Shown piece after piece: positions 1 through 64,000 of a DNA stretch of 64,000 nt (positions are counted from its first letter, which is position 1; every line of letters begins with the position of its first letter). This stretch comes from Terriglobia bacterium. Lineage in GTDB: Bacteria > Acidobacteriota > Thermoanaerobaculia > Thermoanaerobaculales > Thermoanaerobaculaceae. Where the stretch lies: contig JAIQFQ010000009.1 in NCBI GenBank assembly GCA_020073245.1, forward strand, positions 39,703 through 103,702. Reading direction: 5' to 3'. A program made the position numbers and the translations under genes. Under the pieces are notes generated by a model. That model saw only the letters and a program-made list of their open reading frames with translations. It was not told where the DNA came from and made no database searches.

Positions 1-377
1 CCGGCCACGTGCACGTGGGCGACTATGTGACGGTGGGCGCGCTGACCGCGATCCACCAGTTCTGCAACGTGGGGGAGCACGCGTTCATCGGCGGGGGCAC
101 CATCGCGACCAAGGACATCCTGCCGTTCATGAAGACAGTCGGCAGCCGCCCGGCCCGCTGCTTCGGACCGAACACGGTGGGCCTCGAGCGCCGGGGGTTC
201 TCCGAGGATCGCATCCGGGCCCTCAAGGCGGCGTGGCGATTCCTCCACAGCGCCAAGCTCACCACAACCGAGGCCCTCGCACGAATCGCCGCGGAACTCG
301 GCGACGCGCCCGACGCGATGCGACTCCTCGAGTTCATCAAGGCCAGCGAGCGCGGCGTCATCTTGGCGAACGGGTAG
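1..377 (+). CDS. lpxA: Acyl-ACP--UDP-N-acetylglucosamine O-acyltransferase, C-terminal part (5' truncated by window)
   Basis: Hexapeptide-repeat sequence ...VGALTAIHQFCNVGEHAFIGGGTIATKDILPF...GLERRGFS... typical of the LpxA C-terminus; reading frame open to window start. Confidence 0.9.
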   Translation, partial: GHVHVGDYVTVGALTAIHQFCNVGEHAFIGGGTIATKDILPFMKTVGSRPARCFGPNTVGLERRGFSEDRIRALKAAWRFLHSAKLTTTEALARIAAELGDAPDAMRLLEFIKASERGVILANG

Positions 378-382
378 AGACG

Positions 383-410
383 GGGGACCGGGGTCCGGGC
401 ACCGGGGAAA
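383..410. repeat. Heptad tandem repeat locus R1 (class GGGGTCC)
   Basis: ggggacc ggggtcc gggcacc ggggaaa, starting 6 bp after the lpxA stop. Confidence 0.7.
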
Positions 411-499
411 GACCAAGCCACAAATCTCGGGGTGTGCGGGGCGCCGCTCCGAGGCTCAGAAGTTCGGGTGGCGAACGTGAAGGGCGGCGAGGGGATCCC

Positions 500-937
500 T
501 CAGGCAGGCGGTCGGGGTCCGGATGCCGCGTCCCGTGGGCGTGGCGGCAGGAGCTTGGCGACGATCACGCCGTAGCAAGTGAACTCGGCCAGACCCCCGA
601 GGAACCACTGGAGCGCCACCGAGGCCGGGATTGGGAACAACACGTACTGATTGAGATCCACGAGCACTCCGGCCACCAACGCGAAGTAGAGACCGTACCG
701 AACCCCCTCTTTCACGGAGCCATCTCGCGCGAAACGGGTGTAGCCCCATGCGAACAGGATGACGATGCAGGCCGTGACGACGAGGGACAGCCAGAGCTTG
801 TCGGAGAGATCCGGCCGCCGCAGGTGCTGGACCGAGACATTGGCCGCGCGGAGCACGACGAGATGGACGAACCCGTTCCAGGCGAGCGCCAGAACGAACA
901 GAAGAGCCGAGGTGAGCAAGAAGCGCCTGGTCCGCAT
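500..937 (-). CDS. Hypothetical multi-pass membrane protein
   Basis: MRTRRFLLTSALLFVLALAWNGFVHLVV...; several hydrophobic helices; start chosen inside ORF 500..1000. Confidence 0.6.
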   Translation of the reverse strand: MRTRRFLLTSALLFVLALAWNGFVHLVVLRAANVSVQHLRRPDLSDKLWLSLVVTACIVILFAWGYTRFARDGSVKEGVRYGLYFALVAGVLVDLNQYVLFPIPASVALQWFLGGLAEFTCYGVIVAKLLPPRPRDAASGPRPPA

Positions 938-942
938 GTCGT

Positions 943-1449
943 TCACCGTCCCGTCCTGCCGCTCGGTCCCAGCGACCGCGCGGGTAACCCGAAGAGACAC
1001 CGGAAATCATGGATCACGAACAGAGGATAGACCACCGAACCGGCCAAGCCGGCCAGCACCGCTCGCTGCAAACGGCTGTTGGGCGCTCGACCGCTCAAGC
1101 TCTGCCCATAGCTCACCTGGAAGTTCGGCGAGATCTCGAGTATCAGCTTCGCCGGCAACCCACAGTCTTGGCAAGGCTGGATGTAGACGCCCGTGCCGAC
1201 CTCTACCGCAACCGACAGGCCACCCTTCCGCGCCACCCACAGCTTGAAGGAAACGCTCGCTCCGGGCGCGAGCGGCCCTGTGCTCACACGCCTTCCCGGC
1301 AAGCTCACCTCCACGTTCTTGATCGCCACGCCCGCCGAGTTGCGGACCTGCAGAGTGCAAGGCTGGTGGGTCCGCCTCCAACCACCGCTCACCATCGCCA
1401 GAAGCGCCAACGCCGCGATGGCAAACCAGGTCACCTTCCGTCGTCTCAT
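943..1449 (-). CDS. Hypothetical protein with N-terminal hydrophobic segment; probable cassette gene reading into a degenerate attC
   Basis: MRRRKVTWFAIAALALLAMVSGG...; C-terminal ...RAPNSRLQRAVLAG is translated from an attC-like half-site. Confidence 0.6.
   Translation of the reverse strand: MRRRKVTWFAIAALALLAMVSGGWRRTHQPCTLQVRNSAGVAIKNVEVSLPGRRVSTGPLAPGASVSFKLWVARKGGLSVAVEVGTGVYIQPCQDCGLPAKLILEISPNFQVSYGQSLSGRAPNSRLQRAVLAGLAGSVVYPLFVIHDFRCLFGLPARSLGPSGRTGR
1064..1084 (-). other. attC half-site (degenerate or truncated end of cassette array)
   Basis: cgctgcaaacggctGTTGGGC resembles the L/R half of attC2 and attC3 (ggctgcaacggcctGTTAGGC); no partner half found. Confidence 0.5.
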
Positions 1450-1468
1450 CAGGAGGCCCCAACGGTCC

Positions 1469-1596
1469 GTCTAACGCTGCGCTTCAGCGGCACGCCGGCT
1501 AACCGGTTGGAATTCAGCATGGCAGGATGATGAACTGAGGCACCGGCGCCGCACAAGCACACCGGCCGGCGTGCCTGCTGCAAGCGCTGGTTAGGT
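1469..1596 (-). other. attC recombination site 1 (integron cassette)
   Basis: GTCTAAC gctgcgcttcagcggcacgccgg ... ccggcgtgcctgctgcaagcgctg GTTAGGT: complementary arms with unpaired bases flanked by core sites. Confidence 0.85.
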
Positions 1597-1603
1597 GCGC
1601 AGG

Positions 1604-2140
1604 TCACAGACCCACTAGCTCCAGCGGGTACCGCAGGCCGCACTGAGGACAACGGCGTGCGAACGGCGAAAACGCGTGGCCCTCTTGGCAACGCTTGACG
1701 ATGCCGCGCTGGATGATGACGAGCGAGGTCTGGTACACGCACGCCGGAACAAGGAAGAAAAGCGCCAAAAAGAGAGCCCCAAGGACACCCCGTTCGAGAG
1801 CTATCGACAACCAACCGGGCCAGTGAATGAACTTGTCGTCGACGAGCAGGATGAGTAGAAGGGTCCCATAAAGGCCGTATGCGGTCCGCAGGCCTGCCGG
1901 GACGCCAAACAGCATGAGTTGCTGTTGCCGGGAGAAGCTGTACCGCGTTCCAGAGCCGATCGCGTTGATGAGGAAACACGCCCAAGGAAAGAGGAGGATC
2001 AAGGGGACCAGAAACAGGAGGAAGCCAAACCCCTTGCTCTCTGGAACCGGGGGAACCAGCGGTGACGTTAGGCCAAGGACCACAAAGAGGACGCCCACTG
2101 CAAGCGACGCAGCACGAAAAACGCGAAGGAGCAGTCTCAA
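1604..2140 (-). CDS. Cassette gene: membrane protein with C-terminal zinc-ribbon-like CPxCG
   Basis: MRLLLRVFRAASLAVGVLFVVLGL...; C-term CQEGHAFSPFARRCPQCGLRY; bounded by attC sites. Confidence 0.7.
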   Translation of the reverse strand: MRLLLRVFRAASLAVGVLFVVLGLTSPLVPPVPESKGFGFLLFLVPLILLFPWACFLINAIGSGTRYSFSRQQQLMLFGVPAGLRTAYGLYGTLLLILLVDDKFIHWPGWLSIALERGVLGALFLALFFLVPACVYQTSLVIIQRGIVKRCQEGHAFSPFARRCPQCGLRYPLELVGL

Positions 2141-2159
2141 CGTAGGCTTTCCTCAGCGC

Positions 2160-2257
2160 ACCTAACGCCGCCGTTCAGCCGCCCGCTGGCTGGCGCGACG
2201 CGTGCCCTTGCACGCGGCGTGACAGCCGAGTGGGGCGGCTGCAACGGCCTGTTAGGC
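2160..2257 (-). other. attC recombination site 2 (integron cassette)
   Basis: ACCTAAC gccgccgttcagccgcc ... ggcggctgcaacggcct GTTAGGC; imperfect palindrome with core sites. Confidence 0.9.
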
Positions 2258-2279
2258 GCCACGCACTGTCGGCGAAAAC

Positions 2280-2768
2280 TCATGGGCCTGGGAAACAAGA
2301 AAGTCCGAGCGACCGTGCGGCGGCTCTTGCCTTGGTGATCTCGGAATATGTGCGTTTGATTTGGGTATCAAGCCACGGCAGGGTCAGTTGTTCGGCGACG
2401 GTGACCTTGACGACGCCGGCCTTCGGCTTGGAGAACTTCACGAGCGAAAACGGGCCGGTTGGGTGTGACGCCAGTACCCTGCCGTGTGCGATCGCGTCAC
2501 GAAGATGCGCCAAAGACGGGTCGATCCGTTCCGGCTTCGCGTGAGCTTCAAGCAGTTCGTTGACCTTCCGAATCACATCGCCGAAGGAGTCGTAGTTGGT
2601 GATCGGGTTCTCCGGAACGGTCTCACCAACCGACAGCTTCTCAAGGTCAAGAGAAAGCGTCTTCGGGCCGACCAAATCGTGGAGCAGAAGCCTTAGGACG
2701 AACTCCAACGACTGCAGATTCGTGACGAGCCGGCCTAGGGCGAGGGGTTCGGGGTCGTCTGTCGTCAT
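2280..2768 (-). CDS. Cassette gene: HEPN-like protein (RxxxxH motif)
   Basis: 162 aa, helical-looking; LRDAIAHGR contains R-x4-H; bounded by attC2 and attC3. Confidence 0.7.
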   Translation of the reverse strand: MTTDDPEPLALGRLVTNLQSLEFVLRLLLHDLVGPKTLSLDLEKLSVGETVPENPITNYDSFGDVIRKVNELLEAHAKPERIDPSLAHLRDAIAHGRVLASHPTGPFSLVKFSKPKAGVVKVTVAEQLTLPWLDTQIKRTYSEITKARAAARSLGLSCFPGP

Positions 2769-2805
2769 GCGTTGGACTCTCCGTGGGCGCAGTCGTGCTG
2801 GTGGC

Positions 2806-2900
2806 GCCTAACGCCGCCGTTCAGCCGCTGGCGCGAGCCTGCCCGGCGCGCAGCGCCGGCTTGCAGGCGAGTGCCAGGCGGCTGCAACGGCATGTTAGGC
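2806..2900 (-). other. attC recombination site 3 (integron cassette)
   Basis: GCCTAAC gccgccgttcagccgctgg ... caggcggctgcaacggcat GTTAGGC. Confidence 0.9.
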
Positions 2901-2910
2901 ACCAAGCGGC

Positions 2911-3552
2911 CTACTCCACATTACGTCTCCCTCTCCCACCGGATTTCGCCATGACTTCTGCCAGCGAACTCGATATAAGCTCACCCTTGACTTGCAGCTG
3001 CCCGCTGTCCGGGTGGCTACCGGGAGGAGCGGCTTCCGCACGAGGCGACCTGTACTGCAGGTCGTAGATGACGACTTCGCCGGTGCTGCTTCGCCATTCC
3101 GCCATCCACTGGTGAACCATGCTCGGCGGCTGGTGCAGCGGGTCATAGAATTCGAACCAGCCCGCCGTGTGGGACGACGGCTCATTGGGGTTGAGCCAAG
3201 CGTGGGCGACAGGCTGCCAGCCGCGCATCTCGAGCCTCATCCGGAGAAGCCCGAGTGCGTTTCGCGCCGGGTACGGTTCTGCGAGCTTGTATCGGACCCA
3301 AATTAGGCCGTCAGGAACACTGGAGGCGTCAGCATCAAGCGCCCCAGAAAGAGGCCGCAGCTCATTCGGGAGTGAAAGCAGCGTCACTGGCACATAGCCT
3401 GTCGACCTTCGACAGGCGGCGAACGCTGCGACCAGGATGAGGGCCGCTAACAGAGATCTTGAAACCTGGTGCCTAACGCGGATTAGATGGACTAATGGGA
3501 ACGGGCAAACCGAGATTCGGAGGCTCGGTTTGCTGGTTGGCAATAGAGTCAT
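2911..3552 (-). CDS. Cassette gene: putative lipoprotein (start uncertain; only ATG lies upstream of the cassette boundary)
   Basis: ...SLLAALILVAAFAACRRSTGYVPVTLLS... lipobox-like AFAAC; boundary core GCCTAAC at 3471-3477. Confidence 0.6.
   Translation of the reverse strand: MTLLPTSKPSLRISVCPFPLVHLIRVRHQVSRSLLAALILVAAFAACRRSTGYVPVTLLSLPNELRPLSGALDADASSVPDGLIWVRYKLAEPYPARNALGLLRMRLEMRGWQPVAHAWLNPNEPSSHTAGWFEFYDPLHQPPSMVHQWMAEWRSSTGEVVIYDLQYRSPRAEAAPPGSHPDSGQLQVKGELISSSLAEVMAKSGGRGRRNVE
3505..3533. other. Short stem-loop at upstream edge of cassette array
   Basis: gcaaaccgag / ctcggtttgc perfect 10-bp stem. Confidence 0.5.
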
Positions 3553-4000
3553 GAAGACCTCCGAAGTCGTTCCAGGATATCACCCTGTGCACCGTTGGGC
3601 TTATTGGAGGGTACCGGGAAAGCGGGGACTAAGAGTTCCGCCTAATCCGTCCACAGCCCGGCCGCACTGATCGTCACTCGGCGTTCGACTCTGGTTCACC
3701 GGATGGGGCCTGGCTGGCCGCCGAGGTCGTGGGTGGGGGGTATTCAAACCCGCCCCTGGGGTGCGGCGGCCATAGGTCCGGCGACCGCGGGTCACCGCAC
3801 GCGCGAGCCGGGACGGGGTGCCGGTGCCGCCGCTTCATGCGGACGCCGAGGGGCCCCGTCCCGGATCGCGCTCCTGCGGTCGCGGTCGCCGGACTCTCGG
3901 GCCGCGGCGAGCAGGGGCGAGCACGGCCCGAGCGGCGCCGCACCCAAGGGGCAAGAAAGCAGGCCTCCACGCAGTGGAACCACAAGTCAACTGCACCGCC

Positions 4001-4042
4001 CAGATTCCTCGGCCTGCCCGGGGTAGCCCTCGGAATGACATC
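4001..4042. repeat. Dispersed GATTCCTCGG...CTCGGAATGAC-type extragenic repeat
   Basis: cagattcctcggcctgcccggggtagccctcggaatgacatc, resembling a repeat common in many bacterial genomes. Confidence 0.4.
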
Positions 4043-4091
4043 GGGGGGGAGATGCCACGCGGGGGACCCTGGGGCACCTTCCCCGGAAGGG

Positions 4092-4943
4092 CTACATCCT
4101 CCCGACCATCGCTTCGAGGCGGGCGATGCGCTTCTCCATCGGGGGATGAGTGCTGAACAGCTGCATCAAACCTCTGCCGGAGAACGGGTTCGCGATCATC
4201 ATGTGAGCGGTCGTGGGCTGCGCGGTGGCCATCGGGACGCGCTCGGTGTAGGCGCCCAGCTTGCGCAACGCGGAGATGAGGCCCGTCGGTGAGCCTGTGA
4301 GCTTGGAGCCACCCTCGTCGGCCGCGAACTCCCGTGAGCGTGAGATGGCGAGCTGGATGACCATCGCGGCGATCGGCGCCACGATGATGAAGAAGAGTCC
4401 GCCGAACCCGCCGCCGCGGTCCTCGCGGTCGCCGCGACCGGCGAACATCATGGCGTAGCCGGCCATGCGGGCCAGCATCGCGAGCGCACCCGCGATCGTC
4501 GCGGCCACCGACGAGATCAGGATGTCGCGGTGCAGCACATGGGTCAGCTCGTGGGCGAGCACGCCCTTCAGCTCGTCACGGTCCATCACGCGCAGCAACC
4601 CCTCGGTAACCGCCACCGCGGCGTGCTGGGGGTTCCTCCCGGTCGCGAAGGCGTTGGGTTGCGCCTCGGGGATCACGTACAGCCTCGGCATCGGAATGCC
4701 GGCGCGCTGTGAGAGCTCGGCAACCACTGCAAAGAGCTGCGGGGCAGAAGCTTCCTCGACGGGTTGCGCTCGGTGCATGGCCAGCGCGATCTTGTCCGAG
4801 AAGAAGTACGCGGCGAGGTTCATGAGGCCTGCGAAAGCCAGCGCCATCAGGAGCCCCTGCTGTCCCCCGAGGAGGTCACCAAGCCATAAGAGGAGGCCGG
4901 TGAGCAGGGCCAGGAGAAGCGTCGTCTTCAGCCAGTTCGACAT
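4092..4943 (-). CDS. htpX: Zinc metalloprotease HtpX
   Basis: MSNWLKTTLLLALLTGLLLWLGDLLGGQQGLLMA...; HELTH zinc motif (HELTHVLHRD); internal ATG preferred over ORF start. Confidence 0.9.
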   Translation of the reverse strand: MSNWLKTTLLLALLTGLLLWLGDLLGGQQGLLMALAFAGLMNLAAYFFSDKIALAMHRAQPVEEASAPQLFAVVAELSQRAGIPMPRLYVIPEAQPNAFATGRNPQHAAVAVTEGLLRVMDRDELKGVLAHELTHVLHRDILISSVAATIAGALAMLARMAGYAMMFAGRGDREDRGGGFGGLFFIIVAPIAAMVIQLAISRSREFAADEGGSKLTGSPTGLISALRKLGAYTERVPMATAQPTTAHMMIANPFSGRGLMQLFSTHPPMEKRIARLEAMVGRM

Positions 4944-5085
4944 CACATTCCTCCACGCCAGGGCTCGTGCCGCATAACGCCGACCTGCGCTGCCCCGGCT
5001 TCGGCCCCGGTGCCCGGCACCCAGGCCACAGTAGTAAACGCAAGGAGCATGCCAGATGTTGCCGTGCCGCGGTCCTGACGCCGCG

Positions 5086-5265
5086 TCACGATGACGCCGT
5101 CGGCGTCGGATGCGGCACGGGAGGCTGGATACCAAGCTCCGGTGAGACGCGCACCTTGCATGATCCCGACGTCGCGATCATGGCAACCACGAAGACGATG
5201 ATGGCCAGGCCAAGGAACGCCACAAAGTACTCGGACGCCGAGCGGCCCCGCCGTCTCTTTCTCAC
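5086..5265 (-). CDS. Small putative membrane protein (59 aa, GTG start)
   Basis: VRKRRRGRSASEYFVAFLGLAIIVFVVAMIATSGSCKVRVSPELGIQPPVPHPTPTASS, read from the minus strand; absent from ORF track. Confidence 0.45.
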   Translation of the reverse strand: MRKRRRGRSASEYFVAFLGLAIIVFVVAMIATSGSCKVRVSPELGIQPPVPHPTPTASS

Positions 5266-5558
5266 GGCTGCGATGGTACATCAGTTCTCATTGGCGCCGC
5301 CGATAGCGGATCTTCTATTCGGGCGAGGGTCCCGCGGGCTCTCCGCCACCCGTCCGGCCGCTCCAGACCCCAGTGGCCCCCGCGAGCCGCGGCAATGATG
5401 CGTCTTGGCCTCGCGTTGCACTCGCCGGTACGCATCCCCGACGCACCCTCCGGGTACGCCTCCTGTGGGACCGGCTCGCGCTCTGCGATAGGCCCACCCG
5501 CGGTGGCGCGGCTTCCCGCACCATGCCTTCCGGCTGCCTCACGTGCCTCTTCGGGCAA

Positions 5559-5586
5559 CGGTCCACGGACCACTGACCACGGTCTT
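5559..5586. repeat. Heptad tandem repeat locus R2 (class CGGACCA)
   Basis: cggtcca cggacca ctgacca cggtctt, adjacent to the 3' end of the DppC gene. Confidence 0.7.
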
Positions 5587-5588
5587 TG

Positions 5589-6557
5589 TCACGTCTCGCT
5601 GCGGCTCAGTTCCTGCAGGCCGTCCGCCGCCAGAGCCGCAGCGATCACCGTGGCCGCCACCAGTGCGGTGGGCAAGAGGGTCAGCCACCATGCGTTGGCG
5701 AGGACCTCCTGGCCCTCGGCGACCATGGTGCCCCACGACGCGGCTGGCGGCTGGACCCCAAGGCCCAGGAACGAGAGCGACGCCTCCACAAGGATGAGGT
5801 CGCCGAGGCGGAGCGCCCCGTCCTGGGCGATCGGCGTGAGGGCGTTGGGGAGCAGGTGCCGGAACGCGATGCGCCACGGACCTGCGCCCAGCGCCCGGGC
5901 CGCCAGCACGAAATCGCGCTCCTTCAGCGACAGGACTTGACCGCGGACCAGACGCGCCACCCCCATCCAGGAGGAGAAGCCCAGAAAGAGCACGAGGACC
6001 GCAAGCGACGGCCGGAAGACGGCGGCGAGGAAGAGGAGGAGGAACAGCATCGGGATCGCGAGAAGAGCGTCCACGAACCGCATCAGGATGGCGTCAGGGA
6101 GACCGCCGGTCCAGCCGGCGAACAATCCGGCACCGACGCCCAGGACGAGGGCAACGAGCAGGGCGAGGCCGCCGATCCCGAGCGATACCCGGGCTCCAGC
6201 GACGAGTCGTGCCAGGACGTCCCTGCCGACGCTGTCCGTTCCCAGCCAGAATCGCCTGATACCGGCCGCCGCAACCTCGCTTTCAGGAACGGTCTCATCG
6301 GCCCCGTCACGTGTGAGGACCCAGCCTGTAGCGGTTCGCCGGATCGCCTGGCCGGCCCGGGTCGTGCCGTCACGGAGTACCACGACTGCCCTGCTGGCGC
6401 CGGGCGGCAGCAGGCCCGCCCGCCTCGGGTCAACGATGCCCGTCGGGTCTCCAGCGAACCACGGGCCGACCACCGCAACCGCGATCAGCACCGACAGGAG
6501 GGTAAGGCCGGTGCGCAGTCGGCGCGGCCAGCGCTGGGCTGTGGTCAGCAGGCTCAC
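5589..6557 (-). CDS. ABC transporter permease, DppC family
   Basis: WLGTDSVGRDVLARLVAGARVSLGIG...SLSFLGLGVQPPAASWG; GTG start overlaps upstream stop (GTGA). Confidence 0.9.
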   Translation of the reverse strand: MSLLTTAQRWPRRLRTGLTLLSVLIAVAVVGPWFAGDPTGIVDPRRAGLLPPGASRAVVVLRDGTTRAGQAIRRTATGWVLTRDGADETVPESEVAAAGIRRFWLGTDSVGRDVLARLVAGARVSLGIGGLALLVALVLGVGAGLFAGWTGGLPDAILMRFVDALLAIPMLFLLLFLAAVFRPSLAVLVLFLGFSSWMGVARLVRGQVLSLKERDFVLAARALGAGPWRIAFRHLLPNALTPIAQDGALRLGDLILVEASLSFLGLGVQPPAASWGTMVAEGQEVLANAWWLTLLPTALVAATVIAAALAADGLQELSRSET

Positions 6558-7516
6558 ACGCGCACCCGTGGATCGGCCACGGCGTACGCCACGTCGGCGA
6601 GGAAGTTGCCGACTACAACCGCGACCGTGGCGACGATCGTCCCGCCGAGCAGGAGGGGGAGGTCGCGGCTGAGCGCAGCCGTGAACATCACCTGGCCCAT
6701 CCCCGGCCACGAAAACACCACCTCGATGACGAGTGATCCGGACACCAGGAACGGGAGCGACATTCCCATCATGGTGATGAGCGGGAGCAGGGCGTTGGGA
6801 AGCGCGTGGCGTACGAGGGCCTGCCGCTGGGAGCATCCACGCGCACGCGCTGCCAGCACGTACTGCTCCCTGCGCTCGTCGAGAAGCGAGCCACGAAGGT
6901 ATCGAGCGACTGCACCTACGCCAGTCACACCGATTGCCGTCACGGGCAGCACCAGATGCCGGGCGAGGTCGAGCAGGCGCGCCCCGCCGTGCGCCATCTC
7001 GCCGTCGAGGGAGAGCATATGCGAGGGTGGGAAGAGCTGGAGACGATATGAGAGCAACGCGATCAGGCCGAGCGCGACGCCGAATGCCGGCAGCGCGTAC
7101 GCCGTGAGGGTGGCAAGGGTGATGAGGCGGTCCCCGGTTCCGTGCGGCCGCCGAAGCTGCACGATTGCGAGCGCGACGCCGCCGACGAACTCGAGGGCCA
7201 GGCCCAGCGAGGTCAGGAGGAGGGTGTTGGGCAACACCTCCGCGAGGACCGTCGTAACCTTCTGCTTGTAGGTCCACGAGGTCCCCAGGTCCCCGGTGGC
7301 GGCAGTGGCCAGCCAACTGGCATACCGAAGAGGCAGCGGCCGGTCGAGGCCGAACTGTCGGCGCCACCGGAGTCGCGCGGCGGGCGAGATCCGCGGGTCG
7401 TTGAGCCTGCTGGCGAAATCGCCCGGCGCCACGCTGACGAGGAGGAACGTGACGGTGGCGACGAGCCAGACGAGCGCCACCCCGGCCCCTACGCGGCGGA
7501 GCGACCAGCGCAGCAT
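6554..7516 (-). CDS. ABC transporter permease, DppB family
   Basis: MLRWSLRRVGAGVALVWLVATVTFLL...GSLVIEVVFSWPGMGQ. Confidence 0.9.
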   Translation of the reverse strand: MLRWSLRRVGAGVALVWLVATVTFLLVSVAPGDFASRLNDPRISPAARLRWRRQFGLDRPLPLRYASWLATAATGDLGTSWTYKQKVTTVLAEVLPNTLLLTSLGLALEFVGGVALAIVQLRRPHGTGDRLITLATLTAYALPAFGVALGLIALLSYRLQLFPPSHMLSLDGEMAHGGARLLDLARHLVLPVTAIGVTGVGAVARYLRGSLLDERREQYVLAARARGCSQRQALVRHALPNALLPLITMMGMSLPFLVSGSLVIEVVFSWPGMGQVMFTAALSRDLPLLLGGTIVATVAVVVGNFLADVAYAVADPRVRV

Positions 7517-9150
7517 CAGCTACCCCAGTACCACTCGTCCACGTTGAAGAAGAGGCCGGCGGCGTTGATGTCCGCCCCGCGCAGCTGGCGGCTGGTGGCG
7601 ACGAGCAGCCTCGCCTCGTACAGGAACGTTGCAGGCTGGTCCGCGACGATCAGCTCCTGAATGCGGTCGAGGAGCACCTTCGCTCGGGTGTAGTCGGGCT
7701 CTTCCCGCGCGGCCGCATTCAGGCGGTCGACGTCAGGGTTCGAGTAGCCGATGAAGTTGTTCGAGCCCTGGGAAGGGCTCGGGGTGCTCCAGACGCTCGT
7801 CAGATCGACCTTTGTGGCGTCGACCCACACCCATATCGTCGCGTCGAAGTCACCGGCCTCCGTGCGGGCGATCAGCGAGGTGAACTCCATCTGAACGGGA
7901 CGGACCCTGACGCCGAGACGGGCGAGATCGGCCTGGATCAGGAGAGCCATCTGGCGCCGCAGGGTGTTGCTGGCCGGGTAGAACAGGTCGAAGGCGAAAG
8001 GCTTCCCGTCGCGCTCGAGGATACCGTCGCCGTCGATGTCGCGCCAACCGGCCTGCGCGAGGAGCTGCGCGGCCTGTGCGGGGTCGTACGGGATCTGGGG
8101 CAGGTTCTCGTTGTGCGCCCACATGGTCGACAGAACCGGGCCGCTCCCGAGCTCGGCGTGCCCGCGAAAGACCGTATCGACGAGTGATTTGCGGTTGATT
8201 CCGAGGCTGAGCGCCCGCCGCACCCTGCGGTCGGCGAACATCGGCCGCCGGTTGTTCCAGCCCACCATGCCCCACATCCTCGAGGGGAACTCGACCAGGT
8301 TGAGGTCGCGGTTGGCCTTCACGCGGTCGGCCTCTTGGGGTGACACCGCCTGCACCACGTTGACCTCGCCGGCGATCAGCTGCGCCAACTGGCTCGCCAT
8401 CTCCGGGACCACGCGCAGGACGAGACGGTCGAGGTAGGGGCGCGGCGAGCCCCAGTATCCCGGGTCGCGCTCGAGGATGATGGTCTGCTGCGGCGTATGG
8501 GCCGCGAGTCTGAACGGGCCTGCGGTGACCACGATCTTCTCGAAATCCGTGGCACGCCACTTGTCGAACGGCACCTTCCCCCATGCGTGCGCGGGAACGA
8601 TGTGGCCATCGTTGGCGTCCATCAGCTGATAGGGATAGACACGGGTGAAGTTGAACCGCACCGTGTGCGGGTCCACGACCTCGACGTCCTTGATGAAGTC
8701 CTTCATCTCCATGCCCAGGGAGCCGACTCTGGGGTCCTTCTGTGCGAGAAAGGTGAAGCGGACGTCCTCGGCCGTCACGGGCACCCCGTCGGACCACCGG
8801 GCGTCCGGCCGGAGGTGAAACGTCAGCGTGTGGTTGTCGGACGAGAACTCCCACGAAGTGGCGAGACGCGGGGCAAACGACGGCGGGTGGAGCTGGTAGT
8901 CGGGTTGCTCGGTCATCAGCAAGGGGAAGAGGAGATCGATGGTTTCGGCCTCGCCCAACTCGCCTGTGGACTGGTACTCGTTGAACGTCGTGACGTCGGC
9001 GAGCGACGCGACGATCACCTGGCCCCCGGGTCTGGCTCCTTCTCGAGGTTGTTCCTCGCGGACCCTGTCGGGTGGCCGCCGGCACGAGGACCACCCCAAC
9101 GATGCGGCGATGATGACCACCGCGACCAGCGTTCGACGGTCTTCTCGCAT
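7516..9150 (-). CDS. ABC transporter substrate-binding protein, family 5
   Basis: SBP_bac_5-like: ...LATSWEFSSDNHTLTFHLRPDARWSDGVPVTAEDVRFTF...; ATGA overlap with DppB gene. Confidence 0.9.
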   Translation of the reverse strand: MREDRRTLVAVVIIAASLGWSSCRRPPDRVREEQPREGARPGGQVIVASLADVTTFNEYQSTGELGEAETIDLLFPLLMTEQPDYQLHPPSFAPRLATSWEFSSDNHTLTFHLRPDARWSDGVPVTAEDVRFTFLAQKDPRVGSLGMEMKDFIKDVEVVDPHTVRFNFTRVYPYQLMDANDGHIVPAHAWGKVPFDKWRATDFEKIVVTAGPFRLAAHTPQQTIILERDPGYWGSPRPYLDRLVLRVVPEMASQLAQLIAGEVNVVQAVSPQEADRVKANRDLNLVEFPSRMWGMVGWNNRRPMFADRRVRRALSLGINRKSLVDTVFRGHAELGSGPVLSTMWAHNENLPQIPYDPAQAAQLLAQAGWRDIDGDGILERDGKPFAFDLFYPASNTLRRQMALLIQADLARLGVRVRPVQMEFTSLIARTEAGDFDATIWVWVDATKVDLTSVWSTPSPSQGSNNFIGYSNPDVDRLNAAAREEPDYTRAKVLLDRIQELIVADQPATFLYEARLLVATSRQLRGADINAAGLFFNVDEWYWGS

Positions 9151-9231
9151 GTCAGCTCCTTCCCATTATCCCGCGGCCCGACCCGGCGAGCCCATGGTAT
9201 CTCAGCGAAGCAGGCTCGCAAGAGCATTACA

Positions 9232-10542
9232 ATGCCGGTCGTGCGCTGGGGCGGCTGGAAGCTCGGACGGCAGTACGTCGCGGTTGCGGCCGTTTTCGCG
9301 GTCCTGTCGGCGATCAGCTTCGCCTCGTTCGGATACCTCGTGGTGGAGCAGTTGTCCCGCTCGTACCTGGAGGACGTGCTGCTCTCGGGCAAGGAGCAGG
9401 CCGAAGACCTGGCCCGGCAGCTCAAGGGTCCGGGCAACCTCTACAAGGTCATCGAGACGAAGCGGACGGCGTTGGCGCAGATCTCGTCTGCTCTGTCGCG
9501 GCAGCAGGTCATCGACAGGGTGCAGGTCTTCGACAATGAGGGCAAGCTCGTTTACTCGTCGGAGTTCCGGACGGAAGGGCTCAAAGGGGGCTTCCCGGAG
9601 AGCAGCGGCGAGCTGCTGGTGCCGAGTTCGCCGGAGAGGGTGGTCGAAAGCTCCACGAGCTACCAGATCCGCGCCCCCCTCGAGGACATCGGGACGGTGG
9701 TCGTGAGCATCTCGAAGCCCGCGATGGCCGCCCGCATTGCGATCCTCCGCCGCAACCTCCTGATTCAGACGGCGGTGGCCGGCGGCACCTCTTTGGCGCT
9801 GCTCTTGGGGGCGGTCATGTTCATCTGGCACCTCGTCCAGCGCAACAACCAGCTGGAGGACAAGCGGCGCCTGAACGAGGAGCTGGCCGCCCTCGGCAGC
9901 CTGGCCGCAAACCTGGCGCACGAGATTCGGAACCCTCTCAATGCGCTTTCGATCAACCTGGAGCTTCTGCAGGAGGATATCGAAAACCGCCAGGGGCCGG
10001 TGGACACGGTCGGCATGGCGCGTCGGGAGGTTGGGCGCCTCTCCCGGCTCGTCAACGACTTCCTTGTGTACGCGAGACCCGCGCCACCGCTCGTCGAGGA
10101 GTTCGACGGCGAGGGCCTGCTTCGCGACGCTGCGGCGCTGCTGGCGCCAGTCTGCGAGCGATTCGGGGTCGAGCTCAGAGTCGCCGAGGGTAGCGTCCGC
10201 GTGCGCGGGGACCGCGGGCAGCTGGGACAAGTCCTGACGAACCTGGCGCTCAACTCCGTCCAAGCGATGGACGGCTGCTCCGTCAGGCGCGTCGAGCTGA
10301 GGGCCTTCCGGGAAGAGGAGAAGGCTGTTCTCGAGGTGAGCGACACCGGCCCCGGCATCCCCAGGCACGAGCTTGCACAGGTGCGGGAGGCATTCTTCAC
10401 ACGTCGGAAGGGCGGCACCGGTCTCGGTCTGGCCATCGCCGACCGCATCGTGACGGCTCACGGCGGCACGCTTGAGCTCGCCAACCGCAAGACCGGAGGT
10501 CTGGTGGCGCAGGTGGTTCTGCCGGCCGCCAAGGTCGAGTGA
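9232..10542 (+). CDS. Membrane sensor histidine kinase
   Basis: H-box LAANLAHEIRNPLNALSINLELL; N-, G-boxes DTGPGIPRHE, GGTGLGLAI; two TM segments; ATG at 9232. Confidence 0.9.
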   Translation: MPVVRWGGWKLGRQYVAVAAVFAVLSAISFASFGYLVVEQLSRSYLEDVLLSGKEQAEDLARQLKGPGNLYKVIETKRTALAQISSALSRQQVIDRVQVFDNEGKLVYSSEFRTEGLKGGFPESSGELLVPSSPERVVESSTSYQIRAPLEDIGTVVVSISKPAMAARIAILRRNLLIQTAVAGGTSLALLLGAVMFIWHLVQRNNQLEDKRRLNEELAALGSLAANLAHEIRNPLNALSINLELLQEDIENRQGPVDTVGMARREVGRLSRLVNDFLVYARPAPPLVEEFDGEGLLRDAAALLAPVCERFGVELRVAEGSVRVRGDRGQLGQVLTNLALNSVQAMDGCSVRRVELRAFREEEKAVLEVSDTGPGIPRHELAQVREAFFTRRKGGTGLGLAIADRIVTAHGGTLELANRKTGGLVAQVVLPAAKVE

Positions 10543-10560
10543 GGTAAACTCCGCGCGGAG

Positions 10561-11634
10561 GTGTCTATGAAGTTGGGTCACACGTTGCCGGTCGCGATCG
10601 TTGGGCTGCTGATGTCGTCCGGGGCGTTCGCGATGTTCAGGGCGGCGAGCCTGGTGGTCGTTCCGGCTGCGGCATCGACCGCTGGCCTCAACGGCTCCAA
10701 CTGGCGGACCGATATCGAGATCTTGAACGTTGATACCGTGGACATCGACGTCGAGGTCGTGATTTTGGAGTGCTGTGGCATCAACAACACGACGTGGTTC
10801 GACACCATTAAGAACCATCTGGGTGGGAGGACATCGGACGGGTTCGGACACATCGACGAAAAGCTGAAGGACATCCCACCGGGTCGGGCCGTCACCATCA
10901 CCGACATCGTCGGTACCAGTTTCGGACTCTCAGGGGTGAAAGGCGCGCTGCTCGTGTTCGCTTACCAGGCGGGAACGCTCCAGACGACCACGCCCCCGGG
11001 CGGCAACCCGAAGAACATCGTCGTGAACAGCCGAACCTACACGTCGGGCACCAACTCGAGCAACGCCACGTTCACCTACGGTCAGCAGGTCGACGGCCTT
11101 CCATGGTACGACTACATTGACCCTGGTCTGAAGAGCAAGGGCCTCGACCACGTCATATTCACGGGCCTGCGGGAGGATGCGGCATATCGAACGGCTTTCG
11201 GGCTCGTGAACGTCTCGGACCGAACCACAACCCTCTCCGTACTTCTGCAGCTGACCGGAAGCGACGGCACGGTACTCTCGACAAGGACCGTCGCGCTGGC
11301 ACCGCTCGCACACTATCAGGTCGACCAGGCGATCATCAACTTCTTCGGGAAGACGCTGGCGGATGCCGTTCAGGGCGCAACCTTGACGATCACGGTAACC
11401 AACTACCAGAGCGGAGCCCAGAATCCGGCGCCGGCGTTAATGGCCTACGTCTCACGGATCGATAACGTATCGAACGACCCGATCACGATGGAGCAGACCT
11501 TCACGCAGCCGTTGCCGTGGGACTGCGTCTTCAACGGCAATTGCTTGGGCTCGACCGCCGGGCTCAGCCTGGATCTGTCGCCGACCCCGGAGATCTCGCC
11601 GCGCCTGCTGCCGCCGACGCCCCGCGGGCAATGA
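10561..11634 (+). CDS. Secreted hypothetical protein
   Basis: N-terminal signal peptide-like MKLGHTLPVAIVGLLMSSGAFA; start may be ATG 10567. Confidence 0.7.
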   Translation: MSMKLGHTLPVAIVGLLMSSGAFAMFRAASLVVVPAAASTAGLNGSNWRTDIEILNVDTVDIDVEVVILECCGINNTTWFDTIKNHLGGRTSDGFGHIDEKLKDIPPGRAVTITDIVGTSFGLSGVKGALLVFAYQAGTLQTTTPPGGNPKNIVVNSRTYTSGTNSSNATFTYGQQVDGLPWYDYIDPGLKSKGLDHVIFTGLREDAAYRTAFGLVNVSDRTTTLSVLLQLTGSDGTVLSTRTVALAPLAHYQVDQAIINFFGKTLADAVQGATLTITVTNYQSGAQNPAPALMAYVSRIDNVSNDPITMEQTFTQPLPWDCVFNGNCLGSTAGLSLDLSPTPEISPRLLPPTPRGQ

Positions 11635-11708
11635 GGGCAATAGACTTGTGCTAACATTCACCGCCGTCCGGACGTCGGACGACGTCGCGGCGAGAAGGGG
11701 GTTTGGGC

Positions 11709-11942
11709 ATGGCCAACAAGGACGATCGGCTTCCTGACAACGCACCGGGAAAGTGGTACGTGGATTCGAGCTGCATCGACTGCGACGTCTGTCGCACAAC
11801 CGCTCCGAACAACTTCAAGGCCAACGAAGATGAGGGCCACTCGTTCCTCTTCAAGCAGCCCGAAAACGCTGAGGAAGAGGCCCAGTGTGACGAGGCGAAG
11901 GCCTCCTGTCCGGTCGAGGCCATCGGCGACGACGGCGCGTGA
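11709..11942 (+). CDS. 4Fe-4S ferredoxin
   Basis: MANKDDRLPDNAPGKWYVDSSCIDCDVCRTTAPNNF...CDEAKASCPVEAIGDD. Confidence 0.85.
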   Translation: MANKDDRLPDNAPGKWYVDSSCIDCDVCRTTAPNNFKANEDEGHSFLFKQPENAEEEAQCDEAKASCPVEAIGDDGA

Positions 11943-11963
11943 GCGAGACGTATCGATGATCCG

Positions 11964-11990
11964 ACGGCCGGCATTGCGCCGGCCGTTTTT
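11964..11990 (+). terminator. Rho-independent terminator
   Basis: acggccggc attgc gccggccgt tttt: 9-bp GC stem plus T-run downstream of ferredoxin. Confidence 0.75.
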
Positions 11991-12020
11991 CTTCTGGAGA
12001 CGTTCGCCCATGGCCATCCG

Positions 12021-12118
12021 GCTCAAGGTCGAAAGCTCAAAGTCGAAGGCAGGACGGAGGACGGGGCAGGACCGGGCCGGGCTCGGACCCCCAACTTTCA
12101 ACTTTCGGCGTTCGACTG
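12021..12118. repeat. Heptad repeat hairpin locus R3 (class TCAACTT/GTCGAAA)
   Basis: 14 consecutive 7-mers gctcaag gtcgaaa gctcaaa gtcgaag gcaggac ggaggac ... cggaccc ccaactt tcaactt tcggcgt tcgactg; arms partly complementary. Confidence 0.75.
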
Positions 12119-12176
12119 TAAGCTTGCCGGGCATTGCGGCATTCGGGCGAGCCCGTGGTTGCATGGGGGACAGGCG

Positions 12177-13025
12177 ATGGAAGTCAAACGAATCGGTGTG
12201 GTCGGGGCCGGGCAGATGGGTGCAGGGATCGCCCACGTCGGGGCGCTCTCGGGATTCGATATCGTGCTCTGCGACGTGTCGAGCGAACTCGTGGACAGAG
12301 GGCTTGCCACAATCGCCCGAAACATCGACCGGCAGGTGACGAAGGGCGCCGTGACCGCAGCGGCCAAGGTCGAGGCGCTGACACGGATCACGCCGACGGT
12401 CGCCGCTGGTGACCTCTCGAGGTGTCACGTCGTCGTCGAAGCGGTCGTCGAGGATCTCGCCGTGAAAACCGCCGTGTTCACGGCGCTGGATCGGCTCCTC
12501 CCGGCCGAAGCCATCCTCGCGTCGAACACGTCCTCGATATCGATTACGAAGCTGGGCGGCGCCACGTCGAGGCCTGACCGCTTCATCGGCATGCACTTCA
12601 TGAACCCTGTGCCGGTGATGCAGCTCGTGGAGGTGATCCGGGGCCTCGCCACGAGCGATGAGACGTTCCGGACGATCGAGGACCTGGCCAAGCGCCTGGG
12701 CAAGGTGCCGGTGGAGGTGAAAGACTTTCCCGGCTTCGTGTCCAATCGGGTGCTGATGCCCATGATCAACGAGGCGATCTGCGCCGTCCATGAGGGTGTC
12801 GCAAGCGCCGAGGCAGTCGACACGGTGATGAAGCTCGGGATGAATCACCCCATGGGACCGCTCGCTCTCGCGGACCTCATCGGGCTCGACACCTGCCTCG
12901 CCATCTTGCGCGTCCTGCACGATGGCCTCGGCGACCCCCGGTACAGGCCGTGCCCGCTGCTGGTGAAGATGGTGGATGCCGGCTGGCTCGGCAGGAAGTC
13001 GGGCCGCGGCTTCTACAAGTACTGA
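12177..13025 (+). CDS. 3-hydroxyacyl-CoA / 3-hydroxybutyryl-CoA dehydrogenase
   Basis: [18 protein letters not shown]...[11 protein letters not shown]...[20 protein letters not shown]...[19 protein letters not shown]. Confidence 0.93.
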
Positions 13026-13090
13026 CAGGAAATGCGGTCAGCGCCTTTCGCCGCCGCTCGTGGCATGCCGGGATCCGCTCCGGGTTGCGC

Positions 13091-13181
13091 CGTGGTCCGT
13101 GGTTCGTGGTCCGTGGTCCGCACGCGACGTCCCGGGTCCGAGAGTTGTGGTTTCAACGGTCCACGGTCCACGGACCACGGG
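13091..13181. repeat. Heptad repeat hairpin locus R4 (class CGTGGTC/CCACGGA)
   Basis: cgtggtc cgtggtt cgtggtc cgtggtc ... caacggt ccacggt ccacgga ccacggg; continuous 7-bp register; arms 21/24 complementary. Confidence 0.8.
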
Positions 13182-13195
13182 TCGGGAGGGGGCGG

Positions 13196-15052
13196 GTGAC
13201 CGTCCTCTGCCAGTGGTGCGGGGCGCCGAACCCTGACGGCCGCGAGCTGTGCCTCAAGTGCAACTCGCGTCTGCTGGTGGTGTCGGGCACCAACGGCGAG
13301 TTCTCCGAAGAGACGCTCGAGGAGGAGGAGGCCAGTCTCGAGAGCGAGAAGCTCGCCTTCGACGAGCATCTCCTCGAACGTCTTTCCGGCGGAGAAGAGG
13401 CCGCCAAGAGGCTCCACAGCGCCCTGGCACGCCTCGAGGAACGAGTGGCCGACCTGGAGCGCGGACTCGCGCTTCTTGACTCGGGCCTGCAGGCTTTGGT
13501 TGACCTGCTGAACCGCCGCAAGGTGATCCGCGAGACCGAGGTCATGGCCGCCTGGGAGCGCGCCGCCAAGACCGAGATGGCCCGCGAGGAGCTCCTGGAT
13601 CGCTTGCGAGAGAAGCGGGAGGCGATCGTCTCGCGTGCACGCGCAGGCGGGCGGGGTGCCGCCGCCGCGTGTGGGCGGGCGCTGCAAAGCGCCGAGCTCG
13701 CTCTGCTCGCGGGTCAGCCGATGCGGGCGTCGGAGGTGCTGGCTGAGACGCTTCGTCGCTTCCCCCGCAACCCGGAGCTCGCCGAGCTGCTCGGGGAGCT
13801 GGCTTTTGAGCGCGGTGATCTCATGGCCGCCGAGAACTCGTTCCGCCAGGTGCTGCGCTGGAACCCCGACGACGTTGAGGCTCGGATCTACCTCGGAACA
13901 ATCCTGGCCGATACCCGACGCGAAGCCGAGGCGATAGAGAACCTCGAACGGGCCGTGACCCTGACACCCGACAACTTCCTGCCGCACTTTTCCCTTGGGG
14001 CGCTTCACGCCGCTGCAGGCCGGAGGGAGCCCGCGAGGCGCTTTCTGAGGGCGGCGATCGAGCGGGAGGAGATCCCGCAGGCGTACTTTCTGCTCGGGAT
14101 GGTCGAACTCGATGGAGGCCGCCCAGGCACGGCCGCGGCCGCTCTGGAGCGGGCGGTGGCGCTGGACGGCGAGTTCGAGGATGCGATCTACTACCTCGGC
14201 CTGGCCTATCTGGAGCGGCGCTGGCACAAGAAGGCGCTCGAGTGCTTCCGGCGGGTGCAGGAGATGGATCCCCAGCGCCTCCAGTACCAGGAAGCGGTCC
14301 GCCTCGTCGAAGGCGGGAGCGAGGGAACAGGGCAGTTGCCGCCGGAGGCCGAAGTGCTTGTACGTGAAGCGTCACAGGCGTCCGAGGCAGGCGAGATCGA
14401 ACGGGCCCTGGCCCAGCTCCAGAGGGCCTCGCGCCTGACCGAGCATCCGACGATCCTGGCCTCGCTCGCATTGCTGGCCGCCTCGGCTGACCGGCCGCGC
14501 CAGGCGCTCGCCGCCGCGCACCGCCTCCTGCGACTGGGGGGGCGGGGCACTCCCATGCTCGCGGCATGGACCGCGGTTCTCGAGACGATGCGGGCCGCCC
14601 GGCGGTACCGAGTCGTGGAGCGCTGGGGAGGGCGGCTCTTTGCCGAGGGCCCCGGACCCCTCGAGCGAGGACTCGCGGCGTACGAGCTCGCGCTCGCCGA
14701 GCTGGAGCGTAGCGGTCAGACCGAGCGGGCGCTCGAGTTCGCCCACGCGTCGCTGGAACTCATCCCGCGAGAGCTTCGGGCCTACCCCCTTGCAGCCCTC
14801 GGGCGGATCCACATGGCACGCGAGGAGTACTCGGACGCGGTGGACTACCTGGAGCAGGCGGTTGCGATTTCCTCGTCGCCGGCTATCCTGACGCAGCTCG
14901 GTCTCGCGCTGCTCGAGATGGGCGAGGGCGAGCGTGCGCGGGAGGTCCTGCAGCGGGCGCGCCACGGCGCGGCCCGGGATTTGAAGACCGACGTTCTGAC
15001 CCACCTCGCGCGCGTGGGCTGGCTGGCCGGACACGGCAGGCGGAAGGGCTGA
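13196..15052 (+). CDS. Zinc-ribbon/TPR repeat protein
   Basis: VTVLCQWCGAPNPDGRELCLKCNSRL, then many TPR-like repeats; GTG start with purine-rich RBS. Confidence 0.8.
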   Translation: MTVLCQWCGAPNPDGRELCLKCNSRLLVVSGTNGEFSEETLEEEEASLESEKLAFDEHLLERLSGGEEAAKRLHSALARLEERVADLERGLALLDSGLQALVDLLNRRKVIRETEVMAAWERAAKTEMAREELLDRLREKREAIVSRARAGGRGAAAACGRALQSAELALLAGQPMRASEVLAETLRRFPRNPELAELLGELAFERGDLMAAENSFRQVLRWNPDDVEARIYLGTILADTRREAEAIENLERAVTLTPDNFLPHFSLGALHAAAGRREPARRFLRAAIEREEIPQAYFLLGMVELDGGRPGTAAAALERAVALDGEFEDAIYYLGLAYLERRWHKKALECFRRVQEMDPQRLQYQEAVRLVEGGSEGTGQLPPEAEVLVREASQASEAGEIERALAQLQRASRLTEHPTILASLALLAASADRPRQALAAAHRLLRLGGRGTPMLAAWTAVLETMRAARRYRVVERWGGRLFAEGPGPLERGLAAYELALAELERSGQTERALEFAHASLELIPRELRAYPLAALGRIHMAREEYSDAVDYLEQAVAISSSPAILTQLGLALLEMGEGERAREVLQRARHGAARDLKTDVLTHLARVGWLAGHGRRKG

Positions 15053-15054
15053 TC

Positions 15055-16767
15055 ATGCGTTGGAGCCGGTACTTTCTTTACACCCTGCGGGACAACCCCT
15101 CGGACGCGGAGGTCGTCTCCCACCAGCTGCTGGCCCGCGCAGGGATGATCGATAAGGTCGCGGCCGGGATCTACACGTACCTGCCGCTCGGGTGGCGTTC
15201 CATCGACAAGCTGTCGCGCATCATCCGTGAGGAGATGAACGCCGCGGGCTCGGTGGAGGTCGTGATGCCGTGCATCCAGCCCGCGGAGCTGTGGCAGGAG
15301 TCCGGGCGCTTCCAGAAGTACGGCAGGGAGCTGCTGCGGATCAAGGACCGCCACGACCGCGACTTCTGCTTCGGCCCCACCCACGAGGAGGTCATCACCG
15401 ACTTCGTGCGCCGTCGCGTCACCTCCTACCGCCAGCTCCCGGCCAACCTCTACCAGATCCAGACCAAGTTCCGGGACGAGATCCGCCCCCGCTTCGGGCT
15501 GATGCGCGGGCGCGAGTTCCTGATGAAGGACGCGTACTCGTTCCACAGCTCGGCAGGGAGCCTCGACGAGGCCTACCGTGCCATGGAGAACGCCTACCGG
15601 CGGGTCTTCGATCGCTGCGAGCTCTCGTACACCGCTGTGGAGGCCGACACGGGCAACATCGGCGGCAGCGAGAGCCATGAGTTCATGGTCCTGGCCGACA
15701 CCGGCGAGGATGCGGTGGCGGCGTGCGAGTGCGGCTACGGCGCCAACGTCGAGAAGGCGACCGCCGGCGCGATCGCGCCGCCGCCCCCGTGGCCCGGCAA
15801 GGTGCCGGCGAAGCCCGAGGCGGTACACACGCCTGGGGCGAGCTCGGTGCCGGACGTGGCGGCGTTCCTGAAGCTCGACCCGGCGCACTTCATCAAGACC
15901 ATGATCGTGGAGACGGATCGCGAGTTCGCCATCGCCCTGGTGCGCGGCGACGACGAGATCAACGAGGTCAAGCTCAAGAACGTGCTCGACGCCACGCACA
16001 TCCAGCTCGCGGCCGAGTCCAAGGTGGAGCAGGTCACCGGCGGCGCGATGGGGTTTTCCGGCCCGGTCGGTTTGAAGGGCATCCGGATCGTGGCCGACCC
16101 CGAGGTGATGCGGATGACCGTCGCCGCCGCCGGCGCGAACCGCGCCGATTACCACCTGGTCGGTGTCGTTCCCGGTCGGGAGTTCGCGCCCGACCTGGTG
16201 GCCGACGTGCGCAAGGCGCGAGCCGGCGACCCCTGTCCGCGATGCGGCGCGCCGCTCGTGCTCAAGCGTGGCATCGAGGTCGGGCACATCTTCAAGTTGG
16301 GTACCAAGTACTCCGAGCCGATGGCGTGCAACTTCCTCGACGAGAAGGGCGAGACGCATCCGATGATGATGGGGTGCTACGGCCTCGGCGTCGGCCGGAC
16401 GGTGGCCGCCGCGGTGGAGCAGAACCACGACGCCGCCGGGATCATCTGGCCCCGGCCGCTTGCGCCGTTCGAGGTCGAGCTGATCGCGCTCAACCCCGAC
16501 GTTCCGGCGGTCCGGGATGCCGCGGAGAAGCTCTACGGCGACCTCCAGGGCGCCGGCTGCGAGGTGTTCTACGACGACCGCGACGAGCGTCCGGGCGTGA
16601 AGTTCAACGACGCCGACCTCGTCGGTTTCCCGGTGCGTGTGGTGGTCGGCAAGAAGGGCGTCGAGCAGGGGCAGGCCGAGCTCTCCCTGCGCCGCGACAA
16701 GGTCAAGGTCCCGACGGCATTGCCCGACGCGGTCGCGAAGACGCGGGAGCTCCTGTCAGGCGTCTGA
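15055..16767 (+). CDS. proS: Prolyl-tRNA synthetase
   Basis: Class II aaRS motifs, GPTHEEVITDFVRRRVTSYRQLPANLYQIQTKFRDEIRPRFGLMRGREFLMKDAYSFH. Confidence 0.97.
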   Translation: MRWSRYFLYTLRDNPSDAEVVSHQLLARAGMIDKVAAGIYTYLPLGWRSIDKLSRIIREEMNAAGSVEVVMPCIQPAELWQESGRFQKYGRELLRIKDRHDRDFCFGPTHEEVITDFVRRRVTSYRQLPANLYQIQTKFRDEIRPRFGLMRGREFLMKDAYSFHSSAGSLDEAYRAMENAYRRVFDRCELSYTAVEADTGNIGGSESHEFMVLADTGEDAVAACECGYGANVEKATAGAIAPPPPWPGKVPAKPEAVHTPGASSVPDVAAFLKLDPAHFIKTMIVETDREFAIALVRGDDEINEVKLKNVLDATHIQLAAESKVEQVTGGAMGFSGPVGLKGIRIVADPEVMRMTVAAAGANRADYHLVGVVPGREFAPDLVADVRKARAGDPCPRCGAPLVLKRGIEVGHIFKLGTKYSEPMACNFLDEKGETHPMMMGCYGLGVGRTVAAAVEQNHDAAGIIWPRPLAPFEVELIALNPDVPAVRDAAEKLYGDLQGAGCEVFYDDRDERPGVKFNDADLVGFPVRVVVGKKGVEQGQAELSLRRDKVKVPTALPDAVAKTRELLSGV

Positions 16768-16801
16768 GCACGCCGGAGCGGAAACCGAGTGGGAAGTGAA
16801 C

Positions 16802-16830
16802 GGGCCGGGCGATTGCCCGGCCCTTCGTTT
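16802..16830. terminator. Terminator between convergent genes
   Basis: gggccgggc gatt gcccggccc ttcgttt. Confidence 0.65.
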
Positions 16831-16846
16831 CATCCGGCGGGAACCG

Positions 16847-17729
16847 TCAGGGCTTGGGCGCCTGCTCGGTCTCCCGCCTCGCCTTCAGCTCCCGCACGGT
16901 CCCCGGGTTGTGCGGCCGGTCGAGCCCCTTCTCCTCTGGCTGGCCGAGGACGTCGGGGTGGAACCGGCGTCGGTGGTGGGCGACGACACGGTGACGGTGT
17001 TGCCGACGGTGGTCACGGTGGCCGAGCCTGAGCCCGAGACCGTTACGGCGCCGGTGATCCCGTTGACGCTCGTGACTTCCGATCCGCCTCCTCCGCCTGG
17101 GGCCGCGATCGTGAGCGTCTGGCCGGACCGGGTGAACGTGATGTTTGCACCCGCCGCGAGCGTCACCGCGTCGTGCAAGCCGTTGAGGCTGCACACCACC
17201 TGACCGCTGGCGATGCCGAGCGGAGCCAAGGTCGTGCCATCGGCGGTGAGCGACGCGTCGTGCGTGACGGCCGAAAGTCCCCCCGTGCCGCCCAGCAGCG
17301 AGTCCGCGAACTGCACCTCGCCCGTCGTTGAGTCGTTCGACACGTTCGCCGTCCCGGAACCGACCGGGATCACCTTCCCGGTCCCGCTCACGACCGCCAC
17401 CTGCAGCGTCAGGTTGCTTGGGTCGACCGCGGGGTAGAGATCCTCGATCGGGTCGTACCGGGCCTCGTACGCTCCCGTCGTGGGGTACGTCTTGCTCGCT
17501 ACCTGCGTCCCACTCTCGTCGAACGCGATTACCCGCGCGTCGGCCGTGCCTCCTGCGGCCTCCACAGGTCCGAACGAGTACCGGACTCGGAATCCGCCTT
17601 CGGGTTGGTCTGCGACACTCCCATCAGCTTCGTGGACTGCGCGGAGCCGATCGCAAACGAGGCCGGGATCGCGTTGTACCCCTGCCCCTGGGTGTCCCTC
17701 TCTTGTCCCCCGGAAGGCAGGCTGTACAT
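16847..17729 (-). pseudogene. Frameshifted low-complexity Ser/Thr/Gly-rich protein (tail-fibre/adhesin-like)
   Basis: Coding-like sequence spread over three minus-strand frames: MYSLPSGGQERDTQGQGYNAIPASFAIGSAQSTK -> FRVRYSFGPVEAAGGTADARVIAFDESGTQVASKTY...GGGGGSEVTSVNGITGAVTVSGSG -> HPDVLGQPEEKGLDRPHNPGTVRELKARRETEQAPKP. Confidence 0.6.
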
Positions 17730-17815
17730 CCGACGGCCGGCGTGCCGCCTGAGTGCAGTCAGGGCGCCCCCGGTCGGTTCGGCGCGCCCGAGAAGTTCCT
17801 GGTAGAGTCGGTCCG

Positions 17816-18580
17816 ATGAGTCTCCGACTGCTGAGCGACGAACCTCTGGAGGTGGCGCCCGAACTCGTCGGCCTCCTGCTGGCCTCCCCGCTGCGGCGCG
17901 CCGTCGCGTTCGCGTTGGACCTCGCGATCGTCGTCGTTCCGAGCGTCGCGGTGGCCGTGGCGGTCGCGGCGGCCGCGCTCGCGCTGAAACAACCCCGCTC
18001 GCTGGCCGCGCTGAGGACGCTGATCTTTGACGAATCGACCGCCACGGCGTTCGAGAGCCACGCCGCGATGCTCGAGCTGGCACCGCTGCTCGTCCAACTG
18101 GACGCTGACGGCGTGCCTGTCGAGGTCCTCGCGGCGGTGCGCACCGGCGAGCTGGACCGCGCCGCGGACGAGCTCGGCAAGCACAAGCTGATCGTCGCGA
18201 TGTCGCTCTCCGAGGGCACGAAAACGGCGGCGCCGGAGGGCGCGGTGCGTTTCCCGTTCGAGCGGTTGATCCCGGAGCAGGTGCGGTTCGTGACGCTGTA
18301 CGGCGTGGCCGCGCTGTACTTCGGCATCCTCACCCGGGGGAGGCGGGGAGCCACGCCGGGCAAGCGCATGGTGGGGATCCGCGTCGCGCGCCTCGACGGC
18401 GAGCGGCTCTCGCTGGTCGAGAGCCTCGAGCGCTTCGCGGGCTACCTGCACGTTCCGGGCAGCCTGGGGTTGTCGTTGATCTACCTCTGGCGCGACCCCA
18501 ACCGCCGCCTGCCGCACGACCGCGTCGCGAACACCGCGGTGCTCAGAGTCCTGCGGCCGGCGACGAGGGCGAGGTCGTGA
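17816..18580 (+). CDS. RDD-family membrane protein
   Basis: RRAVAFALDLAIVV...RRGATPGKRMVGIRVARLDGERLSLVES. Confidence 0.8.
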   Translation: MSLRLLSDEPLEVAPELVGLLLASPLRRAVAFALDLAIVVVPSVAVAVAVAAAALALKQPRSLAALRTLIFDESTATAFESHAAMLELAPLLVQLDADGVPVEVLAAVRTGELDRAADELGKHKLIVAMSLSEGTKTAAPEGAVRFPFERLIPEQVRFVTLYGVAALYFGILTRGRRGATPGKRMVGIRVARLDGERLSLVESLERFAGYLHVPGSLGLSLIYLWRDPNRRLPHDRVANTAVLRVLRPATRARS

Positions 18581-18753
18581 CGTACAACTTCGATGCGGAG
18601 CGCTGGTTCGAAAACCAGAAGGCGCTACTCGAGGCACGGCGGCAGCGCGGTGAGCTCGACGACGCTGCGTTCGATGAGGCGCTCGAGGAGCTCCGCCGGC
18701 GGTACGAGGAGATGACGGCCCGACTGGACCGCTCGTTCGAGCTGCCGCGCTAG
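18577..18753 (+). CDS. Small protein (58 aa, GTG start) overlapping RDD gene stop
   Basis: VTYNFDAERWFENQKALLEARRQRGELDDAAFDEALEELRRRYEEMTARLDRSFELPR; GTGA overlap; absent from ORF track. Confidence 0.65.
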   Translation: MTYNFDAERWFENQKALLEARRQRGELDDAAFDEALEELRRRYEEMTARLDRSFELPR

Positions 18754-18761
18754 ACCGCAAG

Positions 18762-19409
18762 CTATCGCCGCGGTCTGTACAAACCTTTCGGGTTCGAGCC
18801 CATCAGCCCCGCGCGGTAGCGACGAACATCCACGGGCGCCAGCTCGCCGGCCTGCCGCCGCGTGAGCACGCCGAAGTGGCGGGCCGAGTCGAGACGCTCC
18901 GCGATCAGCTCGAGGCCCTCTTCGCTCGTCTCCCACCGGACCGCGTCGAACCGAGTGAGGTCGAGAGGCACCGAGTACGAGCGGAGCGTCTTCTGGCGCG
19001 CCACGTTGTAGAAGTCCTCGAAGAAGGAGAGCACCAGCTCCCGGAGGTCACGGAAGAGCGGTTCACGATAGCGGAGGCCGACGAAGTTCGACTTCGCGAC
19101 GGCCCCCAACCGGCCGCCGTGGCGAAACACGGCGATCATGTGGTCGTCGTCGTTCTCGGCGCGCAAGTCAACGACGAGCGGACGGTGGCCGAGTCGGCGG
19201 ATCGCCGCCGCCGCGAAGAGGGCACCGTCGAAGCAGTGCGCCTTGCGGTCGCGCAGGACGCGACGGGGAGAGCGGTAGAAGGGGTCGGCGCTGTACTCGA
19301 TGCGGTCCAGAAAGCCCTGGATCGCCTGCGGGCTCCTCAGACGGTCCAGGATCGCCAGCTCGCGCCGGGTCCAGGCGCCACCCGCCGGGCTCCCGAGTGC
19401 GGGGCGCAC
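18762..19409 (-). CDS. Transglutaminase-like hypothetical protein
   Basis: KAHCFDGALFAAAAIRRLGHRPLVVDLRAENDDDHMIAVFRHGGRLGAVAKSN; GTG start adjacent to upstream stop. Confidence 0.6.
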   Translation of the reverse strand: MRPALGSPAGGAWTRRELAILDRLRSPQAIQGFLDRIEYSADPFYRSPRRVLRDRKAHCFDGALFAAAAIRRLGHRPLVVDLRAENDDDHMIAVFRHGGRLGAVAKSNFVGLRYREPLFRDLRELVLSFFEDFYNVARQKTLRSYSVPLDLTRFDAVRWETSEEGLELIAERLDSARHFGVLTRRQAGELAPVDVRRYRAGLMGSNPKGLYRPRR

Positions 19410-19410
19410 G

Positions 19411-21276
19411 TCAGGCCCCGTGGCTGGCCGCGGCCGCGGTTCCCAGGCGCGCGCTCCTCGCGGCCGGCGCCTTGAACTCGTGGCACGTAGCGCAGTCGCC
19501 GCCATCCGCGTAGTGCGCCTTCTTGTCGTCGTGGCAGGCGATACAAGTGTCCCTTCCGCTCACCTTCCAGGTGTGGGGCTTGTGGCAGTCCGTGCACGAG
19601 GCGTCGGGGTGGCCGCCCTTGGCGTGCAACTCGGGCAGCTTCTCGTGGCATGCCTTGCAGTCGTTGAGAGGCTTGATCTCCTGCTCCGTCGCGTGGCAGG
19701 AGTCGCACCCGCCCGACATCATCGGGGCCCTTGCGTCGAGCTTGTGGCAGGTGGCGCAGTCGGACGACGGCCGGATGCCCGGCTTGTGGCATCGGTCGCA
19801 CATCATCGTCACATGCTTCCCCTTCAACTGGAACGGGTGCCACGCCTCCTCGGAGACCGGGGGCAAAGCGCCGAGCGCCTCGAGGGGGCCACGCTGTGGC
19901 ATCGTGTGGCAGGCCGTGCACGAGCGGGTGAGGACGTCGCCGTCCGAGGTGGCGTGCCGCCCGTCGTGGCAGCGGAAGCACCCCGGCCAGTTGCGGTGCC
20001 CGATGTTGTCCGGATACGTGGCCCAGTCCACTTTCATCTTGGGGAACACGCTCCGGCTGTAGATGTCGGTGGTGACGGCCACCGCGTTCTCGATGTCCGG
20101 GGCCCTGCTATTGGACACGTCGGGATAGTTCTTGGCGTAGAAGTTGAAGATCCTGTCGCGGATTTGCTTGCCGGCGGTGGCCTGGTCGGGGTAGCCCGCC
20201 ATCAGCGCCTCCGCCGTCGTCTTCTTGATCCAAGGGAGGTCCCGCTTGATGCTGCCGTTGTTGAGGGCGAGGTCGATGGCCCGGTCGGGCGGCGTGAAGA
20301 TGTGGGTGGGACGGTTGTGGCAGTCCATGCAGTCCATGGTCTTCTTCGGCAGCTTTGCCAACTCCTCGGGGGAGATCGGCTTGTCGAGTGAGGTGTACTC
20401 CCGCTCCTGCCCGTAGGACCCGACTACCTTGAACCACGCGATGTCCAGCTCCTGCTCGTCGCGGGCGGCGTATATGATCTTGTTGTCGATCACCATGTGC
20501 CAGTGGATCCCGGCGCTCTGGCCGAGCTTCGAGCTGCCGCCGCCGGTCTTCATCATGAGGCTGATCTGATCGCTGGTGTTGGCCTGGTCGTATCGGAAGT
20601 AGGGGATCTGGAGCAGCTGAGCGCCGTAGAACTTCTGGGGCCAGTGGCACTCCTCGCACGTCTCCCGCGCCGGGCGCAGGTTCTTCACGGGTACCGGGAT
20701 CGGAGTGGGATACGTGTGGAACGTCACGGCCAGCACCTGGCGCGCCCCGGAGAGCTTGGACTTCACGTAGAACGAGGCCCCGGAGCCGACGTGGCAGTCC
20801 ACGCAGCGGACCTTGGCGTGGGGTGAGTGCTGGTACGCCGCGAACTCCGGTTCCATGACGGTATGGCAAAGCCTTCCGCAGAACGTGACGGACTCGGTGA
20901 AGAGGAAGCCGTGGTACCCGGCGACCCCGAGGACGAGGAGGACCAGAAGGCCGCTCACGAGGGCGTAGCCGAACTTTCTGCGCTGGCGAGCGTCGTTGAG
21001 ATCCACGGTGGGATACGGGGCCGGCGCCTCGGCCCCGAGACCGCGGCGCCGCCGGCTCTCGCGCCACATCCCGAAGACCACGATCATGATGCCGAACACC
21101 AGGAAGGCCGGGAAGATCATGTAGGTAACGATCCCAAAGTACGGGCTCGTCTGCTTCATGACGAGCTGCGCCACCGCCGCGAAGACGATCAGCAATGCGC
21201 TCCCGGCCACGACGAGCCCGCCGAAGTAGCTCAGCGGGTTCCGGTACAGCCCGGTTCCTGTTCTTGCCTTGGTCAC
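19411..21276 (-). CDS. Multihaem c-type cytochrome, NapC/NirT-like
   Basis: 12 CXXCH motifs plus one CX3CH (FCGRLCHTVMEPE) counted; N-terminal TM segments. Confidence 0.9.
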   Translation of the reverse strand: MTKARTGTGLYRNPLSYFGGLVVAGSALLIVFAAVAQLVMKQTSPYFGIVTYMIFPAFLVFGIMIVVFGMWRESRRRRGLGAEAPAPYPTVDLNDARQRRKFGYALVSGLLVLLVLGVAGYHGFLFTESVTFCGRLCHTVMEPEFAAYQHSPHAKVRCVDCHVGSGASFYVKSKLSGARQVLAVTFHTYPTPIPVPVKNLRPARETCEECHWPQKFYGAQLLQIPYFRYDQANTSDQISLMMKTGGGSSKLGQSAGIHWHMVIDNKIIYAARDEQELDIAWFKVVGSYGQEREYTSLDKPISPEELAKLPKKTMDCMDCHNRPTHIFTPPDRAIDLALNNGSIKRDLPWIKKTTAEALMAGYPDQATAGKQIRDRIFNFYAKNYPDVSNSRAPDIENAVAVTTDIYSRSVFPKMKVDWATYPDNIGHRNWPGCFRCHDGRHATSDGDVLTRSCTACHTMPQRGPLEALGALPPVSEEAWHPFQLKGKHVTMMCDRCHKPGIRPSSDCATCHKLDARAPMMSGGCDSCHATEQEIKPLNDCKACHEKLPELHAKGGHPDASCTDCHKPHTWKVSGRDTCIACHDDKKAHYADGGDCATCHEFKAPAARSARLGTAAAASHGA

Positions 21277-21346
21277 GCCCGCACCTCCAGCAGCGCCTTC
21301 GTCAGTTTAGCGTTGCCCAAGGCGCCCGCGGAAGCCCTCAGTCGGA

Positions 21347-22354
21347 TCAGATCTCCTGCGAAGGTACGACCTGGCAGGCCTCGAGGGCGGCACCCAGAAG
21401 CCCTGCCGCCGGGTCGAGCACGACCATCACCGGGATCCGGCCCATCAGCTCGCTCATCCGCCCCTTGTTCCGGAAGGCGGCCATGAAGCGGCCCTCCTGC
21501 AGGCTGGGCAGGATCTTGGGCGCGATGCCACCTGCCAGGTAGACGCCGCCCACTGCCAGACATCGGAGCGCCAGATTGCCGGCCTCGGCCCCGTACGCCG
21601 TGACGAAGAGATCGAGAGCCTGCTCGCAGGCGAGGTCCGTACGTGCAAGCGCATGGCTCGCTATCACCGCCCCGGGGTCCCCGACGGACATGGCGTGCTC
21701 GATCTCAGGCCAGGTCGATACACCGCGTTCGACCAGGAACCGGTAGATTCGGATGAGGCCGGGGCCGGAGACCACCCGCTCTACCGACACCGGGCGGTGC
21801 GTCCTCTCGAGGTGCGCGAGCAGCTCGCGCTGGAGTTCGCCGACGGGCGCGAACCCTCCGTGGCCGCCCTCGGTGGCGTTCACCCGGTAGCGCGAGCCGG
21901 CCCAGAAGAGCTGCGCCTGTCCCAGACCGGTCCCGGCGCCGAGCACCGCTCGCGTCGCTTGCGGGACGGCCTCGCCCTCCTGGAGAGTGGCGAGACGGTC
22001 CGCAGGGGTGGCCAGCACACCCAGGGCCGCCGCCGCGAAGTCGTTGATCAGGCGAACGGACTCGAGGCCGGTTTCGGCGGCCAACTCGGTCTCGGTGACG
22101 ACCCAGGGGAGGTTGGGTGTCGTGCATGTCCCCTTGAGCACGGCGCCAGGGACCCCGAAGCAGGCGGCGGTGACCTGCGCCCCCACCCTGCTCATGAACT
22201 CGCGCACGATCGGAGCGAGGCCGGGGTATTCAGGGCTCGCGAACCGTTCCTCCTCCAGGATCCTGACGTTCTGCCCTTCGCGCTCGGCCAGGGCGAGCAG
22301 CGCTTTTGTCCCTCCGATGTCACCCGCGAGCACCACAGCCACTATGGCCTCCAA
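21347..22354 (-). CDS. glk: Glucokinase
   Basis: VVLAGDIGGTKALLAL...VLGAGTGLGQAQLFW...NATEGGHGGFAPV. Confidence 0.88.
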   Translation of the reverse strand: MEAIVAVVLAGDIGGTKALLALAEREGQNVRILEEERFASPEYPGLAPIVREFMSRVGAQVTAACFGVPGAVLKGTCTTPNLPWVVTETELAAETGLESVRLINDFAAAALGVLATPADRLATLQEGEAVPQATRAVLGAGTGLGQAQLFWAGSRYRVNATEGGHGGFAPVGELQRELLAHLERTHRPVSVERVVSGPGLIRIYRFLVERGVSTWPEIEHAMSVGDPGAVIASHALARTDLACEQALDLFVTAYGAEAGNLALRCLAVGGVYLAGGIAPKILPSLQEGRFMAAFRNKGRMSELMGRIPVMVVLDPAAGLLGAALEACQVVPSQEI

Positions 22355-22402
22355 TCAACTTCAACGGTCCCGAGTGATTATCGCCCGGGCTGCGCCATCG
22401 TC

Positions 22403-24022
22403 CTAGAGGATGAAGTCCGTGGAGAGGAAGTTCGAGGTGTGATCCCTCACGGTTTTCGTGATGATCCTCTTGTTGATGTCGTTGGCCTTGGCCGCGACCA
22501 GCGTCCGGATCGTGAACACCCGCAGCGCGTCGGAGACGGACAGTGTCCCTTCGGCGGAGTCCTTGCGGCCCGTGAAGGGAAACTTGTCCGGGCCGCGCTG
22601 GCACTGGGAGTTGATGTTGAGGCGGCAGACCTGGTTCACCAGCGGGTCGATCAGGTGCGCGATGGCATCCGGGTCGCTGCCGAAGATGGAGAGCTGCTGC
22701 CCGTAGTTGGACTCCGCGACGTACCGGATCGGGTCTTCGATGTCCTCGAACGGAACCACCGGCACGACAGGCCCGAACTGCTCCTCGCGGTACAACCTCG
22801 AGTCAGGGCTGGTGGGATACACGACCGCCGGGAGGAAGAACGTGCCGCGGCTGGCCCCGCCGCCGTCGTTGACGATCCGGCCGCCGAGCCGCACGGCGTC
22901 ATCGACCATCGCCCTGAGCTTCTCCGGCTTCCCGGGCTCCGGAAGGGGTGTGACCCCAACGCCGTCGTCCCACGGCATGCCTGCCTTGAGGGAGTTGACG
23001 GCCCGGCACAGGCGGTCCAGGAACTCGTTCGCCACCGGGCGGTGAACGAAGAGGATCTTGAGCGCCGTGCAGCGCTGGCCGTTGAACGACAGGGCCCCCA
23101 TGACGCACTCCCTGACCGCGAGGTCGAGGTCGGCGTCGCCGAGGATGATCGCCGGGTTCTTCGCCTCCAGGCCGAGCACGCACCGCAGCCGATGCGGCTG
23201 CGGGTGCTGCTTCCGCAGCGCGTCCGCCGCCGGGCTCGTGCCGATGAACGCAAGGACGTTGATCTTGCCGGAGGCCATGAGCGGCCCCATCGTCTGGCGG
23301 CCGCTCCCGTACACGGTGTTGACGACCCCGGGCGGGAACGAGTCGCGGAACGCCTCGAGCAGCGGCCTGTGCAGCAACACGCCCAATCTGGGCGGCTTGA
23401 ACACGACCGTGTTGCCCATGATCAGTGCGGGGATCAACGTCGTGAACGTCTCGTTCAGGGGGTAGTTGAAGGGGCCGGCCGACAGCACCACCCCAAGGGG
23501 CGCGCGGCGGATCTGCGCGATGATCCCCTGTTCGATGACAAAGCGGGAGGAGGCCCGGTCGAGGTCCTTGAGGGCGTCGATCGTGTCGCGGATGTAGTCG
23601 ACGGTGCGGTCGAACTCCTTCTCCGAGTCGGAGCGGGCCTTTCCGATCTCCCACATCAGCAGCAGCACGATCTCGGCGCGCCGATCGATCATCCGGTGGA
23701 CGAACCCCTCCATGGCCGCGATGCGGGCCGGCACCGACATCGTGGGCCATGCCCCACGCCCGTTGTCGTACGCGGCGACAGCCGCATCGAGAGCCGCGAG
23801 CGTCTCCTTCTCGCCGAACAGGGGGAAGCTCCCGATCACGTGTTGGACCGGGCCGGCCGGCGTCTCCCGGCAGATCGGCGAGAGAACCTCCTGCGACGGC
23901 CCGTCCCACCGGCGGATCTCACCGCCGATCAGGTACTCCCTCTGGTCCACCGGTGCGGGAAGGCGGACCTCGGCGGGAAGGCCGTCCAGCGAGGGGAAGC
24001 TGAGCTTCGGTTCCGGGTTCAT
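22403..24022 (-). CDS. Aldehyde dehydrogenase, non-phosphorylating GAPDH (GapN)-like
   Basis: ALDH motifs GPFNYPLNETFTTLIPALIMGNTVVFKPP, GLEAKNPAIILGDADLD, FNGQRCTALK. Confidence 0.88.
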   Translation of the reverse strand: MNPEPKLSFPSLDGLPAEVRLPAPVDQREYLIGGEIRRWDGPSQEVLSPICRETPAGPVQHVIGSFPLFGEKETLAALDAAVAAYDNGRGAWPTMSVPARIAAMEGFVHRMIDRRAEIVLLLMWEIGKARSDSEKEFDRTVDYIRDTIDALKDLDRASSRFVIEQGIIAQIRRAPLGVVLSAGPFNYPLNETFTTLIPALIMGNTVVFKPPRLGVLLHRPLLEAFRDSFPPGVVNTVYGSGRQTMGPLMASGKINVLAFIGTSPAADALRKQHPQPHRLRCVLGLEAKNPAIILGDADLDLAVRECVMGALSFNGQRCTALKILFVHRPVANEFLDRLCRAVNSLKAGMPWDDGVGVTPLPEPGKPEKLRAMVDDAVRLGGRIVNDGGGASRGTFFLPAVVYPTSPDSRLYREEQFGPVVPVVPFEDIEDPIRYVAESNYGQQLSIFGSDPDAIAHLIDPLVNQVCRLNINSQCQRGPDKFPFTGRKDSAEGTLSVSDALRVFTIRTLVAAKANDINKRIITKTVRDHTSNFLSTDFIL

Positions 24023-24108
24023 GATCCGCCTCCTGGTTTCCGGTGCGCGTCGGTGGGGCGTCCGGCACCCGCGATCGAGCTTACCGCAGGTAAGGGCGAG
24101 CGGGCTGC

Positions 24109-25203
24109 CTACTCGAGGCGTCTGCGGAAGCGGACGCGCGCCAGGAGAAGAATGCCGACGCCCATCACAACGAGAGTCAACGCCTCCGGCCAGAGCACCG
24201 CGAAGCCGACGCCCTTGAGGAACACGCCGCGGAGGATCACGAGGTAGTAGCGCAGCGGGACCAGGTAGGTGAGGATCTGGAACACCCACGGCATGTTCTG
24301 GATGGGGAACGCGAACCCGGACAGGAGCATCTGCGGGAGAATGAAGACGAACGCCGTCAGCATCATCGCCTGCTGTTGCGTCTGCGCCAGGGTCGAGATG
24401 AAGAGCCCGAGGCCGAGCGTGCATAGCATGAACGGGAGCGTGAGCAGGGCCAGGGTGACGAAGGAACCAGAAAGTGGCACCTTGAACCAGAACAGGACCA
24501 CGGGCAGGGCCGTGAGGAACTCCACGAGCCCGACGAGCGCGAACGGGATGAGCTTGCCGACGATGAGGTGTTGCGGCTTCAAAGGCGTGACCAGGAGCTG
24601 CTCCATCGTTCCCATCTCGGTCTCCCGCACCAGCGCCATCGCGGTCAGCAACATCGTCATCACCATGAGGATCATCGAGAGCGTGGCCGGGACCATGTAG
24701 TTGCGGCTCACGAGGTCGGGGTTGTAGAGGACGTTTGGCCGCAGCTCGATGAGCGGCCTCGCTCCGGCGAGGGCCGATGCGCTTTGGAGGACCGATGCGG
24801 CGTACGAAAGGCCGAGCGTCCCCGTCATCGCGTCCGCGCCGTCGGCGAGCAGCTGCACCGCGCCGGGCCGCCCGGAGCTGCGTTGGGCGGCGTAACCCGA
24901 AGGTATCGTGAGAGCAACCCTGGCCGCGCCGGATCGGAGGAGGGCATCAAGCGCCGGCTGGGCGTCCACGGCACCGGTCACCCTGAAGTACGTGGACCTC
25001 GTGAAGCTCTCGACCAGCTCGCGGCTCTCGGCGGTGCGGTCGAGGTCACAGACCGCCAGCTCGACCTGACGGACGTCGGTCGTAGCAGCGTAGCCGAGGA
25101 TCAGGAGCTGCATCACCGGGGCAACGAAGAGGATCGGGAGGATCTTCGGGTCGCGCCGCAGCTGCAGCAGCTCCTTCACCAGTATGTTGATGAGCGTCCT
25201 CAC
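24109..25203 (-). CDS. ABC-2 type transporter permease
   Basis: VRTLINILVKELLQLRRDPKILPILFVAPVMQLLILGYAATTDV... Confidence 0.9.
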   Translation of the reverse strand: MRTLINILVKELLQLRRDPKILPILFVAPVMQLLILGYAATTDVRQVELAVCDLDRTAESRELVESFTRSTYFRVTGAVDAQPALDALLRSGAARVALTIPSGYAAQRSSGRPGAVQLLADGADAMTGTLGLSYAASVLQSASALAGARPLIELRPNVLYNPDLVSRNYMVPATLSMILMVMTMLLTAMALVRETEMGTMEQLLVTPLKPQHLIVGKLIPFALVGLVEFLTALPVVLFWFKVPLSGSFVTLALLTLPFMLCTLGLGLFISTLAQTQQQAMMLTAFVFILPQMLLSGFAFPIQNMPWVFQILTYLVPLRYYLVILRGVFLKGVGFAVLWPEALTLVVMGVGILLLARVRFRRRLE

Positions 25204-25219
25204 CGCGCACACCCTCGCA

Positions 25220-25268
25220 CGGGACCCGCGGGTCGTCTCGGACCACGGACCACGGACCACGGACCACG
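25220..25268. repeat. Heptad tandem repeat locus R5 (class GACCACG)
   Basis: four perfect gaccacg units at 25241-25268 between the two permease genes, preceded by degenerate units. Confidence 0.8.
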
Positions 25269-25279
25269 GTTTTCCCGCA

Positions 25280-26380
25280 TCACAAGCTCCTCACGGTCCT
25301 GAACGTGGCAAGGCCCAGCACCGCCGCGCCGTAGATCACGAGGCCGACGACCTGAGGCCACCATGTCGCCGGGCCTGCCCCTTTCAGGACGATCTCCCGC
25401 AGCGCAACCAGGAAGTACCGGGCCGGGACGATGTGAGTGATGATCCGAAGACCGGCGGGCATCGAGGAGATGGGGAATATGAAGCCGGACAGGAGAAGGG
25501 TAGGGAGCATAGAGGAGAGCAGGCCGAGCTGGAACGCCACCTGTTGGGTGTCCGCGAGCGTAGAGATGAAGATCCCCCAGCCGAGGCTGACGGCGAGGAA
25601 CAGGACCATAACGCACGCAAGCCAGACGAGCGAGCCGCGCACCGGCACGTCGAATAGCAGGTGCGCGACGAGCAGCGAGGCCGAGGCCGCGACGAAGGAG
25701 ACCAGCAGGTAGGGGAGCGTCTTGCCGGCGAGCAGCTCGACCGCGACCAGCGGGGTCGCGCGGAGCGACTCCATGGTCCCGCGCTCCTTCTCGCGAACCA
25801 CAGCCAGGGCGGTGGCAATCACCGCGGTCACCATCATGATGAACGCCAGCAGGCCGGGGACCAGGAAGCGAGCGGAAGCGAGGTCGGGGTTGTACCAGAC
25901 GAGGGGCACTCCCGCCACGACGCCCCCAGCGCCCGCACGGACGACCGGCGACACGGACGCGACGATCTGTCGCGCATAGCCGAGGATGGTGTTGGCGGTC
26001 TGGGAATCCGAGCCGTCCAGGACGAACTGCAGCGTTGTCGGCCTGAGCGCCACCATGTCGACGCCGTATCTCGGGGGAACCACGAGGGCGGCCTGCGCGC
26101 GGCCGGTGTCGAAGAGACGATCGAGGACGCGTACGTCGTGGGTGTGTAACACGAGGTCGAAGTAGCCGCTCCTCAGGAACGCCTCGCTCACATCACGCGC
26201 AGCGCGGCTGCCGTCCTGGTCCACCACCGCAAGCCGGATGTGCTGGACGTCGAACGAGAGGGCGTACCCGTAGATGAAAAGGAGCAGGATCGGCATGCCG
26301 ATGAGGGTCAGCGCCGTGCGAGGGTCGCGGCGGAGCTGGAGCAGCTCTTTGACGGCGATGGCGAGCGTGCGTCGGAGCAT
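25280..26380 (-). CDS. ABC-2 type transporter permease
   Basis: MLRRTLAIAVKELLQLRRDPRTALTLIGMPILLLFIYGYALSFDV; ATGA overlap with upstream gene. Confidence 0.9.
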   Translation of the reverse strand: MLRRTLAIAVKELLQLRRDPRTALTLIGMPILLLFIYGYALSFDVQHIRLAVVDQDGSRAARDVSEAFLRSGYFDLVLHTHDVRVLDRLFDTGRAQAALVVPPRYGVDMVALRPTTLQFVLDGSDSQTANTILGYARQIVASVSPVVRAGAGGVVAGVPLVWYNPDLASARFLVPGLLAFIMMVTAVIATALAVVREKERGTMESLRATPLVAVELLAGKTLPYLLVSFVAASASLLVAHLLFDVPVRGSLVWLACVMVLFLAVSLGWGIFISTLADTQQVAFQLGLLSSMLPTLLLSGFIFPISSMPAGLRIITHIVPARYFLVALREIVLKGAGPATWWPQVVGLVIYGAAVLGLATFRTVRSL

Positions 26381-27324
26381 CAGGCCGCCCTGCCCTCGGC
26401 CAGGGCGATCATGTGGATGAAGACGTCCTCCAGCGAAGGCGCGATCGCCGTCACGGTGGCGTCTGCGCAGCCGGCCTGGGTGATTCGAATCGCGAGACCG
26501 TCGACGAACCTCGCCTCGGCGAGAACGATATGGAGGCGCTCTCCGAAAAGCGCAACCTCCTCGACCCCCGGCAGCCCCTCGAGCGCGGTCATCGCGCGGG
26601 CGGGGTTCGTGCAGGCCAGCTCGACGATGGTTCCGGTGGGGAACACCTGCTTGAGCGCCGGTACGGCGTCGAGGGCGAGAAGCCGGCCGGCGTGCATCAG
26701 AGCCACCCGGTGGCAGCGCTCCGCCTCGTCCATGTAGTGAGTCGTGACGAACACCGTCGTGCCGGCGCCCGCGAGCTCGTCGATGAAGTCCCAGAAGCGT
26801 CGGCGCGCCTCGGGATCCACGCCCCCGGTCGGCTCGTCCAGGAAGACGATCGGCGGGCGGTGGAGAAGCGCCGCGACCAGCGCCAGGCGCTGACGGAAGC
26901 CGACCGGAAGATCCCGGATCAGCGTCGAGCGGCGCTCCTGGAGGCCCGCCTGGGCCACGGCCCACTCCTGCCGCTCGGCCATCGCCTTGCCGAACAGGCC
27001 GTACGTTCCCCCCCAGAACCGGAGGTTCTCCTCGACGGTCAGGTCGCCGTAGAGGGAGAACCTCTGCGACATGTACCCGATTCGCTGCTTGATGTCGTCG
27101 GGCTTGCGCGCAACGTCGAAGCCGAGCACGGTGGCGGAACCGGAACTCGGCGACAGGAGGCCGCAGAGCATTCGGATCGTCGTGGTCTTGCCTGCGCCGT
27201 TGGAGCCCAGGAAGCCGAAGATTTCGCCGGGCCGGACGGCGAACGACACATGGTCCACCGCCACGAACGGGCCGAACGTCCGTGTCAGGTCCTTCACGAC
27301 GACCGCCGGGGCCGATGCGCTCAT
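26380..27324 (-). CDS. ABC transporter ATP-binding protein
   Basis: Walker A GSNGAGKTTTIRML; Walker B IVFLDEPTGGVDP. Confidence 0.95.
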   Translation of the reverse strand: MSASAPAVVVKDLTRTFGPFVAVDHVSFAVRPGEIFGFLGSNGAGKTTTIRMLCGLLSPSSGSATVLGFDVARKPDDIKQRIGYMSQRFSLYGDLTVEENLRFWGGTYGLFGKAMAERQEWAVAQAGLQERRSTLIRDLPVGFRQRLALVAALLHRPPIVFLDEPTGGVDPEARRRFWDFIDELAGAGTTVFVTTHYMDEAERCHRVALMHAGRLLALDAVPALKQVFPTGTIVELACTNPARAMTALEGLPGVEEVALFGERLHIVLAEARFVDGLAIRITQAGCADATVTAIAPSLEDVFIHMIALAEGRAA

Positions 27325-28718
27325 TGTCCGGCCGCCCGCGCGAGGTAGGCCGACGCGATCCACGACGAGGCCCGAGCGTTGATCTGCTGCTGCTCCGCGC
27401 CCGCGAGGCCGGCCTGGGCGTCGAGGACCTCGAGCATCGTGGCCAGGCCGGCTGCGTGCCGCTCGCTCGCCGCAACCTCGCGCTTCTCCGCCGCCGCTCG
27501 GGCGGCGTCGGCCGCCGTCACGGCCGCCAGCGCGCTTTCGAGGTTGCGGCGGTTGGTCTCCACCTCGAGGAGGATCCGGCGAGTGAGATCCTCCCGGTCG
27601 CGTTGGGCGGCTTGCTGGTTGAGCCGGAAAGCCGCCGTGTCGGCGCGGGTCCTCCCGCCGTCGAACAACGTCAGCGAGGCGGCGAGTCCGACGCTCCACG
27701 AGTCCTTCCACTGGTCGGCCTGGGGGAAGTACCGCTGGTTGGGGCGGCTGTAGTCCCATTGGGCGACAGCGCCAACCGTCGGGCGCATCCCGGCCCGCGC
27801 GATCTCCTCTCGGGCGTGGAGGGCCGCCAGTTGCGCCGCCGTCACGGCGAGCTCGTGCCTCCGCGCGAGCGCCTGGCCCTCGAGGTCCGCGAGGGCGCCG
27901 GGGAGCGCCGGCAGGCCCCTCGCCAGCGAGTCAGCGAGCTCGACGGCGTCCTGATCGGGGAGCTGGAGCAACGACCGCAGTCGGGCCAGAGAGTTGGCGG
28001 CCGAGTTCTCGGCGGCGATCACCTGGACCCGTGCCGAGGCAGCCCGCTCCTCTGCCGCCAGGACGTCGGCCTCAAGAGTCATCCCGGCGGTCAGAAGAGC
28101 GCGCGTGTCGTCGAGAAGCCGCTTCGCTCTTTCCTCTTGGGAGCGCGCCGCGCCGACGTTCGCCGCGTCGCGCACGGCCTCCCAGTACCCCAGACGGGCC
28201 GTGAGCCTGACGTCTGCAACGGTTTGGCCGGTGACGGCGAGCGAGGCATCGGTGTCGTGGCGTGTCGCCGTGCGCTGGGCGGTGATCGCTCCCCCGGCGT
28301 AGAGCGCCTCCGAGAGCCTGAAGCTGGCGCCGTAGGTCGTGGTGATGTCGGGAACGAGGACGAGCGGTTGCTGGCCGGGCAACGCGAAGGGGAGCGCGAA
28401 CTCCGGCACCGAGCTTCGCTGGGCGAGCGTGGCGGTGCCCGCGATCAGCGGCAGGCGAGCCGCATCGGCCGCGTTGACGGATTCGGCCGCAGCGCGAGCA
28501 CGGTCGAGCGCAGCAGCGGCAACGTGGGAGACCTCCGCCGCGCGGGACGCAGCGCCCTCGGCCGTCAGCTTGACTGTTTCTGCGTTGGCCGTGGAGGCAA
28601 TGAGTGCGATGAATACCCCTGCAATGGCTGCCGTCCCTGCGATCGTTGAAGACACTCGGGCGGGTGGGGGAACTGAGCCCTGTGCCCTGAGCCCTGTGCC
28701 CTGCATTGGAGTTCTCAT
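27321..28718 (-). CDS. TolC-family outer membrane efflux protein
   Basis: OEP-type coiled sequence; signal peptide VSSTIAGTAAIAGVFIALIASTANA; alternative GTG start at 28655. Confidence 0.88.
   Translation of the reverse strand: MRTPMQGTGLRAQGSVPPPARVSSTIAGTAAIAGVFIALIASTANAETVKLTAEGAASRAAEVSHVAAAALDRARAAAESVNAADAARLPLIAGTATLAQRSSVPEFALPFALPGQQPLVLVPDITTTYGASFRLSEALYAGGAITAQRTATRHDTDASLAVTGQTVADVRLTARLGYWEAVRDAANVGAARSQEERAKRLLDDTRALLTAGMTLEADVLAAEERAASARVQVIAAENSAANSLARLRSLLQLPDQDAVELADSLARGLPALPGALADLEGQALARRHELAVTAAQLAALHAREEIARAGMRPTVGAVAQWDYSRPNQRYFPQADQWKDSWSVGLAASLTLFDGGRTRADTAAFRLNQQAAQRDREDLTRRILLEVETNRRNLESALAAVTAADAARAAAEKREVAASERHAAGLATMLEVLDAQAGLAGAEQQQINARASSWIASAYLARAAGQ
28673..28707. 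repeat. Heptad tandem repeat locus R6 (class CTGTGCC)
   Basis: ctgagcc ctgtgcc ctgagcc ctgtgcc ctgcatt, at the 5' end of the tolC-like ORF. Confidence 0.8.
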
Positions 28719-29659
28719 GCTGCCTCCCCAACGACGTGGTTGCCCTTGGTGCGGGTGAGATGGAGGAACGTGTCCTCCAACCCTGCCGGGATCGCCCGCA
28801 CCTCCTCGACGACCGCACCTGCCTGTTCAAGCGCGGACCGGATCGCATCGATCGCCCCCTCGCCGAGTTCGAGCCGCACGTGAAAGCGGGCCGCGAACGA
28901 GCGCACGTCGACGACGCCCGGCACTCCGGTCAAGGCGCGGGCGACCAGCGTGCGGGGCTGGGCAGACACCTCGACGACGACGCCGGGGAGCAGGCGGATG
29001 AGCTGGCCAGGCGGCGCGTCGGCGAGGACGCGCCCTTCGTGCATGAGGACCACTCGGGAGCACCTCTCCGCCTCGTCCAGGTAGGGCGTGGCGACCACGA
29101 GGGTGAGGCCCTCGGCGACCAGGTCGGCGAGCAGCCGCCAGAACTCCCGCCGCGTCACCGGATCGACGCCGGTCGTCGGCTCGTCCAGAAGGAGGATGTC
29201 CGGGGAGTGCATCAGGCTACAGGCAAGGGCAAGCTTCTGTTTCATCCCGCCGGAGAGCCGGTCGGCCTGGCGCGACCGGAACGCAGCGAGTCCCACGCGT
29301 TCGAGCAGGAGGTCCCTCCGCGCTCGCCACCCCTTCACCCCGAGCAGCAGGGCGAAGAACTCGACGTTCTCGTCCACGGTCAGGTCACCGTAGAGAGCGA
29401 AGCGCTGGGCGAGGTAGCCGAGGCGGTGGTGGAGGGCCCTCCGATGTTGCCAGGCATGACGTCCGAGCACCTCGACGGAGCCGGCGGTCGGGCGCAGGAG
29501 GCCTGCAAAGACGCGGAGGGAGGAGGTCTTGCCGGCGCCGTCGGGTCCGATGAGGCCGATCACCTGGCCGCGCTCGACCGCGAAATCGAGTCTGTGGACC
29601 GCCGTTATCTCGCCGTAACGCACGACGAGACCGCTCGCCGCGATTACCGCATTGGACAT
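28715..29659 (-). CDS. ABC transporter ATP-binding protein
   Basis: Walker A GPDGAGKTSSLRVF; signature RLSGGMKQKLALACSL; ILLLDEPTTGVDP. Confidence 0.95.
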   Translation of the reverse strand: MSNAVIAASGLVVRYGEITAVHRLDFAVERGQVIGLIGPDGAGKTSSLRVFAGLLRPTAGSVEVLGRHAWQHRRALHHRLGYLAQRFALYGDLTVDENVEFFALLLGVKGWRARRDLLLERVGLAAFRSRQADRLSGGMKQKLALACSLMHSPDILLLDEPTTGVDPVTRREFWRLLADLVAEGLTLVVATPYLDEAERCSRVVLMHEGRVLADAPPGQLIRLLPGVVVEVSAQPRTLVARALTGVPGVVDVRSFAARFHVRLELGEGAIDAIRSALEQAGAVVEEVRAIPAGLEDTFLHLTRTKGNHVVGEAA

Positions 29660-30645
29660 CAGGACTTCCCCCCGGCTGCAACGTCGAAATACGCATCTGC
29701 CGGCATCCCCGGTTTGAAAACGCAGCCCGAGTTCTCCAGGCCCACCTTGACGCGGAAGACGAGCTTGGCCCGTTCCTCCGGCGTCTGGACGTTCTTCGGT
29801 GTGAACTCGGCGACGTCGGACACGTAGGTCACCTTCCCGGTGAAGTCGCTGGGACGACCGTCGATGCGGACCCTGACCGCGTCGCCGAGGCGAACCCTCG
29901 CGAGGGACGGCTCGTCGACGTAAACGCTGAGCCACGGGTGGGCGATGTCGGTGAGCACGTAGAGGAGCGCACCGGGCGCCAGAACCTCGCCCGGCTCGGC
30001 CGCCCGCTGGGTGATCACGCCCTCGCGAGGTGCCTGGACGATGGCATCGGTGATGCGCTGCTGGATGGCGGCCACCGTGGCCTCGGCCGCCGCTCTGGCG
30101 GCACGGGCCTGTTCGATCTCCTCGGGACGGAAGCCGGCCCTTGCCTTCGCCAGCTCGGCCCGGTCGGCGGCTGCGATCCGTCCGAGCACCTCCGCCCTTG
30201 TGCGTGCGTCGTCGCGCGCCTTCAAAGTCGCCGTGCCGCGATCCGCCAGGCCCTCGAGGCGGTGGAGATCGAGCGTCGCCCCGTCGAGCTCCGCCTCGGC
30301 TCGGGCAAGCTCGGCCTCGGCACGCGCGATGTCCTCCTCGCGGGTTCCGGCCCGCATCAGGCGGAGTCGAGCGTCCGCGTTGTCCAGCTCGGCCCGTCCT
30401 CGGGCCAGATCGTGCTCGGCGTCGACGGTGTCCAGGCGAGCGAGGACGTCGCTGGCCTTGACCGCATCGCCCTCCCAGAACGGGAGCTGGACGAGCTTCC
30501 CACCGACCTTCGCGGCGATCCGGACCTCCGTCGCCTCGATGTGGCCGGACGCGTGAATGGCGTCGCGGCCACCCGCGCCGTGGCACCCCAGGTGGGTCAG
30601 CGCGGCGGCCGCGACGGCAAGAATCGTGGCGAGTTGGTTGCGCAT
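29659..30645 (-). CDS. HlyD-family membrane fusion/adaptor protein
   Basis: ASGHIEATEVRIAAKVGGKLVQLPFWEGDAVKASDVLARLD...; RBS gaggagg before ATG. Confidence 0.9.
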   Translation of the reverse strand: MRNQLATILAVAAAALTHLGCHGAGGRDAIHASGHIEATEVRIAAKVGGKLVQLPFWEGDAVKASDVLARLDTVDAEHDLARGRAELDNADARLRLMRAGTREEDIARAEAELARAEAELDGATLDLHRLEGLADRGTATLKARDDARTRAEVLGRIAAADRAELAKARAGFRPEEIEQARAARAAAEATVAAIQQRITDAIVQAPREGVITQRAAEPGEVLAPGALLYVLTDIAHPWLSVYVDEPSLARVRLGDAVRVRIDGRPSDFTGKVTYVSDVAEFTPKNVQTPEERAKLVFRVKVGLENSGCVFKPGMPADAYFDVAAGGKS

Positions 30646-30655
30646 CAAAACCTCC

Positions 30656-31315
30656 TCAGTTTCCCTTTCGAGAGATGCCGTCGAGCACGATGTCGAGGAC
30701 GGACTCGGAGAGCGTCTCGAGGTCGGCCGGAGAGGCCGGGGGGAGCGGGAGCTTGTCTCCAAACCTGTCGCGGAGTCGTAAGGCGTTTGCCATGAACATC
30801 ATCGCGCCCACCAGCATGAGATGCGTCGCGAACGGATTCACACGCCGGAACGCGCCGCGGGAGGCACCGTCGTCGAGCACCTGCTTGGTCATCAGCATGA
30901 CCTCGGCGATCTGGCGGATGGCGGCGTCAGGCATGTTCGGCCCGCCTGCCGTGATCTCGCGAAGCATGAGCTGCGGGAGGTAGGGGTGCTCGCGGACGGC
31001 GCGGGCGAACGCTCGGGGGATCGCCCCAAGACGCCTGCGTGGCTCGTCTGACTCGGTGAGGGCGGCGGCCACGAGCGTCCGGATGCGGCTCACGTGGGTG
31101 CTGACGACCTCGGCGAAGAGCGCGGCCTTGTCCCCGACGTGGTAGTACAGCATCGCCTTGTTGACGCCGGCCCGCCGCGCGATCTCGTCGACCGTCGCCC
31201 CACCGAACCCCTGTTCCGCGAACAGTTGGCCGGCGGCGTCGAGGATGCGGTCACGCGCCGCCGACCCGGGTTGTGCAACCTCGTTGGTTCCCACCCCGCA
31301 CCTCCCATTAACCAA
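30656..31315 (-). CDS. TetR/AcrR-family transcriptional regulator
   Basis: RDRILDAAGQLFAEQGFGGATVDEIARRAGVNKAMLYYHVGDKAALFAEV. Confidence 0.93.
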   Translation of the reverse strand: MVNGRCGVGTNEVAQPGSAARDRILDAAGQLFAEQGFGGATVDEIARRAGVNKAMLYYHVGDKAALFAEVVSTHVSRIRTLVAAALTESDEPRRRLGAIPRAFARAVREHPYLPQLMLREITAGGPNMPDAAIRQIAEVMLMTKQVLDDGASRGAFRRVNPFATHLMLVGAMMFMANALRLRDRFGDKLPLPPASPADLETLSESVLDIVLDGISRKGN

Positions 31316-31334
31316 TCGGTTAGACCGACTAGTT
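31310..31334. promoter_or_regulatory. Candidate TetR operator palindrome
   Basis: aaccaatcggt tag accgactagtt: 9/11 dyad symmetry at the regulator start. Confidence 0.5.
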
Positions 31335-31463
31335 AGTTATCCCACCGCTCACAAGGGATGTCAAGTGCTCGCTTGGAGTGTTGCACTTCTCTTCCAAGGA
31401 ACGATCGAGCTGAGCTGATTCCCCCGTATCGGGGACCCCAATCGAAGTCCGGGACCGCGTGGC

Positions 31464-32117
31464 TCAGCGGGTGGCCGGGGCCCTGTGACGGTCGATCCAG
31501 TACCCCCAGGGGACGAGCAGCCACATCGCGAGGCCCACCCACGCGAGGGCCTTTTCGCTCGGAGGCGGTGGACCGAGAAGGTTGCCGATGTAGCCTGCGG
31601 CCAGGAACACGACGAGAGCCCACAACGACCACCCGCCGACGCGGTCTCGTGCCCGGGTCGATCTGGAATAGAGCGCCAGCCCGAGGCCGAAGATTGCCCC
31701 CTCAAGGAGGACCGTGGCGGCGACGGAGTTCCACAGGCCGAGGCCCACCTTCGGCCCTCCGGGCAGCAACGGAAGGTCGGGGCGATGGGAGATCCAATCC
31801 AGCACCCAGTGGCTCACTACCGCGAGGCCGACGACGCTGGCTCCGCGGCGATCGCGACGGGCCGCGAAATAGACGAGCCCCGCGAGGAGTCCCCACCCAA
31901 GGCACGCGAGCAGGCTGTGCGTGTAAGGGTATAGCACGAAGTCGAGCGGTGTCACCGCCGTGTTGCCGGGGTCGATGCGGACGCGCTCCAGACCCACCAG
32001 GAGGAAGACAGGCCAGAGCAGATCGACGAGTTGCGCGGACAACAGCAGGGTGCCAAGCGAGACCCGGGGCGCAAACTGCTTCGCGCCCAGACCGACACCG
32101 AAGTGTCCGATGAACAT
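31464..32117 (-). CDS. Integral membrane protein (membrane-bound hydrolase-like)
   Basis: MFIGHFGVGLGAKQFAP...; multiple TM; SHWVLDWISHRPDLPL. Confidence 0.7.
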   Translation of the reverse strand: MFIGHFGVGLGAKQFAPRVSLGTLLLSAQLVDLLWPVFLLVGLERVRIDPGNTAVTPLDFVLYPYTHSLLACLGWGLLAGLVYFAARRDRRGASVVGLAVVSHWVLDWISHRPDLPLLPGGPKVGLGLWNSVAATVLLEGAIFGLGLALYSRSTRARDRVGGWSLWALVVFLAAGYIGNLLGPPPPSEKALAWVGLAMWLLVPWGYWIDRHRAPATR

Positions 32118-32229
32118 GGCAAACCTCCTCGAGGTGGGCCAAGCATACTTCCGAGTCTGGCACGGCGATTGTGCGGGTTCGCGGGCTTCACCGTGTCGGG
32201 GGCGGTACGATAGCGGAGCGGGAGGGTCG

Positions 32230-33765
32230 ATGATCCCAATCCTGGACAGCGGCGGCATGCGCGAGGCGGATCGCGTCACCATCAGCGAACTCGGGCTGCC
32301 CAGCCTCGTGCTGATGGAATCGGCGGCCTCCGCGGTGACCGAGGTTGTAGCGGAGCGAATTCCCGACGCGGGGCGCGTCGTGATCGTATGCGGCCCGGGA
32401 AACAACGGCGGGGATGGGCTTGCGGTTGCGCGGCAGCTGCGATGTCGGGGGTTCGATGTCGTGGTCGGCATGGTCGCCGCGAACCGCGAGGTGAAGGGAG
32501 ATGCGGCGGTCCAGCTCGCTCTCGCGCGGAGCTTCGACGTGCGGATCCGCGACTGCGCCCGGGGGACCCAAGCCCACCTCGCACAGCTGCTGGTCGGTTC
32601 CGACGTGGTCGTCGATGCTCTCTTCGGTACCGGCCTCGATCGACCCCTCTCAGGGCGCTGGGCTCAGGCGGTCCGCGCCATCAACCGAGCTGGGGTCCCA
32701 GTGGTCGCGGTCGACATCCCATCGGGCCTTGAGGGCTCCTCGGCAAGCGTGCCGGACGTAGCGGTGAAGGCTTCGGTGACCGTCACGTTCGGTGCGCCCA
32801 AGATCGCCCACGTCTTGCCGCCCGCGTGCTGGCTGTGCGGTGAGGTTGCGGTGGCCGACATCGGGATCCCGCCGTGGGTCGTCGAGCGCCAGGCGAACGT
32901 GGCGCTCGTCGAGGCCGAGGACGTGATGGAGTGGCTCCCCAGGCGCCCCGCGGACTCCCACAAGGGACGGTTCGGGCACCTGCTGGTCGTCGCCGGGCGC
33001 GAGGGTAGGGCCGGTGCGGCGGCGCTCGCCGCTCGCGCCGCGGTCGCCCTCGGCTCGGGTCTCGTTACGGTCGCGACGGTGCGCGCCGCGATGAGACCGA
33101 TCCAGTCCCTGGTACCGGAAGCGATGGTGGACCCGCTCCCGGAAGGCGAGGACGGTGCCGTGAGCGGCGAGGGGATCGACGCCTCGCTCGAAAAGGCCAC
33201 GGCTCTCGCGGTCGGCCCCGGTCTGGGTCTCGGTGACGGGCCGCGCCGGTTGCTCACGACGATCCTGGAGAAGTGGCACGGCCCGCTGCTTCTCGATGCG
33301 GACGCACTGACCCTCCTCGCGGGCAAGCTCAAGCCGCTGCGCGGTCGCGACGTCCCGGCGGTGCTGACGCCCCACCCGGGCGAACTGGGGCGGCTGCTCG
33401 GCGTTCCGACCGCCGAGGTGACCCGGGATCGCCTCCGCGCCGCGCTCGCTGCCGGCAGGAAGGCAGGCGCCGTCGTGCTCGCCAAAGGGGCGCGCACGGT
33501 GATTGTCGGCGGCGAGGGCTGGAGCCTGGTCAACCCCACGGGCACGCCAGGCCTCGCTTCCGGCGGCGCCGGTGACGTGCTTACGGGAGCCATCGGCGCC
33601 TTCCTCGCGCAAGGCGTCCCTCCCAAGGAGGCGGCAGCCGCCGGCGCGTGGCTCCACGGGCGAGCGGCGGAACTGGCAGGCGAGCGCCATTCGGGTGCCG
33701 TCCCGGCAGGCGCGCTCGCGAGGCAGCTGGCGAAGGCCGAGGCCGAGGTGCGGCGGCTGGCGTGA
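32230..33765 (+). CDS. nnr: Bifunctional NAD(P)H-hydrate epimerase / ADP-dependent NAD(P)H-hydrate dehydratase
   Basis: VVIVCGPGNNGGDGLAVARQL (epimerase) and VLTPHPGELGRLLG...PTGTPGLASGGAGDVLTGAIGAFLAQG (dehydratase). Confidence 0.95.
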   Translation: MIPILDSGGMREADRVTISELGLPSLVLMESAASAVTEVVAERIPDAGRVVIVCGPGNNGGDGLAVARQLRCRGFDVVVGMVAANREVKGDAAVQLALARSFDVRIRDCARGTQAHLAQLLVGSDVVVDALFGTGLDRPLSGRWAQAVRAINRAGVPVVAVDIPSGLEGSSASVPDVAVKASVTVTFGAPKIAHVLPPACWLCGEVAVADIGIPPWVVERQANVALVEAEDVMEWLPRRPADSHKGRFGHLLVVAGREGRAGAAALAARAAVALGSGLVTVATVRAAMRPIQSLVPEAMVDPLPEGEDGAVSGEGIDASLEKATALAVGPGLGLGDGPRRLLTTILEKWHGPLLLDADALTLLAGKLKPLRGRDVPAVLTPHPGELGRLLGVPTAEVTRDRLRAALAAGRKAGAVVLAKGARTVIVGGEGWSLVNPTGTPGLASGGAGDVLTGAIGAFLAQGVPPKEAAAAGAWLHGRAAELAGERHSGAVPAGALARQLAKAEAEVRRLA

Positions 33766-34244
33766 CCGTCGGGGGCCTTCCTTCTCGAGTCGAGCTTCCC
33801 GAAGCCACGGCCACCGAGGCCCTCGGTGCTCGCCTGGCGCCACTCCTGCGGCCTGGCGACCTGATCCTGCTGGAAGGACCTCTCGGGGCAGGGAAGACGA
33901 CCCTGGTCCGCGGGCTCGTGGCTGCCCTCGGGGGTGACGCCGCCGAGGTGTGCTCGCCGACGTTCGTGCTGTTGGAAAGCTATGCCTTGAGCGCGGGCGG
34001 CATTCGTCGTCTCCACCACGCCGACCTCTACCGGTTGCGCGGGCGGGGAAGCGCACCTCTCGACGAGGTGGGTCTCGGCGACGCGCTCGACGATCCGTGG
34101 GCGGTGACGGCGGTGGAGTGGCCCGAATCCTGGGCGTGGCTGGGCGGTCTTGCCCAGCGGGTCCTCCACGTGCGGCTCGACTACCGCAACGACGGCAGGT
34201 CTGCCCGGGTTGAGTGGCTCGACTCGCAGGAAGATGAAAGGTAA
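33762..34244 (+). CDS. tsaE: tRNA threonylcarbamoyladenosine biosynthesis ATPase TsaE
   Basis: ILLEGPLGAGKTTLVRGL...SPTFVLLESY...HADLYRLRG; GTGA overlap. Confidence 0.92.
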   Translation: MTVGGLPSRVELPEATATEALGARLAPLLRPGDLILLEGPLGAGKTTLVRGLVAALGGDAAEVCSPTFVLLESYALSAGGIRRLHHADLYRLRGRGSAPLDEVGLGDALDDPWAVTAVEWPESWAWLGGLAQRVLHVRLDYRNDGRSARVEWLDSQEDER

Positions 34245-34391
34245 GAAGGGAGAGGTCAAAGGGAGGACAAGACAATCCACGTAACTTCGAAATAGTGTCT
34301 TGTGTCTTCCTTTTGACCTTTTACCTTTGACGTTTGACCCTCTACTTCATTGAACCTTCGGACATTCGAACGTGCGAACCTGCGAACGTCG
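34234..34391. repeat. Heptad repeat hairpin locus R7 (class TGACCTT/GGTCAAA)
   Basis: gatgaaa ggtaaga agggaga ggtcaaa gggagga caagaca ... ttgtgtc ttccttt tgacctt ttacctt tgacgtt tgaccct ...; inverted arms between convergent genes. Confidence 0.75.
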
Positions 34392-34429
34392 CCTGTCAGG
34401 CGTGAAGCAGCCGGTGATGGTGGTGCCGG

Positions 34430-35890
34430 TTAGCGCTTGAAGAACCCGGTCTGCGGCTTCTCGGGGGCCGCCTTGGCCCCTCCCGCGAGTTGCTGGTTCA
34501 GCTCGCGGATGCGCTCGTTCAGCTTCTCGATGCGCCCTTCCGCATCGCGCGTCTGCCGGTCTTTCTCGACCCGGGCCGCTTCGAGCTGGTTGCGGAGCTC
34601 GGCGGCGGTCGTGTTGGTGGTGGCCATCTCCTGTCTCATGGTGGCAACCTGGCCCTCGAGCTGGGCGATGAGCTCGTCCTTCTCGAGCGTGCGCTGCCGC
34701 CACCGCTCTTCCTGCTCCTCGTAAAGGTGTTTGATCTCCATGAGCTCGACGATGCTCGCAAAGTCGGCGGGCGATGGTGCCATTGTGCCCTCCCGCTGCG
34801 CTTCCTCGATGCTGGGAAAGAGCTTGCGCAGCTTCAGCGACAGGTCGTCCGGGTCGTTCGACCTCTCCCGGGCCACGTCGTAGGTGATGACCCCGTTCGC
34901 GAGCAACGCGACGAGGCTCTGGTTCATGCTCTGCATGCGGAAGTAGGCGACCGAGTTCTCGATCTCTTCGTGGATCTCCTTGATCTCGCCGTGCTCGATG
35001 TGGGTGGAGATCTTGGGGGAGTGGGTGAGGATTTCGACGGCGGCCACGAGTCCCTGACCGTCGGCGCGGTTCACCAGCTGCATCGACGCGACGGCCCGCA
35101 GCACCTGGGCGAGCTGGGAGCGCACTTGCCCCTGCTGGTCGGGCGGGAACAGATCGATGACGCGGTCGATCGTCTGGCTGGCGTTGTTGGTGTGGAGGGT
35201 GGAGAAGACGAGGTGGCCTGTCTCGGCCGCGGTGATCACGGTGGAGACGGTGTCAAGGTCGCGCATCTCGCCGACCATGATGACGTCCGGGTCCTGGCGC
35301 ATCGTGTTGCGCAGCGCGTCGTGGAAACCGGGCGTGTCGGTGCCGACCTCGCGCTGAGAGATCGTCGCCATGTGATCGGTGAAGAGAAACTCGATGGGGT
35401 CCTCGATCGTGACGATGTGGCACGGCCTCGTCCGGGCGATGTCCTGAATGATCGCGGCGAGGGTCGTGGACTTGCCGGATCCCGTGGGCCCGGTGATCAG
35501 CACGAGACCGGCAGGCAGTGCGGCGAAGCTCGCCACCACGTCGGGAAGCAGCAACTCCTCGTAGTTCTTGATTTCGAACGGGATGCGGCGAAAGACGGCG
35601 GCGATCGAGCCGCGCTGCTGATAGAAGTTGCAGCGGAAGCGAGCGACGCCCGCCACGCCGTAGCCGATGTCGACCGATTGGAACTCCTCGAACTTCTTGC
35701 GTTGCAAGGGAGTGAGGAGTGGCATCACCATGTCCTCGATGTCCTTCGGCTTGAGAGCGACTGACTTGATCGGCACGAGCTTGCCCTGCAGCCGGAGCAG
35801 CGGAGGACGCGTGGGCTTCAGGTGAAGGTCAGACGCGCCCTTCTTCGTCATGAACTTGAGCAGGTCGTCCAAGCCCAGCGGCGCGTCCAT
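34430..35890 (-). CDS. PilT/GspE-type ATPase with C-terminal coiled-coil extension
   Basis: Walker A LVLITGPTGSGKSTTLAAII; Asp/His boxes; AIRNTMRQDPDVIMVGEMRD-like; heptad-rich C-term ending PEKPQTGFFKR. Confidence 0.9.
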   Translation of the reverse strand: MDAPLGLDDLLKFMTKKGASDLHLKPTRPPLLRLQGKLVPIKSVALKPKDIEDMVMPLLTPLQRKKFEEFQSVDIGYGVAGVARFRCNFYQQRGSIAAVFRRIPFEIKNYEELLLPDVVASFAALPAGLVLITGPTGSGKSTTLAAIIQDIARTRPCHIVTIEDPIEFLFTDHMATISQREVGTDTPGFHDALRNTMRQDPDVIMVGEMRDLDTVSTVITAAETGHLVFSTLHTNNASQTIDRVIDLFPPDQQGQVRSQLAQVLRAVASMQLVNRADGQGLVAAVEILTHSPKISTHIEHGEIKEIHEEIENSVAYFRMQSMNQSLVALLANGVITYDVARERSNDPDDLSLKLRKLFPSIEEAQREGTMAPSPADFASIVELMEIKHLYEEQEERWRQRTLEKDELIAQLEGQVATMRQEMATTNTTAAELRNQLEAARVEKDRQTRDAEGRIEKLNERIRELNQQLAGGAKAAPEKPQTGFFKR

Positions 35891-35922
35891 GACATGAATC
35901 TAGCATCGCGCGGCGATGCCGG

Positions 35923-37170
35923 TCAACGAACGGTGCGGCTCAGCAGGAATCGGCGCGCCTGGCTCCGGGTGCGCGCCTCGCCGCGCGCCTGGGCCGCACG
36001 GAGCGCCAGGACAGCCTCGGACCGCGCCTCACCCGGCGCCAGGCCGAGGAGTTCCGCGACCTCATCGCCGTTCAGGAGTGCAGGCCGGGCATCGAACCGC
36101 CGGTGCCACTGCAGGAACGCCCTGGCCGCGCCGCCGATGGGCGCTCCGCCGAGATTGGCCCGGGCGACCACCCAGGCCATGGCCGGCTCCACCAGCTCAC
36201 CGGCGCGGGCGGCAAGCTCCCTGGCGGTGCTGGAGTCGCGGCTCAGCAGGATCTGCAGCCGCTCCCCAAGGGCAGCGGCCTCCACCGCACGGCGTGCGGC
36301 ACGGGCAGGCCACCCGATCGCGGCCAGCGCCGTGGCCGCGGGGTCCGGCTGCCAGGTCCCCGGAAACCCGGCAGAGGGCGCGGCCAGCAAAGCGGCCGCG
36401 ACCTCACGTGCACCACGGGCCAGGCCGCCTCGGCCTGATCTTCGCAACGTTTGCAGAGCACCGGCCAGAAGAGCCACGTCACCCGCGTGACCGTAGCCTT
36501 CCCACGCAGGCACGAGCAGCTGGAGGATCCCGAGACGTGCCGCTGCCGAGAGCGCGCGTGGGACCGCAGGGCCGGCAAGCAGCCTACGGAACTCTTCGCA
36601 GACACGTTCGGCGGCAACCGTCCGGAGGCCGCGGGCGGCTCCCCGCAGCAGGAGTTCGCTCTCGGAGGTGAGGCGCAGGCGCGGATGCGTGGCCAGAAGG
36701 CGGACACCGCGCAGCACGCGTAGCGGATCGTCGAACAGGTTCTCCGGGCGGACGACACGGATGCGGCCTGCGGCCAGGTCGTCGAGGCCCCCCACGAGGT
36801 CCAGCAGCGGCCCGCGGGGCAGGCGCCAGAAGAGCGCATTGATCGTGAAGTCCCTTCGGAAGATATCCTGCTCGAGACCGCCGGTGATGCCCCAGACATC
36901 GACCTGAGGGTGGCCTCCTGCCACCCGCCAGGTCGCGAGGGGGGGTCGTCCGAGCGGAAAGCAACGGCCGCCGACCAACTCTGCGAGGGCGACAGCGGCG
37001 GCCTGTGGGTCGCCCGTGACCGAAAGATCGAGATCCCGCGTCGGGAGGCCCAGGAGACGGTCGCGCAGTGAGCCGCCTGTCAGGAAGAGTTGACCGCCGC
37101 CCGCGAGCGGGGCGAGCTTCCGCAAGGCGACGGAAGCGAGGAGCCGGCGGGCGGCCTCGGGGCCGGTCAC
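35923..37170 (-). CDS. tRNA nucleotidyltransferase/poly(A) polymerase family
   Basis: LFLTGGSLRDRLLGLPTRDLDLSVTGD...RRDFTINALFWRLP...DDPLRVLRGVRLLA. Confidence 0.9.
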   Translation of the reverse strand: MTGPEAARRLLASVALRKLAPLAGGGQLFLTGGSLRDRLLGLPTRDLDLSVTGDPQAAAVALAELVGGRCFPLGRPPLATWRVAGGHPQVDVWGITGGLEQDIFRRDFTINALFWRLPRGPLLDLVGGLDDLAAGRIRVVRPENLFDDPLRVLRGVRLLATHPRLRLTSESELLLRGAARGLRTVAAERVCEEFRRLLAGPAVPRALSAAARLGILQLLVPAWEGYGHAGDVALLAGALQTLRRSGRGGLARGAREVAAALLAAPSAGFPGTWQPDPAATALAAIGWPARAARRAVEAAALGERLQILLSRDSSTARELAARAGELVEPAMAWVVARANLGGAPIGGAARAFLQWHRRFDARPALLNGDEVAELLGLAPGEARSEAVLALRAAQARGEARTRSQARRFLLSRTVR

Positions 37171-38861
37171 CCCTCGCCCGTCCAGAGCGGAAGCTCGACG
37201 AAGAAGCGGCTCCCCGTGCCGGCCTGACTCTCGGCCCACACCCGGCCGCCCATCGCGAAGACGAGTCTGCGCACGATGGCCAGTCCAAGGCCAGAGCCGT
37301 CGGAGAGGTTGTTGCCGGGGACCCGGACGAACTCCTCGAAGATGTGGGGCAGCGAGGCGGCCGGAATGCCGACTCCGGTGTCGCAAACGGACACAACCGC
37401 ATGGTCGTCACCGGACTGCACGGCCACCGTCACGGCCCCGGGCGGGTGGGTGTACTTGAGCCCGTTCTCCAGCAGGTTGCGCAAGATCTGCCGGAGACGT
37501 TCGTCGTCGGCACGCACCAGGACTTCGGCCACATCGTCGTGCCTGAGGGTGACTTGCGCGGCAAGCGCCAGGGGCTCCAACTCGTCGATCACGGCATCGA
37601 TCGCGGTCCGGATCGAAACAGGGCCCAGGGACAGCGGAAGATGGCCGCTTCCGAGGGCCGCGAGATCGAGCAACTCCTCTGTGAGACGCTGCAGGCGCTT
37701 CGCGCCGTGGGCCGCGGCCCGGACAAACTCGAGCTGCTGCTCCGAGAGTCCCGCCGCGAGGTCGTCGGAGAGCGCCTCGAGGTACGGACGCAGGATCGCC
37801 ACCGGTGTCTTGAGTTCGTGGGCGGCATCCGAGACGAACCGGTCCCGCACTCTGGCGTGTTCGGCCAAGAGAACGTTGGCCTTCTCGAGCTCACGCAGTT
37901 TCTCAGCCAGCGTGCGACGGATGGCACGCTCCCGCACACGACGCCGGGCCTCGGGGTGGGGCTCGAGCAGCACGAGGTGGCGGTCTCCCGGGAGGCTGGC
38001 GGACCAGCCAAGGACCTCCACCTCATCCTGTCCCCGGAGGAGCGCCGCCTCCCAGCGCGAGCCGTGCGTCTCCCACATCTGATCGGGGCGAAGCCGGAGG
38101 CGCGGCAACTCACCTGAGCCCGCGGGCTCGCGCTCGCGGAGGAGCCAGCGCGCACGCGCGTTCGTGCTCAGCACCTGACCGGACGCATCGAGGACGAGAG
38201 CGGGTAAGGGGAGGAGCCGAAGTTGCGTCGCCGCGGCGGTCTCGGGCGGTGCGGGCAGGCCGAGCTGGCTCGCGACCTCGGCCAGCGGAACACGCGACAG
38301 TCGGTGCAGCAGGAGGTGAGCCACGAGCGTCGCGAGGGCAAGGTGTTCGTCTCGAGCGGGTCGATAGAACGAGACCTTGAGGACGGCAGACTCTGCAGAG
38401 GGACTGGTCCTGAAGATAGGGTACGTAGCCAAGCTCTTCACGCCAGCCTTCTCGAGGACATCACGTGCCGTCCTCAGTTCGCCGGCCATTCCGACATCCG
38501 CCGCGACAAACGGTGTGCTGGTGCGACTGGTCTCGAGCAGCTCCGGGTAGCGATCGGAGTAGACGACGAGGTCATGGGTCTCGTGCTCCGCCGAACTGGC
38601 GAAGACGCGCCACGTGCCCGCCGTTTCGGGAACCAGGAGGGAGACCCGTCCCGGTGCGAGAGCGCGGGAGAGATGGGAGATCACAGCGCGGAGAACCGAC
38701 CCGACCATAGCACGGGCGACGAGGTCGACGGCGATCTCGCCGGCAACCTCAGTACCCTCGGGGGAGAGACGCGCACGGGCCTCGGCGCACAACGAACAAT
38801 CCGAGGGTTCCAACGAGGGGAACCATGTGGTGGCGGAGATCCCTTCTACCATCGGCTGCAC
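37167..38861 (-). CDS. Sensor histidine kinase
   Basis: FVSDAAHELKTPVAILRPYLEAL; N-box ILRNLLENGLKYT; GSGLGLAIVRRL. Confidence 0.92.
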   Translation of the reverse strand: MQPMVEGISATTWFPSLEPSDCSLCAEARARLSPEGTEVAGEIAVDLVARAMVGSVLRAVISHLSRALAPGRVSLLVPETAGTWRVFASSAEHETHDLVVYSDRYPELLETSRTSTPFVAADVGMAGELRTARDVLEKAGVKSLATYPIFRTSPSAESAVLKVSFYRPARDEHLALATLVAHLLLHRLSRVPLAEVASQLGLPAPPETAAATQLRLLPLPALVLDASGQVLSTNARARWLLREREPAGSGELPRLRLRPDQMWETHGSRWEAALLRGQDEVEVLGWSASLPGDRHLVLLEPHPEARRRVRERAIRRTLAEKLRELEKANVLLAEHARVRDRFVSDAAHELKTPVAILRPYLEALSDDLAAGLSEQQLEFVRAAAHGAKRLQRLTEELLDLAALGSGHLPLSLGPVSIRTAIDAVIDELEPLALAAQVTLRHDDVAEVLVRADDERLRQILRNLLENGLKYTHPPGAVTVAVQSGDDHAVVSVCDTGVGIPAASLPHIFEEFVRVPGNNLSDGSGLGLAIVRRLVFAMGGRVWAESQAGTGSRFFVELPLWTGEG

Positions 38862-39055
38862 GCGCAGAACACGGTCAGTCTAACACCGAGTCGACCGGTC
38901 GTTCCGGCTTCGGGGGGCTGGGTCGGGGTGCTCGGGCGAGCCGGGAGCGGTTGCTCAGGAGCGTGCTAGTATCGAACCGGATTGCAGCGGGTACGGCCCC
39001 GAGGCGGGGTGGGGATGGATGTCACCGAACGGCTCCTGAGGCTCTTGGCGCGCCC

Positions 39056-40864
39056 GTGACCGCGGCGCCACTCATGCTCGCCGTTCTGCTTGCAACCGAT
39101 CACGCTGTGGTGGTTTCTCTGCCGGACGGCGAACGGGTCGAGTGGCGGCGCGGCGACGCGCCGCAGCTTCTCGTGCTCCCGCGCTCGGGCGAGGGATGGA
39201 CAAAGCTCGCCCTCAGGGTCACCGGCAGAAGCAAGAACGCCGTGGACCTTCGCTCCGCCAACGAGCCGGCGGTAACTCCCCTCACAGGCATTCGAGTGCG
39301 GGTACCGTGGCCGTTGCTCACGGGCGACCTGCGCCTTAAGTGCGTTCGCGCGCTCTTCCCCCGCGACCAGAGAACCGAATCCGGCTGGGAACACGAGATC
39401 CTGGCTCCCTGGGGTGGCGACGGGGAGTCATGGTGGGAGCTCGCCGAGTGGTTCTGTGGGGATGGCGGTCACTACCCTGCGATCCGGGAGGCGAACCCGG
39501 CGTTGGGGCTCTTTCCGCCGGCGGGGAGCCGAATCTTGATCCCAGGCACGCTCCTGCTGCCGGAGTTTGCGGGGTGTCCGGCGGTGGCCGCACGCGAAGC
39601 CATCCGGCGGACAGGTGAGCCGGCCCCGAGTCAGGCGCCGAGGGAAACGGCACGACCGGTGGTTCCGGTCCTCGAAGGTCGTCCTGCCTCGCCGGCGCCC
39701 CCGTCAGCGTCGAGGGAGCACGCGACACCGCCGGCTCAAGGAGCGGTCCAGGGAGCCGCTGGGCTGCGCTACGAGGACGGTGAGGCCGTCTACAACCTGC
39801 GTGCCGGTGAGGCTCTCTACTCCGCCGTGGTGGTACGGTTCACCGGTCAGCTGCATGCCGCGGACGTCAATTCCACGGCGCTGGAGATAGCTCGGAACTC
39901 CGGAATAAGCGACGTTACAACGATCCCAGTCGGCTACCCCGTCCGGGTTCCGTTTGACCTGCTGCTCCCTGAGTTCCTCCCGCCGGGTCACCCGCGGCGA
40001 GCGGCCTGGGAGAAGGACAGGGAGGAACTCGCCACCATCAAGCGGGTCATCCGCGCTGCGAATCTGAACGGGATACACGTCATCCTCGACGCCGGCCATG
40101 GCGGCGCCGACACCGGAGCGATCGCGGACGGCGTTTGGGAGAGCACATACGTCTACGACGTCATGAGCCGGGTCAAACGGGTCCTCGAGGAGCAAACCAA
40201 GGCCACCGTGTGGACGACGGTGCGGGATCCCGCGTTCACACCCTCGAACCTGCAGAGGGACGTCCTGCCCCAGACCCGGAGCCAGCGGCTGCTGGTCGAC
40301 CCCCCGTACGACCTCTCGGACCCGACGACAGGCGTCCACCTGCGCTGGGTCCTGACCAACTCGCTGTTGCAGGGGCTCACCCGGCAGAAGGTCAGCCCGG
40401 AGAGGATCGTGTTCGTCTCGATCCACGCCGACTCGCTGCACCCGGCTGTGCGAGGCATGATGGTGTACGTTCCATCGCGGTCGCTCCGGGGCTCGCGCGC
40501 CCCATGGCAGGAGGTTGCGTACCGATGCCGCGAAGCCCGCTCGCTGGCGGTTCCGCGCTACCCCCCGGTCTTCCGGTCTCGTGCGGAGGCGCTGTCGACC
40601 CAGCTTGGCGACGCGATCGTTCGGTCGGCCGGCCGGTTCTCTGTGCCTGTGCATCCCTATGAGCCAGTCCGGTCCTCGGTCCTGCGCGGCGGCTCGCGCT
40701 GGGTTCCCGCCGTGTTGCGGTACTCGCTGGTCCCGAGCTCGGTGCTGATCGAGATCTGCAACCTCAACAACGAGCAGGACCGACAGGCCCTCCTGACGTG
40801 GAGGTTCCGGGAAAAGCTCGCTCACTCCATCGCGGCCGGGCTGGCGGAGGGATTCTCGCGATGA
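39056..40864 (+). CDS. N-acetylmuramoyl-L-alanine amidase (Amidase_3-type)
   Basis: IHVILDAGHGGADTGAI...RIVFVSIHADSLHPAVRGMMVYV; start uncertain (GTG 39056 or ATG 39074). Confidence 0.88.
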   Translation: MTAAPLMLAVLLATDHAVVVSLPDGERVEWRRGDAPQLLVLPRSGEGWTKLALRVTGRSKNAVDLRSANEPAVTPLTGIRVRVPWPLLTGDLRLKCVRALFPRDQRTESGWEHEILAPWGGDGESWWELAEWFCGDGGHYPAIREANPALGLFPPAGSRILIPGTLLLPEFAGCPAVAAREAIRRTGEPAPSQAPRETARPVVPVLEGRPASPAPPSASREHATPPAQGAVQGAAGLRYEDGEAVYNLRAGEALYSAVVVRFTGQLHAADVNSTALEIARNSGISDVTTIPVGYPVRVPFDLLLPEFLPPGHPRRAAWEKDREELATIKRVIRAANLNGIHVILDAGHGGADTGAIADGVWESTYVYDVMSRVKRVLEEQTKATVWTTVRDPAFTPSNLQRDVLPQTRSQRLLVDPPYDLSDPTTGVHLRWVLTNSLLQGLTRQKVSPERIVFVSIHADSLHPAVRGMMVYVPSRSLRGSRAPWQEVAYRCREARSLAVPRYPPVFRSRAEALSTQLGDAIVRSAGRFSVPVHPYEPVRSSVLRGGSRWVPAVLRYSLVPSSVLIEICNLNNEQDRQALLTWRFREKLAHSIAAGLAEGFSR

Positions 40865-41721
40865 GCTGGAGGACGCTCGCCGGCCTGGCTGCGGCGGTGG
40901 TCGCGGTGTCCTTCGGCGCCCCGCTGGCCCGCGTGACCGACGCGGCGCCACTCGCGGTGGCGATGTGGCGGATGACCCTCTCCACGGCAATCCTGCTTCC
41001 GGCCGTGACGCTCGGAGGCGGTTGGCGTGTGACGGCCCAGCACCGGCCGGCGGCACTGCTGGCCGGAGTCTTGCTCGGGATGCACTTCGGCCTTTGGATC
41101 CCTTCGCTCTGGTTGACGAGTGTCTCGGCCTCTGTCGTGCTGGTCACGACGGGCCCGTTGTGGGTGCTGCTGCTTTCGCCTCGGTTCCTTGGGTCGCCGA
41201 TCCTTGGCCGCAACCTGGCGAGCTTCCTCCTGGCGCTCGGAGGCGTCGTGATCATCGTGGGAGGCGACTTCACGCTCTCGCCGAAGGCGCTGTTGGGCGA
41301 TGTAATGGCCCTGACCGCGGCGGGGTGCATGGCGGGGTACCTTGTCGTGGGCAAGAGGCTGCGCACCGAGGTTCCCCTCGCCAGCTACCTCGCAGCGGTG
41401 TACGGGGGCGCGACCGTGGTTCTGATCGCCGCGGTAGCGCTCCTTGGCGTCGCTCCGTGGCCCGCCTCGCGAGGCGCCTGGCTACCACTGGTCGGAATGG
41501 CCATCGGCCCCACACTGACGGGTCACTCGCTCCTGAACTGGGCGCTGGCGCACACCCAGGCGTACCGGGTGAACCTCGCCGTGCTGCTGGAACCTGTGCT
41601 CGCTTCGTTCTGGACGTGGCTCTTCGTGGGCGAGGTGCCTCCGCTCCACGTGGTGCCAGGAGCGGCGCTCGTTCTCGGGGCTGTGGCCCTCGAATATCTG
41701 CCTGCCGTGAGGCGGGCGTGA
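40861..41721 (+). CDS. EamA/DMT-family transporter
   Basis: MSWRTLAGLAAAVVAVSFGAPLARVTDAAPLAVAMWRM...; ten-TM-like repeats. Confidence 0.88.
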   Translation: MSWRTLAGLAAAVVAVSFGAPLARVTDAAPLAVAMWRMTLSTAILLPAVTLGGGWRVTAQHRPAALLAGVLLGMHFGLWIPSLWLTSVSASVVLVTTGPLWVLLLSPRFLGSPILGRNLASFLLALGGVVIIVGGDFTLSPKALLGDVMALTAAGCMAGYLVVGKRLRTEVPLASYLAAVYGGATVVLIAAVALLGVAPWPASRGAWLPLVGMAIGPTLTGHSLLNWALAHTQAYRVNLAVLLEPVLASFWTWLFVGEVPPLHVVPGAALVLGAVALEYLPAVRRA

Positions 41722-41787
41722 CCCCGAAACGACCGAAAGAGATCGGCGCCGCTGGGCTGCCGTTCGAGTTCTCCGGCGCGCTGGCGC

Positions 41788-42171
41788 CTAGTGGATTGAG
41801 AAGTTGAAGCTCGCGAGTACCTTGCCGCTTGCGTCCCGGGCTTCGAGCCGCCACGGACCCGTCATGTCCCTTGACACCGTGACGGTTGACCACACTTTGT
41901 AGTGAACTGCCTTGATCGGCAGGTCGACGCGCCCGAGGAACCTATCCTTATGGAACCAGTAGTGGACGATCTTGTCGGTGACGTTGGCAACCTGTGAGAA
42001 ACCGTAGATCTTCCCGACTTCGACAGGGAACGTCGTATTGCCGCCCTCGCAGTTGCCTTTGGGGGTGATGGAGGTGCAGACGGCGGCAGTGGCGCTGGGG
42101 GCCTCCTGGCCCAAAGCCGGGAGCGCGAAGGTGATCAAGAGCAGGGCAAGGCAGGAATACGCAGATCTCAT
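41788..42171 (-). CDS. DUF2914-like secreted protein
   Basis: Signal peptide; VHYWFHKDRFLGRVDLPIKAVHYKVWSTVTVSRDMTGPWRLEARDASGKVLAS. Confidence 0.75.
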   Translation of the reverse strand: MRSAYSCLALLLITFALPALGQEAPSATAAVCTSITPKGNCEGGNTTFPVEVGKIYGFSQVANVTDKIVHYWFHKDRFLGRVDLPIKAVHYKVWSTVTVSRDMTGPWRLEARDASGKVLASFNFSIH

Positions 42172-42248
42172 CTTTTACCCCCTTCCAAGGCCATGCTAGC
42201 GCAACTCGGCCCGGAGCGGGTAGCGCTACCGGTGGTTCCCCGCGCCTT

Positions 42249-42629
42249 TCACCTGATCGCGAACTTCACGGTTGCGAGGACCGCCCCTGCCTTGTCGCGT
42301 ACTTCGACGTGCCAGTCTCCGGTCATGGCCGGCGGTATGTTCTTGGCCGACCACGTGCGCCAGCGCGCCGCCTTGACCGGCAGCTCCATCGTCCTTACTT
42401 CCTTGGCGCCGTGAAACCAGGCGTGGACGACGGTTCCCGAGCCGCCGATCACCTCGGTGAAGCAGTAGAGCTCGCCGACAGTGGCGGGGAAGGAGTCGCC
42501 CTCGCCCACCGGAGCCCGATCCTTCACCGCCGTGCATACCTTGGCGGTCACCTTGGGTTGGTCGGCCGCGATCAGCGGTCCCGTTACGACCAGGGCAATC
42601 AGGGCCACCAGAACGACGGTCCGTTTCAT
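42249..42629 (-). CDS. DUF2914-like secreted protein (paralogue)
   Basis: Signal peptide; VVHAWFHGAKEVRTMELPVKAARWRTWSAKNIPPAMTGDWHVEVRDKAGAVLAT. Confidence 0.78.
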   Translation of the reverse strand: MKRTVVLVALIALVVTGPLIAADQPKVTAKVCTAVKDRAPVGEGDSFPATVGELYCFTEVIGGSGTVVHAWFHGAKEVRTMELPVKAARWRTWSAKNIPPAMTGDWHVEVRDKAGAVLATVKFAIR

Positions 42630-42735
42630 CTCTCGTTCCTCCGAATTGCGATCATCTTACATCACGGCTTTGCGCGCAGCGTATGCTACGATGAGCCCCC
42701 GATGCGAAGCGGTTCAAAGGCCTGGAGGAGTTCCC

Positions 42736-43287
42736 ATGCATAGGGTTCAAGTCCTCGATGCGCGTGGCGTGGCAAGGGCGCTGGAGCGAATGGCCGCGGA
42801 GCTCGTCGAGCGGGTGGGGGACGAGAAGCTGCTCTACTTCGTGGGTGTTCAGACCCGCGGCGTCCCGATCGCGCACCGGCTAGCAAAGCTGGTGGCGGCC
42901 GCGACCGGTCACGAACCGCCGGTAGGAGCTCTCGACATCGCGCTGTACCGGGACGACGTCGGACCTTGGCGCGCGGCTCACCAGCAACCCATCCTGCGTG
43001 ACACCGAGCTGCCCGTGACCGTGGACGGCAAGGTGGTCTGCCTGGTGGATGACGTGCTCTATACGGGGCGTACGATACGAGCGGCTCTCGACACCCTGAT
43101 GGACTACGGGCGACCTCGCGCGATCCATCTCGCTGTGCTCGTGGACCGGGGCCACCGCGAGCTTCCGATCGCGGCAGAGTTTGTGGGCAGGACGGTTCCC
43201 ACCTCGCACGCCGAGGACGTCCAGGTGCGCCTCAAGGAGAGCGACGGCGAGGAGGGCGTCTGGATCGCCAAGGAGGTGGCGGAATGA
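42736..43287 (+). CDS. pyrR: Bifunctional pyr operon regulator / uracil phosphoribosyltransferase PyrR
   Basis: PRPP loop [38 protein letters not shown]. Confidence 0.95.
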
Positions 43288-44240
43288 GCGTGAAGGCGGC
43301 ACCGCGGCTGCGCGGCAAGGACCTGGTCGGCATCGACCCTCTTTCCCCTGGGGAGATCCAGCTCATCCTCGAAACGGCCGAGCAGATGCGGGACATCGCC
43401 GCACGGCCGATCAAGAAGGTCCCTGCTCTGCGAGGCAAGACGGTCGTCAACCTCTTCATGGAGGCCTCGACGCGCACCCGCTTCTCGTTCGAGGTCGCGG
43501 AGAAGCGCCTCTCGGCGGACTCGCTCAACTTCTCGGCCACGACCTCGTCGGTCAGCAAGGGCGAGACGCTTGTGGACACCGCCTTGAACCTCGAGGCGAT
43601 GCAGCCGGACTTTCTCGTGATCCGCCACCAGTACGCGGGCGCTCCGCACCAGCTGGCCCGCATCCTGAAGTCGTCGGTGATCAATGCGGGCGACGGGGCG
43701 CACGAGCACCCGACGCAGGCGCTGCTCGACGCCCTCACGATCCGGATGAGGCGCGGCGGCCTCGAAGGGCAGGTGGTTTCGATCGTAGGCGACCTTCAGC
43801 ACTCGCGGGTCGTACGTTCCAACATCCTGCTCCTGAACAGAATGGGGGCGACGGTCCGCGTGGCGGGGCCGCCGAGCCTGATCCCGCTCGAGATGGACAA
43901 GCTCGGCTGCCAGGTCTATACGCGCATGGAGGAGGCCATCGCCGGGGCGGATGTCGTGATGATGCTCCGCATTCAGCTCGAGCGGCAGGGGAGGATGAAC
44001 TTCCCGACCGTGCGGGAGTACTACGACTTCTTCGCCCTCACTCCTGAAAGGCTCAAGCTCGCGAAGAAGGACTGCCTCGTGATGCACCCGGGGCCGATGA
44101 ACCGCGGCGTCGAGATCGACTCGCGGGTGGCGGACGGTCCGCAGTCGGTGATCCTGGAGCAGGTCACTAACGGCGTCGCGGTGAGGATGGCGGTGCTGTA
44201 CTTGTTGGCGGGAGGACACGGTGAGCCGACTGCTGATTAA
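43284..44240 (+). CDS. pyrB: Aspartate carbamoyltransferase
   Basis: [26 protein letters not shown]...[12 protein letters not shown]. Confidence 0.97.
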
Positions 44241-45513
44241 GCACGGACGGGTCGTGGACCCGAGCCAGCGGCTGGACGAGGGTCTCAACGTTCTGATCGT
44301 GGACGGCAAGGTGGCGCGCCTCGCGGAGCGCATCGAGGACAAGGGGACCGAGGTTCTCGACGCCACCGGCCTCGTGATCGCCCCCGGTTTCGTCGACGTC
44401 CACGTGCACCTGCGCGAGCCCGGGTTCGAGTACAAGGAAACGGTTGCGACCGGCGCCGCCGCAGCGGTCGCCGGCGGCTTCGCCTCCGTCTGCTGCATGC
44501 CCAACACTCAGCCGGTCAACGACAGTGCGGCCGTGACCGAGTTCATCCGGGCGCGTGCGACCGAGGCCGGGCTCGCCCGCGTCTACCCGATCGGCGCGGT
44601 TTCCAAGGGGCTCCAGGGCGAGGAGCTCGCCGAGATGGGCGAGATGGTTCGGGCTGGCGCGGTGGGCTTCTCGGATGACGGGAGGCCTGTCCACAACTCC
44701 TACCTGATGCGCCGGGCGCTCGAGTACGCACAGTTGTTCGGCGTGCCCGTGGTGGACCACTGCGAGGATCCCAGCCTTACCGGCAAGGGAGTCATGCACG
44801 AGGGCGGCGTCGCGACCCGTCTGGGCCTGCGCGGCATCCCGGCCGCGGCTGAGGAGATCATGGCGGCCCGGGACGTCGTGCTCGCGGAGCTGACGGGCGG
44901 GAAGGTCCACATCGCCCATGTATCCACACGCGGAGCGCTCGACCGTGTCCGCGACGGGAAGGGAAGAGGCGTGGCGGTCACTTGCGAAGTGACGCCTCAC
45001 CACCTCGCGCTCACCGACCAGGCGGTGGCCGATTCCGAGTACGACACCGACACCAAGATGAACCCGCCGCTGCGCAGCCCGGACCATGTCGAGGCTCTCA
45101 TCCGGGGTGTTCTGGACGGCACCGTGGACTGCCTCGCGACCGACCACGCACCACACCACGCCGACGAGAAGGTGCTCGAGTACGACCTTGCGCCATTCGG
45201 AGTCGTGGGCCTCGAGACGGCGATCCCGGTGACGTACGACCTGCTCGTTCGCCGCCACAAACTCCCGTTGCGGATGTTCGTCGCGCTGTGGTCGTCGAAC
45301 CCGGCCCGGCTGTTCCGGCTTCCGGGCGGTTCTCTCAAGGTCGGCAGCCCCGCCGACATTACACTCCTGGATCTCGAAGCGCGAGCCACGGTCAACCCCG
45401 ACAGGTTCCGTTCGCTGTCCAGGAACACACCCTTCGCCGGCCAACGTCTCAAGGGTTGGCCGGCCGCCACGCTGGTAGGCGGCAAGGTGGTGTGGAGGCG
45501 TGAGCGAAGGTAG
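44221..45513 (+). CDS. pyrC: Dihydroorotase
   Basis: [24 protein letters not shown]...[13 protein letters not shown]. Confidence 0.97.
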
Positions 45514-45889
45514 CCCGCGCCGCGTCCTCGTGGTGGACGACTCGCCGGTCCAGTGCGCCTTCTGGCGGCAGTTGTTGGAGCGGCGCTACGGTGCCAGGGT
45601 GGCGGTGGAGACGTTCAGTGACCCGCGGGCGGCGATCAACCAGCTCAGAGCGGACATCCATCTGATGCTGCTCGACTGGGAGATGCCGGAGCTTGACGGC
45701 GCGGCCGTCCTCGAAGAAGCGCGTCGCCGAGGTGTGAACCTCCGGCGGGTGATCATCTCCTCGGCGCATCCGGCTGACGAACTTCACCGCGCGTTCGATG
45801 CCTCCGGCTGTCTGGCAGTGATCGATAAGACGGAGCCCGAACAGCAGGCGGCATTCATGATGATCCTCGACTCGATCATGAAGCGGTAG
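45500..45889 (+). CDS. Single-domain response regulator
   Basis: RRVLVVDDSPVQCAFWRQLL...IHLMLLDWEMPELDG...; overlaps pyrC 3' end by 14 bp. Confidence 0.85.
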   Translation: MSEGSPRRVLVVDDSPVQCAFWRQLLERRYGARVAVETFSDPRAAINQLRADIHLMLLDWEMPELDGAAVLEEARRRGVNLRRVIISSAHPADELHRAFDASGCLAVIDKTEPEQQAAFMMILDSIMKR

Positions 45890-45904
45890 CCGAAAGCAAA
45901 AAAA

Positions 45905-45998
45905 AGTCAAGGGTCAAGAGTCAAGAGTCAAAAGCGAGGCCGTCATCTGGGTGGGCCAAATTCCTCGACTCTCGGCTTTGAACTCTGGACTCTCAATC
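45905..45998. repeat. Heptad repeat hairpin locus R8 (class AGTCAAG/CTTGACT)
   Basis: agtcaag ggtcaag agtcaag agtcaaa agcgagg ... ctcgact ctcggct ttgaact ctggact ctcaatc; complementary arms. Confidence 0.85.
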
Positions 45999-47180
45999 GT
46001 CTTGCCGGGGAGGCATGAACGCCGGAATCCCAGTCAGGTGCTCCCCGAGGATCAGCGTATGCATGTCGTGCGTCCCTTCGTACGTGTAGACCGACTCGAT
46101 GTTCATCAGGTGTCGCATCACCGGGAACTCGTTGACGATCCCGTTCGCCCCGTGGATCTCGCGCGCCAGGAGCGCGCACTCCCGCGCGACCCAGCACGAG
46201 TTGCGCTTGGCCTGCGAGATCTGAACGAACGTGGCCTTTGCTTCATCCTTGAGCCGGCCGAGCCGCCACACCATCAGCTGGCCCTTGCTGATCTCGTTGG
46301 CCATCCACACGAGGCGTTCCTGGACGATCTGGTGCGACGCGATCGGTCGGTCGCCGAACTGCTTCCGGGTGGTCGCATAGTCGAGCGCGGCATGGAACGT
46401 CGCCAGCGCCGAGCCGAGGGCGCCCCACGCGATCCCGTATCGGGCCTGGCTGAGACACGCGAGCGGGCACCTCAGGCCGTTTGCTGCGGGCAGGCGACTG
46501 GCCTCCGGGACGCGACAGTCGGAAAGGACTAGCTGCGAGGTGACCGACGCGCGCAACGAGTACTTGCCTTTGTGCTCGACGGTCGAGAACCCCGGAGCGC
46601 CGCGCTCGACGAGGAAGCCGCGGATGGTACCTTCGTCGTCCTTGGCCCAGACGACCGCAACGTCTGCGATCGAACCGTTCGTGATCCACGCCTTCTCGCC
46701 GGAGAGGAGCCAGCCGTCGCCGTCACGTCGGGCGCGAGTCCGCATGGCGCCGGGGTTGGAGCCGAAGTCCGGCTCGGTGAGGCCGAAGCACCCGATCGCC
46801 TCGCCGCGGGCGAGCAGCGGGATCCAGTGATCCTTCTGGTCTGGCGAGCCCCACGTCATGATCGGGTGCATCACCAGCGCCGACTGAACCGAAACGAAGG
46901 AGCGCAGGCCGGAGTCGCCGCGCTCGAGCTCCTGCATCACGAGGCCGTACCCGACGTTCGAGAGGCCGGGAAGCCCGTACTCCGTGAGCGTCGCGCCGAA
47001 AAGGCTCAGCCGGGCCATCTCGGGCACCAGCTCGCTGGGGAAGTGCCCGTCCCATGCCCACGCCTCGATGTTGGGAAGGACGCGCTCGCGCACCCACTCC
47101 CGAACGGTGTCGCGAACCAGGCGCTCCTCGTCCGTGAACAGATCGCCGACTGCGAAGAGGTCGAGGGTCTCGTGTGCCAT
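45993..47180 (-). CDS. Acyl-CoA dehydrogenase (glutaryl-CoA dehydrogenase-like)
   Basis: CFGLTEPDFGSNPGAMRTRARRDGDGWLLSGEKAWITNG...YEGTHDMHTLILG. Confidence 0.92.
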   Translation of the reverse strand: MAHETLDLFAVGDLFTDEERLVRDTVREWVRERVLPNIEAWAWDGHFPSELVPEMARLSLFGATLTEYGLPGLSNVGYGLVMQELERGDSGLRSFVSVQSALVMHPIMTWGSPDQKDHWIPLLARGEAIGCFGLTEPDFGSNPGAMRTRARRDGDGWLLSGEKAWITNGSIADVAVVWAKDDEGTIRGFLVERGAPGFSTVEHKGKYSLRASVTSQLVLSDCRVPEASRLPAANGLRCPLACLSQARYGIAWGALGSALATFHAALDYATTRKQFGDRPIASHQIVQERLVWMANEISKGQLMVWRLGRLKDEAKATFVQISQAKRNSCWVARECALLAREIHGANGIVNEFPVMRHLMNIESVYTYEGTHDMHTLILGEHLTGIPAFMPPRQDD

Positions 47181-47326
47181 CGTGGTGCCCTCCGGACGAA
47201 CCGAACTGGACCAACCTAGCATTTCCGCCCTCGCCGCGTCACCAGCGTGCGGTCCGAGCCCCGTCAGCCCGGTGGTACGATGATCTGGCGAGTACGCCGT
47301 CGGAAAGTGAAAGCGGGAGGGCGGGC

Positions 47327-47602
47327 ATGAGTCCCTACATGGGCGGTTCGGCACCGGCGATGGCCGCACAGGTGGCTGACGGCTACACCCTGATCAGCGC
47401 GGTCCAACTCAAGCGCCTGCTCGACAACGAGCTCGACCAGCTCCAGATCGAGCTCGAGCGGATCATACGCGACATCAGATCCGAGCCAATGAACCTCGAG
47501 GACATCCCGGCGATCAACGCGCGGAACCGGAAGATCGCGCGCATCTCGGGCGCTCTCCAGCAGCTCCAGATGACCAAGGCGAAGCGGAGGAGGGGCGCGT
47601 GA
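47327..47602 (+). CDS. Hypothetical helical protein
   Basis: MSPYMGGSAPAMAAQVADGYTLISAVQLKRLLDNELDQLQIELERIIRDIR...; ATGA-type overlap with next gene. Confidence 0.7.
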   Translation: MSPYMGGSAPAMAAQVADGYTLISAVQLKRLLDNELDQLQIELERIIRDIRSEPMNLEDIPAINARNRKIARISGALQQLQMTKAKRRRGA

Positions 47603-48558
47603 GCGAGGCGACGTGGTGGCGCCACCTCAAGGGCGACCCCACGCGCTTCCTGCTCTCTGACGACGAACCCGGGGTGATTTGGCGGACGCTCACGGTCCTG
47701 CTCGGCCGACCGCACGACAGCCCGGCGGTGGTTCGCGCGAAGCTTGCCGCGCGGGAGACCGGAATGGCCGCGCGCCTGCTGGCGACGCAGGACCCGATGG
47801 GCTATTGGGGCTCACCCGGGGGGTACGGAGCCCGCTGGGGCGGGACGGCGTGGCACGTGATCGCCGTGGCCGCGCTCGGCGCCGACCCGGAGGATCCTCG
47901 TGTCCAGCGCGGAGCGCAGGGGCTGCTCGAATCACTGCAACCCCGCTCGGGAGGGTTCTCCGCGGCGCGAGGCCGACCGCCGGCCGCCTGCTTCACGGCC
48001 GAGGTTTGCGCCGCTCTGGCCCGGCTCGGTTTCGCGCATAGCCCGCGCGTGCGTGAGGCGATCGCATGGCTCGCCGAGCGCGACGGCGGAAACGGCGGAT
48101 GGTCATGCCCCGAGCTGCGCCACCTCGTCGGCGGCGTGTGCCCTGTGGCGTGCGTCGGCGCTCTCCGTTTCGTGGCCGAGCTGGCGCCCCCGGACCGGAC
48201 GGCGCTCACCGGGATGGCGAAACGAGCCGCGCGCGTCCTGCTCGACCGCGGGTTGTGGCTGGAGGGCAACGCCCCGAGGGGGTGGTGGGCGCTCTCCCAT
48301 CCGAACCTCGGCAGGAGCGACCTCCTGGACGCGCTGTGGGCTCTGGCGAGGGTCGGGTGGCCCGCCGAACCGCCGATCCTGAACGCACTTCTCGGCGTGC
48401 TCGCCCGGCAGGACACCCTGGGCCGCTGGGTCCAGCAGCAGCCGGCGCCGTTCGGTGAGCCGGGAGGCGAACCGTCCCGGTGGATCACGCTGAAGGCCCT
48501 TGTGGCGGTTGCGGCGTATGGGGACTCGCTGGCCGTCCACCGTCAGGAGGAGGGATGA
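47599..48558 (+). CDS. Prenyltransferase/squalene-cyclase-like alpha/alpha-toroid repeat protein
   Basis: Recurrent MGYWGSPGGYGARWGGTAWHVIAVAAL / GGWSCPELRHLVGGVCPVACVGALRFV / TLGRWV repeats. Confidence 0.55.
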   Translation: MSEATWWRHLKGDPTRFLLSDDEPGVIWRTLTVLLGRPHDSPAVVRAKLAARETGMAARLLATQDPMGYWGSPGGYGARWGGTAWHVIAVAALGADPEDPRVQRGAQGLLESLQPRSGGFSAARGRPPAACFTAEVCAALARLGFAHSPRVREAIAWLAERDGGNGGWSCPELRHLVGGVCPVACVGALRFVAELAPPDRTALTGMAKRAARVLLDRGLWLEGNAPRGWWALSHPNLGRSDLLDALWALARVGWPAEPPILNALLGVLARQDTLGRWVQQQPAPFGEPGGEPSRWITLKALVAVAAYGDSLAVHRQEEG

Positions 48559-49277
48559 GCCGCGTTATTGTGACTGGAGCATCGAGCGGGATCGGCCTGG
48601 CGTGCGCGAGGGGGTTCCTCGAGGCCGGGCACACCGTCGTGGCGCACTACAGGACGGGCGCCACGGCTGCCGGGGCGCTTCGGGAGGAGTTCGGGCGAGA
48701 CCGCGTCGTAGCCGTGGCTACGGACCTCGCGACGGAGGCCGGGTGCATGGCGCTCGTGCGCGCCGCAGGAGCTCTCGACGTGCTCGTGCATTCGGCCGGA
48801 ATCTGGAACGACGGCGCGATCCGGACGCTCACCGCGGCCAACCTGGAGGAGATGTTCCGCACGAATACCTTTTCCGCCTACTACCTGGCCCGCGAGGCCG
48901 CGAATGCCATGAAGACCGGGAGCATCGTGTTCATCGGGTCGACCGCCGGTGAGCGCGGGGAACCGGGCCACAGCCACTACGCCGGTTCCAAGGCCGCACT
49001 CTGGGGGCTCGTGCAGTCGCTGGCTCAGGAGTTGGCCCCGGATGTCCGCGTCAACCTGGTGTCGCCGGGGTGGGTTCGGACGCCGATGGCCGAGGCCACC
49101 TTTGCGATCCCCGGCAAACTCGACGCGATTGTGTCCGCCATCCCCCTTCACCGCGTGGCGGAGCCGGAGGACGTCGCGTCGGCGGTCCTGTTCCTCGCGG
49201 ACGCCCGTCAGCGCCACCTCACCGGCGTGGACCTCGCGGTCTCGGGCGGTGCGTTGCTGCCGATGCCGCGGGGGTAG
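48555..49277 (+). CDS. Short-chain dehydrogenase/reductase
   Basis: RVIVTGASSGIGLACARGF...HSAGIWNDG...HYAGSKAALWGLVQSLAQEL. Confidence 0.93.
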   Translation: MSRVIVTGASSGIGLACARGFLEAGHTVVAHYRTGATAAGALREEFGRDRVVAVATDLATEAGCMALVRAAGALDVLVHSAGIWNDGAIRTLTAANLEEMFRTNTFSAYYLAREAANAMKTGSIVFIGSTAGERGEPGHSHYAGSKAALWGLVQSLAQELAPDVRVNLVSPGWVRTPMAEATFAIPGKLDAIVSAIPLHRVAEPEDVASAVLFLADARQRHLTGVDLAVSGGALLPMPRG

Positions 49278-49311
49278 AGACCGGGGTCCGGGATCCGGGG
49301 TCAGGGGTCCG
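49277..49311. repeat. Heptad tandem repeat locus R9 (class GGGGTCC)
   Basis: gagaccg gggtccg ggatccg gggtcag gggtccg, starting at the stop codon of the SDR gene. Confidence 0.75.
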
Positions 49312-49369
49312 AGAAAGGCGAAGAGGAAAGCTCCGATGCGCCGGACCAGAAGGTGAGGAGCGGGGAAAG

Positions 49370-50146
49370 GTGGGGAAGCGGGACCTGCTGATCCGGCGAC
49401 TGGAACAGATTGCCGGCGCCCTCGCGTCCACCGGGCGGGGGTTGGCACTGCTGGGGCTCGGCTCGTCGGGTCTCGATCTGGAGCGGATGGACCATTTCTC
49501 GGACCTCGACTTCTTCGCGATCGTCCCTCCGGGGAGCAAGGCGGGTTTTCTCGACGACCTCGGCTGGCTCTCGACCGTCGCGCCGATAGCGTTCTCGTAC
49601 AGGAACACTCCGGACGGTCACAAGGTGCTCTTCGCCGACGGCGTGTTCTGCGAGTTCGCGGTGTTCGAGCCCCAGGAGCTCGATGCGATCCCCTTCGCGC
49701 CCGGGCGGGTGATCTGGAAGGCTCCCGGTTTCGACGAGACGGCGTGCGCACCTCGGCCGCGGCCCGGCCCTGCGGAGGACGACAGGGACTGGTTGGTAGG
49801 GGAGGCGCTCACCAACCTATACGTTGGCCTCTCACGCCTCCGCCGGGGCGAGAAGCTGGCCGCGGAGCGCGCGATCCAGGTGAGCGCCGTGAACGCGGTC
49901 CTGAGGCTCGCGCCGCGGATCGAGACGGAGCGCGTGATCGCACGTGACCCGTTCGCCGAGGAGCGGCGGTTCGAGAGCCGCTTCCCCGGTCTCGCGGCGG
50001 ACCTCCCGTCGTTCGTGCAGGGGCTCGAGCGCAGCAGTGAGTCCGCGCTGGCGATCCTGCGTTTCCTCGAACGTCACTTCCCCGTCAACGACGCGATGGC
50101 GTCCGCAGTCCGCGTGCTGGCCGGCGGATCTCCCGGCGCTCGCTAG
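49370..50146 (+). CDS. Nucleotidyltransferase-fold protein
   Basis: LALLGLGSSGLDLERMDHFSDLDFFAIVPPG: GS-x-D-LD-like NTase motif. Confidence 0.65.
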   Translation: MGKRDLLIRRLEQIAGALASTGRGLALLGLGSSGLDLERMDHFSDLDFFAIVPPGSKAGFLDDLGWLSTVAPIAFSYRNTPDGHKVLFADGVFCEFAVFEPQELDAIPFAPGRVIWKAPGFDETACAPRPRPGPAEDDRDWLVGEALTNLYVGLSRLRRGEKLAAERAIQVSAVNAVLRLAPRIETERVIARDPFAEERRFESRFPGLAADLPSFVQGLERSSESALAILRFLERHFPVNDAMASAVRVLAGGSPGAR

Positions 50147-50157
50147 CCCAGGCCCAC

Positions 50158-51135
50158 TCAGCGGCCGGCCCGCACTCCGACGAGCAGTGAGGTCCGTGCG
50201 TCGAGGCGGTGCGACCCCCAGTCCCCGAACCCGGCGCCGCCGAAGATCCTCTCGAGCTCGCTCGGCGCCCAGCACTGACCATCGGGCGTGCCGGAGAGCA
50301 TGTTGACGGCGAAGAGCGCGGTGGTCGGAGGCCCCGAGTGGGCCTCGTCGTCCCACATGAACTCACGGATCAAGACCAGACCTCCGGGCCGTACCCCGGC
50401 CGCCACGTTGCGGGCGATCTTGGCGACGCCATCCGGGCCGTAGGAATGGAGGAGCGACGAAACGAGCGCGACGTCGCAGGGTGGGATCCGGCTCTTGAGG
50501 GCGTCTCCGACCTTGAAGTCGAGCCGCCTACCGACGGCACGCCCGGCCGCATACCCGCGCGCGATGGGGAGCACGTCGGGCAGGTCGAAAACGGTGGCCG
50601 TCAGGTTTGGGAAGCGCTCCAGCGCCGCCAACGTGAGCTCTCCCGGTCCGCCGCCGACATCCACGAGGTGCCCGAAGGCGCCCAGATCCACGTTGTCCCA
50701 GAGGGTCCATGCGCCGCGGCGGGCCATGTCGGCCATTGCGAGGATGAAGGCGCGCAGCTGCTCGTCGTCTTGGCGGCCCCGGGGGAGCGGTCTACCCGTT
50801 TCCAGGACCGCGTCGAGCCTCGCCCAACGCTGGAGAACGTGCCACTGGTGGGTGAAGGCGCTGTCCATCGAGGTTGAGGAAGCGGGGTCGAAGGTTGCCC
50901 GTAGCGCCTCTGGGACCGCGAGCAGGCCGTCCCTCCGCTCGAGTGCCCCCAGGCACACCAGGGCGTCGGCGAGGGTCGCGAGCGCGCGGGCGTCCAACCC
51001 CAACCGGGCGGCCAGGGCGTCCGGGGCCATCGGGCTCCCGACTAGCGTGGTGAAGACACCGGCATGGTTGGCGGCGAGGATGACGATCGAAGGCTGGAAA
51101 CCTCCGACGACCCTTTCGAGTTCCTGCGGCGTCAT
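50158..51135 (-). CDS. SAM-dependent O-methyltransferase family
   Basis: HLVDVGGGPGELTLAALERFPNLTATVFDLPDVLP...; N-terminal winged helix-like. Confidence 0.88.
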   Translation of the reverse strand: MTPQELERVVGGFQPSIVILAANHAGVFTTLVGSPMAPDALAARLGLDARALATLADALVCLGALERRDGLLAVPEALRATFDPASSTSMDSAFTHQWHVLQRWARLDAVLETGRPLPRGRQDDEQLRAFILAMADMARRGAWTLWDNVDLGAFGHLVDVGGGPGELTLAALERFPNLTATVFDLPDVLPIARGYAAGRAVGRRLDFKVGDALKSRIPPCDVALVSSLLHSYGPDGVAKIARNVAAGVRPGGLVLIREFMWDDEAHSGPPTTALFAVNMLSGTPDGQCWAPSELERIFGGAGFGDWGSHRLDARTSLLVGVRAGR

Positions 51136-51305
51136 CACGACCTCCTTCAAGCAGAGTAGCGCACCGCGGCGCAGCACCGGGATTCCGAGGCTCGCCGCTC
51201 CCGCCCGGAGCCAGGGGCGGCCTCCCTCCCGCGTCGAGACGGGCTATACCAGGGGCACGACGCATCTGCTATAAAGGTCCTTGCGAGGTTCGCCAGGGGG
51301 TTGGC

Positions 51306-51533
51306 ATGAGCGGCACCAGCGAATTCGGCGTCAACGAGCATACCCGTCCCGAAGAAGCGGTCAGGATCGCCATGGAGCGGGAGAAGAAGGCGCGGGAGTT
51401 CTACCTCACCTGCGCCGGGATCGTCACGGACCCTGGCGTCAAGAAGATGTTCGAGTTCCTGGCGCGCGAGGAGGGGAAGCACTTCGACCTGCTCGAGAGG
51501 GAGCACGACCGCTTCATCTCCGGGGATAACTGA
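51306..51533 (+). CDS. Small ferritin/rubrerythrin-like protein
   Basis: RPEEAVRIAMEREKKAREFYLTCAGIVTDPGVKKMFEFLAREEGKHFDLLEREH; ExxxxH-type motifs. Confidence 0.75.
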   Translation: MSGTSEFGVNEHTRPEEAVRIAMEREKKAREFYLTCAGIVTDPGVKKMFEFLAREEGKHFDLLEREHDRFISGDN

Positions 51534-51535
51534 CC

Positions 51536-52246
51536 GTGCCCGGCCGGGTCATCGTCTGCGGTGATCTGCCCGACCGGTACGAGGCCGAGCGGCTGCTCGC
51601 CGAACATCAACCCGGGCTGCACCTTGACAGCGTGGCGCGGCCGTGGGAGATGGTCGAGCGAGCGATGTCGGGAAGCTACGACGTCGCGCTGCTCCTCAAG
51701 GGACCGATCGCGGCGCACGAGGCGAGGCTGGAGGGCGTGGCGGGCTTGCGCCGCAACGGGTTCACGGGCAAGATCCTGGCCGGCGGGGCTTTTCTCACCG
51801 AGAAGCAAGACGCGGTGCGCGCCGGCGCCGACTACGCCTTCGATCCCGACAGACAGGCGCTGGAGCGGGTCGTCGGCGCCGCGCTCGTAAGACCAGCGGT
51901 CGCCGCCGACCACCCCTATCTGAGGTACCTCGTGGTCGGGGAGTGGGCGCGGTCGGTCGCCTATGCCGCGGAGCTCCCGACACCCCCAACCGACATCCTT
52001 CTCGCGGCCACGTCGTGCCACACCGGCGCCGCGTTCTGGAGCACGCTGGCGGCGTACGTGAGGGCGAACCCCTCAATGCGCTGCGTCGTGGTGGAAGACG
52101 ACGGCGGGGTGGACGCGCGGACCGAGGCTCTCGCGACAGGAATCCAGCCGTACGTTGTCCTGGAGCAGGAGGGGCTGGGCAAGGTGACGGAGTTGGTCCG
52201 GAGGTTCCTCCGCGAGTCCTGGCTCGCCACCGTGACGGCCGCCTGA
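51536..52246 (+). CDS. Hypothetical protein with receiver-like N-terminal region
   Basis: RVIVCGDLPDRYEAERLLAEHQPGLHLDSVARPWEMVERAMSGSYDVALLLKGP...; 2 bp after preceding gene. Confidence 0.6.
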   Translation: MPGRVIVCGDLPDRYEAERLLAEHQPGLHLDSVARPWEMVERAMSGSYDVALLLKGPIAAHEARLEGVAGLRRNGFTGKILAGGAFLTEKQDAVRAGADYAFDPDRQALERVVGAALVRPAVAADHPYLRYLVVGEWARSVAYAAELPTPPTDILLAATSCHTGAAFWSTLAAYVRANPSMRCVVVEDDGGVDARTEALATGIQPYVVLEQEGLGKVTELVRRFLRESWLATVTAA

Positions 52247-52257
52247 TCCTGACGCCA

Positions 52258-52402
52258 ACTGAGAGTGAAGAGTCAAGAGTTGAGAGTTGAGAGTTGAGAG
52301 TTAACGACAATGACGTCCAAGGGTGCACTCGTTTCGTCACGGCACTGAGCCGGGCCGGTGTCTTCCAACTCTTCACTCTTCACTCTGGACTCTTAACTTC
52401 GG
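52258..52402. repeat. Heptad repeat hairpin locus R10 (class GTTGAGA/ACTCTTC)
   Basis: actgaga gtgaaga gtcaaga gttgaga x3 gttaacg ... tcttcca actcttc x2 actctgg actctta acttcgg; 52263-52282 vs 52366-52385 complementary 19/20. Confidence 0.9.
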
Positions 52403-52442
52403 CCGTTAGGCTCTGAAACGTGAGCGCCTTCTAACGCCGAAG
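52397..52442. other. Stem-loop upstream of PTA-Buk fusion gene
   Basis: cttcggccgttaggc ... gccttctaacgccgaag near-complementary arms. Confidence 0.55.
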
Positions 52443-52533
52443 TGCGCTTGTTCGTGTTCGTCACATTCTCTTGGTAGAATTATTGGGTGGAGCAGTCTGC
52501 TCCTGTGCTCCCAGGCCGGAACGGGAGGTTCGA

Positions 52534-54747
52534 ATGTTCGACATCGAGGCGTCGCTGGACCGACAGATCCTGGCGGTCCCGCGCAACCGGCCGACCGTCA
52601 TCTTCATCGAGCCGCTGGACCCGCGTGTGCTCGAAGCGGCGTGCTACCTGACGCGCTTCATCCGGCCCGTCTTCCTGGCGAAGGAGGACGCCGTTCGCCA
52701 GGTCGCTGCGCGCGACCTCGGCCATGTGGACCCCAACCGGCTCGAATTTGCCTTCTCGGAAAGTGCCTTCCTCGACCTCGCGGCCCAGGAAGCACTCGTC
52801 GAAGAGTTCATGAACGACTACCTCGAGAGCTGCCGCGAGGGAGGCCAAGGGAGGACACCGGCAGAGGCGCGCCGGTTCGTCTCGACCTCGGCACACTTCG
52901 GGATCTGTGCGGTCCGGCTGGGCCACGCGGACATGGTCGTCGGCGGCGCCACGCACGAGCCGAAGGACTTCTTCCGGCCGATGGTGCGGGCGCTGACCCA
53001 CCGGTACATGCCGTGCGAGGCGGGAGTGTTCGTCCTCCCGGACGACCACCCGGACACGATCTTCCCGCACAACATCGTGGTCTTCGGGGATGTCGGGGTA
53101 ACCGCGACCATGACGCCCGAGGCGCTGGCAAACGTCGCAGTAGGGACGTGCGCCATCGCACGGGACCTCATCCCCGACGACGTGCTGCCGGAGATTCACG
53201 GCGCCATCGTGTCGTACTCCCACCGCGGCTCCGACGAAGGACCGTCCGCGGAGCTGGTGCGGCGGGCCGCGGAGTTGATCCCTGGAGTCCTGGCGGAGCG
53301 CGTTCGGCGTGGTAGGCGCTACGCGTCCATCAAGATCGAGGCCGAGGTCAAGGTGAGCGTCGCGCTGTCGCAGCGGTCCGCGACCTACTACAAGGCGGGC
53401 GCGCAGGCGGGGTGGACGGGCGGCACCAACGTCATCATCTGCCCAAACCTCGACATGGGGAACCTGCTCTACCACCTCTACGCCACGCGCTACCCGACCG
53501 CGAAGAAGTTCGCGGTGATGTTCGGTCTTCAGTTCCGGGGCGTGGACCTTGCAATGGACTGCACGCCGGAGGACGTACGGCTGGCGGTGAAGGCCTCCGT
53601 CCTGCGACTGCATCGATTCGGCGCATGGAAGCAGACACCGAAAGACACCCTTTTCCGCAGGCATCGGGTGCTCGCCATCAACCCCGGCTCGACCTCCACC
53701 AAGATCAGCGTCTACGAGGGCGAGCAGGAGAGCTTCACCGTCGAGCTGCAACACCCTGCGGCCGAGCTCGCGCCGTTCGAGGGAAAGCCGATCACGGAGC
53801 AGTTTGCGTTCCGTAAGGAGGTGATCGGGAAGGAACTCGCCGGTCACGGGCTCTCGATGGGGGAGATCGACGCCGTCGCGGCGCGAGGCGGTCTCCTGAG
53901 GCCTATCTCGCACGGCACCTACCGGGTCAGCGAAGCCATGACCGCGGAGCTCAGGGCCGGGGTGCTGGGCGAGCACGCCTCGAACCTCGGAGCGCTGATC
54001 GCCAACGAGCTGGTGGCCGGGACCGGCAAGCCCGCCTACATCGTCGACCCAGTCGTCGTGGACGAGGCACCCGAGCGGGTGAAGATCGCGGGGATCAAGG
54101 CGATCCGGCGCAAGGTGATAAGCCACGCGCTGAACCAGATCGCCACGGCCCACCGCTACGCGGAGGAGAACGAGACGTTCTACGAGAAGGTCAACGTGAT
54201 CGTCGCCCACATGGGGGGCGGTATCTCGATCGGCGCTCACAAGAAGGGCCGCTACATCGACGTCAACAACGCCCTCGACGGCGAGGGCCCCTTCACGCCT
54301 CAGCGCTCGGGTACCCTTCCGGTCGGCCAGCTCATCGACCTCTGCTTCTCCGGCAAGTATGCCAAGGAGGAGTTGAAGAAGCTCAACAAGGGACGCGGAG
54401 GCCTCATCGACCTGCTGGGCACGGCCGATCTGCGCGAGGTGGAGCGTCGGATCGGTGCCGGTGAGAGGGAGGCCGCGGACGTGTTCGAGGCGATGGCCTA
54501 CCAGATCGCCAAGAACATCTCGGCCCTCGTGCCGGCGTTCGACGGCGAGCCGGTTGACCGCATCCTTCTGACAGGCGGTATGGCGCGCTCGCAGAAGCTG
54601 GTGGCTGCGATCACGCAGTTCGTCGCCGCGGTGGGTTGCGGCGTGACGGTCTATCCTGGCGAGAACGAGATGCTGGCCCTCGCGAAGGGGGCGCTCCGGG
54701 TGCTCGACCACAAGGAGGCCGCGCGCGACTACAGGCCGGAGGCTTGA
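52534..54747 (+). CDS. Fusion of phosphate acetyl/butyryltransferase-like domain with butyrate kinase
   Basis: C-term: VLAINPGSTSTKISVYEGEQESFTVELQHPAAELAPF...NVIVAHMGGGISIGAHKKGRYIDVNNALDGEGPFTPQRSGTLP (Buk); N-term: HADMVVGGATHEPKDFFRPMVRALT...TCAIARDLI...NVIICPNLDMGNLLYHL (PTA_PTB-like); continuous ORF. Confidence 0.85.
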   Translation: MFDIEASLDRQILAVPRNRPTVIFIEPLDPRVLEAACYLTRFIRPVFLAKEDAVRQVAARDLGHVDPNRLEFAFSESAFLDLAAQEALVEEFMNDYLESCREGGQGRTPAEARRFVSTSAHFGICAVRLGHADMVVGGATHEPKDFFRPMVRALTHRYMPCEAGVFVLPDDHPDTIFPHNIVVFGDVGVTATMTPEALANVAVGTCAIARDLIPDDVLPEIHGAIVSYSHRGSDEGPSAELVRRAAELIPGVLAERVRRGRRYASIKIEAEVKVSVALSQRSATYYKAGAQAGWTGGTNVIICPNLDMGNLLYHLYATRYPTAKKFAVMFGLQFRGVDLAMDCTPEDVRLAVKASVLRLHRFGAWKQTPKDTLFRRHRVLAINPGSTSTKISVYEGEQESFTVELQHPAAELAPFEGKPITEQFAFRKEVIGKELAGHGLSMGEIDAVAARGGLLRPISHGTYRVSEAMTAELRAGVLGEHASNLGALIANELVAGTGKPAYIVDPVVVDEAPERVKIAGIKAIRRKVISHALNQIATAHRYAEENETFYEKVNVIVAHMGGGISIGAHKKGRYIDVNNALDGEGPFTPQRSGTLPVGQLIDLCFSGKYAKEELKKLNKGRGGLIDLLGTADLREVERRIGAGEREAADVFEAMAYQIAKNISALVPAFDGEPVDRILLTGGMARSQKLVAAITQFVAAVGCGVTVYPGENEMLALAKGALRVLDHKEAARDYRPEA

Positions 54748-54750
54748 AGA

Positions 54751-54778
54751 CAGGGCGTAGGGCACAGGGAATCAGGAG
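54751..54778. repeat. Heptad tandem repeat locus R11 (class CAGGGCA, short)
   Basis: cagggcg tagggca cagggaa tcaggag; reverse complement matches class of R6. Confidence 0.5.
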
Positions 54779-54780
54779 GG

Positions 54781-55704
54781 ATGATGAGGCCGATTCGGAC
54801 GCTCGAGCAGCTCGCGGAAGGGGTCAAGGGCGCACCGGCCCGCCGTGTCGCGGTCGCCGCCGGGCACGATGAGAACACGATCGAGGCCGCGGCCCGCGCG
54901 GCGAGCGAGGGGATCGCGAAGGTGATCCTGGTGGGGGACGCCCCCCGCATCGAGGCGCTCTGCAAGGAGCTCAAGCTCGACATCGGTGTCTTCTCGGTCA
55001 TCGACGAGCGCGACGAGGCGAAGGCAGGGGCAAAGGCGCGCGACATGGTGCGGGAGGGCGAGGCCGACGTCCTGATGAAAGGGCTCATCGGCACCGACAA
55101 GTACATGCACCTGATCCTGGACAAGGAAAGGGGATTGCTGCCCGCAGGGGCCGTCCTGACACACATCACGGTCCTCGACATCCCGGCGTACCAGAAGACC
55201 CACGGCAAGCTGCTGATCGTCTCCGACGTCGCGGTCATCCCGGCGCCGGACCTGCCGACCAAGGTCAAGATCGTGGGGTACGCCGTGGACGCAGCCCACT
55301 CGTTCGGGATTGAGCGGCCAAAGGTCGCGCTCCTTGCCGCCAACGAGAAGGTGTCCGACAAGATGCCGGCGACCACGGACGCCGCGATCATCTCCAAGAT
55401 GGCCGAGCGCGGGCAGATCAAGGGCGCGATCGTGGACGGGCCGCTGGCCCTCGACGTGGCGCTCTCACGCGAAGCCTGCGAGATCAAGGGGCTTGCCTCG
55501 ATCGTGGAAGGCGACGCGGACGTGCTGATCTTCCCTAACATCGAGACCGGCAACGTCTTCTACAAGGGCGCCACGCTTCTCGGCGGCGCGAGCCTGGCGG
55601 CGGTCGTGGTCGGCACCTCGGCACCGTGCATTCTCACAAGCCGCGCGGATTCGGAGGATTCGAAGTTTTACTCGATCGCCCTCGGCTGCCGCCTCGCCAA
55701 GTAG
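54781..55704 (+). CDS. ptb: Phosphate butyryltransferase
   Basis: ADVLMKGLIGTDKYMHLILDKERGLLPAGAVLTHITVLDIPAYQKTHGKLLIVSDVAVIPAPDL...VDGPLALDVALS...DVLIFPNIETGNVFYKGATLLGGA. Confidence 0.93.
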   Translation: MMRPIRTLEQLAEGVKGAPARRVAVAAGHDENTIEAAARAASEGIAKVILVGDAPRIEALCKELKLDIGVFSVIDERDEAKAGAKARDMVREGEADVLMKGLIGTDKYMHLILDKERGLLPAGAVLTHITVLDIPAYQKTHGKLLIVSDVAVIPAPDLPTKVKIVGYAVDAAHSFGIERPKVALLAANEKVSDKMPATTDAAIISKMAERGQIKGAIVDGPLALDVALSREACEIKGLASIVEGDADVLIFPNIETGNVFYKGATLLGGASLAAVVVGTSAPCILTSRADSEDSKFYSIALGCRLAK

Positions 55705-55763
55705 AAGGCGACGCCGGCGTCGGACCTCTCGCGGCGTTGCGCTTCGGCGGCTCGCATGCTCAC

Positions 55764-55778
55764 GTAGCCTCCGGCTAC
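55764..55778. repeat. Short palindrome in intergenic region
   Basis: gtagcc tcc ggctac, in a non-coding GC-rich block. Confidence 0.35.
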
Positions 55779-55870
55779 GCTCCGCTGCGGCCGCCTCGGG
55801 CGCCTTGCATCTGGCCCACTCTCGGCAGCGCGGCTACGTGCCGTAGGCCCTGGCCCTGCTTTTGGTGCTG

Positions 55871-55912
55871 TGCCGTGTCCGTTCTCGGACCGCGAGCCAC
55901 GGTCCGCGGAGC
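55871..55912. repeat. Heptad repeat locus R12 (degenerate)
   Basis: tgccgtg tccgttc tcggacc gcgagcc acggtcc gcggagc; shares ttctcggacc with R13. Confidence 0.4.
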
Positions 55913-56000
55913 ACAGGTATTGCCAGAGGGGGGGCACGAAATGAGAGCGGCGGGAGGGTGGTTGCAACGGTCAGCCGAGTGGCGCCAGGAGAGGTAAAGC

Positions 56001-56450
56001 GTGAGGCGACTGATTGGGCTTCCTGTCGATCCGGGTGGACTTGAGGCGGGGTATGTGCTGTTCATTAGACTCGCAGCCGGGCTGATCTTCCTGACGCAGG
56101 GCGTGCTGAAGTACACCGATCCAAAAATGGGGGTGATCCGGTTCACACACATTGGGTTTCCGTACCCGGGATTCACCGCGCATCTTGTTGGCGGCTTCGA
56201 GATCGTCTGTGGTCTGCTGGTGTTGCTCGGGTTGTTCACGAGGCTCGCCACCATTCCGCTGCTCGCCGTCATCTTGACCGCGATCGGGACCACGAAGATC
56301 CCCGAGTTGGTCCGCCCGGGCCAGGGCTTTTGGTTCATGGTCAGCGACGCCCGAACGGACTTCGCGATGCTGTGCTCCCTGCTGTTTCTGCTGTGCTCGG
56401 GGGCGGGCCGGTGGTCGATCGACGCCGCTCGGCGCGGCGATGCGCGCTGA
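56001..56450 (+). CDS. DoxX-family membrane protein
   Basis: FIRLAAGLIFLTQGVLKYTDPKMG...HLVGGFEIVCGLLVLLGLFTRLATIPLLAVILTA. Confidence 0.9.
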   Translation: MRRLIGLPVDPGGLEAGYVLFIRLAAGLIFLTQGVLKYTDPKMGVIRFTHIGFPYPGFTAHLVGGFEIVCGLLVLLGLFTRLATIPLLAVILTAIGTTKIPELVRPGQGFWFMVSDARTDFAMLCSLLFLLCSGAGRWSIDAARRGDAR

Positions 56451-56460
56451 TCCTCGCCGC

Positions 56461-56530
56461 GGACGGGGTCATTCTCGGACCACGGACCACGGACCACGGT
56501 CTTCCGGTGCCCCGACCCCTGGCCCCGATT
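56461..56530. repeat. Heptad repeat locus R13 (class ACGGACC)
   Basis: tcggacc acggacc acggacc acggtct tccggtg ccccgac ccctggc cccgatt. Confidence 0.75.
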
Positions 56531-57708
56531 CAGTCTCTTCGGACCACCTCGGGGAGCAGGTGCGAAAGCGCATGCACGAGAGCATCCACGTCGGCCTCCG
56601 TGTTGTAGGCCTGGATCGAGACGCGGATGTAGGAGCCTCCGTTCCATGCGAACGTCGGGACCTCGATCGAGAACTCGTCCCAAAGGCGGCGTTGGAGCGC
56701 CTCGTGGTCACAGGGGGGGAGCGCCATGGTGACCATCTGGACGAACCATTCCTGGCAGTCGGGCGAAACCGGGGCCTGGCCGGTGATCTTGTCCACGTCG
56801 CGGCGGGCGGCGCGGGCCAGATCGTGGCAGGCGCGGCGGACGGTCGGCCAGTCGTGCTCGTGCAGGAACTCGATGGCGGCCGGAACCGAGAGATAGGCCG
56901 CGACGTCGCGGGTGCCCTGCCACTCGTGCTCGTCCACGAATCTCGAGGGCCCGGGGCGCTCGCTGTGCCACCCCCAGCTCACGACGAGCGGTTCCATGAG
57001 GGGCTGCACCTCCCGGCGAGCGTGGAGAAACGCAGAGCCTTTTGGAGCGTTCATCCATTTGTGGCAGTTGCCGGCGTAGAAGTCGGCGCCGAGGGCGGCG
57101 AGATCCAGAGGGAGCTGACCGGGAGCGTGCGCCCCGTCGATCACCGTGAGAATCCCGCGCTCGCGGGCGCGGCGCACCAGTGGGGCCACGGGGAACACCA
57201 GCGCGGTGGTCGAGGTGAGATGGCTCATGAAGAGGACTCTGGTCCGAGGGGTGACGCCGGCCCAAACGGTCTCGGCGACCTGCTCCGCCGATTCAACGGG
57301 GAGCGGCACAGGCTGTCGGACGTATCGGGCGCCCTGCTTGTCGCAGATGAAGGTCCATGTGCGGTCGAGGGCGCCGTACTCGTGGTCGGTGGACAGGATC
57401 TCGTCGCCGGGCGCCAACCGGAGGGAGCGGGCGACCGCGTTGAGCCCGGTCGTGGCGTTGGGCACGAACACGAGGTCGTCGGGATCCGCGCCGACGAAGG
57501 CGCCGAGCGACTCGCGGGCGGCGCGCATGAGATCCGGGAACCGGCGCCCCAGGAACTCGACCGGCTGTTCCTCCAGCGTGCGCTGCCAAGCCTGATAGCG
57601 CTCGAAGACCGGGCGCGGGCACGCCCCAAACGAACCGTGGTTCAGGTACGTCACGCCGGGTCTCAGGATGAAGATCTCGCGCATCCGGGAAGGGCGGGCG
57701 TCAGGCAT
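56530..57708 (-). CDS. Class V aminotransferase (isopenicillin-N epimerase-like)
   Basis: VTYLNHGSFGACPRPVFERYQAWQ...VIDGAHAPGQLPLDLAALGADFYAGNCHKWMNAPKGSAFL. Confidence 0.92.
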   Translation of the reverse strand: MPDARPSRMREIFILRPGVTYLNHGSFGACPRPVFERYQAWQRTLEEQPVEFLGRRFPDLMRAARESLGAFVGADPDDLVFVPNATTGLNAVARSLRLAPGDEILSTDHEYGALDRTWTFICDKQGARYVRQPVPLPVESAEQVAETVWAGVTPRTRVLFMSHLTSTTALVFPVAPLVRRARERGILTVIDGAHAPGQLPLDLAALGADFYAGNCHKWMNAPKGSAFLHARREVQPLMEPLVVSWGWHSERPGPSRFVDEHEWQGTRDVAAYLSVPAAIEFLHEHDWPTVRRACHDLARAARRDVDKITGQAPVSPDCQEWFVQMVTMALPPCDHEALQRRLWDEFSIEVPTFAWNGGSYIRVSIQAYNTEADVDALVHALSHLLPEVVRRD

Positions 57709-57764
57709 CCGGGTACCGATGCTGTCCGGTCGGCACAGACTTGGACAGAGGGTCGATCCGCCGC

Positions 57765-59465
57765 TCAGTACCCCGCCGCAAAGCCATCCTTCCGCGACTC
57801 GCTGGCGCCGAAATAGACGCCGGTGACGGGGTCCCGCCAGATCGCCTGGTAGCCGCCGAAGACGATGCCGTTGGACTCGACGAGCTTGTGGCCGCGCTTC
57901 AGCAGCGCCTGGCGGACTTCCTGCCGGACGCCCGATTCCAGGCTGAGGACGCCTCCGCTCGTCATCGCAGTGCCGGTGGGCTCGCTGTCCTCGGTGTGGT
58001 AGAAGCGCGGGGCGTCGCCGGCCTCCTGCAAGTTCATCGCGAGGTCGACCAGGTTGACAACGACCTGGGCGTGGCCCTGCGGTTGCATGTCGCCACCCAT
58101 GACGCCGAACGCCATCATCGGCCTTCCGTCCTTCCCGAGGAAGGCGGGGATGATCGTGTGGAACGGTCGCTTACCGGGGGCGAGCACGTTCGGGCTCCCG
58201 GCCTTGAGCGAGAACAGGGCCCCACGGTCGTGGATCCCGAACCCCAGCTCAGGGATGACATAGCCGGAGCCGAACCCCGTGTAGTTGGACTGAATCAGGG
58301 CGACCAGCATCCCGCGTTCGTCCGCCGTGACGAGGAACGTCGTGTCGCCTCGCTGCAGCGCGGGGTTTCCGGGCTCCACCGACCTGGCGGCGCGCGCCAT
58401 GTCGATCCGAGCCGCCTGCTTCGCCGCGTACCCCTTGTCGAGCAGCGCGGCAACCGGCGCCGGGAAGAACGCCGGGTCGGCGTAGTACCTGGCCCTGTCC
58501 GCGAACGCGAGCTTCTTGGCCTCCACCAGCACGTGCCAGAAGTCCGGGTTGTCGCGTCCCATGCCTTTGAGGTCGAAGCGCTCGAGGATGTTGAGCAGTT
58601 CGAGTGCCGCGAGGCCCTGGCCGTTGGGTGGCAGTTCCCATACCGTGGTTCCGCGGTAGGTGGTGGAGATCGGCTCCTGCCACTCGCTGGTGTGCCGGGC
58701 GAAGTCCTCCATGGCGAAGAAACCGCCGACCTTCTTCGAGTACGCCACGATCTTCTCGGCGATCTCTCCCCGGTAGTAGACATCGCGCCCGCCCGCCGCC
58801 AGCAGCTCCAGGGTGTGGGCGAGCGCCGGGTTTGCAAACGGCTCGCCCTCCGCGGGGGCCCTGCCTCCCGGCAGGAAGACCTCGGCGAATCCCGGTTTGT
58901 CCTTGAAGCGAGCGACGCTGCGGGCCCACGAGCCGGCAATGATCTGGGGCACGGGAACGCCTTCCCGGGCATAGGCGACGGTGGGAGCGAGGAGCTCCTT
59001 CATGGGGGTCCGCCCGAAGCGCTTGTGCAGCTCAAACCAGGCGTCGGCGCAGCCGGGGACGGTCCAGGCGTAGGGGGAGTAGATAGGAATCGTTCCGTCC
59101 TTTTCCGGGGGCACCTTGTCGGGGGTCAGGGCGAGAGGTGCGCGGCCGGAGCCGTTGAGCCCGTATAGCTTCCCCGTTGCAGGGTCCCAAACCATGGCGA
59201 ACAGGTCGCCGCCGAGGCCGCACGAGACCGGCTCCATCAGCCCGAGAGCCGCGTCCACCGCGATGGCGGCGTCCACGGCGCTGCCGCCGCTCCTGAGCAC
59301 CTCGAGCCCGATCTGAACGGCGAGCGGGTGGGCGGCGGCCACCATCCCGTGACGTGCCACGGTGACGGAGCGGGTCGCGAACGAACGTCCTTCCGGACGG
59401 TCTGCGGCGCCACCCGGGCCGGCCGCCGCGATCGCTACGAGTGCCACAACCACGAGTGGTCGCAT
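57765..59465 (-). CDS. ggt: Gamma-glutamyltranspeptidase
   Basis: GMVAAAHPLAVQIGLEVLRSGGSAVDAAIAVDAALGLMEPVSCGLGGDLFAMVW...GDTTFLVTADERGMLVALIQSNYTGFGSGYV. Confidence 0.93.
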   Translation of the reverse strand: MRPLVVVALVAIAAAGPGGAADRPEGRSFATRSVTVARHGMVAAAHPLAVQIGLEVLRSGGSAVDAAIAVDAALGLMEPVSCGLGGDLFAMVWDPATGKLYGLNGSGRAPLALTPDKVPPEKDGTIPIYSPYAWTVPGCADAWFELHKRFGRTPMKELLAPTVAYAREGVPVPQIIAGSWARSVARFKDKPGFAEVFLPGGRAPAEGEPFANPALAHTLELLAAGGRDVYYRGEIAEKIVAYSKKVGGFFAMEDFARHTSEWQEPISTTYRGTTVWELPPNGQGLAALELLNILERFDLKGMGRDNPDFWHVLVEAKKLAFADRARYYADPAFFPAPVAALLDKGYAAKQAARIDMARAARSVEPGNPALQRGDTTFLVTADERGMLVALIQSNYTGFGSGYVIPELGFGIHDRGALFSLKAGSPNVLAPGKRPFHTIIPAFLGKDGRPMMAFGVMGGDMQPQGHAQVVVNLVDLAMNLQEAGDAPRFYHTEDSEPTGTAMTSGGVLSLESGVRQEVRQALLKRGHKLVESNGIVFGGYQAIWRDPVTGVYFGASESRKDGFAAGY

Positions 59466-59500
59466 TGGTAAGTCCCCCGGAGCTAGAATAGACCAGGTCG

Positions 59501-62296
59501 ATGACCAGCCAGGCCCCCCGCCGCTCCACCTGGGTTGTCATGAGCGTGGCCGCGATCGTTCTTGCGATCAGCGCGGGCTACCTTGTGTTCGTGGACGCGG
59601 CAGAACGCATGCTCGAGAGTACATGCATCGAACAGATGGCGGGATCTGTCGGGGTCCTCGCGAGCCGGATCCATGGTCAGTCCGCCGAGGTTGTCGCGGC
59701 GCTCAGCGAGATCGCGACCCGTTGCGCATCGCGGGGCGTGGGACCCGAAGGAGAGTGCGCTGCCGATCTCGATCGCCTGCGCCACGGGCTTCCGGCGCTC
59801 TTCGCTGCGACGATTCTCCTTGACCGTGAGGGTGCGATCCTCAGCTCGGCCCCGCCGCGCCAATGGCGTGCGGACGAGCTCGCCGCGATTCAAGAGGCCC
59901 GTCGCGAGGCGGGACGGGGAGCAGGGCAATCGATCCGCGTCTCGGCAAGCGCACCCCGGGGTGGAAAGACCCTCTTCGCCGTCGCAGCGATCCCGAGTGA
60001 CGCGCCAACCTCGGTCGGTGCCGTCGGCGTCGCGATCGACCTGAACCAGGTGGCGATCATCCTCCTCGAACGCGCGATTCCCAACCCTGAGGGCCTGGCT
60101 TTTCTCGCCCTGCAGGACGGTCGGTTGATCGGCACCGTCGGTGGGGAGCAGTGGCGTTCCGTGGCATCTCTCGGAGACCTCCTCGGCGCTGAATGGGCGG
60201 AGGTGCTTCGAAGGTCGGAGGCGGCATCGGGCTCCGAGCACGGTGTGTTGAGGCTCGCAACCCCAACGGGGCACGGACGGATGCTCGGCGTCGTGGAGCC
60301 GGTCAACGTCCCGGGCGGCAGGTGGATGCTCGGAGCACTGGTGCCCGCCGGATCGCTGGTCCGGGGCGTTCGGCCGATCTTGTTCGGAGGGGCGGTGCTC
60401 GTGGTGGTCACGTTGGCGGGCATCGTGGCTGCGCTGGCCGTTTCGAAGCGCGCGATCAAGGGGCAGGCTTCGGCCCTGCTCGATGCCAACCGCTGGCGCG
60501 ACCTCGCCCAGCAACGACAGCGAGAGGGACGGTGGAGGGGACTGGCCGACCGGTGCCCGACCCCCGTTGTCTGTCTGTCCGGCTCCACCGTCGTGGCGGC
60601 CAACCTCTCGGCGATGGAGAGCCTCGGGAATGGGAATCCGCAGCAACTCGTGGGCACCGACTTCCTCGGCTTCGCGGCCAATGAGGATCGTGAGCTCCTC
60701 CAGCGACACCTCGGGGATCAAGGGAAGGCGGGAGCGACGCGGCGAGTGACCGCTGTCAGGCTCACGACGGCCCGCGGCAGGACGTTCGTGGCCGAGATCG
60801 CCGTGACGGCGGTGCGGGAGCTCGACGAGGAGCTGGTCTACGTCGCCTGGGAGGAGGTGGGGGCACGACGGCGCGGCGAGGCGGTCCTGGCAGCGGTTGC
60901 CGGTGTGGTGCCGCTCGCGCTGGTGCTGACGGATCTGTCCGGGAACCTCTTGTGGGCGAACGGCGCCGCCTTCGACCTGGCCGGCGCCGAACTCCGCCGG
61001 CTGCAAGGGCGGTCGTTGCGGTCCCTCGTCGAGCGCTCGCATTTGCGGGTGGCCATCTCCGCGCTGGCTCGTGCTCGGCGCGGAACGCCGGCGGGTGGAC
61101 ACGTGCGGGTTTTGGGAAACGGCGGGACGGCACTTGCCGCCGAATTCAAGGCGATCCCCGTGCGCACGGACGGCACTCCGACCGGGGTGCTGTTCGTGTT
61201 GTCGGAGATCGAGACTCCACCCGACGGTGGACGGGAGTCGTCTGCGGTAACCCGCGAGAGGGCTCTGGCGCAGCTCAGCACGTCGCTTGCACACAGGGTG
61301 CGGAACGACTTCCAGGCGCTGCTGGGCCTCCTGGATCGGCTCCGCACCGGCGAGGCGGCGGAACACGCTCTTTCTCTCGCGCGGGGCCTTGTTACGGACT
61401 CGGCCGAGGACCTCCGTCGGTTCTTCGTCGCGGTCTCGAAGGGCGAGGACAGCGCGTTGCGCCCGGTTCGGCTTGGACCACTCCTGAACCGCTGGCTCGA
61501 GAAGGTGACGACGGGCGTTCCAGGGAATGTCCGGGTCACGCTGCGCCAGGAGGCGCACGATGACAGGGTGATCGCCGACGCCGAGCAAATCCTCCTCTGG
61601 CTCGACGTGAGCCTGTCTGCGGCTCTCGCCGCTATGGATCTCGGCGGGGCCGTAGAGGTGGAACTCCACGACGGTGGAGAGCAGGGGACCGTGAGGGTGG
61701 CGTTCTCGGACACAGGGTCAACCGGCGAGGCCGCCATGCCCCCTGGGGACCGCCGGCGCTTCTCGTCGCGCCAGACCGCCCAGGCCCTGGCCGAGCTGGT
61801 GGCGGCCCGACTCGGGGGACGCACCGGCGGGACAACCGGGTCGGGTCTGCGCAGTCGGTTCTGGATCGAGCTGCCGTGTGTCCGCTCGGATACGGCCCGG
61901 GGGGAGAGCGCTCCGAGCGCCATCCGGCGCGGCGCGTTACTCCTCGCCGACGACGAAGAGATGGTGCGCATCACGCTGGCGACGGCACTTCGCAGCGCCG
62001 GATACGAGGTCGTCGAAGCCAGGAACGGGCTGGAAGTCGTGGAGAAGGTCCTGGTCGCACCGGACCGTTTTGCCCTCGTTGTTCTCGATCTCGTTATGCC
62101 TGTGATGGATGGGCGCGAGGCACTTCGCCGTTTGCGCGAGTGCGCCCCGGCCCTACCGGTCGTCGTCTGCACCGGTTACGACCCGACCGGAGACGGCGTG
62201 CTTGCCGCCGCCGGCCTCCTCATCAAGCCTTTCAGCATCGCCGAACTGCTGGACAAGGTGTCCGAATTCACTGGGCAGCACCCCGTCGATACCTGA
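59501..62296 (+). CDS. Hybrid sensor kinase: TM sensor, PAS-like region, HK, C-terminal receiver
   Basis: TM segments; H-box-like LSTSLAHRVRNDFQALLGLLDRL; C-term LLADDEEMVRITLATALR...VVLDLVMPVMDGREALRRL...LIKPFS. Confidence 0.85.
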   Translation: MTSQAPRRSTWVVMSVAAIVLAISAGYLVFVDAAERMLESTCIEQMAGSVGVLASRIHGQSAEVVAALSEIATRCASRGVGPEGECAADLDRLRHGLPALFAATILLDREGAILSSAPPRQWRADELAAIQEARREAGRGAGQSIRVSASAPRGGKTLFAVAAIPSDAPTSVGAVGVAIDLNQVAIILLERAIPNPEGLAFLALQDGRLIGTVGGEQWRSVASLGDLLGAEWAEVLRRSEAASGSEHGVLRLATPTGHGRMLGVVEPVNVPGGRWMLGALVPAGSLVRGVRPILFGGAVLVVVTLAGIVAALAVSKRAIKGQASALLDANRWRDLAQQRQREGRWRGLADRCPTPVVCLSGSTVVAANLSAMESLGNGNPQQLVGTDFLGFAANEDRELLQRHLGDQGKAGATRRVTAVRLTTARGRTFVAEIAVTAVRELDEELVYVAWEEVGARRRGEAVLAAVAGVVPLALVLTDLSGNLLWANGAAFDLAGAELRRLQGRSLRSLVERSHLRVAISALARARRGTPAGGHVRVLGNGGTALAAEFKAIPVRTDGTPTGVLFVLSEIETPPDGGRESSAVTRERALAQLSTSLAHRVRNDFQALLGLLDRLRTGEAAEHALSLARGLVTDSAEDLRRFFVAVSKGEDSALRPVRLGPLLNRWLEKVTTGVPGNVRVTLRQEAHDDRVIADAEQILLWLDVSLSAALAAMDLGGAVEVELHDGGEQGTVRVAFSDTGSTGEAAMPPGDRRRFSSRQTAQALAELVAARLGGRTGGTTGSGLRSRFWIELPCVRSDTARGESAPSAIRRGALLLADDEEMVRITLATALRSAGYEVVEARNGLEVVEKVLVAPDRFALVVLDLVMPVMDGREALRRLRECAPALPVVVCTGYDPTGDGVLAAAGLLIKPFSIAELLDKVSEFTGQHPVDT

Positions 62297-62316
62297 AACG
62301 GTGGTAGCATGAGGCA

Positions 62317-62856
62317 GTGAAGGTCTACACGCGGGCCGGCGACGACGGGTCCACTGGTCTAGGCGACGGTTCGAGGGTCTCGAAGGCCAATCTGCGTGTC
62401 GCCGCCTACGGTGATGTCGACGAGTTGAACTCGGCCGTGGGCGTCCTGCGGTGCGAGCAGCTGCCGTCGGAGGCGGCCACCGAGTTGGAGAGGATTCAAC
62501 CGCTCCTGTTCGAGGTCGGGGCGTTTCTGGCAGATCCGCGCGGTCGGTTTGCCCTCCCGGAGGACGTCGTCCATCCAGACTGGGCGGAGCGTTGGATCGA
62601 CAGGATGGAAGAGGAGGTTCCGCCGCTGCGGAACTTCGTGCTGCCTGCGGGGACACGCGCCGCAGCCCTTTCACACATGGCCCGGACGGTATGCCGGCGG
62701 GCCGAACGGAACGTTGTCGCTCTTACGGAGCGCGGGGATAAGGTGGGGGCGGTCATTCCGCTGCTCAACCGTCTATCTGACGCGCTATTCGTTCTCGCGC
62801 GGTGGCTCAACAGTCGGGCGGGGGTCGCCGACGTTGTATGGGCCGGTCGCGGCTGA
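62317..62856 (+). CDS. Cob(I)alamin adenosyltransferase, PduO type
   Basis: VKVYTRAGDDGSTGLGDGSRVSKANLRVAAYGDVDELNSAVG...HMARTVCRRAERNVV. Confidence 0.93.
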   Translation: MKVYTRAGDDGSTGLGDGSRVSKANLRVAAYGDVDELNSAVGVLRCEQLPSEAATELERIQPLLFEVGAFLADPRGRFALPEDVVHPDWAERWIDRMEEEVPPLRNFVLPAGTRAAALSHMARTVCRRAERNVVALTERGDKVGAVIPLLNRLSDALFVLARWLNSRAGVADVVWAGRG

Positions 62857-62915
62857 TCGATCACCATGCAGAGCGTCGAGAGGCTCAGTCTGTTTGGGTC
62901 GATTCCGAGGTCGGG

Positions 62916-63989
62916 ATGACCGCACGGCCGGTCCGGATGGCGGTGGTGCCTGGCGACGGGATCGGGCGTGAGGTTGTCGCTGAGGTGATTCGCCTCGCAG
63001 AAGCGCTGCGCTCGGCCGGCAGCCTGCTCGCGAGCTGGGATGAGTTGGACTGGGGCGCCGATCGCTTTCTCGCGACCGGGCGCGCATTGCCTCCCGACGG
63101 CTTCCAACGCCTGCGCGCTTTCGACGCGATCCTCGCGGGAGCATTCGGCGACCCGCGCGTGCCGGACGCGGAGTACATGCGGGAGATCCTGTTCGGGATG
63201 CGGGTTGAACTCGACCTCTACATCAACCTGAGGCCGGTCCGATGCATCGACGAGCGCCTCAACCCGCTGAAGCACGTTCGGGCGAGCGATATCGACCTGG
63301 TGATCGTGCGTGAGAACACCGAGGGGCTGTACTGCGGCGCGGGTGGGTTGGTGCGGCCGAACTCGGTCCACGAAATGGCTTTGCAGGAGATGGTCGTGAC
63401 CCGGCGCTGCGTGGAACGTATCGTCCGAGCAGCGTTCGAGGTCGCGAGCACGAGGCCCCGGCGAAAGGTGACGCTGGTCGACAAGGGCAACGCGCTCCGC
63501 TTCGCGGGCGAGGTGTGGCAGAACACGTTCCGGCAGGTGGCGGTTGAGTTCCCCGAGGTGATGACGGAGCATCTTTACGCGGACGTCGCGGCGATGGAGA
63601 TGGTGCGGGACCCGGCGCGCTTCGACGTCATCGTCACGGAGAACCTCCTAGGCGATCTCTTGTCGGATCTCGCGGCCATGCTCGGCGGTGGTCTCGGTCT
63701 CGCCGCGTCTGGCAACATCAACCCTGGGCAGGTTTCGATGTTCGAGCCGGTGCACGGCTCTGCCCCCGACATCGCCGGGCGCGGGAGGGCTTGCCCGCTC
63801 GCGGCTTTCGGTGCATTCGCCCTTCTCCTACGCCACGTCCATCGCGGCGACCTTGCGGGCGTGCTGGAGGCGGCCATCGGGGATGTCGTGCGTGCGGGGA
63901 CGGTGACGCCAGACCTCGGCGGCACCAGCACGACCGCCGAGGTCGGCACGGCTGTCCGCGAGAGGACTCTGGAGCGACTCGCGGCATGA
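62916..63989 (+). CDS. leuB: 3-isopropylmalate dehydrogenase family
   Basis: VRMAVVPGDGIGREVVAEVIRL...VIVRENTEGLYCGAGG...VIVTENLLGDLLSDLAAMLGGGLGLAASGNI...FEPVHGSAPDIAG. Confidence 0.9.
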   Translation: MTARPVRMAVVPGDGIGREVVAEVIRLAEALRSAGSLLASWDELDWGADRFLATGRALPPDGFQRLRAFDAILAGAFGDPRVPDAEYMREILFGMRVELDLYINLRPVRCIDERLNPLKHVRASDIDLVIVRENTEGLYCGAGGLVRPNSVHEMALQEMVVTRRCVERIVRAAFEVASTRPRRKVTLVDKGNALRFAGEVWQNTFRQVAVEFPEVMTEHLYADVAAMEMVRDPARFDVIVTENLLGDLLSDLAAMLGGGLGLAASGNINPGQVSMFEPVHGSAPDIAGRGRACPLAAFGAFALLLRHVHRGDLAGVLEAAIGDVVRAGTVTPDLGGTSTTAEVGTAVRERTLERLAA

Positions 63990-64000
63990 CGTCGCTGACC

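Follow-up and report, generated by a model that had tools for sequence, protein, structure and literature searches.

Sequence of a soil Acidobacterium relative suggests that one recombinase services many scattered attI-headed gene-capture platforms at a distance

The genome of a soil Acidobacterium relative suggests that one recombinase may service many scattered, attI-headed gene-capture platforms at a distance. Within a 64-kb stretch of this genome (contig C45, positions 39703-103702; hereafter the window) we find four integron cassettes headed by an attI site, which has about 190 bp in common with the attI adjoining the genome's only integron integrase gene (intI), on another contig. We put at roughly 60% the probability that the window array is one capture platform of a multi-locus integron, with one integrase (IntI) acting in trans. 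The genome under study is a MAG of 4.38 Mb in 89 contigs, with 3.5% contamination, and all of the genomes compared (given below as G numbers, with their contigs as C numbers) are fragmented MAGs.

A first-pass annotation of the window had placed three attC sites on the minus strand, and all three hold up under an independent covariance model, shuffling and folding. The model (R2) draws on 17 attC sites, all of them outside the window, at other loci or in related genomes; it replaced, for the sake of an independent test, an earlier model (R1) that had drawn in part on the window's own sites and was more poorly aligned. It accepts the attC of cassette 1 (2806-2900, E=3.8e-12), that of cassette 2 (2160-2257, E=1.6e-26) and that of cassette 3 (1469-1596, a long-loop type of 128 nt, E=2.4e-24), and its best match outside the array in the 64 kb has E=0.49. 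In folding, each of these sites surpasses its shuffles by 4.3 to 6.9 sd, and the pattern CCTAAC-N60-90-GTTAGG occurs twice in the window against zero times in 100 shuffles. The complementary arms that had also been claimed are borne out in the R2 model set, where R''/L'' and L'/R' covary, with 20 cells changed on both sides versus 9.7±2.1 after shuffling; a slide of the partner arm by one column abolishes the pairing. The arm changes are compensatory. What had been read as a partial cassette ending in a half-site at 1064-1084 actually belongs to a fourth attC (958-1084, minus strand, E=2.4e-11), of which it forms the R'' end; this attC has a decayed R' end and closes the array. The array thus holds four cassettes, not three and a part. 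The reading of these sites as a dispersed REP unrelated to attC was rejected: the attC stand in arrays with cassettes, and the palindrome that is genuinely dispersed in this genome is a different sequence. An Rfam scan of the 64-kb window gave zero matches.

All four cassette genes lie on the minus strand. The first, which forms one ORF with the attI leader (2911-3552, from the ORF call; 213 aa with the leader included), encodes a lipoprotein-like product; the second (2280-2768) encodes 162 aa without a Pfam or NCBIfam match; the third (1604-2140) a membrane protein of 178 aa with a C-terminal CxxC pair and no family over the cut-off; and the fourth (943-1449) 168 aa, its ORF extending into the decayed attC. 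Pfam and NCBIfam assigned no function to any of the four, and a search of 23 other arrays returned no homologues of these genes, matching only attC and the attI leader. On the left the array has a conserved neighbour, an htpX-like M48 protease gene (4092-4943, minus strand, PF01435) that is syntenic in related genomes, and on the right, also conserved, the 3' end of lpxA (3-377, plus strand, PF13720). Upstream of the attI lies the dispersed, imperfect palindromic repeat of about 250 bp (3731-3979; 24 matches in the genome). The same repeat stands upstream of a second attI copy (C33:76.4k), where it is likewise contiguous with the attI, and upstream of the C63 array; the window and C33:76.4k have repeat and attI in common over 510 bp at 82% identity. 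Between the array end and lpxA there is a further membrane-protein ORF (500-1000, minus strand), not found at that place in G001, which is possibly an old cassette without attC.

The attI module at the head of the array (3471-3658, minus strand), recognised by its match to the intI-linked attI, belongs to what we call type A: CTGTGGACGG together with a core-like box, running through to the crossover core GTTAGGC. This core (3471-3477) had been noted as a boundary of the array. As a core it is real, on sequence and on alignment to the intI-linked attI; it is not a mere boundary, being the crossover end of the attI module where attI and cassette 1 meet. The 112 bp from 3471 to 3582 match the intI-linked attI at 91% identity. 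The upstream core-like box (ATTAGGC, 3640-3646, minus strand) lies 174 nt upstream of the end of the attI GTTAG, a distance that stays within 170-174 nt across the three attI types that we distinguish; the mean score of the box is 6.0 of 7 versus a background of 3.15 (sd 0.42). We know of no described counterpart of this box.

The module also appears to carry start signals. A putative -10 element of a cassette promoter (TGATAT, 3577-3582, minus strand) is proposed from several attI copies that have TATAAT, CATAAT or TGATAT at the corresponding place. A Shine-Dalgarno sequence, GGAGG (3558-3562, minus strand), which is exact in 8 of 11 type A copies, precedes a leader ORF of 27 codons from ATG to core, whose frame crosses the crossover point and is open with the same ATG in all 11. 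Single-base codon differences are synonymous in 34% of cases in the leader frame versus 13% and 16% in the other frames. These patterns are suggestive of translation, but part of the conservation may be due to attI function, which also constrains bases. The leader of most copies ends 2 to 16 codons into the cassette; in the window it is instead fused to cassette 1, which lacks an ATG, GTG or TTG at its own lipoprotein-like start. The attI1 of class 1 integrons likewise carries a Shine-Dalgarno sequence and a short ORF, ORF-11, which reaches across the crossover point into cassette 1 (PMC8876359); the leader here is arranged like ORF-11 and may work alike. It differs in its unrelated sequence, in having 27 codons to the core rather than 11, and in its presence at loci without intI.

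The single intact intI lies on C33 (103866-104813) and scores 472 bits against the integron integrase profile (TIGR02249, cut-off 265 bits); alignment shows the catalytic residues and the IntI-specific insert to be intact. The earlier statement that no tyrosine recombinase is visible in the window holds for the window's whole contig, where neither PF00589 nor TIGR02249 has a match; the label of an array without an integrase is right only locally. Downstream of intI, in the same direction, follow an attI and about 17 attC up to the contig end. Another contig (G000:C14:20190-32292, L071-L072) carries some 12-15 attC on the minus strand, likewise up to its end, and is probably the continuation of the intI array broken off at the end of C33. 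The order is inverted, with intI directed at attI, so that promoter and attI lie outside intI and could be copied without the gene. Transcription of intI towards attI is also described for the inverted integrons of Treponema (PMC3607928), which differ in that one attI per integron is described there.

Seven attI sites occur in the genome for one intact intI, and six of them, including that of the window, have no intI nearby. A search with the window attI found three further type A copies (C52:78.8k, C33:76.4k and C19:0.2k); a type B attI (TTCGGCAGCCGAATATGCGTTAG), in which the inverted repeat is preserved and the bases differ, is present at C63:381k and C78:6.4k. Among 61 related genomes the type A pattern is confined to this genus, and the type B pattern to this genus and G010, of the same family; reversed patterns, run as controls, gave 0 for either type. 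Every named record in which the type A pattern turned up is an Acidobacteria MAG (palsa_272, fen_297, 37-71-11). In G010 the type B attI lies directly downstream of that genome's own intI, a position that also counters reading type B as a long attC, which was rejected on the lack of arm complementarity by eye. A third subtype (TTAGTACGTCTAATTGGCGTTAG) was seen without intI at L127 (G004:C312) and with intI at L104 (G006:C99). The core-like box of the window (3640-3646) has its equal, GTTAGGC, at all attI loci (for example L092 2865-2871, and L128), so that every attI type keeps a second core-like box some 166 bp upstream of the crossover site, and in type B this box forms an inverted repeat, GTTAGGCnGC...GCnGCCTAAC, equivalent to an inside-out attC. 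Across nine related Acidobacteriota MAGs we count 21 attI, five with intI in cis and 16 orphan; attC follow 14 of the 16 orphans, and one attC is cut by a contig end.

Two of the orphan loci keep their positions across species. An orphan attI between htpX and lpxA is common to four species, namely this one, G003 (C201, type A), G008 (C140, type A) and G001 (C87, type B, with lpxA on the far side); in G005 the same junction is empty, the two genes standing about 100 bp apart. A second orphan locus is common to three species (C52, G003 C99 and G007 C88). Orthologous orphan loci yielded no homologous cassette genes, the matches being to attC and, where sequenced, the far chromosomal flank; G003 C99 and C201 and G008 C140 end 0.5-1.2 kb past attI, so that there the comparison extends no further than the first or second cassette. 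At the second locus the flanks of G003 and G007 are 91-96% identical in protein and the first cassettes have no similarity. As far as can be read from sequence, such turnover of cassettes at loci without intI in cis is the pattern expected of an active platform. No cassettes common to two arrays of one genome were seen, a point against a multi-locus integron.

The main rival to action in trans is loss of intI at each site: an intI of one of two or three types would once have stood at every orphan locus and been lost by deletion, leaving relics or only occasionally mobilised arrays. We regard this as unlikely, at about one chance in four in our estimation, and as strongest for type B, since a type B attI stands beside a different intI in G010 and such an intI was not detected here. 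In the literature CALINs are often taken to be degraded integrons (PMC9024848; PMC8618304), and there is decay at C52, at C19 and in the last attC of the window (958-1084). Neither G007 nor G008 has a detected intI despite orphan attI, which favours loss and counts against a multi-platform integron. Yet none of the 16 orphan sites has an intI remnant, the sequence upstream at C19 being only a few dozen bases; what the orphan copies have in common is the module, with nothing of intI. Moreover, because the cassettes at orthologous orphan sites turned over, some integrase would have acted there, either after a loss or in trans. An array that lost its integrase is no longer the simplest reading of the window, because the genome has an intact IntI, the array begins with an attI module nearly identical to that of this IntI, and the attI-headed layout is repeated at five further loci of the genome as well as in related species.

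An ordinary CALIN could instead arise if IntI, acting in trans, inserted cassettes off-target at a random place in the genome, a known origin of CALINs (PMC8618304); this is improbable here, as the insertion point carries an attI module of 190 bp that aligns with the attI in cis, not a random site. Least probable of all is misjoining of one integron's pieces into several contigs by assembly or binning. In its favour, attC repeats break assemblies and the MAG has 3.5% contamination; against it, the window array lies 40 kb inside its contig between unique flanks, and independent MAGs repeat the htpX-lpxA placement.

Returning to a multi-locus integron served in trans, the mechanism that we infer, comprising action in trans, a promoter, leader translation and spread of the module, would run as follows. 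Modules of about 190 bp (core-like box, putative promoter, RBS, ATG leader and GTTAGGC, then cassettes) would sit at fixed chromosomal positions without intI, and the single IntI of the sedentary integron elsewhere in the genome would insert and excise their cassettes. The attC would fold as single-stranded DNA and exchange at G|TT of any attI copy, and the module itself would transcribe the first cassette and start its translation, in the window by way of the leader fused in frame to cassette 1. The modules might be copied by duplication together with the palindromic repeat, or by IntI acting at the upstream core-like box. We consider it slightly better than an even chance that as many as seven dispersed, self-expressing attI modules at conserved loci are served in trans by one IntI, and that these modules may be mobile, possibly by IntI at the second core-like box. 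Against this, a second intI may have gone unseen because all of the genomes are fragmented MAGs, and the resident IntI may not use the type B sites (C63, C78), which resemble the attI of a different integrase (that of G010, 59% identical).

The term CALIN covers attC clusters that lack an integrase in their vicinity. By that definition the first-pass label of a CALIN-like array without integrase stands, as the covariance model finds four attC where two suffice and there is no intI nearby; what it missed is the intact IntI of the genome and the attI at the head of the array. Of the marks of a complete integron, the array has an attI site and lacks an intI in cis. With CALINs it has in common two or more attC with cassettes, and it differs from them in a full attI module with putative start signals, in several such arrays per genome, in conserved position and in cassette turnover. 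It is thus a CALIN by definition and yet a new form, headed by attI, fixed in position and with turnover. The sedentary chromosomal integron likewise has attI, an attC array and mostly single-gene cassettes without assigned function, but here intI is not in cis and there is one intI per seven attI; standard descriptions have a single attI near the integrase (PMC3607928; PMC9024848; PMC9668308). Cassettes of the delta-attI type also hold an attI away from its usual place, usable by IntI1 (PMC12901181), though inside the arrays of mobile integrons rather than at chromosomal platforms. The open-access PMC literature yielded no prior report of multiple, orphan or duplicated attI, or of dispersed attI-headed arrays.

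The usual picture is one attI beside one intI, with CALINs as debris; here arrays keep their places while their cassettes change. If IntI does act in trans, a genome would offer cassettes several first positions, and each of these would have a promoter of its own to drive expression. Some CALINs elsewhere may then be live platforms, overlooked since searches for attI stop at class 1, beyond which IntegronFinder does not detect attI sites (PMC9024848). The origins discussed for CALINs are insertion in trans, intI loss and rearrangement (PMC8618304; PMC9668308), and the loci described here form natural test pairs, with different attI types or cassettes at the same locus, for how CALINs arise. 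As a minor observation, the main array includes a BrnT-like toxin gene as a cassette (L014:10838-11182), and this stretch has matches of 66-86% identity in arrays of G001, G006 and G007.
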